DNA from: Proteiniphilum propionicum
Lineage (GTDB): Bacteria; Bacteroidota; Bacteroidia; Bacteroidales; Dysgonomonadaceae
Direction: 5' to 3'
NCBI RefSeq assembly: GCF_022267555.1
Contig: NZ_CP073586.1
Location: forward strand, 3,576,501-3,640,500
DNA length: 64,000 nucleotides
Positions 1-64,000 of this stretch are shown in pieces. The stretch's first letter is position 1. Each line of letters starts with the position of its first letter. Under the pieces are notes generated by a model, which saw only the letters and a list, made by a program, of their open reading frames with translations, was not told where the DNA came from and made no database searches. The position numbers and the translations under genes are program-made.

Positions 1-232
1 TACCGCTTGCAGGTGAAGCAAAAAGCATCTCCGGATGATTCTTTTCGTAGAAAAGTGCTGATCCGGCTTTCACAGCATCATTCACCCTGACGGCTAACTT
101 GGGAGTGACACCTTGAAAATCTTCCGGACAAATTTTCACAAATTCGCTCGTCACCGTACCTCTTAGTGTCTCTTCCGATTCACCAATCAACGGAATCTGC
201 AAGCCTTTCTTAATTTTGATTCGATTAGCCAT
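1..232 (-). CDS. nqrA: Na+-translocating NADH:quinone reductase subunit A, N-terminal part (cut by window edge)
   Basis: Only the first 77 codons are present; the rest lies left of the window. The translation begins MANRIKIKKGLQIPLIGE and continues with EDFQGVTPKLAVRVNDAVKAG and PEMLFASPASG, the lipoyl/biotinyl-like N-terminal fold of NqrA. The complex couples NADH oxidation by quinone to Na+ export across the inner membrane, and NqrA is its cytoplasmic-side subunit. The start is the ATG at 232. The other nqr genes would be expected to follow on the minus strand outside the window. Recognition is by motif only. Confidence 0.85.
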   Translation of the reverse strand, partial: MANRIKIKKGLQIPLIGESEETLRGTVTSEFVKICPEDFQGVTPKLAVRVNDAVKAGSALFYEKNHPEMLFASPASG

Positions 233-324
233 ATATGTTATAATAAGTAATCTTGCTTGAAATCATTTTGATCAACCATTATAATCAAAAGGTTTTTTTT
301 AGTAAGAAGTGTATGAAAAACGAA

Positions 325-352
325 GTATCTTTCTCTGAGAGCGCAAAGATAC
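325..352 (-). promoter_or_regulatory. possible nqrA promoter inside an inverted repeat
   Basis: On the minus strand TATCTTTG (344-351) fits the Bacteroidota -7 consensus TAnnTTTG. It lies in an 8-bp perfect inverted repeat, GTATCTTT (325-332) and AAAGATAC (345-352). A clear -33 TTG at 19-22 bp spacing is missing, so this is tentative. It would give nqrA a leader of about 105 nt. Confidence 0.35.
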
Positions 353-460
353 ACCTTTTCCATCCAAAAAAAGAAAATTTTAAAACAAAATAGAGAAATA
401 ATTCTCTATTTAAATTCTGACCGGTATTCTTTTTTTTGTTATTCCTAACAGATAATAATG

Positions 461-1228
461 TTATTTCTCGGTGATACCTGCCATCTCAGGATCTATCATT
501 ATCCGGCCGCAATACTCGCACACAATGATTTTCTTTCCAAGTTTGATATCCATCTGTTTCTGAGGTGGTATTTTGTTAAAACATCCGCCACAGGCACCAC
601 GTTGAATGGGTACTACTCCCAAGCCGTTCCTGGCATTTTTACGAATACGTTTAAAAGCCGCCAGCAGGCGCGGGTCAATGGAGGTCTCGGTTTTTTTAGC
701 CTTTTCACGAATTTTCTCTTCCTGTGCTTTCGTTTCAGAGACTATATCGTCAAGCTCCCTTTTTTTGTGTTCCAGGTCGGAAGTTTTTTCCTCCAACAAT
801 TCACCGGCTGCTTTAATCTGCTCTTTAATCATCGCAGACTCCTGCGCGTACTCTCGGATATGTTTTTCGGAAAGCTCTATCTCCAGTGTTTCAAACTCTA
901 TCTCCTTGGAAAGATGGTCATACTCCTTACTGTTGCGTACGTTGTCAAGCTGCTTTGTATACTTCTCTATCTTCACCTTGCTGGTCTCTATCTTTCCCTT
1001 CTGCAACTTCGTGTTATCATCTAACTGTTTCAGCTCAAGTTCAAAATTGTTAATACGGGTACCTAACCCTGCAATCTCATCATCGAGGTCTGCAACCTCA
1101 AGGGGAAGCTCCCCACGCAGGGTTTTTATGCGGTCTATTTCCGACAGATAGGATTGAAGCTTGAAAAGAGATTTCAATTTATCTTCAACCGATACTTCCA
1201 GTTCTACATTTTTTTTTCTAGTTGCCAT
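461..1228 (-). CDS. coiled-coil protein with C-terminal C4 zinc ribbon
   Basis: This 255-residue protein has a long charged coiled coil (about residues 10-180) followed by a C4 zinc ribbon with cysteines in CGGCF and CEYCGR (about 212-243). That is the DUF164/zf-RING_7 architecture, widespread and still poorly defined; some members have been linked to nucleic acid or ribosome-associated roles. It has no signal peptide or membrane segment, so it is cytoplasmic. It follows the Nif3 family gene by 161 nt on the same strand, a pairing common in Bacteroidota, and is probably cotranscribed with it. The start is ATG 1228, which gives MATRKKNVELEV. Confidence 0.85.
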   Translation of the reverse strand: MATRKKNVELEVSVEDKLKSLFKLQSYLSEIDRIKTLRGELPLEVADLDDEIAGLGTRINNFELELKQLDDNTKLQKGKIETSKVKIEKYTKQLDNVRNSKEYDHLSKEIEFETLEIELSEKHIREYAQESAMIKEQIKAAGELLEEKTSDLEHKKRELDDIVSETKAQEEKIREKAKKTETSIDPRLLAAFKRIRKNARNGLGVVPIQRGACGGCFNKIPPQKQMDIKLGKKIIVCEYCGRIMIDPEMAGITEK

Positions 1229-1389
1229 GATGTTATATGTTTATTGATTTATATTTTATTTCAGAAATGAACCACACGTACCTGTTAGAAGGGATCTGTT
1301 CTCAACAAAAAATGCAGTAATCAAACGAAAATATAATCGTTTCATTACCACATTTTTCCGTAACTGCGGGAACAAGTCGGACCGCTCTT

Positions 1390-2484
1390 TTACAGATATT
1401 TCACGGGATTCGAATCGAACGCCGATTTATACAGTGCAAAGGTAGGAAATTTTCTCGAAATCAGATCAAAAAAAATCTCTTTTGTGCAAATTTCCGATTC
1501 ATAATGTCCCACTACTGCAAGCAACAAACGTCCCTCAACATCATAGAAGTCGTTATATTTCGCCTCTCCCGTCACAAAAGCATCGGCGCCGTAAGCAATG
1601 GCTCTGGGAATGAGAAAGGCTCCTGCCCCTCCGCACACTGCCACATCCCTGATCTCCTTCCTCTCAATTTTTGAATGTCGTATAGTGGGCAGGTTAAAAA
1701 TATCCTTCAGCATATATAGAAACTCCTGTCCCGGCATAGTTTCGGGGAGTACACCCACTATCCCGCCTCCGTTCTGCTCCCATTCGTTGTTTATAGGGTA
1801 AAGGTCGAACACAGGCTCTTCATACGGATGAACCGCCAATAATGCACGCAACACCTCTTCTTTTTTCATGACAGGTATCACTGTTTCTATTCTTACTTCC
1901 GGTTCAAAATGCAGTTGATTAATTTCTCCGATATTGGGATTGGCTCCCGGCCTTGCTCTGAATGTACCTTCACCAGATAAGTTGTAGCTGCAGCTGTCAT
2001 AGTTTCCTATGTGCCCTGCCCCGGCATTAAACAGCGCGTTTCTCACGCTTTCTGCATGCTGCACCGGAACAGTTGTAACAACTTTAAGCAATGCGTGCTC
2101 CATCGGATTCAGCACCTTCACATTTTGAAGTTCCAGCATCTCGGCCAGTTTAAAGTTAACTCCGCCCTGTGCGTTATCAAGATTGGTATGAGCTGCATAG
2201 ATCACGATATCGTTTTTAATCGCCTGCACGATACATCGTTCCACATAGTTTTTTCCTGTAATCGATTTAAATGGCCTGAAAGCCAATGGGTGATGCGAAA
2301 TAATAAGATTACATTCCAGCGCCACAGCTTCGTCAATCACATTTTCTGTCACATCTATAGCCAGAAGAGCTCCTGATGCCTCCCTGCCGGGATCACCAAC
2401 CTGCAACCCGCTGTTATCATACTCTTCCTGTAACGGCAGAGGGGCAAGATTTTCTATTGCCTGGATGATATCTTTTATACGCAT
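1390..2484 (-). CDS. Nif3-like dinuclear metal-centre hexameric protein
   Basis: The 364-residue product is a NIF3/YbgI/YqfO family protein, a toroidal hexamer with two metal ions per subunit and no settled biochemical role. Visible motifs are SHHPLAF and AAHTNLDNA in the N-terminal half, a PII-like inserted domain in the middle (with AVHPYEEPVFD), and GGAGAFL, FVTGEAKY and VGHYESE in the C-terminal half, which carry the metal ligands. The length fits the long form with the inserted domain. I chose the ATG at 2484 (MRIKDIIQ) over a longer reading frame because it lies just downstream of the promoter at 2515-2547. Confidence 0.88.
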   Translation of the reverse strand: MRIKDIIQAIENLAPLPLQEEYDNSGLQVGDPGREASGALLAIDVTENVIDEAVALECNLIISHHPLAFRPFKSITGKNYVERCIVQAIKNDIVIYAAHTNLDNAQGGVNFKLAEMLELQNVKVLNPMEHALLKVVTTVPVQHAESVRNALFNAGAGHIGNYDSCSYNLSGEGTFRARPGANPNIGEINQLHFEPEVRIETVIPVMKKEEVLRALLAVHPYEEPVFDLYPINNEWEQNGGGIVGVLPETMPGQEFLYMLKDIFNLPTIRHSKIERKEIRDVAVCGGAGAFLIPRAIAYGADAFVTGEAKYNDFYDVEGRLLLAVVGHYESEICTKEIFFDLISRKFPTFALYKSAFDSNPVKYL

Positions 2485-2514
2485 ATAATAATCATGTTTA
2501 TCGTGTTGTCTCCA

Positions 2515-2547
2515 CAAATATAATAGATTTTTGTATATTTACGCAAA
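2515..2547 (-). promoter_or_regulatory. promoter of the nif3-zinc ribbon operon
   Basis: Minus-strand TTTG (2544-2547) is followed after 21 bp by TATATTTG (2515-2522), matching the Bacteroidota primary sigma factor consensus. Transcription would start near 2508, about 24 nt ahead of the ATG at 2484. Confidence 0.6.
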
Positions 2548-2579
2548 ATATACATAACAAACAAAAGTTAAGCGAAATT

Positions 2580-3806
2580 ATGAAAAAACTAACATTCATA
2601 CTGATCTTTTTTGTCGTCGCATGCACACTTTCGGCACAACGCACAAAAAAAGCCGTGACCATAAATATGTTCCGGGACACTCCAATACTCTTCAACCCTT
2701 CCGACTATCCCGACGGAGTAATTGAAAAAGATGGACTCATATACCTTGGTAACGGACGTATTGTGCTGAAAAAGTTAACTGTCCCGAAATTTAAACATTA
2801 TACGAAAGCTGAAATAAAAATCACACTGGTTTCCAATGGCGACCCATGGGATAAATCGGGTTCCTGCTTTGTTATTCCACAAAATTCAAAAATATCGATG
2901 CTGGACATTGCGTCCGGCAGAGCCTCTTACCCTCAGCAAGACACAACCCGGTTTGAGGACCTAACAGGCATAGTACAAGGTAAAGATTATCTGCCTACTG
3001 TAGAGTTGATGCGTTTTATGACACCATTCGGAGTGGGCTATTTCAGCAGTAATGAAGACTCTGTCTCTTCACGCCGCCGCCCTGTATACGTTGATGGCTG
3101 GGCAAAGGAGGTATCATGGACCCAGGATATCACCGATCTGCTTCCACTGCTTGAAGGTGAAGCATATGCAGGGATTTATATCGATACATGGACAAAAGAG
3201 GGCTATAAAGTAAATGCAGAACTCTCCCTTACCGAGAGCAATATTAAAGGCGACAAGAAACCAAACATTCATGTTGAGCCACTTATAAACACAAACTACT
3301 ATGTAGGTCAGAAGCATCCCGACATCTTTTCCCGGCGTAATGTGGAGATACCCTTCACCCTCCCGGCTCATGTGAAGAATGTACGGCTGAAGTATATCGC
3401 CACCGGCCATGGCGGCCACTCAGGGGGAGACGAGTTTCATCCGCAGGAAAACATCCTAACGATCGACGGCAACGAGGTGCTCCGCTTCACGCCCTGGCGT
3501 ACCGACTGCGCTTCGTTCAGACGCTTCAGCCCCACCTCGGGTGTGTGGCTTCAAAAACGATCAATGGCTTACATCAGTCACGACGGCAAGCGCGCAGAAA
3601 AAGAGATCGAGGAGCCACTGGCCTCGTCTGACCTTTCACGCAGTAACTGGTGTCCCGGGAGTGACGTACCTCCGGTTGAGGTGAACTTACCCTGCCTCAA
3701 AGGCGGGAGCCATATCCTTTCCATCAGCATCCCCGAGTCCACCGCCATTTCCGATAACAAACTCAATCACTGGTTGGTGTCCGCCTACCTTGTATGGGAG
3801 GAGTAG
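2580..3806 (+). CDS. PNGase F-like peptide-N-glycosidase, secreted
   Basis: This 408-residue exported protein resembles peptide-N4-(N-acetyl-beta-glucosaminyl)asparagine amidase F, which releases intact N-glycans from glycoproteins. After a signal peptide (about 1-20) there are two jelly-roll domains. Counterparts of the PNGase F active site can be seen: Asp of DPWDKSG (Asp60), Asp in YIDTW where PNGase F has Glu118, and Glu in GGDEFH (Glu206). RSNWCPGSDVPP matches the conserved WCPG segment. The Glu118-to-Asp change is conservative but sits at a substrate-contact position. With the GH92 mannosidase at 31.9 kb it suggests use of glycoproteins. The AC near residues 15-16 makes lipidation possible but less likely than cleavage after the hydrophobic core. 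Confidence 0.82.
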   Translation: MKKLTFILIFFVVACTLSAQRTKKAVTINMFRDTPILFNPSDYPDGVIEKDGLIYLGNGRIVLKKLTVPKFKHYTKAEIKITLVSNGDPWDKSGSCFVIPQNSKISMLDIASGRASYPQQDTTRFEDLTGIVQGKDYLPTVELMRFMTPFGVGYFSSNEDSVSSRRRPVYVDGWAKEVSWTQDITDLLPLLEGEAYAGIYIDTWTKEGYKVNAELSLTESNIKGDKKPNIHVEPLINTNYYVGQKHPDIFSRRNVEIPFTLPAHVKNVRLKYIATGHGGHSGGDEFHPQENILTIDGNEVLRFTPWRTDCASFRRFSPTSGVWLQKRSMAYISHDGKRAEKEIEEPLASSDLSRSNWCPGSDVPPVEVNLPCLKGGSHILSISIPESTAISDNKLNHWLVSAYLVWEE

Positions 3807-3884
3807 TTTGCTCCCTTGATCACGAGGTACCTTGCAATAGCAACCTTATTTTACGACGGGATGGAACGGTGGGGCTATACAGCC

Positions 3885-5123
3885 TTAATCGCTATCTTTG
3901 AGGATAAGCCTCAGCGAATTATTCCTGGTAAAATAATTCCACGCCCAGTTTATAAAAACAATGAGTTTATTGCGGACGCTGAGGATAAGCATAAGGTGGA
4001 AAAACATCCAAACGAACCAGGCAAAACGACCTTTGAACCTCACGAACGGGAGGTCCACCACCGCTTTGTTACGACCTACAGTAGCCATGGTGCCCAGGTT
4101 GCGGTACTCATATTGCCTCAGCGGCTTTATTCTATTTTCCATCCTTTGCAGGTTACGTGCCAGATTCTTACCCTGCCCGATAGCCACGTTAGCAAGTTGC
4201 GGATGTCCTCGCGGATAACGTTCAGTCTCCATATATGACACATCACCGATAGCGAAGACATTGTGCATCCCCTCTACCATATTTATGCGGTTTACCTTAA
4301 TTCGCCCGTTTTGCAATACCGCACCTTCCGGAATACCCCCAATGGCATTTCCCTTAACACCGGCCGACCAGATTACGTTTCTGGCAGGAATAACCTCTCC
4401 ACTCTGAAGTGTGAGCACCTCTCCATCGTAATTTTGAACAATGGCGCCTGTCTTCACTATCACACCCATTGAACGTAGATAACTTTCGGAGTATTTCTGG
4501 GCAAAAGGGCTCATGGCAGCAAGAGTATGCTTCCCTCCTTCAAGCAGATATACGTTAACTTTTCCGGGATCAATGTTTGGATAGTCTTTTGGAAGTATAT
4601 CCTTCGTCATTTCGGCAAAAGCACCGGCAAGTTCAACACCTGTGGCACCACCTCCCACAATGATTATATTGTACAATCCCTCTTTATTCACGGCATAGAG
4701 CAATTTTTCGAAATTGTTAAGAATAACATTTCTTACATTGATTGACTGATAGGTGGATTTTAGCACCAATGCATTATTCTCTATCTGTCCGTTACCATAA
4801 AAATTAGTGGTACTACCGGTAGCAATAACAAGGTAATCGTAACCGAACCTACCGATTGAGGTATCAATATATTTCTCAGAATCATTTACCGAATAGACCT
4901 GTGCCAGACGAATACGTACGTCTCTTCTCTTTTGAAATATTTTTCTGATGGGAAACGAAATGGTGGACGGTTCAATCTGCGATGCTGCTACCTGATAAAA
5001 AAGCGGGGGAAACTGATGATGGTTTATCTTATCAATGATTAATATATCGAATAGCCCCTTATCCAAATGCCGGACAAGTTGTAATCCACCAAAACCGCAT
5101 CCTGCAACAACAATCTTCTTCAT
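3885..5123 (-). CDS. type II NADH:quinone oxidoreductase (NDH-2)
   Basis: This 412-residue flavoprotein passes electrons from NADH to quinone without pumping ions. It has an N-terminal FAD-binding GCGFGG motif (residues 8-13), a second dinucleotide motif VGGGATGVELAG near 155-170 for NADH, and VFAIGD near 290 that contacts FAD. A hydrophobic C-terminal stretch (WFVWMFFHLMLIL) would anchor it to the inner face of the cytoplasmic membrane. It is monocistronic and its 3' end faces the PNGase F gene. It complements the Na+-pumping Nqr complex whose first gene is at the left edge. Confidence 0.88.
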   Translation of the reverse strand: MKKIVVAGCGFGGLQLVRHLDKGLFDILIIDKINHHQFPPLFYQVAASQIEPSTISFPIRKIFQKRRDVRIRLAQVYSVNDSEKYIDTSIGRFGYDYLVIATGSTTNFYGNGQIENNALVLKSTYQSINVRNVILNNFEKLLYAVNKEGLYNIIIVGGGATGVELAGAFAEMTKDILPKDYPNIDPGKVNVYLLEGGKHTLAAMSPFAQKYSESYLRSMGVIVKTGAIVQNYDGEVLTLQSGEVIPARNVIWSAGVKGNAIGGIPEGAVLQNGRIKVNRINMVEGMHNVFAIGDVSYMETERYPRGHPQLANVAIGQGKNLARNLQRMENRIKPLRQYEYRNLGTMATVGRNKAVVDLPFVRFKGRFAWFVWMFFHLMLILSVRNKLIVFINWAWNYFTRNNSLRLILKDSD

Positions 5124-5263
5124 AATTCTCTTTTTTTACTCAATAAAATCAGTATTATTAAGCAGGGAGCTATTGATCCAGTTATAAGAAAGTGAATATT
5201 TCCATACTTTAACCTGACTTATTTCAGGTATAACATTTAAAATTACCAAAAGTTGCAGAAAAT

Positions 5264-5298
5264 AAGGAAGCGCTACGAATCACTCGCGGCGCTTCCTT
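5264..5298 (-). terminator. terminator of the ribosomal protein operon
   Basis: A perfect 10-bp inverted repeat (AAGGAAGCGC, 5264-5273, and GCGCTTCCTT, 5289-5298) has a 15-nt loop and, on the minus strand, is followed by TATTTT. It lies about 110 nt past the rplQ stop, so it probably ends the long operon. The leftover 5299-5405 segment shows no gene. Confidence 0.7.
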
Positions 5299-5405
5299 TA
5301 ATGTTTAACATTTTAAAAATCACAGCTTCACTGCAAATACACCATCGACTGAGGTTTTAGATCTCCGTCATGATGACGATGCACCCACAGTGTTTATCAT
5401 AAAAA

Positions 5406-6101
5406 CTAAACGCTTGTTTCCGAAGATGAATCACTTGTTTCCCCTTCGTCCTTAACGTCAGGCTCAATATCTTTGGCAGCTTCTTTTTCAGAAACATCTT
5501 CTTTTACTTCATCCACTTTATCAGCTACTTCAGCAGGCTGAACATTTTCAACCTTTTTTGTTTCTTTTACAGCTGCCTCTTTGGCTTTTTCAGTTTTTTC
5601 TGCTTTTTTGTCTTTAGCTTCCTTAGCATCATCCTTCACTTTTGGAGTTTCCGCAACGGTTGTTGTAGTGCCCTCTCCTGCTGATTTTCTGCGTGAGCGG
5701 CGTGTTCTTGTCTTCTTGGCTTTGCCGTCGCCCAACATATTTTCGTTGAAATCAACAAGTTCAATAAAGCACATGGCTGCATTATCACCCAAACGGTAAC
5801 CTGTTTTAATAATGCGTGTATAGCCACCGGGACGATCAGCTACTTTTTGCGATACAGTCTGAAAAAGTTCCGTAACGGCATATTTGCTACGCAGCTTGCT
5901 GAAAACCTCACGTCTGGAATTAGTGGTATCCTCCTTGCTCTTTGTAATGATAGGCTCCACGAATTTTCTCAATTCTTTTGCCTTGGGAACAGTTGTAAAG
6001 ATGCGTTTATGCATGATGAGCGAGGTAGCCATATTGGATAACATCGCTCCCCTATGCGCTGTTTTACGCCCTAAATGATTATTTTTCTTATTATGTCTCA
6101 T
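5406..6101 (-). CDS. rplQ: 50S ribosomal protein L17 with long acidic/basic tail
   Basis: bL17 binds 23S rRNA near the tunnel exit. Residues 1 to about 120 are normal ([34 protein letters not shown]). The protein then runs on to residue 231 with a low-complexity tail rich in Lys, Glu, Ala and Val. Bacteroidota L17 is usually about 120-170 residues, so this tail is long. It is the last gene of the operon, 8 nt after rpoA, with a terminator downstream. Confidence 0.96.
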
Positions 6102-6109
6102 TGCAGTTG

Positions 6110-7111
6110 TTAGTCTTTATCTAATTTATATTTCGATGTATCCATACCAAACGTCAGATTCAGCCCTTCAAGGAGCTCTTCAAGTTCGGTAAGAGATTTC
6201 TTTCCAAAGTTACGAAATTTAAGAAGATCATTCTTATTGTGTACAACCAGCTGTCCAAGCGTCTCTACATCTGCGGCTTTCAAGCAGTTGAGTGCCCTTA
6301 CCGACAGGTTAAGATCAGACAGCTTGCGTTTAAGAAGCTGACGCATATGAAGCACCTCTTCATCAAACTCCTCAATACTTTCGGAATCGGATGTCTCAAG
6401 CATGATTTTATTATCGTCAGAGAAAAGTACAAAGTGCTGAATAAGTATTTTAGCTGCCTCTTTCAACGCCTCCTTTGGATGAATGGATCCATCAGTAGTA
6501 ATCTCAATAACCAGTTTTTCGTAGTCCGTCTTTTGCTCAATGCGATAGTCTTCTATCTCATATCTTACATTTCGGATCGGAGTGTAAATGGAGTCAATTG
6601 CAATGGTCTGCACATCGTCTGTTGAAATTAGTTCACGATTTTCATCGGCAGGTACATAACCGCGCCCCTTGTTAATTGTGAGCTCAAGGCGTAATTCTGC
6701 CTTCTTATTCATTCGACAAATCTCCTGTTCTGGGTTTAAGACTTCGAAACCGGTCAGTAATTTACCAATATCTCCGGCTTTAAACACATCCGTTCCCGAA
6801 ATAGCGATGCTTACTTTTTCCGTCTCAAACTCTTCAACTATCCTTTTGAACCGTATCTTCTTCAGATTAAGAATAATACCTGTTACATCTTCAATAACAC
6901 CCGGGATAGAAGCAAACTCATGCTCCACACCCTCTATCTTAACCGATGTAATAGCGAATCCTTCCAGTGAGGATAGCAGTATACGGCGCAAGGCATTGCC
7001 TATAGTAATGCCGTATCCGGGTTCCAGCGGGCGGAATTCGAATTTACCGGAGAAAGTGTTCTCCTGTAACATGATTACTTTATCGGGTTTTTGGAATGCT
7101 AATATTGCCAT
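6110..7111 (-). CDS. rpoA: DNA-directed RNA polymerase subunit alpha
   Basis: The 333-residue alpha subunit nucleates core RNA polymerase. The N-terminal dimerisation domain includes [20 protein letters not shown]; the C-terminal domain (about 255-320) holds [18 protein letters not shown] and [13 protein letters not shown], the helix-hairpin-helix segments that bind UP elements and regulators. The gene lies between rpsD (4 nt away) and rplQ, as in most bacteria, which ties polymerase supply to ribosome synthesis. Confidence 0.98.
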
Positions 7112-7115
7112 GAAA

Positions 7116-7724
7116 TTATTGTTTAGAATATAATTCTACGATGAGTTGTTCTTTAATATTTTCTGGAATGTCTGCTCTCTCCGGAATATGCAGGAGTTTA
7201 CCGCTCATAGTAGCCTTATCCCACTCCAGCCAGGGGTATTTGCTATGATTAAAACCGGATAGGGCGTTCACAATCACCTCCATTGATTTTGATTTTTCTC
7301 TTACACCGATAACTTCACCCGGTTTTACAGTGTAGGAAGGGATGTTCACAACCTGTCCGTTCACTACAATATGACGGTGAGTTACAAGCTGACGTGCTGC
7401 AGCCCTTGTAGGTGCAATACCCAGACGATAAACTACATTATCCAAACGCGATTCCAGCAACTGTAACAATACCTCACCGGTAATTCCGCGGCTACGTACA
7501 GCTCTGTCAAATGTAAGGCGAAACTGTTTTTCGAGAACTCCGTACGTATATTTAGCACGTTGTTTCTCACGCAGCTGAATACCATATTCCGATGTTTTTC
7601 TCCTGCGAGAATTTCCGTGTTGTCCCGGGGGATAGTTCTTTTTGGAAAGGACCTTGTCGGGGCCGAAAATAGGTTCGCCGAATTTACGGGCGATTTTTGT
7701 TTTTGGACCAGTATATCTTGCCAT
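7116..7724 (-). CDS. rpsD: 30S ribosomal protein S4
   Basis: uS4 starts 30S assembly by binding the 5' domain of 16S rRNA. The sequence begins [18 protein letters not shown] and has an S4 RNA-binding domain around residues 95-155 ([17 protein letters not shown]). It lacks the N-terminal zinc-binding cysteines, so it is the zinc-free form. A 119-nt spacer before it contains a small hairpin and could hold an autoregulatory leader, as S4 controls its own operon in other bacteria. Confidence 0.97.
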
Positions 7725-7806
7725 TTTACAAATTAAACTTTTTTACTGAAGCCTAAACTGTGCAGCCGCGATTACAGAGAAGTTATATTGTAATCAATCA
7801 CAGCTC

Positions 7807-7829
7807 AAGTTTCAAGTGGAATGAAACTT
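7807..7829 (-). other. hairpin in the rpsK-rpsD spacer
   Basis: A perfect 8-bp stem (AAGTTTCA, 7807-7814, with TGAAACTT, 7822-7829) with a 7-nt loop lies in the 119-nt spacer just after rpsK. No T-run follows on the minus strand, so it is not a classic terminator. It may be mRNA processing or S4-dependent control structure; this is inference. Confidence 0.4.
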
Positions 7830-7843
7830 AAATGAATTATTGA

Positions 7844-8233
7844 TTAAACTTTTCTTGCTTTAGGCGGGCGGCAACCATTGTGAGGTAGAGGAGTAACGTC
7901 TACTATCTCCGTTACTTCGATACCCGATCCATGAATGGTTCTGATAGCTGACTCACGACCGTTTCCGGGACCTTTAACGTAAGCCTTCACCTTACGCAAT
8001 CCCAGGTCATATGCTACCTTTGCACAATCCTGAGCAACCATTTGCGCCGCATAGGGAGTATTTTTTTTGGAACTTCTAAATCCCATTTTCCCGGCGGAGG
8101 ACCAGCTGATCACTTCTCCGTCTTCATTGGTTAACGAAACGATGATGTTGTTAAATGATGATGAGATGTGTGCCTGTCCGACAGCGCTCACTTTTACATT
8201 TCTCTTTTTTGCTGCAACTGTTCTTTTTGCCAT
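7844..8233 (-). CDS. rpsK: 30S ribosomal protein S11
   Basis: uS11 is a platform protein near the 3' end of 16S rRNA and the E site. The 129 residues include [31 protein letters not shown] and the C-terminal [15 protein letters not shown], all typical. It follows rpsM by 12 nt in the operon. Confidence 0.97.
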
Positions 8234-8245
8234 GTTACCTGTCTA

Positions 8246-8626
8246 TTATTTAGTAGCTTTTTTCTTGTTAGCAACGGTTTTCTTTCTTCCCTTACGCGTA
8301 CGTGCATTATTTTTTGTACTTTGTCCGCGCACGGGTAATCCTATACGGTGACGGATGCCACGGTAGCAACCGATATCCATCAATCGTTTTATATTCAATT
8401 GTACTTCTGAACGAAGATCCCCCTCTACTTTGTATTCGTTGGAGATGATCTCACGAATACGGGCTGCCTGATCGTCAGTCCAGTCTTTTACTTTTACATC
8501 TCTATCAACTTCAGCTTTTGTTAAAATAGAGTTAGCTGCACTGCGACCGATGCCGTAGATATATGTGAGCGCCACTTCGCCTCTCTTGTTCTGCGGTAAA
8601 TCAACACCTACAATTCTTATAGCCAT
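8246..8626 (-). CDS. rpsM: 30S ribosomal protein S13
   Basis: uS13 sits in the head of the 30S subunit and contacts P-site tRNA and the 50S subunit. The 126-residue sequence opens [15 protein letters not shown], carries the helix-hairpin-helix [15 protein letters not shown] and ends in a basic Arg/Lys tail ([16 protein letters not shown]). It lies between rpmJ and rpsK. Confidence 0.97.
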
Positions 8627-8665
8627 ATATGTTTATTTATTTTTTGATTACAATAAATACTTATG

Positions 8666-8782
8666 CTATCCCTGACGTTGTTTAAACTTGGGATTCTTTT
8701 TATTGATAATGTACAAACGCCCTTTTCTTCTTACTATTTTGCAGTCGGCCGTACGTTTTTTTAAAGATGCTCTTACTTTCAT
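8666..8782 (-). CDS. rpmJ: 50S ribosomal protein L36, zinc-free form
   Basis: This 38-codon gene translates as [19 protein letters not shown], then [18 protein letters not shown]. It is bL36, a late-assembling 23S rRNA-binding protein. Zinc-binding L36 has a CxxC near residue 11 and a Cys/His pair near 27-33; here only one Cys remains, so it is the C-minus form. It sits between infA and rpsM in the usual order. Start ATG 8782, stop TAG 8666-8668. Confidence 0.95.
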
Positions 8783-8850
8783 ATGATAGTATATTTTTTA
8801 TCTGATATCTGCCAGTTTTTGACACTGACATCTATAAGTCGTTAATTAAA

Positions 8851-9069
8851 TTATTTGTATCTGAACGAAATTCTTCCTTTTGAAAGATCGTAAGGCGACA
8901 TTTCCACTCTCACTCTGTCCCCGGGTAAGATACGTATATAGTGCATACGCATCTTTCCGGAAATATGGGCGGTTATCTCATGTCCGTTTTCAAGTTCTAC
9001 ACGAAACATTGCATTGGATAATGCTTCTATAATAGTTCCATCTTGTTCTATTGCTGCTTGTTTAGCCAT
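8851..9069 (-). CDS. infA: translation initiation factor IF-1
   Basis: IF-1 blocks the 30S A site during initiation. The 72-residue OB-fold protein begins [19 protein letters not shown] and contains [20 protein letters not shown] and [19 protein letters not shown]. Its place between map and rpmJ is the usual Bacteroidota order. Confidence 0.97.
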
Positions 9070-9179
9070 TAATAGTTACTCCTTTTTTAGTTGTTGTTTT
9101 CAGTAACTTTTACAATTTCCAGCAACAACATGGTTCAAGCAAGCTTGTCTTCTGATTATTGCTGCATGTAATGTGGTTA

Positions 9180-9947
9180 CTAAATAAATTCAAATGTTGA
9201 TAAAATATCAGCGCTTCCGTTACGGATAGCAATTGTGTGCTCAAAATGAGCCGATGGCTTTCGATCTTTGGTTCTAACTGTCCATCCGTCTTTTTCGAAA
9301 ACAACATTTTTGCTACCCATATTTATCATCGGTTCAATTGCAATACACATGCCATTCTTAATTAGCTGGCCTGTACCCCGCCTGCCGTAGTTCGGCACTT
9401 CCGGAGGTTCGTGCATCTGTCTGCCAATACCATGTCCTACCAGCTCGCGAACTACAGAATATCCATTAGATTCGCAGTATGCCTGTATTGTTGAACCGAT
9501 ATCACCAATTCTATTGCCTTCCTTTGCCTGTTCAATGCCTTTGTAGAGAGCATCAATGGTAACATTCAACAGTCTCTTCACGCTCTCGTTAACCTCTCCT
9601 ACGCAAAAAGTGTAGGCCGAGTCACCGCAAAAACCTCCCTTTTTGGTACCGCAATCAATTGAGATCACATCACCTTCAAACAGTGGTTTGTTGTTGGGAA
9701 TGCCGTGTACCACATTTTCGTTCACCGAAGTACAGATAGAATTTGGGAAACCGCCGTATCCTAAAAAAGTGGGAACTGCACCGTGATCCCTGATAAACTC
9801 TTCTGCGATCTTATCAAGCTGCAAGGTTGTTATTCCCGGCCTGATGTGCTTTGAAAGTTCTCCTAGCGTCATACCCACCAAGCGGTTAGCTTCACGCATG
9901 AACTCGATCTCTTCGTCTGTTTTCAGTATTATCACTCTGCTATTCAT
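9180..9947 (-). CDS. map: methionine aminopeptidase, type I
   Basis: Map removes the N-terminal methionine from new proteins with small second residues. The 255 residues hold the pita-bread-fold metal ligands: SIDCGTKKGGFCGDSA (two Asp), VGHGIGRQMHEPP (His) and IEPMI with the final Glu in HFEHTI. There is no N-terminal zinc or SH3 extension, so it is type Ia. It lies 15 nt after secY, so maturation and export genes are coexpressed with ribosomal proteins. Confidence 0.96.
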   Translation of the reverse strand: MNSRVIILKTDEEIEFMREANRLVGMTLGELSKHIRPGITTLQLDKIAEEFIRDHGAVPTFLGYGGFPNSICTSVNENVVHGIPNNKPLFEGDVISIDCGTKKGGFCGDSAYTFCVGEVNESVKRLLNVTIDALYKGIEQAKEGNRIGDIGSTIQAYCESNGYSVVRELVGHGIGRQMHEPPEVPNYGRRGTGQLIKNGMCIAIEPMINMGSKNVVFEKDGWTVRTKDRKPSAHFEHTIAIRNGSADILSTFEFI

Positions 9948-9962
9948 CTATTCACCAAAACT

Positions 9963-11285
9963 TTAGTAAGCAGCTATTGAGCCTGTTCTGCCTTTAATCT
10001 TAGCTCCCGATTTTAGGAAACCGTCATAATGGCGCATTAACAAGTGGCTTTCAATCTGTTGCAACGTATCCAACACCACTCCTACGAGTATCAAAAGCGA
10101 AGTACCACCAAAAAAATGTGCAAACTGAGAGTTTATTCCCATTAATCCTGCAAAAGCAGGTAATATAGCGACTATTGCCAGAAAGAACGAACCCGGCAAA
10201 GTTATTCTAGACATAATTGTGTCAATATACTCAGCCGTTCTCTTTCCAGGTTTCACACCAGGAATAAATCCGTTGTTACGTTTCAAATCTTCAGCCATCT
10301 GCACCGGGTTTACAGTAATTGCAGTGTAAAAATAGGTAAAGGCGATTATAAGTAATGCAAAGACCAGATTATACCAGAAGCTGGTATAACTCATCAGTGA
10401 CGCCCAGAAACCCCCTCCCTCTTTTGCTGAAAACTGTGCAATAGTGATGGGGATAAACATAATTGCCTGTGCAAAGATTATCGGCATCACGTTAGCAGCG
10501 TTAACTTTCAGCGGGATATACTGTCTTACACCACCATACTGTCTGTTTCCAACAATACGTTTTGCATATTGTACAGGTACCTTTCTCACACCCTGAACAA
10601 GCATAATTGCAGCAGCTGTAACAGCTACCAGGAACAACAACTCTATCAACAAAAGAATAAGCCCTCCAGGAGCATCGATCAATCGGTCGTACTCTGCAAC
10701 CAGTGAGCGTGGCAAACGGGCAATGATACCTATAAGTATAATAAACGAAATACCGTTACCAATTCCTTTATCTGTGATTCGCTCTCCAAGCCACAACACA
10801 AACATACTTCCACCTGCAAGAATGATTGTTGATGGCAATATCCAATCCCAAAAACCTCCAGGAATAGCTCTACCTACGGCTCCGTAGAGATAGGCAGGCC
10901 CTTGTATCAGTAGAATTGCCACTGTAAGATAGCGGGTATACTGATTAATTTTTGTCCTGCCGCTTTCACCCTCATGCTGCATCTTCTGAAAAGCGGGAAC
11001 GGCGATTCCCAACAACTGCATAACGATGGAAGCCGATATGTAAGGCATAATACCTAGTGCGAAAATTGATGCGTTGGCAAATGCTCCTCCCGAAAACATA
11101 TCGAGAAGGCTAAGAAGGCCTGTACTGGCATTTGACTGCAACGCTACAAGCTGTTCCGGATTTATCCCCGGCAAAACAACAAATGATCCGAACCGGTAAA
11201 TTGCAACAAAACCTACGGTGATAATAAGTCTTTTTCTAAGATCTTCTATCTTCCATATATTTTTTAATGTCTGTACAAATCCCAT
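9963..11285 (-). CDS. secY: protein translocase subunit SecY
   Basis: SecY forms the channel for protein export and membrane insertion with SecE and SecG. The 440-residue sequence has about ten hydrophobic helices, the plug-region segment near GINPEQL, and the conserved loops RTKINQYTRYLTV, ERITDKGIGNGISF and NNGFIPGVKPGKRTAEY. It sits between rplO (4 nt) and map. Confidence 0.97.
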   Translation of the reverse strand: MGFVQTLKNIWKIEDLRKRLIITVGFVAIYRFGSFVVLPGINPEQLVALQSNASTGLLSLLDMFSGGAFANASIFALGIMPYISASIVMQLLGIAVPAFQKMQHEGESGRTKINQYTRYLTVAILLIQGPAYLYGAVGRAIPGGFWDWILPSTIILAGGSMFVLWLGERITDKGIGNGISFIILIGIIARLPRSLVAEYDRLIDAPGGLILLLIELLFLVAVTAAAIMLVQGVRKVPVQYAKRIVGNRQYGGVRQYIPLKVNAANVMPIIFAQAIMFIPITIAQFSAKEGGGFWASLMSYTSFWYNLVFALLIIAFTYFYTAITVNPVQMAEDLKRNNGFIPGVKPGKRTAEYIDTIMSRITLPGSFFLAIVAILPAFAGLMGINSQFAHFFGGTSLLILVGVVLDTLQQIESHLLMRHYDGFLKSGAKIKGRTGSIAAY

Positions 11286-11289
11286 TTCT

Positions 11290-11736
11290 TCAGATTTTTA
11301 CGGCTGTTCCACCTGCAGCGATTATAGCTTCTTCAGCTGTCTTGGAAAAAGCGTGAGCTTCAACCTCAAGTTTGGCTGTTAATGTGCCTCTGCCAAGAAT
11401 TTTCACCAAGTGTTTACGGGCAATAAGGCCTGCATCCATCAGCACTTCAGGATTAATTTTAGTATACCCCTGTGATTCTACCAGTTCCTGCAATGTCTCC
11501 AAATTAATGGCTTTATATTCAACTCTTTTCAGTGGCTTAAATCCGAATTTGGGGACACGACGCTGCAAAGGCATCTGTCCTCCTTCAAAACCGACCTTCT
11601 TTGAATAGCCTGATCTTGATTTCTGTCCCTTATGTCCTCTTGTGGAAGTGCCTCCTTTTCCCGATCCGGGTCCTCGCCCGATTCTTTTCCGGGTTTTGGT
11701 TGAACCTTCAGCCGGTTTTAAATTCGATAAATCCAT
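11290..11736 (-). CDS. rplO: 50S ribosomal protein L15
   Basis: uL15 is a 23S rRNA-binding protein of the 50S core. The 148 residues begin MDLSNLKPAEGSTKTRKR, followed by the glycine/arginine-rich GRGPGSGKGGTSTRGHKGQ and FEGGQMPLQRRVPKFGF. Position between rpmD and secY agrees. Confidence 0.97.
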   Translation of the reverse strand: MDLSNLKPAEGSTKTRKRIGRGPGSGKGGTSTRGHKGQKSRSGYSKKVGFEGGQMPLQRRVPKFGFKPLKRVEYKAINLETLQELVESQGYTKINPEVLMDAGLIARKHLVKILGRGTLTAKLEVEAHAFSKTAEEAIIAAGGTAVKI

Positions 11737-11769
11737 ATTTGTATCTTTTTTTATCGTTTATTATTCTTT

Positions 11770-11946
11770 TTAATCCACAACCGTTACCAGATGGTTCACT
11801 TTGCGAATAAGGCCTCTCACTGAAGGCGTATCCTTGTGTTCCACCACACGGTTCATTTTTGTAAGTCCAAGAGCGTCCAACGTCTTTTTCTGATCTTTAG
11901 GAGCTCCGATTCTACTTTTTGTCTGTTTAATTTTTATTGTAGCCAT
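11770..11946 (-). CDS. rpmD: 50S ribosomal protein L30
   Basis: uL30 is a small 23S rRNA-binding protein. I chose the ATG at 11946 (MATIKIKQTKSRIGAPK), giving 58 residues; a start four codons earlier would overlap the preceding spacer without reason. The pattern DQKKTLDALGLTKMNRVV is typical. Confidence 0.95.
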   Translation of the reverse strand: MATIKIKQTKSRIGAPKDQKKTLDALGLTKMNRVVEHKDTPSVRGLIRKVNHLVTVVD

Positions 11947-11963
11947 GTCAGATTTCATCCTTT

Positions 11964-12482
11964 TTATCCGTTAAACACTTTTTCTATACTTACACCTCTG
12001 TTTTGCGCTACCGTAAAGGGGTCTCTCAGTTCAGTCAAAGCCTCGATAGTTGCTTTTACAAGGTTATGCGGGTTGGAAGATCCTTTCGATTTAGCCAGCA
12101 CGTCGGTAATCCCCACGCTCTCAAGCACGGCACGCATAGCACCTCCTGCCTTTACACCTGTTCCGGTAAAAGCTGGTTTAAGAAACACCTCGGCTCCGCC
12201 GTAACGGGCAACCTGCTCGTGCGGAATGGTCCCCTTGTAAACGGGAACCTTGATTAGATTCTTCTTAGCGGCTTCCACACCTTTGGCAATGGCGGTTGTA
12301 ACTTCACCTGCTTTTCCTAAGCCCCATCCAATGATACCATCTTCGTTTCCAACAACAACCATTGCAGCGAATGTGAAAGTACGGCCTCCCTTGGTAACTT
12401 TGGTTGTACGATTAATAGCCACTAAACGGTCTTTTAATTCGATATCGTTTGTTGATTTTACCTTGTTATTTTTTACTGCCAT
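11964..12482 (-). CDS. rpsE: 30S ribosomal protein S5
   Basis: uS5 helps control decoding accuracy and lines the mRNA entry. The 172-residue protein has the double-stranded-RNA-like domain ([37 protein letters not shown]) and the C-terminal domain with [18 protein letters not shown] and [15 protein letters not shown]. Confidence 0.97.
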
Positions 12483-12487
12483 AATCG

Positions 12488-12832
12488 TTAAAATTTAAGC
12501 CCTCCTTTACGGGCGGCATCAGCCAGTTCTTTAATACGTCCATGATACAAGTAACCGTTTCTGTCGAACGTTACCTTTTCTACTCCTGCTTCTTTGGCAT
12601 TTTCTGCGATAAGCTGTCCCACCTTAGCGGCAATCTCTTTTTTAGGAAGTTTATCTTCCAGTTTCAGAGATGATGCAGATGCCAGCGTGGTACCGCTATT
12701 ATCATCAATTACCTGGGCATATATCTGTTTATTGCTCCTGAATACGGAAAGACGGGGGCACTCGGCAGTGCCGTGAACTTTACCGCGTACACGAGTTTTG
12801 ATTTTTAATCTTCTTTCGTTCTTTGTTAACAT
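12488..12832 (-). CDS. rplR: 50S ribosomal protein L18
   Basis: uL18 attaches 5S rRNA to the 50S subunit. The 114 residues include [18 protein letters not shown] and [20 protein letters not shown], ending in ARKGGLKF, all typical. Gene order rplF-rplR-rpsE is as expected. Confidence 0.97.
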
Positions 12833-12853
12833 TGCGATTTCAGTTTACGTAGA

Positions 12854-13408
12854 TTATTTACCTGCTGTTTTACCCGACTTGCGACGTACCTGTTCACCTA
12901 CGAAGCGAATACCTTTACCTTTGTAAGGCTCCGGCTTGCGGAACGAACGGATTTTAGCACATACCTGTCCGAGTAGTTGTTTATCACAAGATTCCAGAAT
13001 AATAAGAGGATTCTTGTTTCTCTCCATTTTGGTCTCCACCTTTATCTCTTTGGGTAATTCCATAAAAATACTGTGTGTATAACCAAGAGATAATTCCAGA
13101 ATTTGCCCGTTGTTGGTCACACGATAACCAACACCAACAAGTTCCATTTCTTTACGGAAACCTTCTGAAACGCCAATAACCATATTGTGCAGCAATGAAC
13201 GATAAAGCCCGTGCAGAGAGCGGCTCTCTTTATCATCATCGGAGCGTTCAATGGAAAGCACACCATCGCTAACCTCCACCTTCATATCAAGGCCAATCTG
13301 CTGATTTAGCTCCCCTTTAGGGCCTTTCATTGTGATCACATTATCTTCTCCTACTGTCACTGCAACACCTGCAGGCAGCGTAATGGGTAATTTTCCTATT
13401 CTTGACAT
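12854..13408 (-). CDS. rplF: 50S ribosomal protein L6
   Basis: uL6 has two homologous RNA-binding domains and lies near the factor-binding region. The 184 residues begin MSRIGKLPITLPAGVAV and end with SFRKPEPYKGKGIRF and EQVRRKSGKTAGK, the characteristic C-terminal signature. Confidence 0.97.
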   Translation of the reverse strand: MSRIGKLPITLPAGVAVTVGEDNVITMKGPKGELNQQIGLDMKVEVSDGVLSIERSDDDKESRSLHGLYRSLLHNMVIGVSEGFRKEMELVGVGYRVTNNGQILELSLGYTHSIFMELPKEIKVETKMERNKNPLIILESCDKQLLGQVCAKIRSFRKPEPYKGKGIRFVGEQVRRKSGKTAGK

Positions 13409-13426
13409 ATTTTTCTCTCCTTCAGA

Positions 13427-13822
13427 TTAATAAACGAAACACAATACTTCTCCGCCAACTTTATGTTCACGGGCTTCTTTATCTGTCATTACTCCATTTG
13501 AAGTAGATAATATGGCAATACCCAGGCCATTGAGTACGCGCGGCATATCTTTGTAACCTACATACTGGCGTAAACCGGGCGTTGATACACGCTTCAATTT
13601 CTTAATCGCGTTTACTTTGTTTACAGGATCGTACTTCAGGGCAATCATTATTGTGCCCTGGGGACCATCCTCTACAAACTTATAATTAAGTATGTAGCCT
13701 TTTTCAAAAAGAATCTTAGTGATGTCTTTTTTTAGATTCGATGCGGGTATCTCCACCACACGATGCTTCGCCTGGATGGCATTTCGTAGCCGCGTCAAAT
13801 AATCTGCTATTGGATCTGTCAT
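13427..13822 (-). CDS. rpsH: 30S ribosomal protein S8
   Basis: uS8 binds the central domain of 16S rRNA and in enterobacteria also represses the spc operon. The 131 residues begin [18 protein letters not shown] and end with [20 protein letters not shown] and GGEVLCFVY. Confidence 0.97.
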
Positions 13823-13946
13823 ATACTAAAAATTTAAATTGATCCCGACCGCCGGGACAATATTTAATAAAACGTCATTTCTTTAAAGTCGCCGGTAATT
13901 GATCAAACCTTTTCCCAGTTTTTTCACTTTTCGGTTTATCCATCTA

Positions 13947-14216
13947 TTACCAGCTAGCCTTCTTCACACCGGGAATCAGGCCTTTAGATGCCATTTCCCG
14001 GAACTGGATACGAGAGATGCCGAACTGGCGCATATATCCTTTGGGGCGTCCGGTAATTTTACAACGGTTGTGCAATCGTACCGGGGAAGCGTTCTTGGGA
14101 ATGGATTGAAGTGCTTCGTAATCACCCTCTGCCAGATACTTTGCTCTTTTCTCGGCATAACGGGCAACCATCCTGGCTCTCTTCACCTCTCGGGCTTTCA
14201 TTGATTCTTTTGCCAT
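13947..14216 (-). CDS. rpsN: 30S ribosomal protein S14, zinc-free form
   Basis: uS14 sits in the 30S head. At 89 residues ([17 protein letters not shown]) it is the long form without the CxxC zinc motif; [20 protein letters not shown] and the C-terminal [18 protein letters not shown] identify it. It follows rplE after an unusually wide 166-nt spacer. Confidence 0.96.
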
Positions 14217-14352
14217 TATATATTAATTTTTTTTGTTCATTAAAATTATTCATTGAACTATATTCTACTATTTCTCTCTGCAACATAATGCAATAAAACT
14301 TGCTTGTGACTGCATTTATTAAAGAAATAGTTTGCCAGCCAGCAGCATAACT

Positions 14353-14360
14353 CAAACGTA
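14353..14360 (-). promoter_or_regulatory. possible internal promoter upstream of rpsN
   Basis: The 166-nt rplE-rpsN spacer (14217-14382) is the widest gap inside the operon and contains minus-strand TACGTTTG, a match to the -7 element TAnnTTTG. No TTG is found at the right distance upstream, so it may be weak or a chance match. No gene is seen in the spacer. Confidence 0.3.
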
Positions 14361-14382
14361 GCCTGACTTATGCCAACACAGC

Positions 14383-14949
14383 TTAATGCGAATGTTCTGT
14401 CTTAAACGGTAAACCGAACTCTCTAAGAAGAGCATAACCTTCCTCGTCGGTAGGAGCAGTAGTAACGAAAGTAATATTCATTCCCAGCAAACGTGTTATT
14501 GTATCAATGTTGATCTCCGGGAAAATAATCTGTTCCTCAATACCCAACGTGTAGTTGCCTCTTCCATCAAGCTTGGCCCCTATACCCTTGAAGTCACGTA
14601 TACGAGGCAGAGCCACACGTACTAATCTTTCAAGGAATTCATACATTTTATCATGACGAAGTGTAACTCTCACGCCTACAGGCATTTTTTTACGCAATTT
14701 AAAATTTGATATATCTTTGCGTGAAACGGTTGCCACTGCTCTTTGTCCAGTGATAGCAGTAAGTTCGTTGATCGCTGTCTCGATGATTTTTTTGTCTGCC
14801 ACAGCAATGCCCAAACCCTGATTAATTACTATCTTCTCGAGTCTGGGTGCCTGCATTACCGATTTGTAATTGAATTCTTTCATCAAAGCAGGAACAATAC
14901 GCTCTTTATAATCCTTCTTTAAACTAACTTGGTATGTTGTAGTACTCAT
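14383..14949 (-). CDS. rplE: 50S ribosomal protein L5
   Basis: uL5 binds 5S rRNA and contacts P-site tRNA. The 188 residues include [34 protein letters not shown] and [10 protein letters not shown]. Its start overlaps the stop of rplX by one base (ATG at 14949), pointing to translational coupling. Confidence 0.97.
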
Positions 14950-15266
14950 TAAATTTCCTCCCCAGATTTTTTAGCGTAACGTACTAATTTGCCTTTACTG
15001 TTTTCCTTACGCCCAATGCGAGTGGGTTTACCTGTTTTAGGATCAACCGGGTTTAAATTGGAGATGTGAACTGAAGCCTCTTTCTTTTCAATACCTCCAT
15101 TTGGATTTTGAGCATTGGGTTTTGTATGTTTTGACACTATGTTTACGCCTTCCACTACTGCACGGTTCTTTTTAACTAGAACCGTTAGTACACGTCCGGT
15201 TTTACCTTTATCTTCACCGGAATTCACGTAAACAATGTCGCCTTTCTTTATGTGTAATTTACTCAT
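14949..15266 (-). CDS. rplX: 50S ribosomal protein L24
   Basis: uL24 is an early 50S assembly protein at the tunnel exit. The 105 residues start [20 protein letters not shown] with the KOW motif ([19 protein letters not shown]), then [12 protein letters not shown]. Confidence 0.97.
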
Positions 15267-15287
15267 TGCCTGTGATTGCTTAATAGA

Positions 15288-15653
15288 TTATAATACTTCT
15301 GGTGCTAATGAAACAATCTTCATGTTCGTGGTACGCAGTTCACGGGCAACGGGACCGAAGATACGACTTCCTCTCAATTCACCGGCATTGTTCAGCAGAA
15401 CGCAGGCATTGTCGTCGAAGCGTATATACGAACCGTCTGCACGGCGAATCTCTTTTTTCGTACGAACGATGATCGCTTTTGATATGGCACCTTTCTTAAT
15501 ATCACTCGAAGGGATTGTGCTCTTGATAGAAACAACTATGACATCCCCAACCGACGCGTAACGTCTTCTAGTTCCACCAAGCACGCGAATGCAGAGTGCT
15601 TCCTTGGCGCCGCTGTTGTCGGTAACCGTTAATCTTGATTCTTGTTGTATCAT
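15288..15653 (-). CDS. rplN: 50S ribosomal protein L14
   Basis: uL14 forms an intersubunit bridge. The reading frame is open further upstream, but the ATG at 15653 ([20 protein letters not shown]) gives the standard 121 residues and follows rpsQ by one base. [15 protein letters not shown] near the C-terminus is diagnostic. Confidence 0.97.
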
Positions 15654-15654
15654 C

Positions 15655-15912
15655 TTACTTAGCCCTCTCAATTACTTCAACCACTCTCCATCTCTTTTTT
15701 TTGCTCAAAGGACGAGTCTCCATAATACGGACTGTATCACCAATGTTACAGTCGTTCTTTTCATCATGGGCGTGAAATTTTCTCGTTTTATTAACGAACT
15801 TCCCATATATAGGGTGTTTCTCTTTCCATTTTACAGCAACAGTGACAGTTTTATCCATTTTATTGCTGAAAACGACCCCGATTCTTTCTTTTCTTAAATT
15901 TCTCGTTTCCAT
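15655..15912 (-). CDS. rpsQ: 30S ribosomal protein S17
   Basis: uS17 is a primary 16S rRNA-binding OB-fold protein. The 85 residues show [39 protein letters not shown] and [15 protein letters not shown]. Confidence 0.97.
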
Positions 15913-15919
15913 TTCTCTG

Positions 15920-16123
15920 TTATTGTTCTTTTTTCAACTCTCTTGCACGAAGTTCTGTATTTATACGTGCAATATCCCTGCGTTTCTCTTTCAATAAGCC
16001 AGAATTGTCAAGTGGAGTTATGCTGTGATTGATACGCATCCTTGTAAGTGCTATCATTTCGGCATCTAATCTCTCTTTCAGATCTTTCCCGGACAGTTCT
16101 ATTAATTCTTCTTGTTTTCTCAT
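15920..16123 (-). CDS. rpmC: 50S ribosomal protein L29
   Basis: uL29 lies at the nascent-chain tunnel exit, near the SRP and trigger factor docking site. The 67-residue helical hairpin includes [18 protein letters not shown] and [16 protein letters not shown]. Confidence 0.96.
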
Positions 16124-16129
16124 CTCGAT

Positions 16130-16561
16130 TTACGATTTTTTCTCATTATCATAATCTCTTCGAACCACAAATTTAGTGGTAACCGGCAATTTCTGAGCTG
16201 CTAAGCGCAAAGCCTCTTTTGCAACTTCATAAGGTACTCCTTCAACCTCAAAAATAATTCTGCCGGGAGTAACGGGAGCAACGAATCCTTCGGGATTACC
16301 TTTACCTTTACCCATACGTACCTCTGCAGGCTTTTTTGTGATAGGCTTATCTGGGAAAATACGAACCCAAACCTGTCCCTGACGTTGCATGTAGCGCGTT
16401 ACAGCGATACGGGCAGCTTCTATCTGGCTTCCGGTAATCCATTTGGATTGCAATGATTTTATGCCAAAAGAGCCAAACGCCAGTTGATTGCCGCGGCCGG
16501 CATAGCCTTTCATGCGGCCTTTCTGCTGTCTTCTGAATCTTGTTTTCTTAGGTTGTAACAT
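16130..16561 (-). CDS. rplP: 50S ribosomal protein L16
   Basis: uL16 helps position tRNA in the A and P sites. The 143 residues begin [19 protein letters not shown] and contain [20 protein letters not shown] and [10 protein letters not shown]. Confidence 0.97.
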
Positions 16562-16572
16562 ATTTTCTTCAA

Positions 16573-17325
16573 TTAAGCATTGTTTTTATTTCTTCTGCGT
16601 CTGCCCCCTCTTCCACCTTCAGGCCTGTTTCCGCCACGGCCTCCGCCACTGTGAGAACGGCTGTCCTTTGAAGTTGCAAACGAAGGTGAAAGATCTTTTT
16701 TGCCATAGATCGCACCACGGCAAATCCATACTTTGATACCTATCAGACCTACTTTTGTCAGCGCTTCACCTTGCGCGTAATCAATGTCGGCACGGAAAGT
16801 ATGAAGTGGGGTCCTACCCTCCTTATACATCTCCGAACGAGCCATCTCAGCTCCGTTCAAACGACCTGACACCTGAATTTTGATTCCCTCGGCCCCCATT
16901 CTCATGGTAGAAGCAATAGCCATCTTCACGGCGCGGCGATATGCTATTTTACCTTCAATCTGGCGTGCAACGTTATTTGCTACAATAACTGCATCGAGTT
17001 CCGGTTTTTTTATCTCAAAAATATTTATCTGTATATCTTTGTCGGTGATCTTCATCAACTCTTCTTTCAACTTGTCAACTTCCTGGCCCCCTTTACCAAT
17101 AATAATCCCGGGGCGAGCTGTACAAATTGTGATAGTCACCAGTTTCAATGTTCGCTCAATAACGATTCGAGATACACTTGCTTTGGCAAGACGGGCATTC
17201 AAATAGGTGCGGATCTTATTGTCTTCCAGCAAAATGTCACCATAATTATTTCCGCCGTACCAGTTAGAGTCCCATCCCTTGATGATTCCTAAACGATTTG
17301 CTATCGGATTTACTTTTTGTCCCAT
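16573..17325 (-). CDS. rpsC: 30S ribosomal protein S3 with Gly/Arg-rich tail
   Basis: uS3 lines the mRNA entry tunnel and has helicase-linked activity. The 250 residues have a KH domain ([20 protein letters not shown]) and the C-terminal domain ([39 protein letters not shown]). The last 35 residues are a Gly/Arg/Asn tail, as in other Bacteroidota. Confidence 0.97.
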
Positions 17326-17329
17326 CTTG

Positions 17330-17743
17330 TTATCCTTGTTCTTGTTCTTCTTTATTCATTGTATCTACCACAATCGTCACATGATTTGAACGTTTGCGGA
17401 TTCTGTATCCCCGGCCTTGCGGAGCTGGACGAAGCCTTTTAAGTGTAGTTCCTTCGTCAACAGTTATTGTTTTTATATAGAGTTCGCCTGTTTCGGCTTT
17501 ACGTTCGTTTTTCTGTTCCCAGTTAGCAATAGCTGAAAGCAGCAGTTTTTCAATTTTACCGGATGCTTCTTTGTTGGAGAACTTTAAAACGCCCAACGCT
17601 CTGAACACCTCCATACCTCGAACCATGTCAGCGACATATCGCATTTTACGCGGCGAGCTGGGGACATTCCTCAATATAGCGAAAGAGACATCCTTTCGCT
17701 CTTCCTTTCTTTGTTCGGCTGATATTCTTTTTCTAGCACTCAT
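17330..17743 (-). CDS. rplV: 50S ribosomal protein L22
   Basis: uL22 reaches into the exit tunnel; its beta hairpin is a site of macrolide resistance. The 137 residues include [20 protein letters not shown] and [20 protein letters not shown]. Confidence 0.97.
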
Positions 17744-17783
17744 GTCTTTTTCTGTTTTACTTTATTCGTTAAGCGCCCTGATC

Positions 17784-18053
17784 TTATTTCTTTCTGTTGC
17801 CAGCGTGTCCGCGGAACGTACGGGTAACAGCGAATTCGCCCAGTTTATGCCCAACCATGTTCTCTGTGATATAAACGGGGATGAATTTGTTCCCGTTGTG
17901 CACAGCGATGGTGTGTCCAACAAAATCAGGAGATATCATAGAGGCTCGTGCCCATGTTTTGATCACGGATTTTTTGCCGCTCTCGTTCATGGTAATTACC
18001 TTCTCTTCTAATTTGAGATTGATATATGGACCTTTTTTTAATGACCTGCTCAT
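17784..18053 (-). CDS. rpsS: 30S ribosomal protein S19
   Basis: uS19 forms a complex with S13 in the 30S head. The 89 residues begin [19 protein letters not shown] and contain STARASM-like [20 protein letters not shown] and [16 protein letters not shown]. Confidence 0.97.
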
Positions 18054-18074
18054 AATTTTTAATAATTAATCAGA

Positions 18075-18902
18075 TTACTTCTTTTTTCTTCTCTCTACAA
18101 TGTATTTAGAAGAATGTTTTTTCGGGGCTCTTGTCTTCAAGCCCTTTGAATATAAGCCTTTGGCTGATCTTGGATGGCCTCCTGAAGCACGTCCCTCACC
18201 CCCACCCATTGGGTGATCAACAGGGTTCTTGCTAACCCCGCGAGTGCGCGGACGACGTCCTAACCATCTTGAACGGCCGGCCTTCCCTGATTGTTCCAGA
18301 GCATGGTCCGAATTACCAACACTTCCAACAGTAGCTTTACATGCCGACAGAATTTTGCGAACTTCTCCGGAAGGCATTTTTATAATTGCATATTTCTCTT
18401 CACGAGATACCAATTGTGCGAATGTTCCGGCTGATCGTGCCATCTTGGCTCCCTGACCCGGGCGTAATTCAATATTATGAATTACAGTTCCTATAGGAAT
18501 TACAGACAGTGGGAGCGCGTTTCCAACTTCAGGGGCAGCACCTGGCCCCGACATCACTGTGGTTCCAACTTTTAAGCCGTTAGGAGCTAAAATATAGGCC
18601 TTTTCGCCATCTGCATAATATAATAGTGCTATGCGAGCTGAGCGGTTAGGATCATATTCTATACTTTTAACAACGGCCGGGATACCATCTTTTGTTCTCT
18701 TGAAATCGATAATTCTGAACCGCCTCTTATGTCCGCCTCCTACATTCTTAACAGTCATCTTACCCTGACTGTTGCGGCCTCCTGACGTTTTCTTACCAAG
18801 TACAAGAGATTTCTCCGGTACACTTGCAGTGACATTTTCAAATGAACCGATAATCTTGTGTCTTTGCCCCGGTGTAGTGGGCTTTAATTTACGTATTGCC
18901 AT
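18075..18902 (-). CDS. rplB: 50S ribosomal protein L2
   Basis: uL2 is needed for subunit association and peptidyl transferase structure. The 275 residues begin [17 protein letters not shown] and carry [19 protein letters not shown] and the signature [20 protein letters not shown]. Confidence 0.98.
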
Positions 18903-18907
18903 CTCTT

Positions 18908-19201
18908 TTAAATATTGCTAAATAAATCGATTGATTCACCTTTTCTCAAGGTTACGATTGCTTTTTTATACGATGGCGTAAGTCCTGTAACCACACCCGA
19001 TTTTGTATATCGGCTTTTCAGCTTACCATCATATTTCATTGTATTTACATGCTCTACATGTACGTTGTAAAGTTCTTCAACTGCATTTTTGATATCAACT
19101 TTATTGGCAGAAGGCTCAACGATAAAACCGTAACGGTTTTCAAACTTTTCCGTTATTGCGGTTTGCTTTTCTGTGAATATGGGTTTTACAATTACACTCA
19201 T
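18908..19201 (-). CDS. rplW: 50S ribosomal protein L23
   Basis: uL23 is the trigger-factor and SRP docking protein at the tunnel exit. The 97 residues include [20 protein letters not shown] and [19 protein letters not shown]. Confidence 0.97.
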
Positions 19202-19214
19202 CTTCTCTCTCTCC

Positions 19215-19844
19215 TTATGCTTTTAATAAGTTATCAATCACAGCAACCGACGACTCGGTTATTACGAGATTTGCACAGTCCATAATTTTATATGTATTTA
19301 TATCAGAAGCTGTTACAACATTGACTCTGCTTAAATTTCGAGCCGACAAATATACGTTTTTATTCTGACCCGGCAAAACTAAAAGTAGCTTTTTATCAGA
19401 GAGTTGCAGATTCTTCGTAATCTCTACAATCTGTTTTGTTTTTGGTGAATCAAAAACAAAATCCTCTACTACAATAATAGCATTATTTTTTGCTTTCAGT
19501 GAAAGTGCCGACTTACGAGCCAACTCTTTCACCTTTTTGTTCACCTTGAATCCGTAATACCTTGGTTTAGGGCCAAAAACTCGCCCGCCACCGACCAAAA
19601 CAGGAGATTTAATATCTCCTCGGCGTGCACCGCCACTCCCCTTCTGACGAATGAGCTTGCGTGTACTTCCGGTAATTTCGCTTCTCTCTTTTGACTTATG
19701 CGTACCCTGACGCCTGTTGGCCAGATACTGTTTTACATCTAACCAGATAACATGATTGTTAGGTTCAATCCCGAAAATGGAATCGTCGAGCGTCACCTTT
19801 TTGTCTGTTACCTCTCCTTTTATATTATAAACACTTAATTCCAT
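19215..19844 (-). CDS. rplD: 50S ribosomal protein L4
   Basis: uL4 binds 23S rRNA and its extended loop lines the tunnel. The 209 residues contain the loop [20 protein letters not shown] and [20 protein letters not shown]. The stop is one base from rplC's neighbouring gene boundary, showing tight coupling. Confidence 0.97.
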
Positions 19845-19845
19845 C

Positions 19846-20463
19846 TTATTTTTCGATTGCTACAATTGAACCTTTACTTCCCGGAACAGAACCTTTTAGC
19901 AATAAAAGATTGTGCTCGGGTATTACCTTAATCACCTGCAGGTTTTGAACGGTTATACGTTTGTTACCCATCTGGCCGCCCATGCGAGTTCCCTTAAATA
20001 CTTTTGCTGGATAGGAACATGCGCCGATAGATCCAGGAGCACGCAGCCTGTTGTGTTGACCGTGTGTGGACTGACCAACACCGCCAAAGCCGTGGCGTTT
20101 AACAACACCCTGAAAACCTTTTCCTTTCGATTTTCCGATCACATCAACGTAAATGGTCCCGTTAAAAATATCAACACCTATTTCGGAACCTTCTTTATAT
20201 TCGTTCCCAAAACCTTTGAACTCGGCCAAGTGTCTCTTGGGTGTTACTCCGGCTTTTTTAAAGTGACCTTTTTCAGGGTTCGTGGTATGTTTTTCCTTTT
20301 TGTCTTCAAACCCGAGCTGAATTGCGTCATAACCGTCATTTTCAACGGTCTTCACCTGAGTAACTACGCAAGGACCTGCTTCGATAACAGTGCATGGAAT
20401 ATTTTTTCCATCAGCACTGAAAACGGATGTCATTCCGATTTTTTTTCCTAATAATCCTGGCAT
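19846..20463 (-). CDS. rplC: 50S ribosomal protein L3
   Basis: uL3 is one of the two assembly initiators of the 50S subunit. The 205 residues begin [20 protein letters not shown] and carry [16 protein letters not shown] and [20 protein letters not shown]. Confidence 0.97.
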
Positions 20464-20481
20464 TTCTCTGTTGTTTTATAA

Positions 20482-20787
20482 TTATACTTTAATCTCCACT
20501 TCTACACCGCTGGGCAATTCAAGCTTCATCAATGCATCCACTGTCTTTGCCGTAGAGCTGTAAATATCAATTAGGCGTTTGAATGAAGCGAGCTCGAACT
20601 GTTCACGCGATTTTTTGTTCACAAACGTTGAACGGTTCACGGTGAAAATGCGTTTGTGTGTAGGCAACGGAATAGGGCCACTGACTACTGCACCCGTAGC
20701 TTTTACGGTCTTTACGATTTTCTCGGCTGATTTATCAACCAGGCTGTAATCGTATGATTTCAGTTTAATTCTGATTTTTTGGCTCAT
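20482..20787 (-). CDS. rpsJ: 30S ribosomal protein S10
   Basis: uS10 is a head protein that also partners NusB in antitermination. The 101 residues include [20 protein letters not shown] and [20 protein letters not shown]. It follows fusA directly; no tuf gene lies between, which is usual in Bacteroidota. Confidence 0.97.
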
Positions 20788-20797
20788 ATACTATAAA

Positions 20798-22927
20798 TTA
20801 TTTAATCAAATCTACACGGCCTTTTACTTCCGTTAATACTTGTTTTGCTATGGAAGAAGAAACCTCTTCAAAGTGCGAAAAAGCCATTGTTGAGGTTGCT
20901 CGTCCCGATGTAATTGTGCGCAAAGCAGTTACATATCCGAACATCTCTGAAAGCGGTGTCTTTGCTTTTACCACACGTGCTCCGGAACGGTTCGATTCCA
21001 TTCCCTCTACCTGGCCGCGACGTTTGTTCAAGTCGGAGATAACATCTCCCATACTCTCTTCGGGAGTAACCACTTCAACCTTCATAATTGGCTCCAGAAG
21101 TATAGGTCCGGCTTTTTCAGATGCATTCTTGAAAGCTTGCATGGCACAAATCTCAAACGAAAGCTGATCAGAGTCTACCGGGTGGTACGAACCATCAATT
21201 ACTGTCACTTTCAACTTATTCAGCGCATAGCCTGCAAGAATGCCATTTTTCATTGCACGCTGGAACCCTTTCTGAATGGAAGGTATGTACTCTTTAGGTA
21301 TATTACCACCCTTCACTTCATCAATAAATTGCAGTTCGCCTTCAAAATCGCTGTCGGCAGGCTCCACGCGTACTATCATATCGGCATACTTACCACGACC
21401 TCCTGTCTGCTTCTTATATGTTTCACGCAATTCAACAGGCTTGGAGATAGCCTCCTTATAAGAAACCTGCGGCCTACCCTGATTGGCCTCAACCTTGAAC
21501 TCACGTTTCAACCTTTCGATAATGATCTCAAGGTGAAGTTCACCCATCCCGGAAATAACTGTCTGCCCGGTCTCTTCATCCGTTTTAACGGTGAAAGTGG
21601 GATCTTCTTCTGCCAGTTTGGCCAATCCGTTAGAAAGTTTATCAAGATCTTTCTGCGTTTTTGGCTCAACAGCAATTCCAATAACCGGATCTGGGAAATC
21701 TATTGCCTCAAGAATAATGGGCTTGTTTTCATCACATAAAGTGTCCCCGGTACGAATATCCTTAAAACCTACTCCGGCACCGATATCTCCTGTTCCGATA
21801 AAATCTTTCGGGTTCTGTTTATTTGAATGCATCTGGAAGAGGCGCGAGATACGCTCTTTCTTCCCTGAACGTGCGTTGTAAACATATGATCCTGCATCAA
21901 GTTCGCCCGAGTAAACACGGAAGAAACAGAGACGCCCAACATACGGGTCTGTTGCAATCTTGAATGCCAGGGCACACATTGGCTCGCTGGGATCGGGATG
22001 ACGGACAAGAACCTTGGTGGAGTCGCCAGGATCGGTACCTGTTATTGCATCAGTATCAAGAGGACTTGGCAGATAGGCGCAAACAGCATCCAGTAAAGTC
22101 TGCACACCTTTGTTCTTGAAAGATGATCCGCAAATCATAGGATTAATCTCCATAGACAATGTGCCTTTTCTGATAGCGCTCCTTATCTCATCCTCTGTGA
22201 TTGAATTGGGATCGTCAAAGAATTTCTCCATGAGCTTATCGTCAATTTCGGCAATTGTCTCTAACATATTTTCGCGCCATTCACGGGCTTCATCAAGCAA
22301 ATCGGCAGGAATGTCGGTAATATCGTAATCAGCTCCCATTGTCTCATCATGCCAATAAAGGGCTTTCATTGTAACAAGATCAACGACGCCCTTAAAATTT
22401 TCTTCAGCACCAATAGGTATTTGAATAGGGCAAGCCTTAGCGCCAAGCATCTCTTTTACCTGACGTACAACATCAAAAAAATTGGCTCCCGAACGGTCCA
22501 TCTTGTTCACATAGCCTATTCGAGGAACCTTGTATTTATCTGCCTGACGCCACACGGTCTCCGACTGCGGTTCAACACCTCCTACAGCACAAAATGCGGC
22601 CACGGCACCGTCTAACACCCTAAGTGAGCGTTCAACTTCTACTGTGAAGTCAACGTGCCCCGGAGTGTCTATCAAATTTATCTTATAAGTATTGTTATCA
22701 AATTTCCAACTCGTGGTAGTAGCAGCAGATGTAATGGTTATACCACGCTCCTGCTCCTGCTCCATCCAATCCATGGTTGCTGCGCCATCGTGAACCTCTC
22801 CGATCTTATGCGTTAAACCTGTATAAAACAGAATCCGCTCAGATGTGGTGGTCTTGCCGGCGTCAATATGAGCCATGATACCAATGTTACGAGTGAAGTT
22901 TAATGTCTCTTTTGAACCCTTAGCCAT
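20798..22927 (-). CDS. fusA: elongation factor G
   Basis: EF-G drives translocation of tRNA and mRNA using GTP. The 709-residue protein has the G domain with P-loop [20 protein letters not shown], the switch region around [16 protein letters not shown] for guanine recognition, and domains II-V with [19 protein letters not shown] and [17 protein letters not shown]. It lies between rpsG and rpsJ, 21 nt after rpsG. Confidence 0.97.
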
Positions 22928-22948
22928 CTTTTTTACCTTCTATCAATT

Positions 22949-23425
22949 TTAAAATCTGAAATGAGCAAAAGCACGGTTTGCTTCTGCCATTCTATGCATA
23001 TCTTCTTTGCGTTTGAAAGCACCACCCTGACTGTTATAAGCATCAACAATCTCGGCTGCAAGCTTGTCAGCCATTGTTTTACCTCCTCTTTTTCGTGCAT
23101 AAAGAATGAGGTTTTTCATTGAAACGGATTCTTTTCTTTCCGGTCTTATTTCCGTGGGAACCTGAAAAGTAGCACCACCAACACGGCGCGATTTAACTTC
23201 CACCTGAGGTGTTATATTATCGAGCGCGGCTTTCCATATCTCAAGAGCCGACTTCTCTTCATTGGGCATTTTAGCCTTTACATTCTCCAGAGCAGTATAG
23301 AATATATCGTAAGAGATACTTTTCTTACCATCATACATAAGGTGGTTAACAAATTTTGTTACCCTTACATCACCATAAACAGGATCCGGGAGAACCTGCC
23401 TTTTTTTGGGTTTTGTTTTTCTCAT
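22949..23425 (-). CDS. rpsG: 30S ribosomal protein S7
   Basis: uS7 starts assembly of the 30S head and contacts E-site tRNA. The 158 residues begin [19 protein letters not shown] and contain LIMYDGKK-type [15 protein letters not shown] and [18 protein letters not shown]. It is separated from rpsL by 157 nt of AT-rich DNA with no gene. Confidence 0.97.
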
Positions 23426-23582
23426 TGTTTAAAAAATTGTGTGTTGTTTGGCTGCCATTTATATGTCTTCAACAAATTCCTCCGAATTTATTTACTCAAC
23501 CTGTAATAAGTAGCGTACTCCAAAAATTTCAACAGCGATAATACATTTAATTATACTTAAAATGATGCTTAGCGGGGATGGA

Positions 23583-23987
23583 TTACTTTTTCCCTTTAAC
23601 CGCAGTTTTAGCACCTGCCTTGGGACGTTTAGCCCCATATTTGGAACGTCTTTGGGTGCGGCCGCTTACTCCGGCTGTATCCAATGAACCACGCACAATG
23701 TGATAACGTACACCGGGGAGATCCTTTACACGTCCGCCACGCACAAGCACAATGGAGTGCTCCTGCAGGTTATGTCCTTCTCCGGGGATGTAGGCATTCA
23801 CTTCCTTTGAGTTAGTCAAACGTACACGTGCAACCTTTCTCATCGCTGAGTTTGGCTTCTTGGGTGTAGTAGTATACACTCTCACGCACACGCCACGGCG
23901 CTGCGGACAAGAATCCAAAGCAGGCGATTTACTCTTCTCCGTAAGGGTGGTACGTCCTTTTCTTACTAGTTGTTGAATTGTAGGCAT
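23583..23987 (-). CDS. rpsL: 30S ribosomal protein S12
   Basis: uS12 is the decoding-centre protein in which streptomycin-resistance mutations arise. The 134 residues begin [12 protein letters not shown] and include [18 protein letters not shown] and [20 protein letters not shown]. It is the first gene of the operon. Confidence 0.98.
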
Positions 23988-24116
23988 TTTCTGCTTTCTT
24001 TTTTTTGTATTTCTATATTTTTAAATAATTGCTATTTAACCACTTTTCCCACTCTGTGCGTATAATAATAGACTGATTATCATTATATAACCTTTCACTT
24101 CGAGTGAAAAACGGCA

Positions 24117-24148
24117 CAAAATTACAAATAATCAGTAAGATATGCAAG
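24117..24148 (-). promoter_or_regulatory. main promoter of the ribosomal operon and leader hairpin
   Basis: Minus-strand TAATTTTG (24117-24124) matches the -7 consensus, with TTG (24145-24147) 20 bp upstream as the -33 element. Transcription would begin near 24110, exactly at a 7-bp stem with 3-nt loop (TTTCACT 24093-24099 and AGTGAAA 24103-24109), so the mRNA would start with a hairpin. The rest of the leader to 23988 shows no gene. Confidence 0.55.
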
Positions 24149-24356
24149 CGTTTGCGAAGGTTTTTATGAAAAATAATTGATCATTTGTAAATGACGTGTA
24201 TGATTAAGGGTAGAGAAAAAATCACAAAGAGTAATGAAACGAATAATTGAAATAATGAAATGTGACGAATAAAATATCATGAATAAAATGTTAAAATATA
24301 TGGAGTAAATTCTCTCGCGTTGATCAATAAAATTGACACAGAGCTGTTTTTTCTTA

Positions 24357-24386
24357 TTGTTTCTTACAAAAAAGAGAATAAATTTG
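24357..24386 (+). promoter_or_regulatory. promoter of the sigma factor operon at 24.4 kb
   Basis: TTG (24357-24359), 19 bp, TAAATTTG (24379-24386): a full match to the Bacteroidota primary promoter. Start of transcription near 24393 leaves a leader of about 36 nt before the ATG at 24429, which supports that start codon. Confidence 0.6.
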
Positions 24387-24428
24387 CATTCTGATGTAAC
24401 TTTTTTCTCTTTCAACCGTCATTATATA

Positions 24429-24935
24429 ATGAGTATTGATTCGTTTCATAAAATAATTCTGCCCCTGAAGGACAAACTCTTCAGGCTCGCCTACAGTATT
24501 GTAAGAGAACAAGCTGAAGCAGAGGACATAGTGCAGGACTTACTGCTGAAACTGTGGAGCAGAAAAGAGGATTGGAACTATATAGATAACTTGGAAGCCT
24601 ATTGCTTCAGGGCTACCAAGAATATGGCACTGGACAGGCTGGCCTCGCAGGCAATCAGAAAAACAGGGACACTTGACAAGGAAAAAGAGGAGCTCTATTT
24701 TGTTGAGCATCAATCTCCACACAGTGAAATGGTAAGAAAGGAACAACACTACTTGATAGAAAGATGTATTGATGAGCTCCCCGAGAATCAGCGGTTGGTG
24801 TTCCATCTGAGGGAAATTGAGGGGTTTAGTTATAAAGAGATATCCAAATCGCTATCTATAAGCGGAGATCTGGTTAAAATAACACTTCACAGAGCAAGAA
24901 AAAGGATGAAAGAACTGTTATCAGAATATAAATGA
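24429..24935 (+). CDS. ECF-type RNA polymerase sigma factor
   Basis: This 168-residue protein has sigma region 2 (about 10-75; KDKLFRLAYSIVREQAEAED and VQDLLLKLW) and region 4 (about 115-165; LPENQRLVFHLREIEGFSY, KEISKSLSISGDLVKITLHR) and no region 1 or 3, so it belongs to the ECF group. The frame is open upstream, but ATG 24429 lies just past the promoter and gives the normal length. The stop overlaps the next start (ATGA), so it is translationally coupled to its likely anti-sigma factor. The signal it senses is unknown. Confidence 0.88.
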   Translation: MSIDSFHKIILPLKDKLFRLAYSIVREQAEAEDIVQDLLLKLWSRKEDWNYIDNLEAYCFRATKNMALDRLASQAIRKTGTLDKEKEELYFVEHQSPHSEMVRKEQHYLIERCIDELPENQRLVFHLREIEGFSYKEISKSLSISGDLVKITLHRARKRMKELLSEYK

Positions 24936-25522
24936 ATAGTGAATATATAAATATATTGCTGGAGAGATACTGGAATTGCGAAACAACGCTGGAGGAAGAG
25001 AAAGAACTGCAGGATTTTTTCTCGGGAGTTGGTGTACCTGAAGATCTGGAACAGTATATTCCTCTGTTCTCTTATATCAGAATGGAGCAATCAGTAACTC
25101 TAAGCAAAAATTTCGATAATAAACTGAAAGCAGCTTTAGAAGATACCGATAAGAACAGATATGTCACTATCCGGATTTACACCCCTCTGCTGCGGATAGC
25201 TGCGTCAGTTCTGTTACTGGTGGGATTGGGTACAGGTCTGTTCTTTATCACACGTCAGAACAATAAGCCGCATTTTACTGAAAAATTTGAAGACCCCAAC
25301 GCTGTTATGCAGCAGGCAACATATGCACTTGAGAAACTGTCTAACGCTCTACAGGTGAGCGAAGCAGCTTCAATGCAGACCATCAGGGATATTGATGATC
25401 TGAATATCGACTGGTCATCAATCGACTCATTAAGCAACTTACTTGATGATGATATGGATGATTCGCTGAACAACACTGTTGAGGTTAAAAAAGATGGATT
25501 GAATAAAATTGGGAATCTATGA
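24932..25522 (+). CDS. membrane protein, likely anti-sigma factor
   Basis: This 196-residue protein has a short N-terminal cytoplasmic segment (MNSEYINILLERYWNCETT, typical of anti-sigma proteins in Bacteroidota), a single transmembrane helix at about 76-95 (RIAASVLLLVGLGTGLFFI) and a periplasmic acidic C-terminal part. It overlaps the sigma gene by 4 nt and the next gene starts 4 nt before its stop. The function is inferred from topology and coupling; there is no zinc-binding HxxxCxxC motif. Confidence 0.6.
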   Translation: MNSEYINILLERYWNCETTLEEEKELQDFFSGVGVPEDLEQYIPLFSYIRMEQSVTLSKNFDNKLKAALEDTDKNRYVTIRIYTPLLRIAASVLLLVGLGTGLFFITRQNNKPHFTEKFEDPNAVMQQATYALEKLSNALQVSEAASMQTIRDIDDLNIDWSSIDSLSNLLDDDMDDSLNNTVEVKKDGLNKIGNL

Positions 25523-26034
25523 GAAAGACGTTATTAACACTGTTTGTTTTATTGTGTACCACAACGGTTTTCGCGAACGACTTTGTAACTCTGTTCATCG
25601 AAAAATATGCCGAAGACAAGCGTCCGCTGAACAATGTGAATATCGGGAAGGCAATGCTTGAAAAGATGGCGGCAAGTACTAATGATGAAGATCTGAAGAA
25701 AACATTCAGAGAGTTGAACAGTATACATATCGTAAGCAGTGATAACAAGAGAGATTCCAAACACTACTTTGCAAAAGCACATGAACTGATAAAAGCTGAG
25801 TTCGGCGATTACGAAGAGGTGGTGTCGGTAAACGAGAAAGCATCAAAAATTTCAGTTTTGATGAAGAGAAACGATGAAGAGACGCAGAATCTGATTCTTA
25901 TCTCGCTTGATGAGGAGGATAAACTGACCATTATTACGGTATCAGGTAAAATCGATTTCAATTCCTTCTCAAAGCTGTCAGGTTCAATCAAAAGCGAGCA
26001 GCTGGTTCCTGAGATGGTGAATCATCTTTATTAA
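25519..26034 (+). CDS. DUF4252 family exported protein
   Basis: This 171-residue protein has a signal peptide (MRKTLLTLFVLLCTTTVFA) and then a small alpha/beta domain like DUF4252, a Bacteroidota family of unknown function. LILISLDEEDKLTIITVSGKI near residue 120 is the typical core. In other genomes DUF4252 genes also sit behind ECF sigma/anti-sigma pairs, so it may be a target or periplasmic modulator of the pair. It overlaps the anti-sigma gene by 4 nt. Confidence 0.7.
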   Translation: MRKTLLTLFVLLCTTTVFANDFVTLFIEKYAEDKRPLNNVNIGKAMLEKMAASTNDEDLKKTFRELNSIHIVSSDNKRDSKHYFAKAHELIKAEFGDYEEVVSVNEKASKISVLMKRNDEETQNLILISLDEEDKLTIITVSGKIDFNSFSKLSGSIKSEQLVPEMVNHLY

Positions 26035-26101
26035 AAATAAAACAGCCATTTATAAATGGTAATTTACAAATAACTTTTTTCTTTTTTATATTTAAACGAT
26101 G

Positions 26102-26135
26102 AATAGGCAGCCGAACGTGAGTTTAGCTGCCTATT
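26102..26135. terminator. terminator between converging genes
   Basis: A perfect 10-bp inverted repeat (AATAGGCAGC 26102-26111 and GCTGCCTATT 26126-26135) with a 14-nt loop lies between the DUF4252 gene and the converging membrane protein gene. AT-rich sequence flanks both sides, so it could serve both strands. Confidence 0.6.
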
Positions 26136-26176
26136 GCTTTATTAATAGTTTATAAAACAGTAGAAGGGTACTCTAT

Positions 26177-27271
26177 TCAATTTACTTTACGAAATCGATG
26201 AGCCAGCAATACTGTGTTTTTTAAATACTCAAATTCAAGTTCAAAACACTCGGAATAAATATCGGTACCGGTATTATCCTCAATCTGCGATACGGTCCAT
26301 AGTTTCCCGCCCTGAAGCTGCAAGCTGTTGAAAATATTTTCATCTTCAATATCGGCTACATAGAGAAAAATAAGCCGTTTTGTGATTTCATTTTCAAAAG
26401 TATATTTCAATAAAAAACGAAGTGGAAGATTACTGTTGCCACACTCTTTCCTTATGCTATAACGCAAAGTTTCATCCACTTCGTCGTTATACTGCATATA
26501 TTTTTCAAACGGGTAATCCAGTTTTCCGGGATCTAATAGTCGTGAATGATCCCTTTCCTTAAGATAGATCTTCCCCTTATAAATTAGTGCTACACGAACT
26601 ACAGGATGCATGAATCTGTTCTTCATATCCTTAGTGATTGACATGGCAACCCTGCCCGTCACATCTCCTTTCTCCGTTACAACAGGCAACCACTCCTCCT
26701 TATAGAGTTTTTTATCCAAAATAAATAACCTAACGCTCTCTATGGCTATGACTGCCACCAGTATTGCCTGGAAGAGCAACAAAACTGTCGTTGAATTAAC
26801 ATAAACGGCTTCAGGAGAACCAGTAACATAAAACACCAGGACAAGCAAAAGATGAATTGAAAGCCCGTACTGTGTCTGAAATGCTACCCGAAAAGACTCC
26901 TTCATGTAGTTTTTCAATATATAGTTTCGTCCTTTGCCCACCCTTAACACTATCCTTCCCCTGGAAAGCCTCATCAAAATAAGAGATATTAAAAAAACGA
27001 TCTCGGTTATCATAAATCTGTTCAGCAGAGGCAGGCTATTAAAAAATGAAAATGACAGAAGTAACGTCACAATAAAAGTAGTAATGGAAATTTTATATAT
27101 AAGGCGGCTGAATTTTTTTACTAAAAAATAACCAATCAATGAAAGTGACAAGCCAACACCTGCAGCCAAGCGAGTATCGGTGTGCAATATTAGGATAGAA
27201 AACAGAAGCATAGGTACAAGCCCGAATGCAGGATTCCTGATAATTCTATGTATTTTAGACGAAAAAGCCAT
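26177..27271 (-). CDS. membrane protein with degenerate Nudix-like domain
   Basis: This 364-residue protein has four to six hydrophobic helices in residues 10-190 and a soluble C-terminal domain (about 195-340) that looks like an isopentenyl-isomerase-type Nudix fold: TEKGDVTGRVAM, HPVVRVALIYKGKIYLKERD, and LDYPFEKYMQ then DEVDETLRYSIRKECG. The Nudix box consensus GX5EX7REUXEEXGU is largely lost: Tyr and Ser replace the Arg-Glu pair and Lys replaces one of the metal-binding Glu residues. Hydrolase activity is therefore unlikely; a binding or sensing role is possible. It is monocistronic. The family resembles uncharacterised Bacteroidota membrane proteins. Confidence 0.6.
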   Translation of the reverse strand: MAFSSKIHRIIRNPAFGLVPMLLFSILILHTDTRLAAGVGLSLSLIGYFLVKKFSRLIYKISITTFIVTLLLSFSFFNSLPLLNRFMITEIVFLISLILMRLSRGRIVLRVGKGRNYILKNYMKESFRVAFQTQYGLSIHLLLVLVFYVTGSPEAVYVNSTTVLLLFQAILVAVIAIESVRLFILDKKLYKEEWLPVVTEKGDVTGRVAMSITKDMKNRFMHPVVRVALIYKGKIYLKERDHSRLLDPGKLDYPFEKYMQYNDEVDETLRYSIRKECGNSNLPLRFLLKYTFENEITKRLIFLYVADIEDENIFNSLQLQGGKLWTVSQIEDNTGTDIYSECFELEFEYLKNTVLLAHRFRKVN

Positions 27272-27330
27272 ATAATATTACGAAAACTTCACCATTAATA
27301 ACAACAAATGGACATTTTTGTTTAGGCGGG

Positions 27331-27371
27331 AAAAAAACTGCCGCTGAATTGGTTCTACCATTCAGCAGCAG
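27331..27371 (-). terminator. intrinsic terminator of the dipeptidyl peptidase gene
   Basis: A 12-bp stem with one G-T pair (27338-27349 with 27360-27371), 10-nt loop, followed on the minus strand by seven T residues (27331-27337). It lies 30 nt past the peptidase stop codon. This is a classic intrinsic terminator. Confidence 0.85.
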
Positions 27372-27400
27372 ATCATGTTAAATTATAACAATAGTGAATA

Positions 27401-29560
27401 CTACAAATTCAACCTGTAAAAGCCTATAACTTTTTCGTAGAGATATTCACTTGTGTTGCCGCCTGAAATAAAATGATCTTTATCGGGAAAGACAAACATC
27501 TCGAAATGTTTGTTCGCCTTTATAAGAGCCCGTGTGTATTCAATGGTATTCTGAAAATGAACATTGTCATCGGTTGTGCCATGCACAAGAAGAAGGTTCC
27601 CCTGCAATCTGCCCGCAAGTTCAACTGCCGAGGCGTTAATATACCCCGTACTGTTCTGTTGCGGGGTACGCATAAAACGTTCAGTATAGACTGAATCGTA
27701 AAAGCGCCAGTCTGTAACCGGCGCAATGGCTACACCGGCTTTGAGTGTTCCATCACCGCGACTCATACTCATCAGCACGTTGTAACCCCCATAGCTCCAC
27801 CCCCATATTCCAATACGGTCCGCATCGATATAGCTCAGCGAGCCTAGGTATTGCGCTGCGGCTACCTGATCATCTGACTCAATGATACCCAGGTTCATGT
27901 ACGTACACTTACGAAACCTGGCGCCACGAGCACCTGTTCCACGACCATCAACACAGGCCACCACAATATCTTCATTCAACAGCGCATAATACCAGCTTGC
28001 ACTGTACTTGTCCAACACCTTCTGCGAGTTGGGCCCGCTGTATTGAATCATAACCACAGGATATTTTTTGGAGGGGTTGAAATTGTTGGGTTTCAATATC
28101 CAGCCATTCAGGAGTGTGATACCGTCTGCAGCTGTTACCTTGATGTATTCCCTTTTAGGGAGCCGCGCGGATGCAACCTCGGCCTTTATTGACTGATTGT
28201 CTTCAAGTATGCGCAGCTGCTTACCGTTTGAATCATGTAAGGAGATAACATCAGGTGTACTTGCATCGGACCAGCGATTTAGAAAAAACTTCCCATTATT
28301 GCTGAAAAAGGCTTCATTAAATCCAGGCTGATTCGACAGTTTCTGAGGTTTCCCCTTGCTAATATTTATTTTGTATATATTTCTTCGCAAAGGACTTTCA
28401 TCAGCTGCCTGATAGAAAAGCACCTCCGATTGAGGATCCACCCCCAGGAGAGCAGTCACATCGTAACTACCCGAAGTGAGTTGCTTCTGTAATGTACCAG
28501 ATAAGCCATAAACATATATATGGCTGAAGCCGTCTTTTTCAGAAATATAGGTGAATTTGTCTTCAAGAAAATGAATAGAATTCAGCCAGTCAGAATCAAT
28601 GTACTGTTCGCTCTCTTCCCTTAATACCAGCTTCGACACAGTAGTCCGGGGATTGACATAATACATATCGAACCGGTTCTGGTCTCTGTTTAAAGTCATC
28701 ACTGCCAGCCGGGCAGGATCATTTGTAAATTTTATACGGGGAATATACCCATCCTCTTCAACGGGCAGGTCCATTGTGCGGGTGGTTCGCGATTCAATAT
28801 CAAACACACGGCATTCAACACTGGAGTTTGCTTCACCTGCTTTTGGATACTTAAAGTTATAGTAACCGGGATAAAGCTGCCCGTTGAATGTCTGGAAAGT
28901 AAACTCTTTCACCGGAGATTCATCGAACCGGACGAAAGCAAGTAACCGGTTATCGGGTGAAAACTCCATTAGTCGGGTAACTCCAAACTCCTCTTCATAC
29001 ACCCAATCGGTAGCACCGTTTATTATTTTGTTTCTCAATCCATCTTTGGTTATCTGCGACTCAGTATCAAAGTCGAACTTAGAAAGCCAGATGTTATTAT
29101 CTATTACATATGCCGCCATCTTGCTATCGGATGAGAAGGTGGGCATCATCTGTTTAGAGGGTTTATCAGTAAGCTTCCTTATCATGTTGCGACGCACATC
29201 GTGATAATAATAGCTGGCCCGGAACGAGTGCCGGTATATCTGCTCCCTATCTATATAAACCAGCACGCGGTTTTCATCGGGGCTGACAAGAAATCCCTGA
29301 AAAGAATCAAAAGTGCAATTACGTGCTGTAAGTGTGCTGAAGAGTGTATCAACTGCATTTCCCGTCGCGTACGAAAACTTGATAACTGCCGTTCGCTGCG
29401 GATCGGCTTGATAATAATGAAGTCCATCCTGTGAAGAAACCATTTCTCTTACATCACGTGGACTGAACTTGCCGTTAAGAATATCATTTAATGAATAATT
29501 CTGCGCCGTTACTGATAGAGTACACATAACAGCCATTGCGACATGAAGAAATTTTCTCAT
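27401..29560 (-). CDS. dipeptidyl peptidase IV (S9B), exported
   Basis: This 719-residue serine peptidase removes Xaa-Pro or Xaa-Ala dipeptides from peptides. A signal peptide (1-20) is followed by a beta-propeller domain with DWVYEEEFG, whose Glu pair holds the substrate amino terminus in DPP IV. The alpha/beta hydrolase domain carries the nucleophile in GWSYGG (about 590), Asp in GTTDDNVHFQNT and His in PDKDHFISGG. All triad residues are present. A minus-strand TAACTTTG at 29582-29589 may be its -7 element. With the OPT transporter gene next to it and divergent, the context is peptide use. Confidence 0.92.
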   Translation of the reverse strand: MRKFLHVAMAVMCTLSVTAQNYSLNDILNGKFSPRDVREMVSSQDGLHYYQADPQRTAVIKFSYATGNAVDTLFSTLTARNCTFDSFQGFLVSPDENRVLVYIDREQIYRHSFRASYYYHDVRRNMIRKLTDKPSKQMMPTFSSDSKMAAYVIDNNIWLSKFDFDTESQITKDGLRNKIINGATDWVYEEEFGVTRLMEFSPDNRLLAFVRFDESPVKEFTFQTFNGQLYPGYYNFKYPKAGEANSSVECRVFDIESRTTRTMDLPVEEDGYIPRIKFTNDPARLAVMTLNRDQNRFDMYYVNPRTTVSKLVLREESEQYIDSDWLNSIHFLEDKFTYISEKDGFSHIYVYGLSGTLQKQLTSGSYDVTALLGVDPQSEVLFYQAADESPLRRNIYKINISKGKPQKLSNQPGFNEAFFSNNGKFFLNRWSDASTPDVISLHDSNGKQLRILEDNQSIKAEVASARLPKREYIKVTAADGITLLNGWILKPNNFNPSKKYPVVMIQYSGPNSQKVLDKYSASWYYALLNEDIVVACVDGRGTGARGARFRKCTYMNLGIIESDDQVAAAQYLGSLSYIDADRIGIWGWSYGGYNVLMSMSRGDGTLKAGVAIAPVTDWRFYDSVYTERFMRTPQQNSTGYINASAVELAGRLQGNLLLVHGTTDDNVHFQNTIEYTRALIKANKHFEMFVFPDKDHFISGGNTSEYLYEKVIGFYRLNL

Positions 29561-29840
29561 TTCCCTTACTGTTTAAAATTACAAAGTTACAAATTATATC
29601 TTGCAGTTACTGCAGAGAGCTCTCACGACCATATAAAAGCTATGAATTTAATACAAAATTATGAAACCAGGCTTCTCTTTACGGTTTTTTTTGTATTTTC
29701 GGCAAAAATTTGTGAAACCTGGCCAGCTTTGGAGTTTCAGATTCCTGGATTACGAATTGAAGTTACGATACACGAAAAACCTGTCACACAAAGCTGATAT
29801 AATGGAAGAATCAAAAATGAGAATTAAAAACAAATGAACA

Positions 29841-31856
29841 ATGGAACCGAAAGAAGGAAAAATTACAGAATTGCCCGACAATGCATATCGGGAGCTGAAG
29901 CCGGGGGAAGATTACAGTCCGGTAATGCCTGCAGATAAACCAGTGAAAGAAGCCACCCCATGGGCAGTAGGAATGGGATTGCTGATGGCAGTTATTTTCT
30001 CGGCTGCAGCTGCTTATTCAGGCTTGAAAATAGGTCAGGTGTTTGAAGCAGCTATCCCAATCTCCATCATTGCTGTAGGGGCATCGGCAGCCTTCCGTAA
30101 GAAAAATGCACTTGGGCAGAATGTCATCATCCAATCCATTGGCGCATCATCGGGTGTGATTGTTGCCGGAGCAGTCTTCACAATTCCAGGACTATATATC
30201 CTCCAGGCCAGGTATCCCGAAATTCAGATTAACTTCTGGCAGATTTTTTTCTCTTCACTCCTCGGGGGATTCCTTGGAATACTGTTCCTCATTCCTTTCA
30301 GGAAATACTTCGTGAAAGATATGCACGGAAAACTTCCTTTTCCCGAAGCTACCGCAACTACAGAGATACTTATGACCGGTGAGAAGGGGGGAAGCCAGGC
30401 ACGCTTGCTGGTTACAAGCGGGCTCATCGGAGGATTATTCGATTTCTGCTTCTCAGCTTTCCGGCTCTGGAGCGAAGAAATTACAACTCGAATAATTCCT
30501 GCTGGTGCCATGCTAGCGGAAAAGTTTAAGATGGTATTGAAATTCAATGTAAGTGCACTCATCTTTAGCTTTGGTTATCTGGTAGGATTGCGTTTTGCAC
30601 TGATAATTACCGTCGGCTCGTTACTCTCGTGGCTGGTGTTAATACCAATGGTAAACGAGATTGGAACGCTGGCAGCTGCCGCAAGTGGGGGTGTAAATCC
30701 GTTCGCTGCTATGACGGCAGAACAGATTTTCGCTGAGTACGTACGTCCGATAGGCATAGGCGCTATAGCAATGGCAGGTATCATCGGCATCATCAAATCT
30801 TCAGGCGTGATTGGAAGTGCTTTCAAGCTTGCAGTAGGAAAAAAAGGTGTCGCAGCTACTGGCAAAACTGAGATAAAACGTACACAACGGGATCTGAAAA
30901 TGTCGTTTGTGATGTTATTTCTGTTCCTTACACTTGTTGCTGTTTTTATTTTTCTTATCACAGGAGTTAAGATTACATTAGTGCAGTCGATTGTTGCGCT
31001 ACTCACCATCACCATAATCTCTTTTCTCTTTACCACTGTTGCGGCAAATGCCATAGCCATAGTAGGCTCTAACCCCGTTTCAGGCATGACTCTTATGACC
31101 TTGATACTTTCATCAGTAATCCTGGTTTCAGTGGGACTGGAAGGCTGGCAGGGTATGGTCAGCGGCTTGATTATCGGAGGGATTGTCTGTACAGCGCTCT
31201 CCATGGCTGGCGGGTTTGTTACCGACCTTAAAATTGGTTACTGGCTTGGCTCCACTCCGGCAAAACAGGAATCGTATAAGTTTCTTGGAACACTTGTCTC
31301 CGCAGCTACCGTAGGCGCTGTTATTTTTATTCTGAACGAAGCTTATGGGTTTGTTGCTACTCCAGAGCATCCTAATCCCATGGTGGCACCTCAGGCAAAT
31401 GCCATGGCGGCAATCATTGAGCCGTTGATGGCAGGCAGCGGCGTAAGCTGGACGTTACTGGGTATTGGAGCTGTAATAGCCATACTGGTGAACTGGCTGA
31501 AGGTGTCTCCACTGGCCTTTGCGCTCGGGATGTTTATCCCACTTCCTTTGAATACCCCTCTTATTGTAGGCGGATTGCTGAATCACTGGGTAAATAAAAG
31601 CACAAAAGATAAAGAGCTGAATAATTCCCGTCATCAGCGTGCCATCCTTATCTCTTCAGGATTTATTGCAGGTGCTGCCCTATTTGGAGTATTGGGAGCC
31701 CTTATCATCTTTCTCACAGGGAAGAGTGACGTTCTTAATATTGGTTTGTGGGCAAACCCAGGTGGAACAAGAGCACAGATAGTAGCACTGTTTGCCTTTA
31801 CCGGACTGGTTACTTATTTTGTCTGGGAGACAAAACGGGCGAAAAAAGGAGATTAG
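29841..31856 (+). CDS. OPT family oligopeptide transporter
   Basis: This 671-residue integral membrane protein of the oligopeptide transporter superfamily has about 14-16 hydrophobic helices and the family motifs SGLKIGQVFEAAIPISIIA and LPFPEATATTEILMTGEKG. Family members import small peptides or metal-chelates by symport. It is divergent from the dipeptidyl peptidase gene, which would supply short peptides, and 64 nt ahead of the GH92 gene. The 280-nt spacer before it (29561-29840) has no clear second gene. Confidence 0.9.
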   Translation: MEPKEGKITELPDNAYRELKPGEDYSPVMPADKPVKEATPWAVGMGLLMAVIFSAAAAYSGLKIGQVFEAAIPISIIAVGASAAFRKKNALGQNVIIQSIGASSGVIVAGAVFTIPGLYILQARYPEIQINFWQIFFSSLLGGFLGILFLIPFRKYFVKDMHGKLPFPEATATTEILMTGEKGGSQARLLVTSGLIGGLFDFCFSAFRLWSEEITTRIIPAGAMLAEKFKMVLKFNVSALIFSFGYLVGLRFALIITVGSLLSWLVLIPMVNEIGTLAAAASGGVNPFAAMTAEQIFAEYVRPIGIGAIAMAGIIGIIKSSGVIGSAFKLAVGKKGVAATGKTEIKRTQRDLKMSFVMLFLFLTLVAVFIFLITGVKITLVQSIVALLTITIISFLFTTVAANAIAIVGSNPVSGMTLMTLILSSVILVSVGLEGWQGMVSGLIIGGIVCTALSMAGGFVTDLKIGYWLGSTPAKQESYKFLGTLVSAATVGAVIFILNEAYGFVATPEHPNPMVAPQANAMAAIIEPLMAGSGVSWTLLGIGAVIAILVNWLKVSPLAFALGMFIPLPLNTPLIVGGLLNHWVNKSTKDKELNNSRHQRAILISSGFIAGAALFGVLGALIIFLTGKSDVLNIGLWANPGGTRAQIVALFAFTGLVTYFVWETKRAKKGD

Positions 31857-31920
31857 TTGAATACAGAAAAAAACAAATCGACGGAAAAGATCTTTTGCTT
31901 TGCATAAACAAGAAAATGTT

Positions 31921-34125
31921 ATGAATAAAACGATATTAATATGCGTGTTGCTGTTATTTACTGCATCGTGCACAATGAAAAACGAAAAAAACTCTGTTTC
32001 AAATGAGACAGACCTCACTAAATATGTAAATCCATTTATAGGAACTGCTTTCACGGGACACACCTTTCCCGGGGCGGCTTATCCTTTGGGAATGATGCAA
32101 CCGGGACCGGAGACAGGTAACTTTTCATGGGAATACTGTTCCGGTTATTTCTATGATGACAAACGTATAAACGGTTTCTCTCAAAACCGGCTTAACGGTA
32201 CAGGATGTGTCGACCTGGGCGATTTGCTGATGCAGCCCTTCTCAGGGGAGAAACGTAACGACCTGAGCAGCAGCTTCGACAAAGCTACCGAGAAAGCCTC
32301 TCCTGGTTATTATGCGGTTAAACTTTCAGATAACGAAGTAGATGTGGAGATTACAGCCGCACCACACGTAGCTTTTCACAAATACACTTTTGCCCCGGGT
32401 AAAAAAGCCAACCTGCTGGCGGACTTCCAGAGCGGGCTGGTATGGCAAAAAGAGAAGCTTTTCACCCATGTGCTCGATAATAAGATTAACTTCGAAGGTA
32501 ACAGGGTGATTACCGGCTACACCCGCCGTACTGAGTGGGTAGAGAGAACCTACTACTTCGCGATTGAGTTCAACAAGCCGATACTCTCTTCTGAGAGACT
32601 CGATCCTCGTGATCCCAGGGAAAAAGCTCCGCGCTATATCCTCACATTCGATATGCAGTCCGATACTACTTTAAAAATGAAGGTCGCCATGTCAAGGACA
32701 AGTATAGAAGGTGCAAAAGGCAATCTTACAGCCGAGGTGAGAGGATGGGACTTTGAAAAGGTGCGCCAAAATGCAAAAGAGGAGTGGAACAGATATCTTT
32801 CGCGGGTAAAAATAGAGGGCACAGATAACGAAAAGACAAACTTCTACACATCACTTTACCACCTCTACATCCAGCCCAACAATATTGCCGACACAGATGG
32901 TAAATATACAGGCCCAAACCGCGAAGTATCCCTGTCGCCCACCGGGAAGTACTACTCCACACTATCTCAGTGGGATACCTTCCGTGCAGCCTTTCCCATG
33001 TACACCATTCTCAGTCCGGAAATAATACCGGACCTGGTAAACTCAATGATAGACTACAGCGGGCAAAAAGGGCACCTGCCCATCTGGGCACTTATGGGGC
33101 AGGAAACTTATACTATGATCGGGAATCACTCTATTCCTATGATAGTTGATGCATTTCTCAAAGGATTTGATGGCTTCGATGCGGAAAAAGCCTTCCGTCA
33201 GATTAAAAAATCGGTTACCGAAAGTAAACATCCGAAATCGGATTGGGACCTATACGATAGGTATGGTTACTACCCTTATGACACAATAAAGCTGGAATCG
33301 GTTTCACGTACGCTGGAGTGCGGCTTCGATGATTACTCTGCCGCGATGATGGCACAAAAGATGGGCAAAACTGACGACCATGGGTTCTTTATGAAGCGTT
33401 CAGGTTATTACAGGAACCTGTTCGACAAAGAGACCAACAGCATGCGTCCTAAAAACTCGAATGGCGACTGGCTATCACCGTTCGACCCTTATGAGCTGGC
33501 ACACGCCGACTCGAATATTGGAGGTCATTATACTGAAGGGAATGCACTTCAATATACATGGCATGTGTTGCAGGATATCCCAGGGCTCATTGATCTGATG
33601 GGAGGGAAAGAGGCCGCAGGCAAAGTACTCGACTACCTCTTTAACACAACCCAAGAGACTACCGGTAAACTTTCCGATGTGACCGGACTGATTGGGCAGT
33701 ACGCGCATGGTAACGAACCGAGTCACCATGTAGCATACATCTACTCATACCTCGACAGGCCGGAAGAGACTCAACGACTGGTACGGCAAATCACCACCAA
33801 CTTCTACCGGAACAAACCTGATGGACTTATTGGTAATGACGACTGCGGCCAGATGTCTGCCTGGTACATGTTCTCTGCCATGGGATTCTATCCTGTAAAT
33901 CCTGTGAGCGGCGAACTGGTATTTGGTGCCCCGCAGATACCTAAAGCTTCATTAAATGTGGGTAATGGAAAGTATTTCACCATGGAGGCAAAAAACCTCT
34001 CTGCTGAAAACATGTATGTTGAGAGGATTGAACTGAACGGGCAACCCTATGACAAAAAATTCATCACCTACAAGGATATTATGAATGGCAGTAAGCTGAT
34101 ATTCTATATGACAGACAACCCTTAA
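31921..34125 (+). CDS. GH92 family alpha-mannosidase, lipoprotein
   Basis: This 734-residue protein has a lipoprotein signal (LLFTASC) and the glycoside hydrolase family 92 fold. Diagnostic segments include YVNPFIGTAFTGHTFPGAAY, FSQNRLNGTGC, HYTEGNALQYTWHV and GNDDCGQMSAWYMFSAMG. GH92 enzymes are calcium-dependent exo-alpha-mannosidases, mainly alpha-1,2, that trim N-glycan mannose. I chose ATG 31921 because it gives a clean lipobox start MNKTILICVLLLF; a start seven codons upstream is possible. It would act at the cell surface or in the periplasm, downstream of the PNGase F-like enzyme encoded at 2.6 kb. Confidence 0.92.
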   Translation: MNKTILICVLLLFTASCTMKNEKNSVSNETDLTKYVNPFIGTAFTGHTFPGAAYPLGMMQPGPETGNFSWEYCSGYFYDDKRINGFSQNRLNGTGCVDLGDLLMQPFSGEKRNDLSSSFDKATEKASPGYYAVKLSDNEVDVEITAAPHVAFHKYTFAPGKKANLLADFQSGLVWQKEKLFTHVLDNKINFEGNRVITGYTRRTEWVERTYYFAIEFNKPILSSERLDPRDPREKAPRYILTFDMQSDTTLKMKVAMSRTSIEGAKGNLTAEVRGWDFEKVRQNAKEEWNRYLSRVKIEGTDNEKTNFYTSLYHLYIQPNNIADTDGKYTGPNREVSLSPTGKYYSTLSQWDTFRAAFPMYTILSPEIIPDLVNSMIDYSGQKGHLPIWALMGQETYTMIGNHSIPMIVDAFLKGFDGFDAEKAFRQIKKSVTESKHPKSDWDLYDRYGYYPYDTIKLESVSRTLECGFDDYSAAMMAQKMGKTDDHGFFMKRSGYYRNLFDKETNSMRPKNSNGDWLSPFDPYELAHADSNIGGHYTEGNALQYTWHVLQDIPGLIDLMGGKEAAGKVLDYLFNTTQETTGKLSDVTGLIGQYAHGNEPSHHVAYIYSYLDRPEETQRLVRQITTNFYRNKPDGLIGNDDCGQMSAWYMFSAMGFYPVNPVSGELVFGAPQIPKASLNVGNGKYFTMEAKNLSAENMYVERIELNGQPYDKKFITYKDIMNGSKLIFYMTDNP

Positions 34126-34300
34126 ACCGTTAACTTCAAACAAAAGAATTTCAGTAGAAGCGATTCACATTTAATGATGACAGGTAAAACAGGCATCGTT
34201 AGATATCAGTCTGCATTTTATTACAGATAATATTTTCTATCGCGAGTGTCCTGTTTAAAATTGAGTAAATGTCATATACTGCTTCATAATAGTAGCTGGG

Positions 34301-34384
34301 GTCAGCTTGGTCACAAAAGATTTACCCGACGACTATTTTGTGGCCAGCAACCCTACAACAATAAAAAAGTGGTTCAACCAATAA
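34301..34384 (+). pseudogene. short coding-like remnant, unidentified
   Basis: In the 475-nt space between the GH92 gene and aspA one frame reads SLVTKDLPDDYFVASNPTT then IKKWFNQ and a stop. Stops close the frame just upstream (34287-34297). It resembles the C-terminus of a lost gene but I cannot name it. The rest of the space (34126-34300 and 34385-34564) shows nothing further. Confidence 0.25.
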
Positions 34385-34564
34385 AATGTAATACAGTGTA
34401 AAAAGTATCCTGAATTGAAATTCAACTGCAGCAGCTTGCCAACTTAAACCCGAAAGAATTAACAGGAAAATTAATAAGAATAAACTATTTCGCCTTCGGC
34501 AAACTTAATCGGAAGAAAACATATTAATTAATCAGATTTCATCGTTTCTGTTACAAAAAAGTTG

Positions 34565-34572
34565 TATTTTTG
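34565..34572 (+). promoter_or_regulatory. -7 element of the aspA promoter
   Basis: TATTTTTG fits TAnnTTTG. The -33 region is only T-rich (GTTTCTG near 34544-34550). Transcription would start near 34579, about 20 nt before the ATG at 34601, which supports that start. Confidence 0.45.
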
Positions 34573-34600
34573 GAATAAATTAATTTTAAACATAATAGCA

Positions 34601-36019
34601 ATGAATTTAAGTGGAATAAACCGCCATGAACACGATCTTCTGGGGGAAATGGAAATACCGGTGGAGTACTATTACGGAATACAGACCATGCGGGCTGTAC
34701 AGAACTTCAATATAAGCCGCTCCAAGCTATATCACTACCCACAGCTGATTAAAGGCCTGGCTGATGTGAAAGCCGCTTCGGCAATGGCAAATCATCACTT
34801 GGGTTTGATGGACGAGAAAATAAAAGATGCCATCGTAAAAACATGCTCAGAGATTAAAGAGGGTAAACTACATGACCACTTTGTGGTGGATATGATTCAG
34901 GGAGGTGCGGGTACTTCAACCAATATGAATGCTAATGAGGTAATAGCCAACCGTGCACTTGAGCTAATGGGTTATACAAGGGGGGAATATCAGTACTGTC
35001 ACCCAAACAACCATGTAAATCTTTCCCAGTCTACAAACGACGCCTACCCTACAGCACTTAAAATTGCGCTCTATAGGGGTATAGGTGGATTAATAGACGC
35101 AGTTACCAAAATAATTGAGGCTTTCCGTGAAAAGGGAAAAGAGTTCTCAGATGTAATTAAGATGGGACGTACCCAACTTCAGGATGCTGTTCCTATGACT
35201 CTGGGGCAAGAATTTGAGGCATTTGCTGTGACGCTGGAAGAGGAGATACAACGAATGGAACAGAACCGGACACTGTTGTGCGAGGTTAATATGGGGGCCA
35301 CTGCTATCGGCACGGGAATAAATTCCGATCCTGAATATGCGAAAGTGTGCACCTGCTACCTGGCAAAAATTTCAGAAATAGACCTGGTGCCGGCTTCAAA
35401 CCTGATTGAAGCTACCAGCGACACGGGAGTATTTATTATGAACTCAGCGGCTATTAAACGGCTGGCAGTGAAACTGTCAAAGATATGCAACGATCTTCGT
35501 CTTCTTTCATCGGGGCCTAGAACGGGATTAAACGAGATCAACCTACCTCCGATGCAGCCTGGATCGTCAATCATGCCGGGGAAGGTAAACCCGGTAATTC
35601 CGGAGGTAGTTAATCAGATAGCCTATAAGGTTATAGGTAACGACCTTACGGTGACCATGGCCTCTGAAGCAGGGCAGTTGCAGCTTAACGTAATGGAACC
35701 GATTATCGCTTTCTCACTTATGGAGAACATTGAAACACTGATTCAGGGAATACATACTCTACGCGAAAAATGTATCACTGGCATCACAGTAAATGCAGAT
35801 AGGTGCAGGGAGATGGTAATGAACAGCATAGGGCTGGTGACGGCGCTGAACCCCTATCTGGGCTACGAAAACTCGACCAAACTAGCGTCGGAAGCATTGA
35901 AAACGGGAAAGGGCATTTATGAGTTGATCCTTGAATTACGTCTGATGGATAAGGAGCGGCTCGATGATATTCTTAAGCCGGAAAATATGATCAGTCCGAG
36001 AAAAATAATAAAAGAGTGA
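34601..36019 (+). CDS. aspA: aspartate ammonia-lyase
   Basis: Aspartase converts L-aspartate to fumarate and ammonia, feeding fumarate respiration. The 472-residue protein shows the fumarase/aspartase superfamily regions: GGAGTSTNMNANEV, NLSQSTNDAYPTAL, GRTQLQDAVPMTLGQEF, and the signature GSSIMPGKVNPVIPE. HLF-type fumarases are close relatives, but the EGQL-like SEAGQLQLNVMEPII and the opening RHEHDLLGEMEIPVEYYYG favour aspartase. The reading frame opens 13 codons earlier, but ATG 34601 gives the family start. It is monocistronic. Confidence 0.88.
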   Translation: MNLSGINRHEHDLLGEMEIPVEYYYGIQTMRAVQNFNISRSKLYHYPQLIKGLADVKAASAMANHHLGLMDEKIKDAIVKTCSEIKEGKLHDHFVVDMIQGGAGTSTNMNANEVIANRALELMGYTRGEYQYCHPNNHVNLSQSTNDAYPTALKIALYRGIGGLIDAVTKIIEAFREKGKEFSDVIKMGRTQLQDAVPMTLGQEFEAFAVTLEEEIQRMEQNRTLLCEVNMGATAIGTGINSDPEYAKVCTCYLAKISEIDLVPASNLIEATSDTGVFIMNSAAIKRLAVKLSKICNDLRLLSSGPRTGLNEINLPPMQPGSSIMPGKVNPVIPEVVNQIAYKVIGNDLTVTMASEAGQLQLNVMEPIIAFSLMENIETLIQGIHTLREKCITGITVNADRCREMVMNSIGLVTALNPYLGYENSTKLASEALKTGKGIYELILELRLMDKERLDDILKPENMISPRKIIKE

Positions 36020-36204
36020 TCATATCTTATTTTCGCTATGACTTACTGATACACTCACCGGAAAATAATCATTATATGCACCGTACTGATTGAGCCTTTA
36101 CCGGCAAATTGTCATCAGGTATAAGGGCTAAATATCTGTTAAACCGGACAAAAAATAAACTTTATTCAAAATGGTGGCTCTGCTTAGAAAGCCACATATA
36201 AAAA

Positions 36205-36241
36205 ATACTTATAATGCATTGAATATCATCATATATTTTGG
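36205..36241. repeat. copy 1 of a dispersed ~37-nt repeat
   Basis: ATACTTATAATGCATTGAAT and the following ATATCATCATATATTTTGG-like bases recur, with about six differences, at 38296-38333, and a 21-nt core recurs more loosely at 47589-47609. The similarity seems to continue for a further 25 nt downstream. It may be the worn end of a mobile element. Confidence 0.45.
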
Positions 36242-36286
36242 TCCTATTGCAACGAAAGTGCTTCAAGGGGGCTCGAATGGTTTCAA

Positions 36287-36892
36287 TTATAAAATAATTG
36301 AAGATACTGGTACCGAAATATTATCTTCAATATCAATCAAAGCATTTATCAGATATACCTTTTGGTACAATGATAAATCGTCAATCGTTATCTTTTTTTC
36401 TCTGATAATTCCGTTTTTCAGTAAAAATTTCCGTTTGGTCCCCTCAAGCAGATATGTTTCCGGAGTAAACAACGCTCCATCTGACGATTCAAATACAAGG
36501 TTGCTAAATGAGCTGTCGGTAATATTCCCATTTTTTGTTATTATAATATCATCGGCTGTTTTTTTTTGCATAAGAAGATTTTGCAAAGCATCTCTGACAA
36601 CAGATTTATAACAATAGGTGATGCTGTTGTCTTCAATAACCTGCAATGAACGAATTGTTTTAAATTCATAAGCGAAAAATTCTACAGATATGATATCCTC
36701 ATCATACAAAATTCTGCATTTAACTCTTTTCCCTTTTAAATGAGAAGGTATCAGAGAGGTGTTTATATCTATTTCCGGCTTCGTACCATAATGCAAGAAA
36801 GCGGTTTCATGCACTCTCTCCCGATGGAGATTGAGATTGTAAATAACTCCCTCTTCAATTCTCAATGTTTCAATGAAAACAGGCCGTTTCAT
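36287..36892 (-). CDS. pabC: aminotransferase class IV, probable aminodeoxychorismate lyase
   Basis: This 201-residue PLP enzyme would split aminodeoxychorismate into p-aminobenzoate and pyruvate for folate synthesis. CYKSVVRD carries the likely PLP-binding lysine; NGNITDSSFSNLVF is the class IV cofactor-binding segment, with Asp where Glu is more usual; TPETYLLEGTKRKFLL is also typical. It is shorter than the usual 250-270 residues, as in other Bacteroidota versions next to pabB. Its start overlaps the pabB stop by 4 nt, which supports the assignment over branched-chain aminotransferase. Confidence 0.75.
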   Translation of the reverse strand: MKRPVFIETLRIEEGVIYNLNLHRERVHETAFLHYGTKPEIDINTSLIPSHLKGKRVKCRILYDEDIISVEFFAYEFKTIRSLQVIEDNSITYCYKSVVRDALQNLLMQKKTADDIIITKNGNITDSSFSNLVFESSDGALFTPETYLLEGTKRKFLLKNGIIREKKITIDDLSLYQKVYLINALIDIEDNISVPVSSIIL

Positions 36893-37863
36893 ACAAAAGG
36901 CAGATACACTTTATTCAATACTTCCTGATATTCTTTTTTACAAACACTATCGATGGTTATTCCCCCTCCACTCCTAAAATAAAATTTATTACCATCTTGT
37001 TCAACAAAGCGAATTAAAACAGCCGAGTCCAGATCTTCACCATCAAAATAACCGGCAACTCCACAATAATAGCCTCTTTCAACTCCTTCTATCTCACCCA
37101 ATATCTCCAATACTTCGTGTTTGGGCGTTCCAGTAATAGAGCCTCCGGGCAAAAGAGAGAAAATAATATCGCCTATATGTTGCCTGTAATCCGCCGGAAG
37201 CTCTCCTGCTATCTCCGAACTGACCTGCAACAGATCCTTTCTGTTTGTATTCAACCGATCAATGTACCTGAAGCGCGACACATGAACATTTTTGGAGATC
37301 GCACCCAGCTCTTTGCTCATTAAAGCTACGGTTGCCTTATGTTCGTTTATCTCCTTTTCATCCTCCAACAGAATTTGTTCTGCATTTGCAATACCTGCAT
37401 CAATTGTCCCCTTCATGGGATTGGTAGAAATTATTCCACTGGCAATTTTGACAAAGCGCTCAGGAGAAAAACATACAAACCTGCCGGGTATATAAATCTG
37501 ATATCGAGACTCACTCAAAGCAAAAATATTTTCAAGTGAAAGTTCCGTTTCAATTTCTGTCCTTTCAGTCAGATTTGCCAAAAATATTTTCTGCTGCATC
37601 AGATATGTTTGTAATTTATCGAATCTCTTCTTATATGTTTCAAAATTATTGGGGATTATATTGAAATATGTATCTGTCGGGGAAAAAGAAAAAGGTTTTC
37701 TCCCGGCTTCTGGAAACTTGAAAAATATTTCGTCCTGATAAAGCGGATCGGACACGATATAACCTTCTGTCTGTTCATAATTAATAACAAAGAAAAAAGG
37801 CTGTCCCAAGGCAGCCAATTTATTCATATCATCTTTTAGAAGTATAGTGCTTGAGTATAACAT
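36889..37863 (-). CDS. pabB: aminodeoxychorismate synthase component I
   Basis: This 324-residue protein contains the chorismate-binding domain that forms 4-amino-4-deoxychorismate using ammonia from PabA. NPMKGTID, LMSKELGAISKNV, LLPGGSITGTPK and GYYCGVAGYFDG are the anthranilate/ADC synthase family motifs. It lacks the long N-terminal TrpE-type domain, as in compact Bacteroidota PabB. ATG 37827 is an alternative start, but the longer frame aligns better with homologs. It overlaps pabC by 4 nt. No pabA lies in the window. Confidence 0.82.
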   Translation of the reverse strand: MLYSSTILLKDDMNKLAALGQPFFFVINYEQTEGYIVSDPLYQDEIFFKFPEAGRKPFSFSPTDTYFNIIPNNFETYKKRFDKLQTYLMQQKIFLANLTERTEIETELSLENIFALSESRYQIYIPGRFVCFSPERFVKIASGIISTNPMKGTIDAGIANAEQILLEDEKEINEHKATVALMSKELGAISKNVHVSRFRYIDRLNTNRKDLLQVSSEIAGELPADYRQHIGDIIFSLLPGGSITGTPKHEVLEILGEIEGVERGYYCGVAGYFDGEDLDSAVLIRFVEQDGNKFYFRSGGGITIDSVCKKEYQEVLNKVYLPFV

Positions 37864-37884
37864 GTTTATTTTTTTATTGCCTTT

Positions 37885-38043
37885 CTATTCTTTGCTGTCC
37901 CATAGTTTCAGCATTGGTATCATATCACTGTATTGTTCTGCATATTGTGTCTTTGGAGAGTCGCAAATGCCCGTTTTTGACTGCCCATGAACAGAAGTCA
38001 TAGCAATAAAGACAAGCACCGCAGTAAAACAATATTTTTTCAT
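37885..38043 (-). CDS. very small exported protein, unknown
   Basis: A 52-residue frame starts MKKYCFTAVLVFIAMTSVHG, a good signal peptide, and leaves a mature peptide of about 30 residues ending MLKLWDSKE. I do not recognise it. It sits 21 nt upstream of pabB on the same strand and has a -7 promoter element 48 nt before it, so it may be transcribed with pabBC. It could instead be the remains of a larger gene. Confidence 0.4.
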   Translation of the reverse strand: MKKYCFTAVLVFIAMTSVHGQSKTGICDSPKTQYAEQYSDMIPMLKLWDSKE

Positions 38044-38090
38044 TAAAATTATGAGTATTAAAAATAACACTGAAAAAGTTATTTATTAAA

Positions 38091-38098
38091 CAAATTTA
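38091..38098 (-). promoter_or_regulatory. -7 element ahead of the small exported protein and pabBC
   Basis: Minus-strand TAAATTTG is an exact match to TAnnTTTG. TTG triplets lie 15 and 24 bp upstream, so the -33 spacing is not ideal. Confidence 0.4.
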
Positions 38099-38154
38099 CA
38101 ATAATCTTCAATGCAATATATACAATATTCATAATATTTATCAACTGTTCTGTA

Positions 38155-38234
38155 AATCACTACCTAAAAACCATATTGTTACTCGTGATAGCACTAATAC
38201 CTCAGTGAGATACTTGCCAATCACTACCTAAAAA
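38155..38234. repeat. 16-bp direct repeat pair in the 38.1-38.7 kb spacer
   Basis: AATCACTACCTAAAAA occurs at 38155-38170 and 38219-38234, 64 bp apart. No gene is seen here. It may be a protein-binding pair or a trace of a duplication. Confidence 0.5.
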
Positions 38235-38295
38235 ACAAATTTTACTCCCCGATTTAATTGATGAGTCTGCTCATAAGACCTTAGTATCAAAAATA

Positions 38296-38333
38296 ATTAC
38301 TTATAATGCACTGAATATCAATATATGTTTTGG
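38296..38333. repeat. copy 2 of the dispersed ~37-nt repeat
   Basis: ATTACTTATAATGCACTGAA continues as in the copy at 36205-36241, in the same orientation, 2.1 kb away on the other side of pabBC. Confidence 0.45.
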
Positions 38334-38485
38334 CATGATGATGAAAGAGACTTTTCGGAGGGAATACATCGATATATTCAAAAGCGCAGTACAGATGAAA
38401 TAATGATGTTTATCTGCCTGTTGTAACGATATCTGTTGTAATGAATATGCATTTTGTAACAATTGTTTTTTCAACACCTTTCGTT

Positions 38486-38539
38486 AACATTGGCTTACCA
38501 AAACCTCTTATTACCATTGGTTTACCAAAACCCGCAATT
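38486..38539. repeat. two tandem 27-bp repeats upstream of the transport cassette
   Basis: AACATTGGCTTACCAAAACC (38486 on) is followed head to tail by ACCATTGGTTTACCAAAACC (38513 on), each unit 27 bp, and a partial AACATT begins a third unit. The block lies about 220 bp ahead of the outer-membrane protein gene and could be operator sites. The rest of 38071-38756 has no gene. Confidence 0.65.
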
Positions 38540-38756
38540 AACATTATTTAAGGGTGTCATATTCCAAAAAAGTAAACTATATTTTTACCTTTACTTAATT
38601 ATCGCATCTATCCCTGCTATATGCATATAGCTAAATAAAAGATGTTTATACGTTTTAATGGCACTTGTTGCATGCGATAAGCATTATGCTCTTTTAGCGA
38701 TTACAATTAAACTACTCTTTTAGGTATGGAATAACACCGGTGCAAAAGGAAGAAAG

Positions 38757-39929
38757 ATGAATAAGCTATGCACTCTATCTATTGCTTTTGGAGTTTCTTG
38801 TTGCCTATTCGCACAAGAGAAAACCGATTCAGTTTCCATAAAACAACCGGAAACTGAAAAATCACCGGTTTCGTTTGGCGGACAACTCTCCTGTTGGTCG
38901 GTTTTTCAGTTTCCCAATCCTGTTAAAATGCAATTAGGCACACGTTTCGTACCTACATTTATAGGAAATTACGGGAAATTTGATACTGCTGTTTCAGCAA
39001 ATTTACAATCGGAATTTCATCTTTCAGGGACTAAGCACGATTCCACCGTATGTACCCTGAAACCCTACCGTGCCTGGTTGCGCTATTCAGGAAACAATTG
39101 GGAGCTGCGCGGCGGTTTGCAAAATATCAAATTCGGTCCGGGAAAAATGTTCCGCCCGCTAATGTGGTTCGATCGCATAGATGTGCGTGATCCGCTCCAG
39201 CTAACCGATGGAGTTTATGCACTGTTGGGACGGTATTTTTTCCAAAATAACGCCAATATTTGGTTCTGGTCATTAATCGGTAACGACAAACCTAAAGGGT
39301 TTGAATTTCTGGGGTCGGTGCGATGGATTCCCGAAACAGGCGGAAGACTCCAGTTCCCTCTCGGGCGAGGAGAAATAGCTCTTACAACGCATTATCGCAA
39401 AACGGATGTAAAAACAGCTCTTCCGTCAACTGCCGGCAAAACCCGTTTCAACGAAACACGCATAGGTATTGACGGAAAATGGGATGCTGTCGTCGGTCTC
39501 TGGTTTGAGTCGAGCTCCATCATCACACAAAAAAATAATTATAACTTACCTCACCATCAGGATTTTCTGAATATCGGAGCCGATTATACACTTCCCTTTG
39601 GAAACGGATTGGGCATATCGGCCGAATATTTTCGCTACCATATGGGCAACAGTTTTTTTATCAATGGCAAAAGTATTGTAATTGTGGGGGCAATATTTAA
39701 CTATCCGGTTTCAATCCTCGACGACGTATCCGCTATGTTTTTTTACATCGACGAGCAATGTTTATGGTTTAATTACCTTAGTTACAAACGAGCGTATGAC
39801 AACCTTGATATTTATCTGATTGGTTTTTGGAATCCCGAAATCGATCTGATTGCCGCTTCAATGCAAGTCACACAACATAACCTGTTCGCAGGAAAAGGTG
39901 TTCAGTTAATGGTGAATTATACTTTTTAA
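38757..39929 (+). CDS. outer-membrane beta-barrel protein of the transport cassette
   Basis: This 390-residue protein has a signal peptide (MNKLCTLSIAFGVSCCLFAQ), alternating hydrophobic strands rich in aromatic residues, and ends in VQLMVNYTF with the terminal Phe favoured by BAM substrates. No plug or TonB box is seen. The family is not one I can name. Its place 66 nt ahead of an ABC ATPase, two FtsX-like permeases and a LolA-like protein suggests that it is the outer-membrane exit or receiving partner of that system. Confidence 0.65.
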   Translation: MNKLCTLSIAFGVSCCLFAQEKTDSVSIKQPETEKSPVSFGGQLSCWSVFQFPNPVKMQLGTRFVPTFIGNYGKFDTAVSANLQSEFHLSGTKHDSTVCTLKPYRAWLRYSGNNWELRGGLQNIKFGPGKMFRPLMWFDRIDVRDPLQLTDGVYALLGRYFFQNNANIWFWSLIGNDKPKGFEFLGSVRWIPETGGRLQFPLGRGEIALTTHYRKTDVKTALPSTAGKTRFNETRIGIDGKWDAVVGLWFESSSIITQKNNYNLPHHQDFLNIGADYTLPFGNGLGISAEYFRYHMGNSFFINGKSIVIVGAIFNYPVSILDDVSAMFFYIDEQCLWFNYLSYKRAYDNLDIYLIGFWNPEIDLIAASMQVTQHNLFAGKGVQLMVNYTF

Positions 39930-39995
39930 GATATATCAGGCATTCAATGCAACCTGTGACATCAGTATATTATTGAAAATATAAAAAATATTCAT

Positions 39996-40688
39996 ATGGA
40001 AAATATTGTTGAAGTTTCACATCTTGTTAAAAAATATCCGGTCGGGAACAGTTTTTTCACCGCGTTGAACAACATAAACATCGCTTTCAACGAAGGAGAA
40101 TTTGCTGGGTTGGTGGGACCAAGCGGTTCGGGTAAAACCACCCTCCTTAACATTATCGGGACTTTAGACAAATCTACAGAAGGTAGTGTTACAGTCCTCA
40201 ACAAGAGCGTGAATAACCTCACGCAAGTTCAAGCAGCTCAATTACGAAAACATAAAATTGGGTTTATCTTCCAAAGCTATAACTTATTACCCGTATACAC
40301 TGTTTTTGAAAATGTTGAATTTCCTCTCCTTCTCCTCAACTTGTCTGCCGAAGAACGAAAAAAACGAGTGCTGGAAACGATTGAATGGGTAGGTTTAAGC
40401 CAAAAGATAAACTCCCGCCCACCGCAACTTTCGGGAGGCGAGTCGCAGCGTGTCTCTGTTGCCCGCGCCATGGTAAAGCGTCCTCAGCTGGTGCTTGCCG
40501 ATGAACCTACTGCAAATCTGGATACAGAAAACTCGCACCACATTCTAAAAACAATGAAAAAACTTAATGAGGAGCTGAAAACTTGCTTTCTGTTTGCTAC
40601 CCACGACGAAAAAGTAATAAGCTATCTCAAGCGAATTATCCGATTGGAAGACGGGCAGGTTGTAAAAGACGAGAAAGTAATGCAATGA
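39996..40688 (+). CDS. ABC transporter ATPase, LolD/MacB type
   Basis: This 230-residue ATPase has Walker A GPSGSGKTT (about 44-52), Q-loop IFQSYNLLPVYTVFENVEFP, signature LSGGESQRVSVARA, Walker B LVLADEPTANLD and the H-loop ATHDE. It is the LolD/MacB/FtsE class that powers mechanotransmission permeases rather than substrate channels. The stop overlaps the first permease start (ATGA). Confidence 0.9.
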   Translation: MENIVEVSHLVKKYPVGNSFFTALNNINIAFNEGEFAGLVGPSGSGKTTLLNIIGTLDKSTEGSVTVLNKSVNNLTQVQAAQLRKHKIGFIFQSYNLLPVYTVFENVEFPLLLLNLSAEERKKRVLETIEWVGLSQKINSRPPQLSGGESQRVSVARAMVKRPQLVLADEPTANLDTENSHHILKTMKKLNEELKTCFLFATHDEKVISYLKRIIRLEDGQVVKDEKVMQ

Positions 40689-41860
40689 AATTATTCAAAC
40701 TTACCATACGGAACATTTTGGCTAACGGATTGAAAACGTGGCTTACGGTTTTTGTCCTTTCCATCGCTTTTATGCTGATCATATTTATGCAGGGAATGAT
40801 GCAAGGATGGGACCGGCAAGCTATATACGACACAATAAAATGGGAAATAGCAGGCGGACAGTATTGGAGCGCCGCATACGACCCTTACGACCCGTTCACT
40901 CTAGATAGTGCGGCAGCTCTAATTCCCTCGGAATTACAATCTGCGGATAAAAAAGGGCTGTTGGAACCCATATTAATTGCGATCGGTACAATTTTTCCTT
41001 CGGGTCGAAGTATGTCGGTGCTAATAAAAGGTATAAGTCCCGGACAGCAACTGCTGGCACTACCGGCTACTTTACTGGAAAGCCAACCTGACAGCGAAGT
41101 TATTCCGGCCATTATCGGCACAGGAATGGCACGGCAAAGCGGATTGAAAAAAGGCGATGAAGTGATTTTGCGCTGGCGCGATGCAAACGGCACCTTCGAA
41201 GCACAAGACATTCAAATTACAGGTATCTTCAAAACATTTGTTTCTTCTGTGGACAACGGACAGATATGGATCTCAATTGAATCACTCCAGAAAATGTTAT
41301 TGAAACCAGGAAATGCAACAATAATGATAAAATCAAAAAATATAAAAGCAGAACAAATAGACGGGTGGGCCTTTAAAAGTGATGAGGAGCTTACTCAATC
41401 GCTGCGCGAAATGCTTCAAACAAAAAAAGTAGGCCAAAGTATTTTTTACATTATTTTTCTTCTGTTGGGCTTGCTTGCCGTTTTCGACACTCAAACACTT
41501 GGCGTTTTCAGGCGCCAACGCGAAATAGGAACGTTTATCGCCTTAGGGATGACCAAAAAAGAGGTCGTGCACCTTTTTACGATTGAAGGAGCCATCAATG
41601 CCGTATTGGCGATTTTGCTCGGCGCAATATACGGAATTCCGGTGTGTCTGTATTATGCCATCAACGGAATACCAATGCCTTCAGGATCGAGCGATTTCGG
41701 CATAACTATTCCGGATAAGATCTATCCTTTTTTTTCGCTTAACCTCATTATGGTATCTATTGTGTTTATGATAATAATAACAGCATTGGTAAGCTATCTC
41801 CCTGCAAGAAAAATTGCAAGGATGAACCCTGCAGATGCCATTAAAGGAAAAGTTCAATGA
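40685..41860 (+). CDS. FtsX/LolC-type ABC permease 1
   Basis: This 391-residue protein has one N-terminal transmembrane helix (about 15-40), a large periplasmic MacB-PCD-like domain (about 45-250) and three C-terminal helices with the FtsX motif FRRQREIGTFIALGMTKKEV (about 280-300). It starts at ATG 40685, overlapping the ATPase stop. It ends PARKIARMNPADAIKG, the usual FtsX C-terminus. It would transmit ATPase motion to the periplasm. Confidence 0.88.
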   Translation: MKLFKLTIRNILANGLKTWLTVFVLSIAFMLIIFMQGMMQGWDRQAIYDTIKWEIAGGQYWSAAYDPYDPFTLDSAAALIPSELQSADKKGLLEPILIAIGTIFPSGRSMSVLIKGISPGQQLLALPATLLESQPDSEVIPAIIGTGMARQSGLKKGDEVILRWRDANGTFEAQDIQITGIFKTFVSSVDNGQIWISIESLQKMLLKPGNATIMIKSKNIKAEQIDGWAFKSDEELTQSLREMLQTKKVGQSIFYIIFLLLGLLAVFDTQTLGVFRRQREIGTFIALGMTKKEVVHLFTIEGAINAVLAILLGAIYGIPVCLYYAINGIPMPSGSSDFGITIPDKIYPFFSLNLIMVSIVFMIIITALVSYLPARKIARMNPADAIKGKVQ

Positions 41861-43128
41861 TAAAGTTTTTATTGAAAGGGTTATTGCGAGACCCCAACCG
41901 AAGTTTATTCCCGCTTATTGTGGTAGCTTTAGGGGTAATGATTACAGTTTTTATGCAAGCATACGTTGGAGGTGTGATGGGCGAAAGTCTCGAAAAAAAT
42001 GCTGCTTTCAACACTGGTCACTTGTGTGTTGAAACACGTGGTTATTCAGCCAATAAATCACAAATGCCTCTCGACTTTGCATTAATAGACGTAAATATGC
42101 TGAAGACCAGCTTACAACAACAATATCCTCAATGTATTTGGACAGAAAGAATTTTCTTTAGCAGCATACTCGATGTGCCTGACAGTCTTGGGAACACGCT
42201 CGTTCAGGGAAATGTGAAGGGGATGGCATTCAACTTGATAAACTCAAACGAAGAGATTAACCGTATGGAGCTGCATTCACTGTTGAAAAAAGGGCGTTTC
42301 CCCGAAAAACGGGGAGAAACACTGATTAGCGACGAACTGTTCACTAAGATGTGCCTGAATATTAATGATACCATAACGCTCATATCTACAACAATGTATG
42401 GCGAATTGTCAATGTACAACCTCTCGGTTGCCGGCACGTTGCATTTTGGTGTTAATGTACTTGACAAGAGTATGATAATGGTCGATCTGAATGATGCACA
42501 AGAAGCATTGAATATGGAAGATGCGGCAAATCAGATCCTTGGTTTTCTGGGGAACAGCACTTATGATAACCGTAAAGCAGGAAAAATAGTATCGGATTTC
42601 AACAAACGGTACGCACGCCAACCAGGCCAGTTTACTCCTGTGATGTCGAGGTTATCAAATTCAAACATTGCAGGAATGTCTTATACAACTATTAACAATC
42701 TTTCCAATATTATAATTATAGTATTCATATTTGCAATGTCTATAGTTCTATGGAACACCGGATTGATAAGCGGGTTGCGCCGCTATGGCGAGTTTGGGCT
42801 TCGCCTTGCTATTGGAGAAAGCAAGGGGGAGATTTATCGCTCATTGATAATGGAGACCATATTGGTGGGTATTGCCGGATCGGCAGCCGGCACTGCATTA
42901 GGGCTTTTTTTCGCCTGGCTTTTACAAACGTACGGTTTAGATATAACCAATATATCTAAAGGATCGAATTTGATGATTTCCAATATTATCCGTGCAAAAA
43001 TAACACCGGCTACCTTGGTTATCGGTTTTATACCGGGACTCATTTCCACTGTTGTAGGTGCACTACTTGCAGGAGCGGGAATTTACAAACGGCAAACGGC
43101 AAAATTATTCAAGGAATTGGAAAATTAG
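41857..43128 (+). CDS. FtsX/LolE-type ABC permease 2
   Basis: This 423-residue permease has the same plan as its neighbour: an N-terminal helix (LFPLIVVALGVMITVFMQAY), a periplasmic domain, and three C-terminal helices with LRRYGEFGLRLAIGESKGEI. The pair is diverged, so the transporter is probably a LolCE-like heterodimer. ATGA overlap links it to permease 1. Confidence 0.88.
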   Translation: MIKFLLKGLLRDPNRSLFPLIVVALGVMITVFMQAYVGGVMGESLEKNAAFNTGHLCVETRGYSANKSQMPLDFALIDVNMLKTSLQQQYPQCIWTERIFFSSILDVPDSLGNTLVQGNVKGMAFNLINSNEEINRMELHSLLKKGRFPEKRGETLISDELFTKMCLNINDTITLISTTMYGELSMYNLSVAGTLHFGVNVLDKSMIMVDLNDAQEALNMEDAANQILGFLGNSTYDNRKAGKIVSDFNKRYARQPGQFTPVMSRLSNSNIAGMSYTTINNLSNIIIIVFIFAMSIVLWNTGLISGLRRYGEFGLRLAIGESKGEIYRSLIMETILVGIAGSAAGTALGLFFAWLLQTYGLDITNISKGSNLMISNIIRAKITPATLVIGFIPGLISTVVGALLAGAGIYKRQTAKLFKELEN

Positions 43129-43162
43129 ACAGGAAGATATTACATTTAGACAATAAAATAAC

Positions 43163-43897
43163 ATGCGAACGCACTCTCTGTTGTTTATGCTTATGCTTAC
43201 TATGGCAGTAAATTCACAAACACCCGATGCTAATACAATATTAGACAAGGTTGATGAAAACATGTCTGCCCAAACACAGATAATGACTGCTACGATGGAG
43301 ATATATTCCGCTCGAGCAACCCGAACCATGGAAATGAAAATATGGACGGAAGGCGACAGAAAATCATTCACCGAATATCTCGCACCAGCTCGTGAAAAAG
43401 GCACGAAGATGCTCAAACTTGACAAGCAGCTTTGGGTATATTCACCTACAACTGACCGCACCATTCAAATTTCTGGGCACATGCTGCGCCAATCGGTTAT
43501 GGGAAGTGATTTAAGCTACGAAGATATGATGACCGACAAGAGACTGATTGACCAATACAAAGCTGAGGTTACGGGTGAACAGACCATTGACGGGCGGGAA
43601 TGCTGGGAGCTCACTCTGACTGCAATCGTCTCTGATATCAACTACCATTCGCAAAAAATATGGGTAGACAAAGAACGTTTTGTAATGCTACAGGCACAAT
43701 TATTTGCAAAGAGTGGCAAGCAGCTTAAAGAAATCACCTTTTCCAAGGTTCAAAAAATTGGAGGCCGATGGTTCCCGATGTCATTTCTCTATAGAGATGT
43801 TCTTAAAAACGGCAAAGGTACACGAGTGAATATTACAAAAATACTGTTTAATGAAACTATCCCGGATAATATATTTAACAAATCAAGTTTACGATAA
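43163..43897 (+). CDS. LolA-like periplasmic outer-membrane lipoprotein-sorting protein
   Basis: This 244-residue protein has a signal peptide (about 1-18) and an incomplete beta-barrel fold like LolA/LolB (family of outer membrane lipoprotein-sorting proteins). ILDKVDENMSAQTQIMTATM, LKLDKQLWVYSPTTDRTIQI and QKIGGRWFPMSF are typical. It would carry a lipid or lipoprotein from the ABC permeases to the outer membrane. It lies 34 nt after permease 2. Confidence 0.8.
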   Translation: MRTHSLLFMLMLTMAVNSQTPDANTILDKVDENMSAQTQIMTATMEIYSARATRTMEMKIWTEGDRKSFTEYLAPAREKGTKMLKLDKQLWVYSPTTDRTIQISGHMLRQSVMGSDLSYEDMMTDKRLIDQYKAEVTGEQTIDGRECWELTLTAIVSDINYHSQKIWVDKERFVMLQAQLFAKSGKQLKEITFSKVQKIGGRWFPMSFLYRDVLKNGKGTRVNITKILFNETIPDNIFNKSSLR

Positions 43898-44105
43898 ACA
43901 TTAATTTGAAATAATATTTTCATAACGAAAAATTTTCATTTATCTGAATAAATATATTTATCTTTACAATTAGTTTTGATCTCATTGAAAATGTCTGGAA
44001 TCAGAGTTTTAGATAAATAGCTTACCGGTATTTTAAAACTGTTTTATAAAAAAGTGACTTTTTCGGGTGGGTTCAATTTTTATAACCGGAAAAAACCACT
44101 CAGTT

Positions 44106-44387
44106 ATGATATGCATACGTATATGCGTTGGAAGTTCTTGCCATATTAAAGGCTCTTATGATGTAATTACAAAAGCGAAAGAACTCCTTAAAAAATATAA
44201 TGCAGAAGACTTTATAGAGCTGCAAGCCTGTTTTTGCCTCGGCTCATGTTCCAAAGGAGTTTCAGTGGAGGTAATAAAAGAGCCAAGAATTGAAAAAACG
44301 GGAGAAAATTTTTTTTTGCACAATGTAAATTCAAAAAATTTCGAAGCGCTCTTCGTTAATGAAATTTATCCAGCAATATCTATTTAA
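44106..44387 (+). CDS. thioredoxin-like [2Fe-2S] ferredoxin (NuoE-like)
   Basis: This 93-residue protein has the [2Fe-2S] thioredoxin-like fold with ICVGSSCHIKGS (CX4C) and ACFCLGSCSKG (CX3C), as in NuoE/HndA C-terminal domains. It has no N-terminal NuoE helical domain. I chose ATG 44106 rather than a GTG 13 codons earlier. It is 13 nt ahead of the hydrogenase-like gene and probably feeds electrons to or from it. Confidence 0.85.
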   Translation: MICIRICVGSSCHIKGSYDVITKAKELLKKYNAEDFIELQACFCLGSCSKGVSVEVIKEPRIEKTGENFFLHNVNSKNFEALFVNEIYPAISI

Positions 44388-44400
44388 ATCAGAAAACTCT

Positions 44401-46110
44401 ATGTTTGAATATCTTGAATTTAAGGATGCAAAATGCAAGGATTGTTATTTATGTTTGCGTGAATGTCCCGTGAAAGCTATAGATATCATTAATCATCAGG
44501 CAAAAATAATAAAAGACAGGTGTATTTTATGCGGAAAGTGTACGCTAGTGTGTCCGCAGAACGCTAAAATTGTACATAGCGAAAGAGATAAAGTAGAGAT
44601 TTTATTAAGGACCAATTCTAAAGTCATAGCTAGCGTAGCTCCTTCATTTGTTTCAAATTTTGATGTGACTGATTTTGAGCCGTTTCGTATAGCATTGTGT
44701 AAACTTGGATTTTGCGATGCCCATGAAACTGCAATAGGGGCAGAAGCCGTAATAAAAGAATATGAAAAATTGATGGAATCGGGCAAGTTTATAAATTTTA
44801 TTTCTTCTGCTTGCCCTGCCGCCTGCAGTATGATACAGATGTATTACCCAAAAGCATTAAAATATTTAGCACCTGTTGATTCTCCCATGGTTGCCCATGC
44901 CAAAATGCTAAAAATGGCCATACCTGGCGCAAGTATTGTTTTCATTGGCCCTTGCATAGCAAAAAAACGTGAGGCCAGGGAGAGCGGTTTTATTGACGGA
45001 GTACTCACATTTGAAGATATCGATGTTATGTTTAAAGAGAATAACATTGTTCCGAAAGAGATATCTCATTTTGAATTTAACGAATCCGCCGACAATCATA
45101 TTAATTTATCAAAATCCTTCCCGGTAAGTCAGGGAATCATCAAATCTTTTGAATCCCTACCCGAAGGTTTCGAATATATTTCGGTAGATGGAGCCGATAG
45201 ATGTGTACAGGTTTTGGAGAATATTGAAACCCTTTCGGGTGTTTTTCTGGAGTTGAGTACCTGTCAGAATTCCTGTGTAAACGGTCCATGTATTCTTAAA
45301 AGTAAAGGAGGGAGCATAAAAGCCACGCTGGAAGTAAAAAAATATGTTCAGAAAGAAAAAGAAAAGATTAATTCATCTACCACTAACGATAATCAGAATA
45401 CAGAGAATATCAGTTTTTTTCAAAATTATCCACGCATAAGGGACAAGAGTAAGATTGGAACAGAGGAAGAAATTAAAACTATTCTTGCCAAAACAGGGAA
45501 GTTCGGTCCTGAAGACGAGTTAAATTGTGGTTCTTGCGGATACAAATCTTGCCGGGATAAAGCGTGGGCAGTTCTTAATGGCTACGCCGAAATAGAAATT
45601 TGCTTGCCATATATGAGAAAGCGGGCAGAATCTATGTCGTACGAAATCATTCATAACACTGCCGATGGAGTAGTAGTATTAGATGATTCCATGCATATTT
45701 TGGAAATCAACAAAAAGGCAAAAGAGATGTTTGGCATTGAAGAAGAATCTCTAAAAGGCCGGTTGGCCGTTGATTTCTTCAATACAGCAGATTTCATGAA
45801 TGCATACAGGGAAAATAAAAATGTAGAGATATTAAAAGATTTTATCCCCAAAACCCAATTATATGTAGATATTTCTATTAATATCTTAAAAGAACACCGA
45901 GCTCTTTTTGCCATGATGAGAGATGTTACCGCTAAAGTGGAATACGATGATAAGCTTACAAAAATGAAGTTAGAAACATTTGAAACAACCGATGCCGTAA
46001 TTCGCAAACAGATGCGTGTGGCACAGGAAATTGCATCGCTACTGGGAGAAACAACAGCGGAAACAAAAGTAGCATTATTAAAATTGAAAGATATTTATAA
46101 GAAAGAATAA
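44401..46110 (+). CDS. PAS-containing [FeFe] hydrogenase-like sensor (HsfB type)
   Basis: This 569-residue protein has a two-[4Fe-4S] ferredoxin domain (C12, C15, C18, C22; C41, C44, C47, C51), the H-cluster domain (about 70-340), a further Fe-S domain (CGSCGYKSCRDKA and CLPYMRKRA, about 375-415) and a PAS domain (about 415-520). The H-cluster cysteines are C138 (SSACPAAC), C185 (IGPCIAKKRE), C288 and C292 (LSTCQNSC). The cysteine used for proton transfer in catalytic enzymes is Ala137, and the third motif ends NGPC rather than GGG. These changes and the PAS domain fit the sensory subclass. The ATG at 44401 avoids overlap with the gene before. Confidence 0.87.
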   Translation: MFEYLEFKDAKCKDCYLCLRECPVKAIDIINHQAKIIKDRCILCGKCTLVCPQNAKIVHSERDKVEILLRTNSKVIASVAPSFVSNFDVTDFEPFRIALCKLGFCDAHETAIGAEAVIKEYEKLMESGKFINFISSACPAACSMIQMYYPKALKYLAPVDSPMVAHAKMLKMAIPGASIVFIGPCIAKKREARESGFIDGVLTFEDIDVMFKENNIVPKEISHFEFNESADNHINLSKSFPVSQGIIKSFESLPEGFEYISVDGADRCVQVLENIETLSGVFLELSTCQNSCVNGPCILKSKGGSIKATLEVKKYVQKEKEKINSSTTNDNQNTENISFFQNYPRIRDKSKIGTEEEIKTILAKTGKFGPEDELNCGSCGYKSCRDKAWAVLNGYAEIEICLPYMRKRAESMSYEIIHNTADGVVVLDDSMHILEINKKAKEMFGIEEESLKGRLAVDFFNTADFMNAYRENKNVEILKDFIPKTQLYVDISINILKEHRALFAMMRDVTAKVEYDDKLTKMKLETFETTDAVIRKQMRVAQEIASLLGETTAETKVALLKLKDIYKKE

Positions 46111-46118
46111 AATTTCCT

Positions 46119-47279
46119 ATGTGTTTTTATCTTGAAACAGGTTACACATCTCTTAATAAAACAGGAGAAGAGCTGTGTGGCGACAAAGTAGAGTCGGTTC
46201 AGAAAGATGGTTTTACCACAGTTGTCCTCGCTGACGGCCTGGGTAGCGGGGTAAAGGCAAATATTCTGGCAACACTTACTTCGAAAATTCTATGCTGCAT
46301 GATTTCCAACAATATATCCATAGAAGAAAGCATAGAAACCATTATTCAATCACTCCCTACATGCAAGGTGAGAGGAATTGCATACTCCACCTTTTCCGTT
46401 ATCCATGTAAACCAATCAGGGGAGGGCTTCCTGATGGAATTCGACAATCCGCAAGTTATTTATTATCATAATAAACGATGTGAGGATTTGAAGCGGAATG
46501 AATATATTATTTGCGACAAAAAGGTTTACAAAAGCGAATTACACATGGTAGAAGACGATATGGCAATTATGATGTCCGATGGTGTACTGCATGCGGGCGT
46601 GGGAAAAATATTGAATTTCGGTTGGGGACGTAGCGATATTATCAAATACATTAACCGAATTGTTGACTCCCCGATGTCGGCCCGTTGCGTCGCATGTAAT
46701 ATTGCTGCAGCTTGTAACGATCTTTATCTTGACAAACCTGGCGATGATACCACCGTAGCAGTAGTAAAAGCTAGAAAAAGGAAGCGGGTTAACCTAATGG
46801 TGGGACCACCGGTAGACAAAGAGAAGGATGATGCTTGTGTAGCCATGTTTCTCTCGAAAGAGGGTAAAAAAGTAGTTTGCGGTGGCACCAGCTCCCAAAT
46901 AGTTGCGCGATATTTAAATAAACCGTTAAGGACAAGTTGTGAATTTCACGACAAAGATGTTCCACCTATCGGATATATTGAAGGAATAGATTTAACAACA
47001 GAAGGAGTACTCACATTACGCCGTTTACTCGATTTGTCAGCAAAATATTTATCAGTAAACGATTTAACACCTAAGCACAGTAATAAGAAGGATGGTGCTT
47101 CACTCTTGGGCAACATTCTTTTTGAAGAAGCTACTGATGTGGAATTTTTCGTTGGTCAGAGTATTAACCAAGCTCATCAAGGACAACCTATTGATTTAAC
47201 CATGAAGTTGAAACTAGTTGAAACATTATCTGAAAATCTCAAAAAAATGGGTAAACAGGTTATCGTGAATTACTACTAA
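46119..47279 (+). CDS. SpoIIE/PP2C-type serine phosphatase linked to the hydrogenase sensor
   Basis: This 386-residue cytoplasmic protein has a PP2C-like fold in the first 225 residues with metal-binding aspartates in VVLADGLGSG, MMSDGV and KPGDDTTVAVV. The last 160 residues form an additional domain (VNLMVGPPVDKEKDDA, VVCGGTSSQIVARYL) of unknown role. It starts 8 nt after the hydrogenase-like gene. In group C [FeFe] hydrogenase loci such phosphatases are frequent neighbours, so it probably turns the redox or H2 signal into protein dephosphorylation. Confidence 0.82.
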   Translation: MCFYLETGYTSLNKTGEELCGDKVESVQKDGFTTVVLADGLGSGVKANILATLTSKILCCMISNNISIEESIETIIQSLPTCKVRGIAYSTFSVIHVNQSGEGFLMEFDNPQVIYYHNKRCEDLKRNEYIICDKKVYKSELHMVEDDMAIMMSDGVLHAGVGKILNFGWGRSDIIKYINRIVDSPMSARCVACNIAAACNDLYLDKPGDDTTVAVVKARKRKRVNLMVGPPVDKEKDDACVAMFLSKEGKKVVCGGTSSQIVARYLNKPLRTSCEFHDKDVPPIGYIEGIDLTTEGVLTLRRLLDLSAKYLSVNDLTPKHSNKKDGASLLGNILFEEATDVEFFVGQSINQAHQGQPIDLTMKLKLVETLSENLKKMGKQVIVNYY

Positions 47280-47794
47280 TTTCTTATAAATCTGCAATAT
47301 ATTTTGTTCAGTGCTATTTAATACTCCCTATTCCATGTACCGATCAAGCGGAGTTTTGACTAAAATATTTCTCTCAATTTTTTATGCTTTCGTGCTTCTG
47401 CATATACAATTGTAGAGACCTTTTGTGATATGGAGAAAGTTTTCTGTAACAACGATAATTAATCCAAGTGTAATCAGTAACTTCGCATATTTCAACATTT
47501 TTCTCATACTTTAAATAGAAATTCATTAACTGAGAGTTATTGTGGTGAATGTATATCATCAACACTTCGGCAATTTATTAAAACGATTCTTATAATTCGC
47601 TGAATTTCAGCAGAGTATGGTACTTTTAAGGATCAAGCGTAACTTATTGACTATCTTTATTATAAATGAAGATTTAACGAGGCATTATATCATACAAGAT
47701 GGCAATTAAACTTTATATGCTTAACCCTGTGTCCCGGCAAATTTTGTAATACCATTATTCTCTGAACTTCACACATCTTTTTCAAATATTTCCT
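47280..47794. other. AT-rich spacer without a recognised gene
   Basis: A minus-strand frame of 63 codons (47374-47565) is open but has no signal, motif or promoter that I can recognise. The loose third copy of the dispersed repeat core lies at 47589-47609. Otherwise nothing is seen. Confidence 0.5.
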
Positions 47795-47802
47795 TAACTT
47801 TG
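47795..47802 (+). promoter_or_regulatory. -7 element ahead of the HerA-like ATPase gene
   Basis: TAACTTTG matches TAnnTTTG; start of transcription near 47809 would precede the ATG at 47836 by about 27 nt. The -33 region is only T-rich. Confidence 0.5.
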
Positions 47803-47835
47803 TGTCCATCATACCTACTAAAACTTTACAAACCT

Positions 47836-49374
47836 ATGTTCGACAACAGCAAACGCGCTTTTATAGCCATCAACGACGAGGCTGAAGTTTGCCTTATCCC
47901 CAAAATGGCAAACCGCCACGGACTAATAACAGGTGCCACAGGAACAGGAAAAACCGTCACCTTGCAAACACTTTCGGAAACATTCAGCGAAATGGGAGTG
48001 CCCGTCTTTGCCGCCGACATGAAAGGCGACCTCTCCGGCGTGGCAAGAACAGGCGGAAACAAGGAAAGCGTTGCCAAACGCGTGGACGGTTATAAGTTAG
48101 GCGAAAAGGGATTTGAGTTTAAAGGCTTCCCGGTGAGGTTCTGGGACGTTTTCGGCGAACAGGGGCATCCGGTGCGGACAACCGTTACCGAAATGGGGCC
48201 GATGCTGCTCGAACGACTGCTGCAACTGAACGAAACTCAGGGAGCGGTACTGACTATGGTTTTCAAAATTGCCGACGATAACAACCTGCTGCTTCTCGAC
48301 TTGAAAGACCTGCAAAAAATGATCCAGTTCGTAGGAGACAACCGGGCAAAATACACCACCGAATACGGGAACATCTCTCCGGCAAGCATCGGCGCCATAC
48401 AACGCGCGCTGCTACGCCTGGAAAGCGAAGGCGCCGACAAATTCTTCGGTGAGCCCGAACTGGTGATTACCGATTTTATGCAAACGGAACAAGGGAGAGG
48501 AGTAATCAACATTTTGGCTGCCGACAAGCTGATGAACTCCCCACGGATGTATACCACTTTCCTGCTTTGGCTGCTCGACGACCTGTTTAACAACTTGCCC
48601 GAAGTGGGCGATATGGACAAACCTAAACTGGTTTTTTTCTTTGATGAAGCACACATGCTGTTTAACGATATGCCCAAGTCGTTGCTCGAAAAGGTGGAAC
48701 AAATTGTCCGACTTATCCGCTCCAAAGGTGTAGGCATCTATTTCTGCACGCAAAACCCCGCCGATATTCCGCCCGTAATTCTCGGACAACTCGGAAACCG
48801 TGTGCAACACGCGCTCCGCGCCTACACACCCAACGATCAGAAAGCGGTAAAAGTAGCAGCCAACACGTTCCGTTCCAATCCGGAATTCGACACGGAAGAG
48901 GCTATCACACAACTGAACACCGGTGAGGCGCTGGTGTCGTTTCTCGATGAAAAAGGTGCGCCCCAAATGGTGCAACGCGCCAATATCCTGCCGCCGCAGG
49001 GCCAGATCGGACCGATTACGGCAGGAGAAAGGGACCAGATAATGAAGCAATCACTCATTTATGGAGTGTATGAAAAACTGGTCGACCGGGAATCCGCTTT
49101 CGAAATTCTTTCCCAAAAGCAGGAGCTGCTTGCCGAAGAACGTGAGCGGGCAGAAGTCGAGAAAGAGCGTATCCGTCAAGAGAGAGAAGCCCGCAAACTG
49201 CAAGCCGAAGCCGAACGTGAAAGACGTGCCGAAGCCCGCCGGAAGAAAGAAGAACGTGGCATCGTGGGCGATTTGCTGGAGCAAGTGGGCAGAAGTGCCA
49301 CACGGCAAATAAGCTCGCAACTCGGCAGAACCATCACCCGAAGCATTTTCGGCGCATTTTTCGGAAAAAAATAG
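47836..49374 (+). CDS. HerA-like (DUF853) helicase/ATPase
   Basis: This 512-residue P-loop ATPase of the HerA/FtsK superfamily (DUF853) has Walker A GATGTGKTVTLQ (about 32-43), Walker B KLVFFFDEAHMLF (about 255-268) and the conserved LIRSKGVGIYFCTQNPADIP. The C-terminal 90 residues are a charged Arg/Glu/Lys coiled coil (ERERAEVEKERIRQERE) ending with a Gly/Phe-rich tip. The family is widespread and its role is not settled; DNA translocation is inferred from the fold. ATG 47836 was chosen after the promoter. Confidence 0.85.
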   Translation: MFDNSKRAFIAINDEAEVCLIPKMANRHGLITGATGTGKTVTLQTLSETFSEMGVPVFAADMKGDLSGVARTGGNKESVAKRVDGYKLGEKGFEFKGFPVRFWDVFGEQGHPVRTTVTEMGPMLLERLLQLNETQGAVLTMVFKIADDNNLLLLDLKDLQKMIQFVGDNRAKYTTEYGNISPASIGAIQRALLRLESEGADKFFGEPELVITDFMQTEQGRGVINILAADKLMNSPRMYTTFLLWLLDDLFNNLPEVGDMDKPKLVFFFDEAHMLFNDMPKSLLEKVEQIVRLIRSKGVGIYFCTQNPADIPPVILGQLGNRVQHALRAYTPNDQKAVKVAANTFRSNPEFDTEEAITQLNTGEALVSFLDEKGAPQMVQRANILPPQGQIGPITAGERDQIMKQSLIYGVYEKLVDRESAFEILSQKQELLAEERERAEVEKERIRQEREARKLQAEAERERRAEARRKKEERGIVGDLLEQVGRSATRQISSQLGRTITRSIFGAFFGKK

Positions 49375-49447
49375 ATAGTACCATTATCCTTAGAAACCAT
49401 ATAAATTTCTTCCAAAAGAAGTATAAATAAAAAATCAAGAAACAGGT

Positions 49448-49987
49448 ATGGAGGAAATAAGATTCGACTCCCCATTTAACAAGGAGGTTTTTATACGTTC
49501 CAACAGGATTTTCTGGCAATATACTTGGAACAACAGGAAAAAACAGTTAATACGCTGGCTGGGAATGGCTGTTATTTTCCTGGGGCTCGGGATAGCGGTT
49601 GGAGAACGCGACGAGATGCAAAACCCCTACATTTTTATAGCCATCTTCTGCTTTTCCCTTATGATATTAAGTGCGACAGAATTATTCTTCTCCTGGAAAA
49701 AACATAATAAAAAGATGCAAGAAATAGCGGATGAATATGAGAAAGCTGATTCGGAGTACATTATTGAACTATCGGAAGAGTTAGTAAAATTAAGCGATTT
49801 TCAGGCCTGTATAACCCTCAAATGGTCTGCATTCAAATATTACACGATCTATAAAGAGCATATTATATTGATTCCTAACAACTATATCTCCGGTGGACTA
49901 CTTTTTGATAAAAACGGTGACGAGCCCAAAAAATACAATCAAACGCTCGAATTATTGGAACATAGACTAAAATATATTGCACCTTAA
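49448..49987 (+). CDS. YcxB-like membrane protein
   Basis: This 179-residue protein has two transmembrane helices (about 33-50 and 60-80) and a C-terminal domain with ITLKWSAFKYYTIYKEHIIL and ILIPNNYISGG, similar to the YcxB-like family. Function is unknown. It follows the HerA-like gene by 73 nt and may share its transcript. Confidence 0.6.
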   Translation: MEEIRFDSPFNKEVFIRSNRIFWQYTWNNRKKQLIRWLGMAVIFLGLGIAVGERDEMQNPYIFIAIFCFSLMILSATELFFSWKKHNKKMQEIADEYEKADSEYIIELSEELVKLSDFQACITLKWSAFKYYTIYKEHIILIPNNYISGGLLFDKNGDEPKKYNQTLELLEHRLKYIAP

Positions 49988-50018
49988 GATAAGGTACACA
50001 ACATTTTTCAAACACTAG

Positions 50019-50253
50019 TTGAAGATAAAAGACAACTATCCAAAAATTGTAGTATCTAGCGAACGTTCATTCGAAAATACTTTTGAGGGGATAGAGCACA
50101 TTTACATTCAAGACTTTCTGACTTCCTCTGTTACTCCTAAAATTGTGTAGCCAAGAAATCATTACTCTATACCCTGGTATAGACGACTATAAAATTTCCA
50201 CCAATGAGGGAATTGAACATATTTCTGCATGGAATTTAGATGAATTTTTATAA
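50019..50253 (+). pseudogene. remnant of an AAA/DUF4143 ATPase 3' end
   Basis: This stretch is about 85-90% identical to 61413-61654, that is the last 130 nt of the ATPase gene at 60.3 kb plus the extra tail behind its stop codon. It reads SFENTFEGIEHIYIQDFLTS and, after a stop, WNLDEFL. Nothing of the 5' part of the gene is left and the upstream junction at about 50018 is abrupt. The following 50254-50558 segment holds no gene. Confidence 0.85.
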
Positions 50254-50558
50254 CAAATAAATTATTATAGGAACAGGACCAGATAAAAACGAAAAATATC
50301 CGCTCAACGGACAAAAAAGATTATGCTTTCTCAAAAATATCATCACAAATCCCAATATAATCGTAGGTGATTATACTTATTACGATGTTTTTCAGAAAAC
50401 AAAACCGGGCATAGTTTGCGATCGGGAATTTTATATCTTTATCTGGTATTTGCATTGTTCGTGTAATTTGCATAAGTTTAAAATGTCCGACAAAGTTATG
50501 CAGGCCAAAACCTTGAAACGGCGATCCTGCATTATTAAAAAAATTCAGGTGATAAAAT

Positions 50559-51848
50559 TCATTTGTTCAACGAAAAGCGCAAACCCAGACTGACGTTGAA
50601 ATTCAACGGCTTTTCCTTGTAAATGGTCTCAACCTTGCTTCCATTCCTGAAGTGGTAAGCGACCCCGGGTTCGGCATAAATTCCGATATTATTTGTTAAC
50701 CGGTATTGGATGCCAATTGCCGAATTTACAGACCATTGCAATGGTTTGACCGAGATTTCCTGCCGGCTTCGCGTCTGAAGTTTGTTGTCGATCACAAAAT
50801 TCGTTGACAGTGTGCCGGATACATTTTTTTCCACCATTCCGCCTCCCGACACATACGTTGAGATTTTGTCGTTTTCCCACACGGTGTAATTTACATTGAG
50901 CGGTATCCCCACGTAATGCAGCGTTTGCCGGCTGTTGTAGTAATGATTGTCGGTTCCCGAACGCAATCGCGACGAGAGCATTGTGTAGGTCAGTCCGCTT
51001 GTTACGCTCCACCGTTCGTCAAGATGGTATTGCATAGAAACGCCCAGTACCACCGGTTGGGAATGTTCGATATCGGTATATACATGCTGATACTCGCTCA
51101 ACACCGAAATACCCTCGGGTAAATCCGAGCGAACAGCAGCAACCACATATTCTTCTTCCTCCGACGGAAATGCATAGGGTCTAAAACTGTCGTATCCGTT
51201 GTGTGTACTCGTAGCGCCCGACGGGATGTTCGACGCGTACACGTCTGCCTGCCATTTGGCGGATTTGCGGCGATGCCTGTTTACAGGCAGTTGGAAAGCT
51301 GGCGTGTTGGTTGTTTCTATAACAGGTCGTTGCGGATTGGGGTCAGCCTGATGTTGGGTTGGGGTTTCTTCCCGTGTGTAGGATTCATCTTGAGGCTGTT
51401 GTTGTTCATCATTCTGTTGGAGTTTCACGGTTTCACCCGTCTCCGCAATTGTACTGGCTTTTGTCGTTTTCGACACGTTTTCCGTAAGTTTTCCTGCTTC
51501 GGCCCTATGCGCTAAAAGTTGTTCTTCTATTTTTGTAGCGGGCTTGTTTGGCGAATGATGCCTGTCGGGAGCCAGATTTTTTTTTAATTGCTGCTCTGCT
51601 GTCTGCATATTTTCAACATTTTCTTTCAATCCAAGGGTGTGCAAGCCGATATAAAACAAAATAAGCGCCACAGCGGCTACCGTTCCGATGCGCAGGCCCC
51701 ACAACAGGGTATTTCGCCTTGCCTGCACTGCTTTGTTGTAGCTTCCGGCATTCATGATTTGTTCTATGCGGTTCCACAATCCATCGGGAGCAGGTTCTTC
51801 ATGACGTTCCATTCTATCGCGAAGGTTATTTTGCCATTGATTTTTCAT
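50559..51848 (-). CDS. Dma-type anti-sigma factor predicted to span both membranes
   Basis: This 429-residue protein has a cytoplasmic anti-sigma-like segment (1-48, with APDGLWNRIEQIM), an inner-membrane helix (about 49-70), a long periplasmic linker rich in Gln, Glu, Thr and Pro (about 75-235) and a C-terminal eight-strand-like barrel (about 240-429) ending LGLRFSLNK. That order matches the dual membrane-spanning anti-sigma factors (Dma) described in Bacteroides thetaiotaomicron, which regulate vesicle formation through an ECF21 sigma factor. The frame is open far upstream, but ATG 51848 overlaps the sigma-factor stop (ATGA), so translation is coupled. The barrel could sense outer-membrane state. 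Confidence 0.8.
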   Translation of the reverse strand: MKNQWQNNLRDRMERHEEPAPDGLWNRIEQIMNAGSYNKAVQARRNTLLWGLRIGTVAAVALILFYIGLHTLGLKENVENMQTAEQQLKKNLAPDRHHSPNKPATKIEEQLLAHRAEAGKLTENVSKTTKASTIAETGETVKLQQNDEQQQPQDESYTREETPTQHQADPNPQRPVIETTNTPAFQLPVNRHRRKSAKWQADVYASNIPSGATSTHNGYDSFRPYAFPSEEEEYVVAAVRSDLPEGISVLSEYQHVYTDIEHSQPVVLGVSMQYHLDERWSVTSGLTYTMLSSRLRSGTDNHYYNSRQTLHYVGIPLNVNYTVWENDKISTYVSGGGMVEKNVSGTLSTNFVIDNKLQTRSRQEISVKPLQWSVNSAIGIQYRLTNNIGIYAEPGVAYHFRNGSKVETIYKEKPLNFNVSLGLRFSLNK

Positions 51849-52414
51849 AACGCCATTTTTTTTATTCGATATGATTCTATTTCTTTTATTAACAACCTTT
51901 TGGCTCTGTGAAGCTGTGATGCAGAAGAATTTTCCGCGATGCCTAATATTTGAGCAATTTCCTTGTGACTTTTTTCCTCGAAAACATACAGGTTGAACAC
52001 GGTGCGGTAGCCGACGGGAAGCGTGCGGATCATATCCAAAATGGCTGATGTGGGAATATCTTCGAAATCCGGTTCCTGGTCGTCGGTCATATCGGGTAAA
52101 TCCCAGCTTGGAAGGTTTGTAACCTTCAGTTTTTGATTTTCCTTGATGTGTTTCAATGCTTCGTTTACTACGATGCGCGCCGACCATGCCTTCAGCGAAC
52201 CTTCTCCCTTGTACTCAAACCTTTCCACGGCCTTGAAAATCTTAATAAAACTCTCTTGTAGAATATCTTTAACATTTTCTTCATTCGATACATATCGAGA
52301 GCATACTGCAGTAAGGTATCCTGAGTAAATAGTGAAAAATTCCTTCATGGCAATTGTGTTGCCTCGCACAATTTGCCGAAGAAGGGCTTGCTCTTTTGTT
52401 CCTTTTCTTACCAT
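51845..52414 (-). CDS. ECF sigma factor, Das/ECF21 type
   Basis: This 189-residue sigma factor has region 2 (TIYSGYLTAVCSRYVSNEEN, VKDILQESFIKIFKAVERF) and region 4 (LPVGYRTVFNLYVFEEKSH, KEIAQILGIAENSSASQLHR). The AENSSASQLHRAK recognition helix is common in Bacteroidota ECF factors paired with membrane-spanning anti-sigma proteins. ATG 52414 is chosen over an upstream TTG. It is the first gene of the sigma-dma operon with a strong promoter at 52564-52596. By analogy with Das1 it would set the expression of envelope genes, possibly including the two lipoprotein genes upstream. Confidence 0.85.
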   Translation of the reverse strand: MVRKGTKEQALLRQIVRGNTIAMKEFFTIYSGYLTAVCSRYVSNEENVKDILQESFIKIFKAVERFEYKGEGSLKAWSARIVVNEALKHIKENQKLKVTNLPSWDLPDMTDDQEPDFEDIPTSAILDMIRTLPVGYRTVFNLYVFEEKSHKEIAQILGIAENSSASQLHRAKRLLIKEIESYRIKKMAL

Positions 52415-52541
52415 TTGAGGAGCTCTGATCTTCAACCAGTCATAGCTAAGAACAGGAGAGCGGTTATTTGCCGTTTTATGCTTTTGCGGTTATTTGCCGG
52501 ATTTTCCGCGATGCGAAATCACGCGCCCCCTATTCTTTCAA

Positions 52542-52579
52542 CAAGGTTGTATCTTTATCGTGACAAAGATACAACCTTG
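52542..52579. promoter_or_regulatory. perfect 15-bp inverted repeat over the sigma operon promoter
   Basis: CAAGGTTGTATCTTT (52542-52556) and AAAGATACAACCTTG (52565-52579) form a perfect inverted repeat with an 8-nt spacer. The right arm contains the -7 element of the sigma-dma promoter and the start point would lie in or near the spacer. It is also 26 nt beyond the stop of the lipoprotein gene, so it may serve as terminator, operator or both. No long T-run follows on the minus strand. Confidence 0.75.
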
Positions 52580-52596
52580 CATTGCCTTTTTACAAA
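52564..52596 (-). promoter_or_regulatory. promoter of the sigma-dma operon
   Basis: Minus-strand TTTG (52593-52596), 21 bp, TATCTTTG (52564-52571): a good match to the Bacteroidota housekeeping promoter. The leader to ATG 52414 would be about 140 nt. Confidence 0.6.
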
Positions 52597-52604
52597 AAAG
52601 TTAT

Positions 52605-53177
52605 TTATTTTACGGTTACGGTTACAGTTCCGCTATTTTTCTTGTCTTTGTCAGTTACCGTAATCGTGGTTGTTCCCGCTTTCAACCCTTTTACCGTAAT
52701 TTTATCGTCGTTAACGATGGCCGAAGCTACTGCGGCATCTTTGGATTCAGCAGCATAGGGTGCCGTACCGCCCGAAACCGTCACGACAGCTTCTTTGCTC
52801 TCTTCCACTTCCAACGTTTTTTTATCGAAAGTCAGTCCTTCTTCTTTTACCGTTACGGTAATTTTACCACTATTTTTCTTACCCTTGTCGGTTACCGTAA
52901 TCGTGGCCGTACCTTTTGCTACACCCTTGATGGTAATGGTAGATTTATCGACTGTTGCGGTAGCCACCTTAGCATCACCCGATGCAACAGCATAAGGTAT
53001 TGTTCCTCCGCTCACGGTCACGGTTGCGCTATTTCCTACGGTTACTTCCACTTTATCGGACGGACTGAATTTCAGGTCTTTTTTGATGTCGTCGTCTTTA
53101 TCGCACGAGGCGAACATAAAAACCAATGCAGCCAATGAAAGGCTTGTCAATTTCGAAATTGTTGTTACTTTTTTCAT
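52605..53177 (-). CDS. lipoprotein with two bacterial Ig-like repeats
   Basis: This 190-residue protein has a lipobox (FMFASC, C25) followed by acidic DKDDDIKK, which in Bacteroidota is a signal for surface export. Two tandem repeats of about 75 residues follow, each with VSGG-PYA, an ATITVTD/TTITVTD core and KKNSGKITVTVK or KKNSGTVTVTVK, as in BIG2-type Ig-like domains. It is probably a surface or periplasmic binding lipoprotein; its ligand is unknown. It lies between the NigD-like gene and the sigma-dma operon on the same strand. Confidence 0.75.
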   Translation of the reverse strand: MKKVTTISKLTSLSLAALVFMFASCDKDDDIKKDLKFSPSDKVEVTVGNSATVTVSGGTIPYAVASGDAKVATATVDKSTITIKGVAKGTATITVTDKGKKNSGKITVTVKEEGLTFDKKTLEVEESKEAVVTVSGGTAPYAAESKDAAVASAIVNDDKITVKGLKAGTTTITVTDKDKKNSGTVTVTVK

Positions 53178-53204
53178 TTTTTTAATAATTAGAGATTATT
53201 CAAC

Positions 53205-53239
53205 GAGTGTTCTTTTTATTCATTTTTTAGTGAACACTC
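53205..53239. promoter_or_regulatory. 8-bp inverted repeat upstream of the Ig-like lipoprotein
   Basis: GAGTGTTC (53205-53212) and GAACACTC (53232-53239), 19 nt apart, lie 28-62 nt upstream of the lipoprotein start. Possible regulator site or leader hairpin; no clear TAnnTTTG promoter was found here, so an alternative sigma factor is conceivable. Confidence 0.4.
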
Positions 53240-53330
53240 TATTTATTAAATCCTCTTTTCATGAAATCTTGCATCAGAAATTCAAAATAACACGCGACAG
53301 ACATCGTTTTAACATTGTTTAGCCGAGAAA

Positions 53331-54068
53331 TTAGTTCAACGGCACCTGATTTCGGACATCGGCAATGGATGCGGATGCAGGTGTTGCGGCACGCGTGCGA
53401 TAGTCGAACTCTGCCGATTTTTCACCGCTGAACGATTTCCATATCAGCTTTAATTTCACGGTTTTTCCTTTCGTGTCGGGTAACTTGTCGAGCTTGAAGG
53501 CTACCAGCCCGTCACCTCTTCTGTCGGCGTAATCGCCGTTGGCATCGTGGCGGAATTCCACTTCGTAAGGATTGTCGGGATTATTGGTCGGAATGAGATT
53601 TACGTAGTGCACAATCCGCTGATAACCCCACAATGTTCTGAAGCGCAGGGTGAGATAACCGTCCTCGGCAATGGTCACCCAGTCGTTTACAATTTCTACG
53701 GGGTCATCGCCATACTTCTCATCGTTTTTATCCCCTAAATTAGGTGCCATCGGTTTTGTGCGGATACTGTCAATCCAATTCACACGCACAGCCTGGTCGT
53801 ATTCTTTGGAAGAATCGTCCACTTCTTCATAATTCACCAAAGCCCTCACTTCTTTCGATCCGAAAGGCGAGGATTTTAAATTGACGGGAAGCAGTGTCGT
53901 TTTATCGTCCAACTGCAAAAATACGGTTTCATCACTGGCGTGTTTTACCGTTACCAAGGCGTTGGGGTATAATTTGTTCCAATCCGAATTATCATCGTCT
54001 AAGCAAGACGGTAAAAGTAGGGCGCCGAGCAGTATGCACGCCATAAAAATAAAATGTTTAACTTTCAT
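53331..54068 (-). CDS. NigD-like lipoprotein
   Basis: This 245-residue protein has a lipobox (LLLPSC, C22) followed by LDDDNSDW, a likely surface-export signal, and two beta domains of the NigD family: an OB-like N-terminal part and a C-terminal beta sandwich (WGYQRIVHYVNLI, GLVAFKLDKLPDTKGKTVKL). NigD-like proteins are found only in Bacteroidota; in Bacteroides a NigD homolog is tied to the Das1/Dma1 vesicle system. Its place two genes upstream of the sigma-dma pair supports the same link here. Confidence 0.8.
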   Translation of the reverse strand: MKVKHFIFMACILLGALLLPSCLDDDNSDWNKLYPNALVTVKHASDETVFLQLDDKTTLLPVNLKSSPFGSKEVRALVNYEEVDDSSKEYDQAVRVNWIDSIRTKPMAPNLGDKNDEKYGDDPVEIVNDWVTIAEDGYLTLRFRTLWGYQRIVHYVNLIPTNNPDNPYEVEFRHDANGDYADRRGDGLVAFKLDKLPDTKGKTVKLKLIWKSFSGEKSAEFDYRTRAATPASASIADVRNQVPLN

Positions 54069-54097
54069 AACCTATTGTTTTTAATTGTTTTATATGA

Positions 54098-54105
54098 CAA
54101 ACTTA
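54098..54105 (-). promoter_or_regulatory. -7 element of the NigD-like gene
   Basis: Minus-strand TAAGTTTG matches TAnnTTTG and lies 30 nt before the ATG at 54068. No TTG at the usual distance upstream. The remaining 54106-54655 segment is AT-rich and holds no supported gene. Confidence 0.45.
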
Positions 54106-54655
54106 CTATTTTCTTATAAAATTGAAAGGGTTTTCCATAGAATCTCCTATTATTATAATACCGATAAAGTTGAAATCTTGCATCGTAAACTGAAATCTTT
54201 TAAAAAAAATATTTTGAATAGTATAGGTAAAACGAAATTATGTATTGATAAGTTTGTTAAGCAATATAAAATCAACGGATAGAAATAGTAATTTTCACTT
54301 CATCTAAATATTTTTTCAATGCATTATATCTATGAATGATACTTTTGAGGGACAATTTGATTCATTTCCATAAAGCAAGCCATTGCTCTACCGACATGAG
54401 AATGCCTAGTGTATCCAATACTATGGAATACTTCACAGTCAGAAAACAGATTTGTTTTTTTGAAAAATATTTTTCAATACAGTCAGTATTTTTAATTCCG
54501 GTTGTTTAAGCATGAAAAAAAGGAAATGAAGACATGCGGCTGAAAATTCTTTGGGAATAATAGGATGTTCTCTCTTTTTAATTAAACTTGAAAATCCATC
54601 TGCTTAGCTGGCGGTTATGATCATAAGGCTATGCCAAAATGTTTATCTTTGTATT

Positions 54656-54829
54656 ATGAGTAACTACAAAAAGAAAATCCATGTTGTTTGGAAGTGCGAT
54701 TATCAAATTGTTTGATGTACAAAATATCGTTTTCGTGTTTTGAGTAGTGTTATCGCAGAGTTGGTCAGGTCAGACATTTTGCTTCTTTGTGAATGGAAAG
54801 GTAGTGAGGTCGATTCTCTTAGTATTAAA
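54656..54829 (+). pseudogene. IS200/IS605-family transposase remnant
   Basis: The frame reads MSNYKKKIHVVWKCDYQIV, then a TGA stop in place of Trp at 54713-54715, then CTKYRFRVLSSVIAELV and LLCEWKGSEVDSLSIK. This is the start of the Y1 transposase of IS200-type elements. The HUH motif and catalytic Tyr are missing because the sequence breaks off into unrelated DNA after 54829. It is inactive. Confidence 0.82.
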
Positions 54830-54974
54830 TTCCAAATTCTATTACTAAAACATCGGTTAGGTTCAAGTCGGGTGCATATAGTGGCACCCCATACCGAACC
54901 GGCGAGGAAATCGGTTCGGTGCGGTTCAGATATTATATTCCTGTACCATACTGAATCAATATGAAGACTTTTCG

Positions 54975-55832
54975 CTGACAAGCGGTTCAAACTCTAATCT
55001 TTTGTCGGGTGAATTGGCAACACTTTTGTCAGGTCGATACGTTGAGTTTGAGATTTTCCCGTTTAGTTTTTCCGAGTTTTGTGGAATTTCAGGGTTGTAA
55101 ATCAGTAGTGAAAGTTACAGAAAATTCCTTCAAAGCGGAGCCTTGCCCGAACTTTTCAACTTGCCCAACGATGAAATGAAGCAAAATTACGTGTCATCCA
55201 TCAAAGATACGGTTATGTTGCACGACATAGAGGCACGGTATAACGTCAAGGATGTGAAGTTATTAGACAATTTGTTTGTTTATTTAGTCAATACTGCATC
55301 CAATTTGATTTCGATAACAAACATCATCAACTTTTTTGCATCGAAAATGCGGAAAACAAACTACGAAACGCTTTCATCTTACGTCAATTATTTGGAAAAT
55401 TCTTTCCTTGTTCATCGTGCCGAACGCTATAATATAAAAGGCAAAAACACCATTTCGGGCAACAGCAAATATTATCTGAACAATTTGGCTTATCGAAACT
55501 ATCTTTATGCCGGATTTGGTTACGGAATTGGTTATTTGTTAGAAAATGCCGTTTATCTGAGTTTGCGGCGTGCCGGATTTCAGGTTTATGTGGGAACGAT
55601 AAAAGACACCGAAGAGGATTTTGAGGCAATTAAAGGCGAACGCCGAATTTATCTGCAAGTAACTCACCAGCTTATAGAGGAGCAGACAATAGAAAGAGAA
55701 TACCACTCATTAAAACTTATCGATAATAATTTCGCTAAGTATGTGGTAAGTATGGATGATTATAAAATTCCCACCAATGAGGGAATTGAACATATTCCGG
55801 CTTGGAATTTGGATGGTTTTTTAAGCAAATAA
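54975..55832 (+). pseudogene. AAA/DUF4143 ATPase, 5'-truncated and interrupted
   Basis: The ATP-binding Walker A part is gone. The remaining frame begins [20 protein letters not shown] (sensor region), [15 protein letters not shown], then an in-frame TAA at 55098-55100, then SYRKFLQSGALPELFNLPND and the whole DUF4143 domain (to WNLDGFLSK). The 3' part from 55143 remains open for 229 codons and could still be translated. It is homologous to the intact gene at 60.3 kb and was probably cut by the IS200 insertion. Confidence 0.8.
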
Positions 55833-56109
55833 TTTTGAAAAAGCAGTAAGTGATAATTTTTATTTACGCATGAACCTCTTGCGCGAATTAATAAATTGCA
55901 CGAACGACAATAATATTTATGCCCATCATCTCCAACATACTTCCCCGATACACCCAACTCAACACGATAATTGCCGAAGTTTCACACAGACAATCAATTG
56001 AGTTTGCTCAACAACAATTTGTTGTGGATTTTCATACTCAATTCAATACTATTCAGGCGTTTGAAGCGATGTTGATTGACTTGACGATGCAAACCGAATT
56101 AGAATGTTT
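55758..56109 (+). repeat. ~350-bp repeat, copy A (ATPase tail plus start of next gene)
   Basis: This segment, covering the last 75 nt of the broken ATPase gene, an 86-nt spacer and the start of the next gene, matches 61580-61929 at roughly 75-80% by eye. Both copies keep the same gene order, so an ATPase-coiled-coil gene pair was duplicated. Confidence 0.8.
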
Positions 56110-56122
56110 TCCATACAATTAA
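55919..56122 (+). pseudogene. truncated copy of the element's coiled-coil gene
   Basis: This 67-codon frame (MPIISNILPRYTQLNTIIAE to ELECFPYN) matches the first 60 codons of the gene at 61739-62722 and then diverges and stops. In the other copy residues Ala-Glu at position 19-20 are replaced by Asp-stop. It is the start of a gene whose remaining 260 codons were lost. Confidence 0.7.
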
Positions 56123-56127
56123 TGTAT

Positions 56128-56158
56128 ATTTCGTGCAAAATAGAAAAACGCACGAAAT
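56128..56158. repeat. 9-bp inverted repeat at the break of the duplicated segment
   Basis: ATTTCGTGC (56128-56136) and GCACGAAAT (56150-56158), 13-nt spacer, directly follow the truncated coiled-coil gene. It could mark an element end or act as a terminator. Confidence 0.45.
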
Positions 56159-56291
56159 TCTTATCGGACAGATTTTTTGAACCTGAAAGAACAATCGTGT
56201 TAACGTAGTGATTGAACGGCTTCAAATAAATCGGACGATGTGCCGCAGACGAACCCATTAGCAAGAATTTGACAGTATTCAACATAAAAGG

Positions 56292-56347
56292 GGCAGACAA
56301 GAATTTAGTCGTACCGAACTACTTCGGACGGTTGCTTTTTGTCTGCC
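56292..56347 (+). terminator. long-loop hairpin with T-run
   Basis: GGCAGACAA (56292-56300) pairs with TTGTCTGCC (56339-56347), followed by TGTTTT. The 38-nt loop contains further short complementary stretches. It could be a terminator or a structured RNA in the 56123-56487 gap, which has no gene. Confidence 0.4.
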
Positions 56348-56487
56348 TGTTTTCTATATAAGCTGAAGTGTTTTATTTGCAGCAGTGACTCGGTTTTACT
56401 AAAAATGAATTTTTGTTTCATCGCAAATAAGTAAATCAGAATACCACAAACAGGTAAAGTAAATTACCACAAAAAAGGAAAACATAT

Positions 56488-56517
56488 TTGTAAAATTCTA
56501 AAAAACACTTATATTTG
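56488..56517 (+). promoter_or_regulatory. promoter of the ATPase gene at 56.5 kb
   Basis: TTG (56488-56490), 19 bp, TATATTTG (56510-56517), a full match to the Bacteroidota consensus. Start near 56524, 15 nt before ATG 56539. Confidence 0.65.
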
Positions 56518-56538
56518 TATCTATTTAATAATGATTGT

Positions 56539-57831
56539 ATGAACTACCTATATCGAATAGCGGACAAAATACTACTTGAGCGGCTTGAAGCTTTTGGAGC
56601 TGTTCTCATTGAAGGTCCAAAATGGTGTGGAAAAACAACAACAGCAGAACAAGTGGCAAAAAGTGTCATCAAACTGCAAGATACGGATATGCGGGAAGAA
56701 TATCTTGCAACGGCTGCATCTAAACCCTCGTTACTACTGCAAGGGGAAACACCGCGATTGCTTGATGAATGGCAAGATGCACCTGTCTTGTGGGATGCCG
56801 TTCGCACAATGGTTGACAAGAGAAACTTGCCCGGACAATTTATTTTGACCGGTTCCAATGCCATTGACCGAAATTCCATCCATCATTCCGGTACAGGCAG
56901 GATATCAAGGATGCAGATGTTTCCGATGAGTTTATGGGAATCCGGAGAGTCAAACGGTAAAGTTTCGCTTCAAGAGTTATTTGATGATCCCGAACTAGAT
57001 ATTGATGGAGTTAGTTCTGATATGCAGATTGAAGATCTTATTTATGTAGCGTGTCGTGGTGGATGGCCTGCGACAGTAAATATAAAAACAAATAAAGCTA
57101 AGCTCCTCGTCGCAAGAAACTATGTCGACACAATCTGTAAAGAAGATATATCAAGAATAGACGGCGTGAAACGTGATGAACGCGCTGCAAAAATACTGCT
57201 TCGAAGCTACTCGAGAAACATCTCAACCCTTGCCAAAAACACTTCTATACTTGCCGACATTGCATCTTCCGGGGAGATTTCTATGACCAAACCTACTTTC
57301 GATAATTATGTGAATGCTTTGCAAAAGCTGTTTGTTATTAGCAATATCGATGCGTGGTCGCCGGCTATTCGAAGTAAAACAGCCATCAGGAGCAGTTCGA
57401 AGAGAGCCTTTATTGATCCTTCTATTGCTGTTGCTTCTTTGGGGCTTACTCCGGAGGCATTGTATACTCAGTTAAAAACTTTCGGATTCATTTTTGAACA
57501 GCTTTGTATTAGGGATTTGAAAGCATATACACTTGATTTTAACAGCCATATATCTTATTACCGTGATCGCTACGGATTAGAAGCAGACCTTGTACTACAT
57601 CTTTCGGACGGAAGATATGCTTTAATAGAGTGCAAATTAGGCAGTAGAGAAATTGAAGAAGGCGCACAACATCTACTTCAATTAAAGCACCTTATCCGAG
57701 AATATAATGAGAATGAAAAACAAGTTCCGCTGCGTGAACCCGATTTGCTGATTATATTAACCGGTGGTAAAATGGCATATAGTCGCCCTGATGGTGTAAA
57801 AATTATTCCAATTGCAGTTCTTAAACCGTAA
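56539..57831 (+). CDS. AAA family ATPase with DUF4143 domain
   Basis: This 430-residue protein has Walker A EGPKWCGKTTTAEQ (about 25-38), Walker B-type RLLDEWQDAPVLW, sensor FILTGSNAIDRN, and a C-terminal DUF4143 domain with a PD-(D/E)XK-like segment (GLEADLVLHLSDGRYALIEC) typical of this family. Such genes are abundant and multicopy in gut Bacteroidota and archaea; a defence or DNA-related role has been suggested but not settled. It has its own promoter. It belongs to a different subgroup from the copies at 55 and 60 kb. Confidence 0.85.
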   Translation: MNYLYRIADKILLERLEAFGAVLIEGPKWCGKTTTAEQVAKSVIKLQDTDMREEYLATAASKPSLLLQGETPRLLDEWQDAPVLWDAVRTMVDKRNLPGQFILTGSNAIDRNSIHHSGTGRISRMQMFPMSLWESGESNGKVSLQELFDDPELDIDGVSSDMQIEDLIYVACRGGWPATVNIKTNKAKLLVARNYVDTICKEDISRIDGVKRDERAAKILLRSYSRNISTLAKNTSILADIASSGEISMTKPTFDNYVNALQKLFVISNIDAWSPAIRSKTAIRSSSKRAFIDPSIAVASLGLTPEALYTQLKTFGFIFEQLCIRDLKAYTLDFNSHISYYRDRYGLEADLVLHLSDGRYALIECKLGSREIEEGAQHLLQLKHLIREYNENEKQVPLREPDLLIILTGGKMAYSRPDGVKIIPIAVLKP

Positions 57832-57852
57832 AGATGAAAATTGTTATAAAAA

Positions 57853-58233
57853 TCATATTTTTATTCTTACTGTCGATGACTTGTCTACCATACTAGGCGT
57901 GGCTTTAATTGTAGAAACCTCCTGTCTCACTTCGCTGTTATCCTCCTTTTTCAGTGATAAAGCAATATTTCGATCTAATTCGATAATCTGCCGTTTCAAT
58001 TCTTTGAGTTCGTCCTCTTTTCTCCACGAAGTAGCGGCTACGGATTTAAACACTGGTATTTTTGCTCGAATTTTCTCCAACTCTCTGGCATGACTTTCGG
58101 TAATCTTGGGAATTTTCTCCAAGGCATTGATGAAGTTCATCCAGACCAATTTCGGATCGTTAGCCAAATGCCCGTTGTTGTAGGTGTAGTGTATCCAGTC
58201 GGCTATGAGCGTGTTGTAAGAATGGGTGAAATT
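57853..58233 (-). pseudogene. C-terminal fragment of a conjugative-transposon methylase/helicase
   Basis: The minus frame reads NFTHSYNTLIADWIHYTYNN, then LVWMNFINALEKIPKITESH and WRKEDELKELKRQIIELDRN. This resembles the end of the very large N6-methylase/helicase proteins carried by Bacteroides conjugative elements. The frame has no proper start (TTG only, or open into IS debris) and ends in a normal stop at 57853. It marks a former conjugative element here. The family call is from memory of such proteins, so moderate. Confidence 0.5.
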
Positions 58234-58364
58234 AGAACATGACCTCCCGGCCGGTTACCATCGTTATTCCCAGATCGAACCGATGCATTGGGATACCCTT
58301 CCGCCATGGTGGAAAGGCAATATCATATTAGGTAGTAAATAAGGGGATATTGTGGTGGAGCTTT

Positions 58365-58508
58365 TTACTGAAGGTTGTTCTTTTTCCAATTGTGTGGGAG
58401 CAGTTCATCCAGTTTATTTGCGTGATGATCAGGTATTCTGTTGGGGACATCGGTCATCCATTGCTGGAATTCACTCCGGCTCCGCTGCAACAGGTAGTTC
58501 TTCCTGCC
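58365..58508 (-). pseudogene. IS66-family transposase 3' remnant
   Basis: The minus frame GRKNYLLQRSRSEFQQWMTD, VPNRIPDHHANKLDELLPHN and WKKNNLQ-stop is the C-terminus of an IS66 TnpC transposase, with a deletion inside (the usual segment between GRKNYLL and the Trp-Met is missing). The preceding 58235-58342 plus-strand frame (YHRYSQIEPMHWDTLPPWW) is another orphan fragment that I cannot name. Confidence 0.7.
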
Positions 58509-58560
58509 TTATGTTGTGCAGCACATAACCTGCCCCGGGCAAGCTTCCGGATTTTATTTT

Positions 58561-58751
58561 CGATGAAGTTATCAAAACTTTTGGATAACTTCATCGAAAG
58601 GTTCTGGAGGAACATCAAATACGAGAAAATTTATCTCGAACCATCTGATAATGGTTTGGAATTATATCACAAGATAAGGGATTACATAAAATTTTACAAC
58701 ATGGAAAGGTCCCATCAGGGATTAGGATATAAAAGGCCGATAGAAATGTAA
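58561..58751 (+). pseudogene. IS3-family transposase 3' remnant with 13-bp inverted repeat at its break
   Basis: LDNFIERFWRNIKYEKIYLE, then ELYHKIRDYIKFYNMERSHQ and GLGYKRPIEM-stop is the end of an IS3 orfB (DDE integrase core with the third catalytic Glu in FIERFW). The 5' end is lost. A perfect inverted repeat CGATGAAGTTATC (58561-58573) with GATAACTTCATCG (58584-58596), 10-nt spacer, lies exactly at the break. Confidence 0.8.
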
Positions 58752-58764
58752 CGGATGGCCGCGT

Positions 58765-58804
58765 AGTTTCTTCGGATCGTCCAGCCGGGCGATCCGAAGA
58801 AACT
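58765..58804. terminator. perfect 15-bp inverted repeat between IS3 remnant and integrase
   Basis: AGTTTCTTCGGATCG (58765-58779) and CGATCCGAAGAAACT (58790-58804) form a very stable hairpin with a 10-nt loop. It may be the terminator behind the IS3 transposase, or part of the integration site of the element that begins with the integrase gene 64 nt further on. Confidence 0.6.
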
Positions 58805-58867
58805 AACTTAAATTAGAAATAAATTGTCTAAGAGAGGGGAGAAGTTAATTCTTAGGGATAAATAGCT

Positions 58868-60157
58868 ATGAATATTAAGAGAAATGTAATTTTTGCATTA
58901 GAGAGTAGAAAGAAGGACGGAAAGCCTATTGTTGAAAATGTGCCAATTCGTATGCGTGTTGTTTACAATAATCAGCGGGTAGAGTTTACCACCGGTTACC
59001 GGATTGATGTGTCAAAATGGGATGCTGAAAAGCAACGAGTAAAAAATGGCTGTACAAACAAGTTGAAACAAACATCAGCTGAAATTAACGGTGATTTGTC
59101 TAATTACTTCACGGAAATTCAAAATATTTTCAAAGAGTTTGAAGTGAAAGACGAAATGCCAACAACAGTTCAACTTCGTGAAGCTTTTAATCTTGCAATC
59201 AAAAAAGTTGAACCGGAAGAAAATACTGTTCAAGAAAAACCGCCCCTTGATTTTTGGAAGGTATTCAATGAATTTGTATCGGAAAACAGCAAGCGAAATA
59301 ATTGGGCAAAAGGGACTTTGCAAAAATTCAATGCCTTAAAAAAACACATTGAAAGGTGGAAATCTGAACCCACGATGGACGATTTTTCCGAAAAAGGACT
59401 TTCCGATTTCGCCGACACATTGCACAAGCAAGACTTGAAAAATTCTACAATTGACAAACAAATAGGATTGTTGAAGTGGGTGCTTCGCTGGTCTGCATCT
59501 AAGAATTTGACATCGGATAACGCTTTTATGAACTTCAAACCCAAATTAAAAACCGCACGAAAAACAGTCGTATTTTTGGATGCTCAAGAGTTAAAACAAC
59601 TAACAGATTTTGAGATACCTGAAGATAAAAAATACTTAGAAAAGGTTCGTGATATTTTTCTATTTTGTTGCTACACGAGTTTGCGTTATTCAGATGTTTG
59701 CAATTTATGTCATTCAAACATAAGAGACTCTTACATAGAAATAGTTACGGTAAAAACCAATGACAGAATTGTCATTGAATTTAATGATAAGAGTAAAGCC
59801 ATATACGAAAAATACAAAGATTTTCACTTTGAGGGTGGAAAAGTATTTCCTGTAATATCCAACCAAAAAATGAACGATTATTTGAAAAATTTGGCAGAAC
59901 TGGCAGGGCTTAATAATCCGGTACATCAAACGTATTACAAAGGAAATGAGCGTATTGAAACCATTCTGCCTAAATATGCCGTACTAAGTACCCATGACGC
60001 GCGTCGCACTTTTATCTGTAATGCCCTTTCACTTGGCATTCCGGCAAATGTGGTTATGAAATGGACGGGACACAGCGATTATAAGGCAATGAAGCCCTAC
60101 ATCGACATTGCCGACGATATTAAAGCGAGTGCCATGAGTAAGTTTAATCAGTTATAA
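58868..60157 (+). CDS. tyrosine site-specific integrase
   Basis: This 429-residue recombinase has the Bacteroidota arm-binding domain (1-100; ESRKKDGKPIVENVPIRMRV), a SAM-like core-binding domain (about 125-225) and the catalytic domain with Arg in TSLRYSDVCNL, His-x-x-Arg in STHDARRTFICNAL, the second His in KWTGHSDYKAMKPY and the nucleophile Tyr in KPYIDIAD. All catalytic residues are present, so it may be active. It would integrate and excise the element that runs rightward from here. The gap before it holds no promoter I can identify. Confidence 0.92.
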   Translation: MNIKRNVIFALESRKKDGKPIVENVPIRMRVVYNNQRVEFTTGYRIDVSKWDAEKQRVKNGCTNKLKQTSAEINGDLSNYFTEIQNIFKEFEVKDEMPTTVQLREAFNLAIKKVEPEENTVQEKPPLDFWKVFNEFVSENSKRNNWAKGTLQKFNALKKHIERWKSEPTMDDFSEKGLSDFADTLHKQDLKNSTIDKQIGLLKWVLRWSASKNLTSDNAFMNFKPKLKTARKTVVFLDAQELKQLTDFEIPEDKKYLEKVRDIFLFCCYTSLRYSDVCNLCHSNIRDSYIEIVTVKTNDRIVIEFNDKSKAIYEKYKDFHFEGGKVFPVISNQKMNDYLKNLAELAGLNNPVHQTYYKGNERIETILPKYAVLSTHDARRTFICNALSLGIPANVVMKWTGHSDYKAMKPYIDIADDIKASAMSKFNQL

Positions 60158-60252
60158 GGACGGATTAAGAGTTTTTCTGTGCATTTAATTGTGATTACAT
60201 AAATTCTCATCTTTACATCTATACATGGAAAACGCCACAAAATATAAAAACA

Positions 60253-60285
60253 TTGCATGTATACCTGTAATATTTGTTATATTTG
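60253..60285 (+). promoter_or_regulatory. promoter of the ATPase gene at 60.3 kb
   Basis: TTG (60253-60255), 22 bp, TATATTTG (60278-60285). Start near 60292, 23 nt before ATG 60315. Confidence 0.55.
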
Positions 60286-60314
60286 CAGAGAATTAAATTT
60301 ATAAAGCAATTAAT

Positions 60315-61544
60315 ATGTCGAAATTTCCAACCGTACTCCACCGCAGAGATACTTATATTGAACGCATAGAGCCTTTTATGCAGACGCCCATCGTAAAAGT
60401 AATGATTGGGCATCGAAGGGTAGGCAAGAGTTATATTCTTTATCAACTTATTGAGGAGATAAGGAAAAAAGAGCAAGATGCTAACATCATTTATATCAAC
60501 AAGGAAGATATTGCCTATGTGGATATTGTGTCTTCAAAAGACCTGCATGACTATATTGCTCAACGATTAATACGTGGAAAGAAGAATTACATTTTTATTG
60601 ATGAAATTCAAGAAATAGAAGATTTTAAAGTTGCCGTACGCTCCTTGGCATTGGACGAGAGTAATGATATCTACATTACCGGAAGCAACTCAGAGATGTT
60701 TTCGAGCGATTTGGCAAACGAACTTGGCGGTAGGTATGTTGAATTTAAGATATACAGCCTTTCCTATGCAGAGTTTCTGGACTTTCACAAACTGAATAAT
60801 GATGATGAGTCGCTGGAAAAATATATCCGTTTCGGTGGATTGCCATACCTAATTCACTTGCCAATGCGTGAAGAGGTGGTAATGGAATATATTCGTTCGG
60901 TTTATTCAACCATTGTTCTTCGTGATGTTGTTGCTCGCAATAATATCCGCAATACAGCCTTTTTGGAACAATTAATCCGTTTCTTGGCAGATAATATCGG
61001 AAGTCTTTTTTCTTCGAAAAGTATCAGTGACTTTTTGAAAAGTCAAAATATACGAATGTCGCCAACGTTGGTATCCGAATATGCAGACTCTCTGGTTTCG
61101 GCATTTGTGGTTCATCGCTTAGGACGTTATGATATTGTTGGGAAACGTTTATTTGAACGTGGCGAAAAGTACTTTTTCGAAAATATGGGAATCCGCAATG
61201 TGGTGGCGGGCTATAAACCGCAAGACAGAGCAAAACGATTGGAAAATATTGTCTGCAATCATTTGTTGTATTGTGGCTATGAGGTAACTGTAGGAACACT
61301 TTCGACCGAGGAAATCGATTTTGTTTGTACACGGGCCGGCGAAACATTATATGTACAGGTCGCGGTAGAATTGTCTAAACCCGAAACTATCGCCAGAGAG
61401 TTTGGCAATTTGTTGAAGATAAAAGACAATTATCCCAAAATAGTAGTATCCGGCGAACGTTCATTCGAAAATACTTATGAGGGAATAGAACACATTTACA
61501 TTCGAGATTTTTTGACTTCTTCCGTTACTCCTAAAATTGTGTAA
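60315..61544 (+). CDS. AAA family ATPase with DUF4143 domain, element-borne
   Basis: This 409-residue protein has Walker A IGHRRVGKSYILYQ (about 31-44), Walker B NYIFIDEIQEIEDF (about 95-108), sensor ITGSNSEMFSSDLANELGGR, and the C-terminal DUF4143 with IDFVCTRAGETLYVQVA, a PD-(D/E)XK-like strand. It is the intact relative of the remnants at 50.0 and 55.0 kb. Behind its stop codon a second, older family tail is still present (61545-61654), so its 3' end looks recombinant. Confidence 0.87.
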   Translation: MSKFPTVLHRRDTYIERIEPFMQTPIVKVMIGHRRVGKSYILYQLIEEIRKKEQDANIIYINKEDIAYVDIVSSKDLHDYIAQRLIRGKKNYIFIDEIQEIEDFKVAVRSLALDESNDIYITGSNSEMFSSDLANELGGRYVEFKIYSLSYAEFLDFHKLNNDDESLEKYIRFGGLPYLIHLPMREEVVMEYIRSVYSTIVLRDVVARNNIRNTAFLEQLIRFLADNIGSLFSSKSISDFLKSQNIRMSPTLVSEYADSLVSAFVVHRLGRYDIVGKRLFERGEKYFFENMGIRNVVAGYKPQDRAKRLENIVCNHLLYCGYEVTVGTLSTEEIDFVCTRAGETLYVQVAVELSKPETIAREFGNLLKIKDNYPKIVVSGERSFENTYEGIEHIYIRDFLTSSVTPKIV

Positions 61545-61654
61545 ACAAAGAAATCATTACTCGACAACCTGGTATAGGCGATTATAAAATATCCACCAAT
61601 AAGGGAATTGAACATATTTCTGCGTGGAATTTGGATGATTTTTTAAATGAATAA
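61545..61654 (+). pseudogene. orphan ATPase tail behind the intact gene
   Basis: After the TAA/TGT boundary at 61544 the sequence reads PGIGDYKISTNKGIEHISAW and NLDDFLNE-stop, matching the natural end of the copy at 55.8 kb (DDYKIPTNEGIEHIPAWNLD). The intact gene thus seems to have replaced an older paralog, leaving its last codons. The same two-tail arrangement is in the remnant at 50.0 kb. Confidence 0.8.
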
Positions 61655-61929
61655 TTTTGATAAAACAGTAAATGATTATTTTAATTTGCGCAAGAGGTTC
61701 TTGCGTAAATTAAAAATTACTCTAACACCAATAAAACAATGCCCAACATCGCCATCATCCTCCCCCGATACACCCAACTCAACACGATAATTGACTAAGT
61801 TTCGAACAGCCGTTCGATTGAGTTTGTTCAACAGCAATTTGTTGTAGATTTCTACACTCAATTCAGTAATATACAATCATTTGAGACGATGATGGTTTAT
61901 TTGACGATGCAAGCCGAATTGGAACGTTT
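61580..61929 (+). repeat. ~350-bp repeat, copy B
   Basis: Homologous to 55758-56109, covering the orphan ATPase tail, the spacer and the first 64 codons of the coiled-coil gene. Two copies lie about 5.8 kb apart in direct orientation, so recombination between them could delete the integrase and the 56.5-kb ATPase gene. Confidence 0.8.
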
Positions 61930-62722
61930 CAAGACCTTAACAGAAAGCCTTTCGACAGAAATTCAGAACAATATCCGGTTGATTTTAACGAACAAAAGCG
62001 TACTTGAAAATCTTGCTATTGAAAAGGCTTGCGATAAATTTGCCAATCAATACGACACACAAATCAACGACCAATTGCACAACACTCAAAAGTATTGGAA
62101 AGAATTAAGTGAAGTCAACAATTCGTTGGATGCAATTGGTTTCCGCCAACATACCGAACAAGAAGAAAAACGCCTTTGGGAAAAGCAAGAAGCATTAGCC
62201 GAAAAATACAATTCAGAAAAAGCGATATTGAATGACTTGTATGAAAAACAAAAAGTTGCACGAAAAACGGCAGAAAAATATCAAGAAAATTACTTCTCGA
62301 AAATTTTATCGTTGAGCCATAAATTGGACGAAATAACTCAAAAATACATTCCCAAAACAACACAAAATCTGCCCGAAGGAACGTTTTTTGATATGGCAAC
62401 ATCATCAAACATTCATAGTATTTGTAACAACACCATTTTTAAAAATATTTCTGAAACAGACTTTTACACAGCAATTAACCTACTTGCATCCGTCAAAATT
62501 ATACAATTGAAACAAGGCGAAAAAACACACGCCTGCTTTCTCATTTACAAAATGTACAAAAGTATCAAATCCGACAAAAATGCAGAATGGGGGAAATCAA
62601 TGCTTCAACAATTGGATATTGATGAGAACTTCTACAAATCAAAATACAAAGAACCCATTTCCGAAGTTCCGAGCCGGAAATCAGCGCAATTTGCAAGCGA
62701 GATAAACGAAATTTTCGACTAA
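61739..62722 (+). pseudogene. coiled-coil protein of the element, interrupted by TAA at codon 20
   Basis: The full frame begins MPNIAIILPRYTQLNTIID and meets TAA at 61796-61798, then continues VSNSRSIEFVQQQFVVDFYT for 300 more codons to 62722. The copy at 55919 has Ala-Glu where this one has Asp-stop. The part from ATG 61889 (277 residues; coiled coil about 10-160, then a small folded domain with HSICNNTIFKNISETDFYTA) could still be made. The function is unknown; similar proteins sit near integrases in Bacteroidota elements. Confidence 0.7.
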
Positions 62723-62803
62723 ACGGCTTCATAAACCAAACTACCACTTCTACCACCTAAAATAAATTTATATACGATTGATTTTCAATTGGATATTTTT
62801 ATT

Positions 62804-62850
62804 TCTACCACCTTCTTACCACTTTCTTACCACTTTCTTACCACTTTCTT
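62804..62850. repeat. iteron-like 11-bp tandem repeats
   Basis: TCTTACCACTT occurs three times head to tail (62814-62824, 62825-62835, 62836-62846), preceded by a degenerate TCTACCACCT (62804-62813) and by looser CTACCACTTCTACCACCTA at about 62740-62758. The 11-bp period places each copy on one face of the helix. It lies about 85 bp ahead of the DUF3853 gene and 400 bp ahead of the RepA-like gene, which suits an initiation or control site. Confidence 0.7.
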
Positions 62851-62934
62851 TCGCCCCTACCTTTGCATCGTTCGAACACCAACCGCCGAAGTAAAAGGCT
62901 TTTGTAAAATTTGAACAATGAAAGGAAAAAAATA

Positions 62935-63249
62935 ATGGATTTAAATGAACTCAAACAAAAACCGTTGTGGCAAATGACAGGCGAAGAATTTTTGTATCTG
63001 CAAAAAAACAACAGCGGAAAAACCAACAATCAAACAACATCGACACTTGCTCACGACGGAAGCGAAAAACGCTACGTGTATGGTATTGCGGGTATTGCCA
63101 AGCTCTTTGGATGCAGTATGCCCACGGCGCACCGCATCAAGAAAAGCGGAAAAATTGACCGAGCCATCACGCAAATCGGACGAAAAATTATCGTGGATGC
63201 AGAGCTCGCGCTCGAATTAGCCGGACGAAAAACAGGCGGGAGGAAGTAG
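62935..63249 (+). CDS. DUF3853 family DNA-binding protein
   Basis: This 104-residue protein begins MDLNELKQKPLWQMTGEEFL, typical of DUF3853, and has a helix-turn-helix of excisionase type in GIAGIAKLFGCSMPTAHRIK followed by GKIDRAITQIGRKIIVDAE. DUF3853 genes occur just ahead of RepA-like genes in Bacteroidota mobilisable elements and probably act as control or excision factors. The frame opens eight codons earlier; ATG 62935 fits the family. It ends 2 nt before the next gene. Confidence 0.82.
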   Translation: MDLNELKQKPLWQMTGEEFLYLQKNNSGKTNNQTTSTLAHDGSEKRYVYGIAGIAKLFGCSMPTAHRIKKSGKIDRAITQIGRKIIVDAELALELAGRKTGGRK

Positions 63250-63251
63250 CG

Positions 63252-64000
63252 ATGGAAATACGAAACAACAAAATCGACCTGGACGCACTGTGGCAAAAGT
63301 CGCTCGTTCGTGTAACCGACGAGTTCAAGCTTCCGCCTATCATCCTGCAAGTGGACGACGCCATTGTCGGCACGCTGGGCAATTTCAGCGCATCCACAGG
63401 AAAAGCCAAAGCAAAGAAAACCTTTAATGTCTCAGCAATCGTTGCATCTGCACTTATCAACGGACAAGTTCTCGAATACCGTGCGTCATTACCGGAAGGG
63501 AAGCGAAAAATACTCTATTTCGATACCGAACAAAGTTCGTTTCATTGCAAAAAAGTGTTGCAACGCATCCTCAAACTTGCCGGACTTCCGCTCGACCGAC
63601 AGCCCGAAAATCTGATATTCAGCCACCTTCGGAAAATTGCCAATCCTGCCTTTCGGTGCGAAATAATCCGAAAAGCTATTTACAGCATAGAAGGAGTAAG
63701 ATTGGTAATCATTGACGGCATCCGAGATTTAATGTTAGACATCAACAACGCCACGCAAGCCACCACGCTCATCGGCGACTTGATGCAGTGGACAAGCGAA
63801 CGGGAAATCCATATCCAAACCGTGTTGCACCTGAACAAAGGCGACGACAATAGTCGCGGACATATTGGCACGGAACTCAACAACAAAGCCTAAACCGTTC
63901 TACAAGTAACCAAAGACCCCACGGACGAAGACCGAAGCATTGTTTCAGCATCCTTTATCCGTTCTAAACCCTTTGAGAAATTTGCTTTCCGCATTTCCGA
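63252..64000 (+). pseudogene. RepA-like AAA ATPase of a mobilisable element, interrupted by TAA and cut by window edge
   Basis: The product resembles the RecA-like/RepA hexameric ATPases of Bacteroidota mobilisable elements: Walker A-like FSASTGKAKAKKTFNVSAI (about 38-56), Walker B LVIIDGIRDLM, and HLNKGDDNSRGHIGTELNNK. A TAA at 63891-63893 follows LNNKA where relatives have GAA (Glu). The same frame then goes on TVLQVTKDPTDEDRSIVSAS and FIRSKPFEKFAFRIS to the end of the window. One base change would restore the gene, so it is a recent nonsense mutation or a sequence error. Start is ATG 63252, 2 nt after DUF3853. Confidence 0.75.

Follow-up and report, generated by a model that had tools for sequence, protein, structure and literature searches.

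An Ig-like lipoprotein gene apparently tied, through a shared promoter motif, to a Das/Dma-type sigma/anti-sigma locus in Proteiniphilum propionicum

We have analysed a four-gene locus of Proteiniphilum propionicum, lying in a stretch of 64,000 nucleotides (contig NZ_CP073586.1, positions 3,576,501 to 3,640,500; hereafter the window, to which plain coordinates refer). Because of the build of its proteins and its gene neighbourhood, the locus is of the known Das/Dma (EcfO-Reo) kind. What is new here is the Ig-like lipoprotein gene, which a shared promoter motif suggests is tied to the Das/Dma switch. Overall, the locus probably encodes a sigma/anti-sigma pair that monitors the outer membrane and switches on, besides its own genes, interchangeable surface lipoproteins.

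The four genes lie on the minus strand in the order nigD, Ig-like gene, das and dma. They encode a NigD-like lipoprotein of 245 aa (53331..54068; Pfam NigD_N and NigD_C), an Ig-like lipoprotein of 190 aa with two Big_2 domains (52605..53177), the ECF sigma factor Das of 189 aa (51845..52414; Pfam Sigma70_r2 and Sigma70_r4_2), and Dma, a predicted anti-sigma factor of 429 aa reaching across the inner and outer membranes (50559..51848). For das, the ATG at 52414 was taken as the start, which yields the same length as in the nearest relative. The das stop (51847-51845) and the dma start (51848-51846) overlap as ATGA. The first-pass annotation of this DNA had called these four reading frames, the overlap of the sigma stop with the anti-sigma start, and the NigD-like and two-repeat Ig-like lipoproteins upstream; all of them are present at the position it gave, on the minus strand, and Pfam bears out both lipoprotein calls. 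On one side of the locus, an iron-only-hydrogenase-like protein with a PAS domain is followed by a SpoIIE-type phosphatase (44359-47279). On the other side (55143-60157) lie two DUF4143 proteins, the first with no AAA part detected, together with a transposase-like ORF (58350-58751) and a tyrosine integrase (58868-60157); the locus may here adjoin the border of a mobile element.

The predicted structure of Dma follows the plan of the Dma family, that is, an N-terminal anti-sigma region, one transmembrane helix, a disordered tether and a C-terminal barrel, and the gene of a cognate ECF sigma factor adjoins it, an adjacency kept in relatives. This place beside a Dma protein would agree with Das being an ECF21 sigma factor. 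In the AlphaFold2 model (46 sequences), N-terminal helices cover residues 4-15 and 24-34, and a long helix at 47-72 covers a hydrophobic stretch. The residues of low confidence are mostly those from 74 to 182; they are followed by a conserved beta hairpin (199-217) and an eight-stranded barrel (266-427, pLDDT about 85-97). The pTM of 0.55 is as expected, because the two parts share a loose linker. Pfam assigns OMP_b-brl_2 and OMP_b-brl to the C-terminal part, and a Foldseek search with the model places outer-membrane barrels at the top, with OmpA transmembrane-domain entries within the top five from the PDB. Searching PDB sequences with the Dma profile yielded weak and apparently unrelated matches only, mostly covering the linker. 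The first-pass annotation had expected one inner-membrane helix and a C-terminal outer-membrane barrel, and its reading hung on the latter; the prediction gives helix 47-72 and an OmpA-like barrel of eight strands. It had also proposed a linker of about 160 residues. A linker is indeed present, but its length differs: about 110-125 residues are poorly predicted, while the distance from helix to barrel is about 190 residues including the hairpin 199-217.

Against the NCBIfam model NF051862 of the NigD1/NigD2 family, for which the cut-off is 60, the NigD-like protein reaches 250.6 bits, and it thus belongs to that family. For the Ig-like protein, AlphaFold2 predicts a disordered N-terminus and then two Ig sandwiches (pLDDT about 95; mean pLDDT 85.7). 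In Bacteroidota, surface-exposed lipoproteins carry an acidic export signal (LES) right after the lipid-bearing cysteine (PMC5080379). Judged by eye, the lipobox of the Ig-like protein is followed by C-DKDDD, which fits C-X-K-(D/E)2, and that of the NigD protein by C-LDDDN, which is acidic but lacks a polar or lysine start. From these acidic residues, both lipoproteins are predicted to be at the cell surface.

The das-dma arrangement is widely conserved. The family of this genome includes, as named relatives, Proteiniphilum, Petrimonas, Fermentimonas and Dysgonomonas, and a Dma match is found in 94 of its 101 genomes, paralogues included. Of 40 loci examined, 34 have a Dma match, and most of these 34 show the order nigD-das-dma, with nigD orthologues equally placed in most relatives. 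The same order occurs in named Petrimonas, Proteiniphilum and Barnesiella records. In a few relatives the ORFs are short or split (a das of 60 aa in L174, nigD as two ORFs in L183, dma as two ORFs in L185), which may reflect decay or assembly error. We further compared the best 80 named das-dma loci, drawn from Bacteroidales and Flavobacteriales (Chryseobacterium, Myroides), and in all 80 a small lipoprotein gene precedes das. It encodes NigD in 36 loci, Ig-like plus NigD in two, Ig-like in two, and a DUF4840-like protein in 40, the last count being assigned by sequence pattern or by eye; Pfam confirms DUF4840 in all four slot lipoproteins submitted to it, of which that of L119 lies outside the 80-locus set. 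Since an Ig-like gene adjoins das only in the window and in 4 of the 80 named loci, it should be seen as accessory. Homologues of it adjoin das-dma in L082/L164, L094/L218, L170 and L227, and lie downstream of dma in L109 and L110. The first-pass reading depended in part on a conserved neighbourhood and had asked about conservation of the four-gene order; the order nigD-das-dma is widely kept, but an Ig-like gene stands beside das in a minority only.

In a tree of the sampled Das proteins, those with the promoter motif described below (group A), L246 excepted, form one clade with 100/100 support that spans both orders and contains the Das of the window. The loci with an Ig-like gene in the slot (the window, L164, L170, L218 and L227) are scattered across this clade. 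A sister set, group B, has nigD divergent from das-dma; by eye and on both strands it shows a motif related to that of group A, GCAGTATTT followed by ATTTA. This set might be the Bacteroides type.

The group-A motif is bipartite and ECF-like, YGCAAGRTT followed after 13-16 nucleotides by TTTA, a spacing which we take to be compatible with an ECF -35/-10 pair; in relatives it reads TGCAAGRTTT, a spacer, then TTTA. In the window, the 14-mer GATGCAAGATTTCA occurs ahead of both nigD and the Ig-like gene. The predicted Das-dependent promoter of nigD, TGCAAGATTTCAACTTTATCGGTATTATAAT (54152..54182, minus strand), has a -10 block that differs from the consensus, and that of the Ig-like gene, TGCAAGATTTCATGAAAAGAGGATTTAAT (53245..53273, minus strand), matches the strict motif. 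Among the 80 named loci, 79 carry the motif before the slot lipoprotein gene, at most 1.9 kb upstream of das, against about 0.03 expected per upstream region from the rate elsewhere in the same loci; this and the other motif counts are descriptive and go with no pre-set tests, because the patterns were tuned by eye during exploration. In the one remaining locus (L229) the contig ends there and the upstream sequence is missing. For L177 and L183, the automatic match was the hairpin near das, and the true promoter, with a slightly longer spacer, was located by eye. Where nigD (L152) or the Ig-like gene (L154) is remote from das, the motif is kept as well. From this conservation and position we infer that Das reads the motif.

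At the genome scale, a strict version of the motif, YGCAAGRTT-N13-15-TTTAAT, is found 27 times in the 101 family genomes, versus 9 times for the reversed pattern; when inspected, 15 of these 27 sites proved to lie ahead of nigD or Ig-like genes. Two strict matches occur in the genome of the window, namely the Ig-like gene promoter and one inside a coding ORF. No distant group-A regulon was found in this genome: of 12 loose matches, the other 11 are mostly within genes. Most of the extra matches in Chryseobacterium and Myroides look like chance, judged by eye from the matches alone. The portion of the Dma and EcfO-Reo literature that was covered holds no mention that we found of this motif or of an Ig-like partner.

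These observations suggest that the slot before das holds interchangeable lipoproteins (NigD, Ig-like, DUF4840) under Das control in two orders. That a small lipoprotein gene precedes das in every named locus, and that the families in the slot vary while position and motif are conserved, would also suit a slot protein that acts as a sensor partner, binding or threading the Dma barrel, so that the operon couples a switch to its ligand. We consider this unlikely. Because the lipoproteins appear to be controlled by the switch, they fit the role of output better, and several close Ig-like homologues and one nigD sit elsewhere.

We have then compared 20 Ig-like loci of the genus. All 11 close homologues (score above 77 bits) have a group-A motif or a second motif, group C, whose form was loosened slightly for this count after the sites were seen, while none of the nine more distant Ig proteins, mostly larger, has either. 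Group C, GCARCRTTTT, N8-12, CATC, was first noticed before a paralogous das in the genome of the window, which contains two further das-dma pairs, C1:349071-349592 (L002, L262) and C1:693410-694657 (L003, L263). In the eight genomes searched, group C precedes das paralogues, NigD paralogues and Ig-like lipoproteins; since it precedes all three, Das appears paired with NigD and Ig-like lipoproteins under a second promoter specificity as well. In the genome of the window, the NigD paralogue at C1:1180527-1181150 has the group-C motif upstream, and the motif common to it and to the das at C1:349071-349592 suggests a separate Das-NigD circuit. Several remote Ig-like genes without a group-A motif (L113, L114, L116-L118) were considered as counter-evidence and dismissed, as the group-C motif is present. 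At two remote sites (L113:2172-11500 and L117:2042-11000), Ig-like lipoproteins with a group-C motif occupy an equivalent position, between proteins of about 990 and about 1700-1800 aa.

Based on the motifs, the Ig-like lipoprotein very likely belongs to the Das regulon. It had earlier been proposed as a new member of the system, and it does look like a regulon member, sharing the promoter motif even when its gene is remote. One could instead regard the Ig-like gene as a chance passenger with no link to Das, given its presence in a minority of loci and the integrase and transposase-like genes on the right flank of the window. Such a reading is very improbable, since the motif is shared in cis and in trans (with the contrast between close and distant homologues noted above) and adjacency to das recurs on different branches of the tree of Das proteins. 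The gene is, moreover, under purifying selection by a rough estimate: between the window and the relative X52, a simple count gives dN/dS of about 0.16 for the Ig-like gene, 0.15 for das and 0.18 for dma, values that are only rough because dS is high. In L170, the Ig-like gene follows nigD and has no motif copy of its own.

Between the Ig-like gene and das lies a palindrome (52541..52580, minus strand), GCAAGGTTGTATCTTTGT-CACG-ATAAAGATACAACCTTGT, with a perfect 18-bp stem, including a G-T pair, and a loop of 4 nt. Its exact form occurs once in the genome of the window, and nearly all of the 16 relatives examined, Myroides included, have a comparable stem-loop ahead of das, with a core near GGTTGTAC. 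The hairpin might reduce das-dma expression relative to that of the lipoproteins, as a terminator or a site of processing, or it might be an operator. Overlapping it is a putative housekeeping-type promoter before das, TTTG ... TATCTTTG (52564..52599, minus strand), which by eye we take to resemble the Bacteroides -33/-7 consensus.

Taken together, the switch that we favour would operate as follows. The cytoplasmic helices of Dma would hold Das, by analogy with Dma1 and Reo, and the protein, crossing the inner membrane once, is predicted to end in the outer membrane as an OmpA-like barrel. A disturbance of the barrel or of the outer membrane would release Das, which would then read the bipartite promoters before nigD and the Ig-like gene. 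Both predicted surface lipoproteins should rise, and das and dma presumably with them by read-through, a positive feedback. A second output would be the Ig-like protein, in whose place other species have only NigD or else a DUF4840 lipoprotein, and extra vesicles may be one consequence, by analogy with Bacteroides thetaiotaomicron.

Dma has been described as a Bacteroidota family (PMC13088901). In B. thetaiotaomicron, Dma1/Das1 raise vesicles through nigD1 (bt_4005), and Dma2 raises them without nigD1 (PMC13088901). EcfO-Reo of Phocaeicola vulgatus, whose anti-sigma factor has the same build, is described as an envelope-stress response. Its regulon includes three nigD genes; toxins that act on the envelope induce it, and induction in the mouse gut is strong (PMC9308784, PMC13114119). 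The window could hold a dedicated vesicle-control locus, where the Das output, chiefly NigD, blebs the outer membrane, with the Ig-like protein either carried as vesicle cargo or acting as a vesicle factor. The action of Dma1/Das1 with NigD1, the membership of the window's NigD in the NigD1/NigD2 family and a NigD protein detected in P. vulgatus supernatant (PMC13114119) speak for it, and the independence of Dma2 from nigD1 and the stress-response description of EcfO-Reo speak against it; we hold it possible but doubtful. As a name for the system, envelope stress suits at least as well as vesicle control.

More widely, and only tentatively, there may be a phylum-wide Das/Dma switch with one slot, interchangeable surface lipoproteins and a promoter code for each paralogous Das, in which the slot protein may be a barrel ligand. 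The predicted Das promoter code, common to Bacteroidales and Flavobacteriales, would make regulons readable from genome sequence. It seems that NigD is one among several lipoproteins of the same slot, which makes the role of the slot lipoprotein testable and bears on how Bacteroidota sense outer-membrane damage, form vesicles and use NigD proteins.

Among known systems, EcfO-Reo (Bacteroides fragilis; P. vulgatus M0N98_03761-03760) likewise pairs an ECF sigma gene with a downstream gene for an anti-sigma factor running from cytoplasm to outer-membrane barrel; nigD genes belong to its regulon, and one of them, M0N98_03762, has the adjoining locus tag. It differs in its larger regulon, its three nigD genes and its LPS effects, a comparison by description rather than sequence. 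The earlier proposal of the same system outside Bacteroides stands as to a Das/Dma-type pair, by architecture and neighbourhood; such a system outside Bacteroides is in itself no novelty, given EcfO-Reo in P. vulgatus (PMC9308784, PMC13114119). Das1-Dma1/NigD1 of B. thetaiotaomicron shares the anti-sigma part, single helix, disordered tether and barrel, and has a NigD1-family lipoprotein as target; its vesicle phenotype is known, whereas the Proteiniphilum locus is known from its genes and likened by build. Das2-Dma2 (BT_1559-BT_1558) has the same protein plan, but the neighbouring genes upregulated there encode DUF4943, DUF4858 and a further protein, neither NigD nor Ig-like, and nigD1 is uninduced. 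Finally, the DUF4840-das-dma loci of Chryseobacterium, Myroides and Dysgonomonas capnocytophagoides share the promoter motif, the lipoprotein-das-dma order and the Das clade with the window, and differ in having a DUF4840 lipoprotein in the slot rather than NigD or an Ig-like protein.
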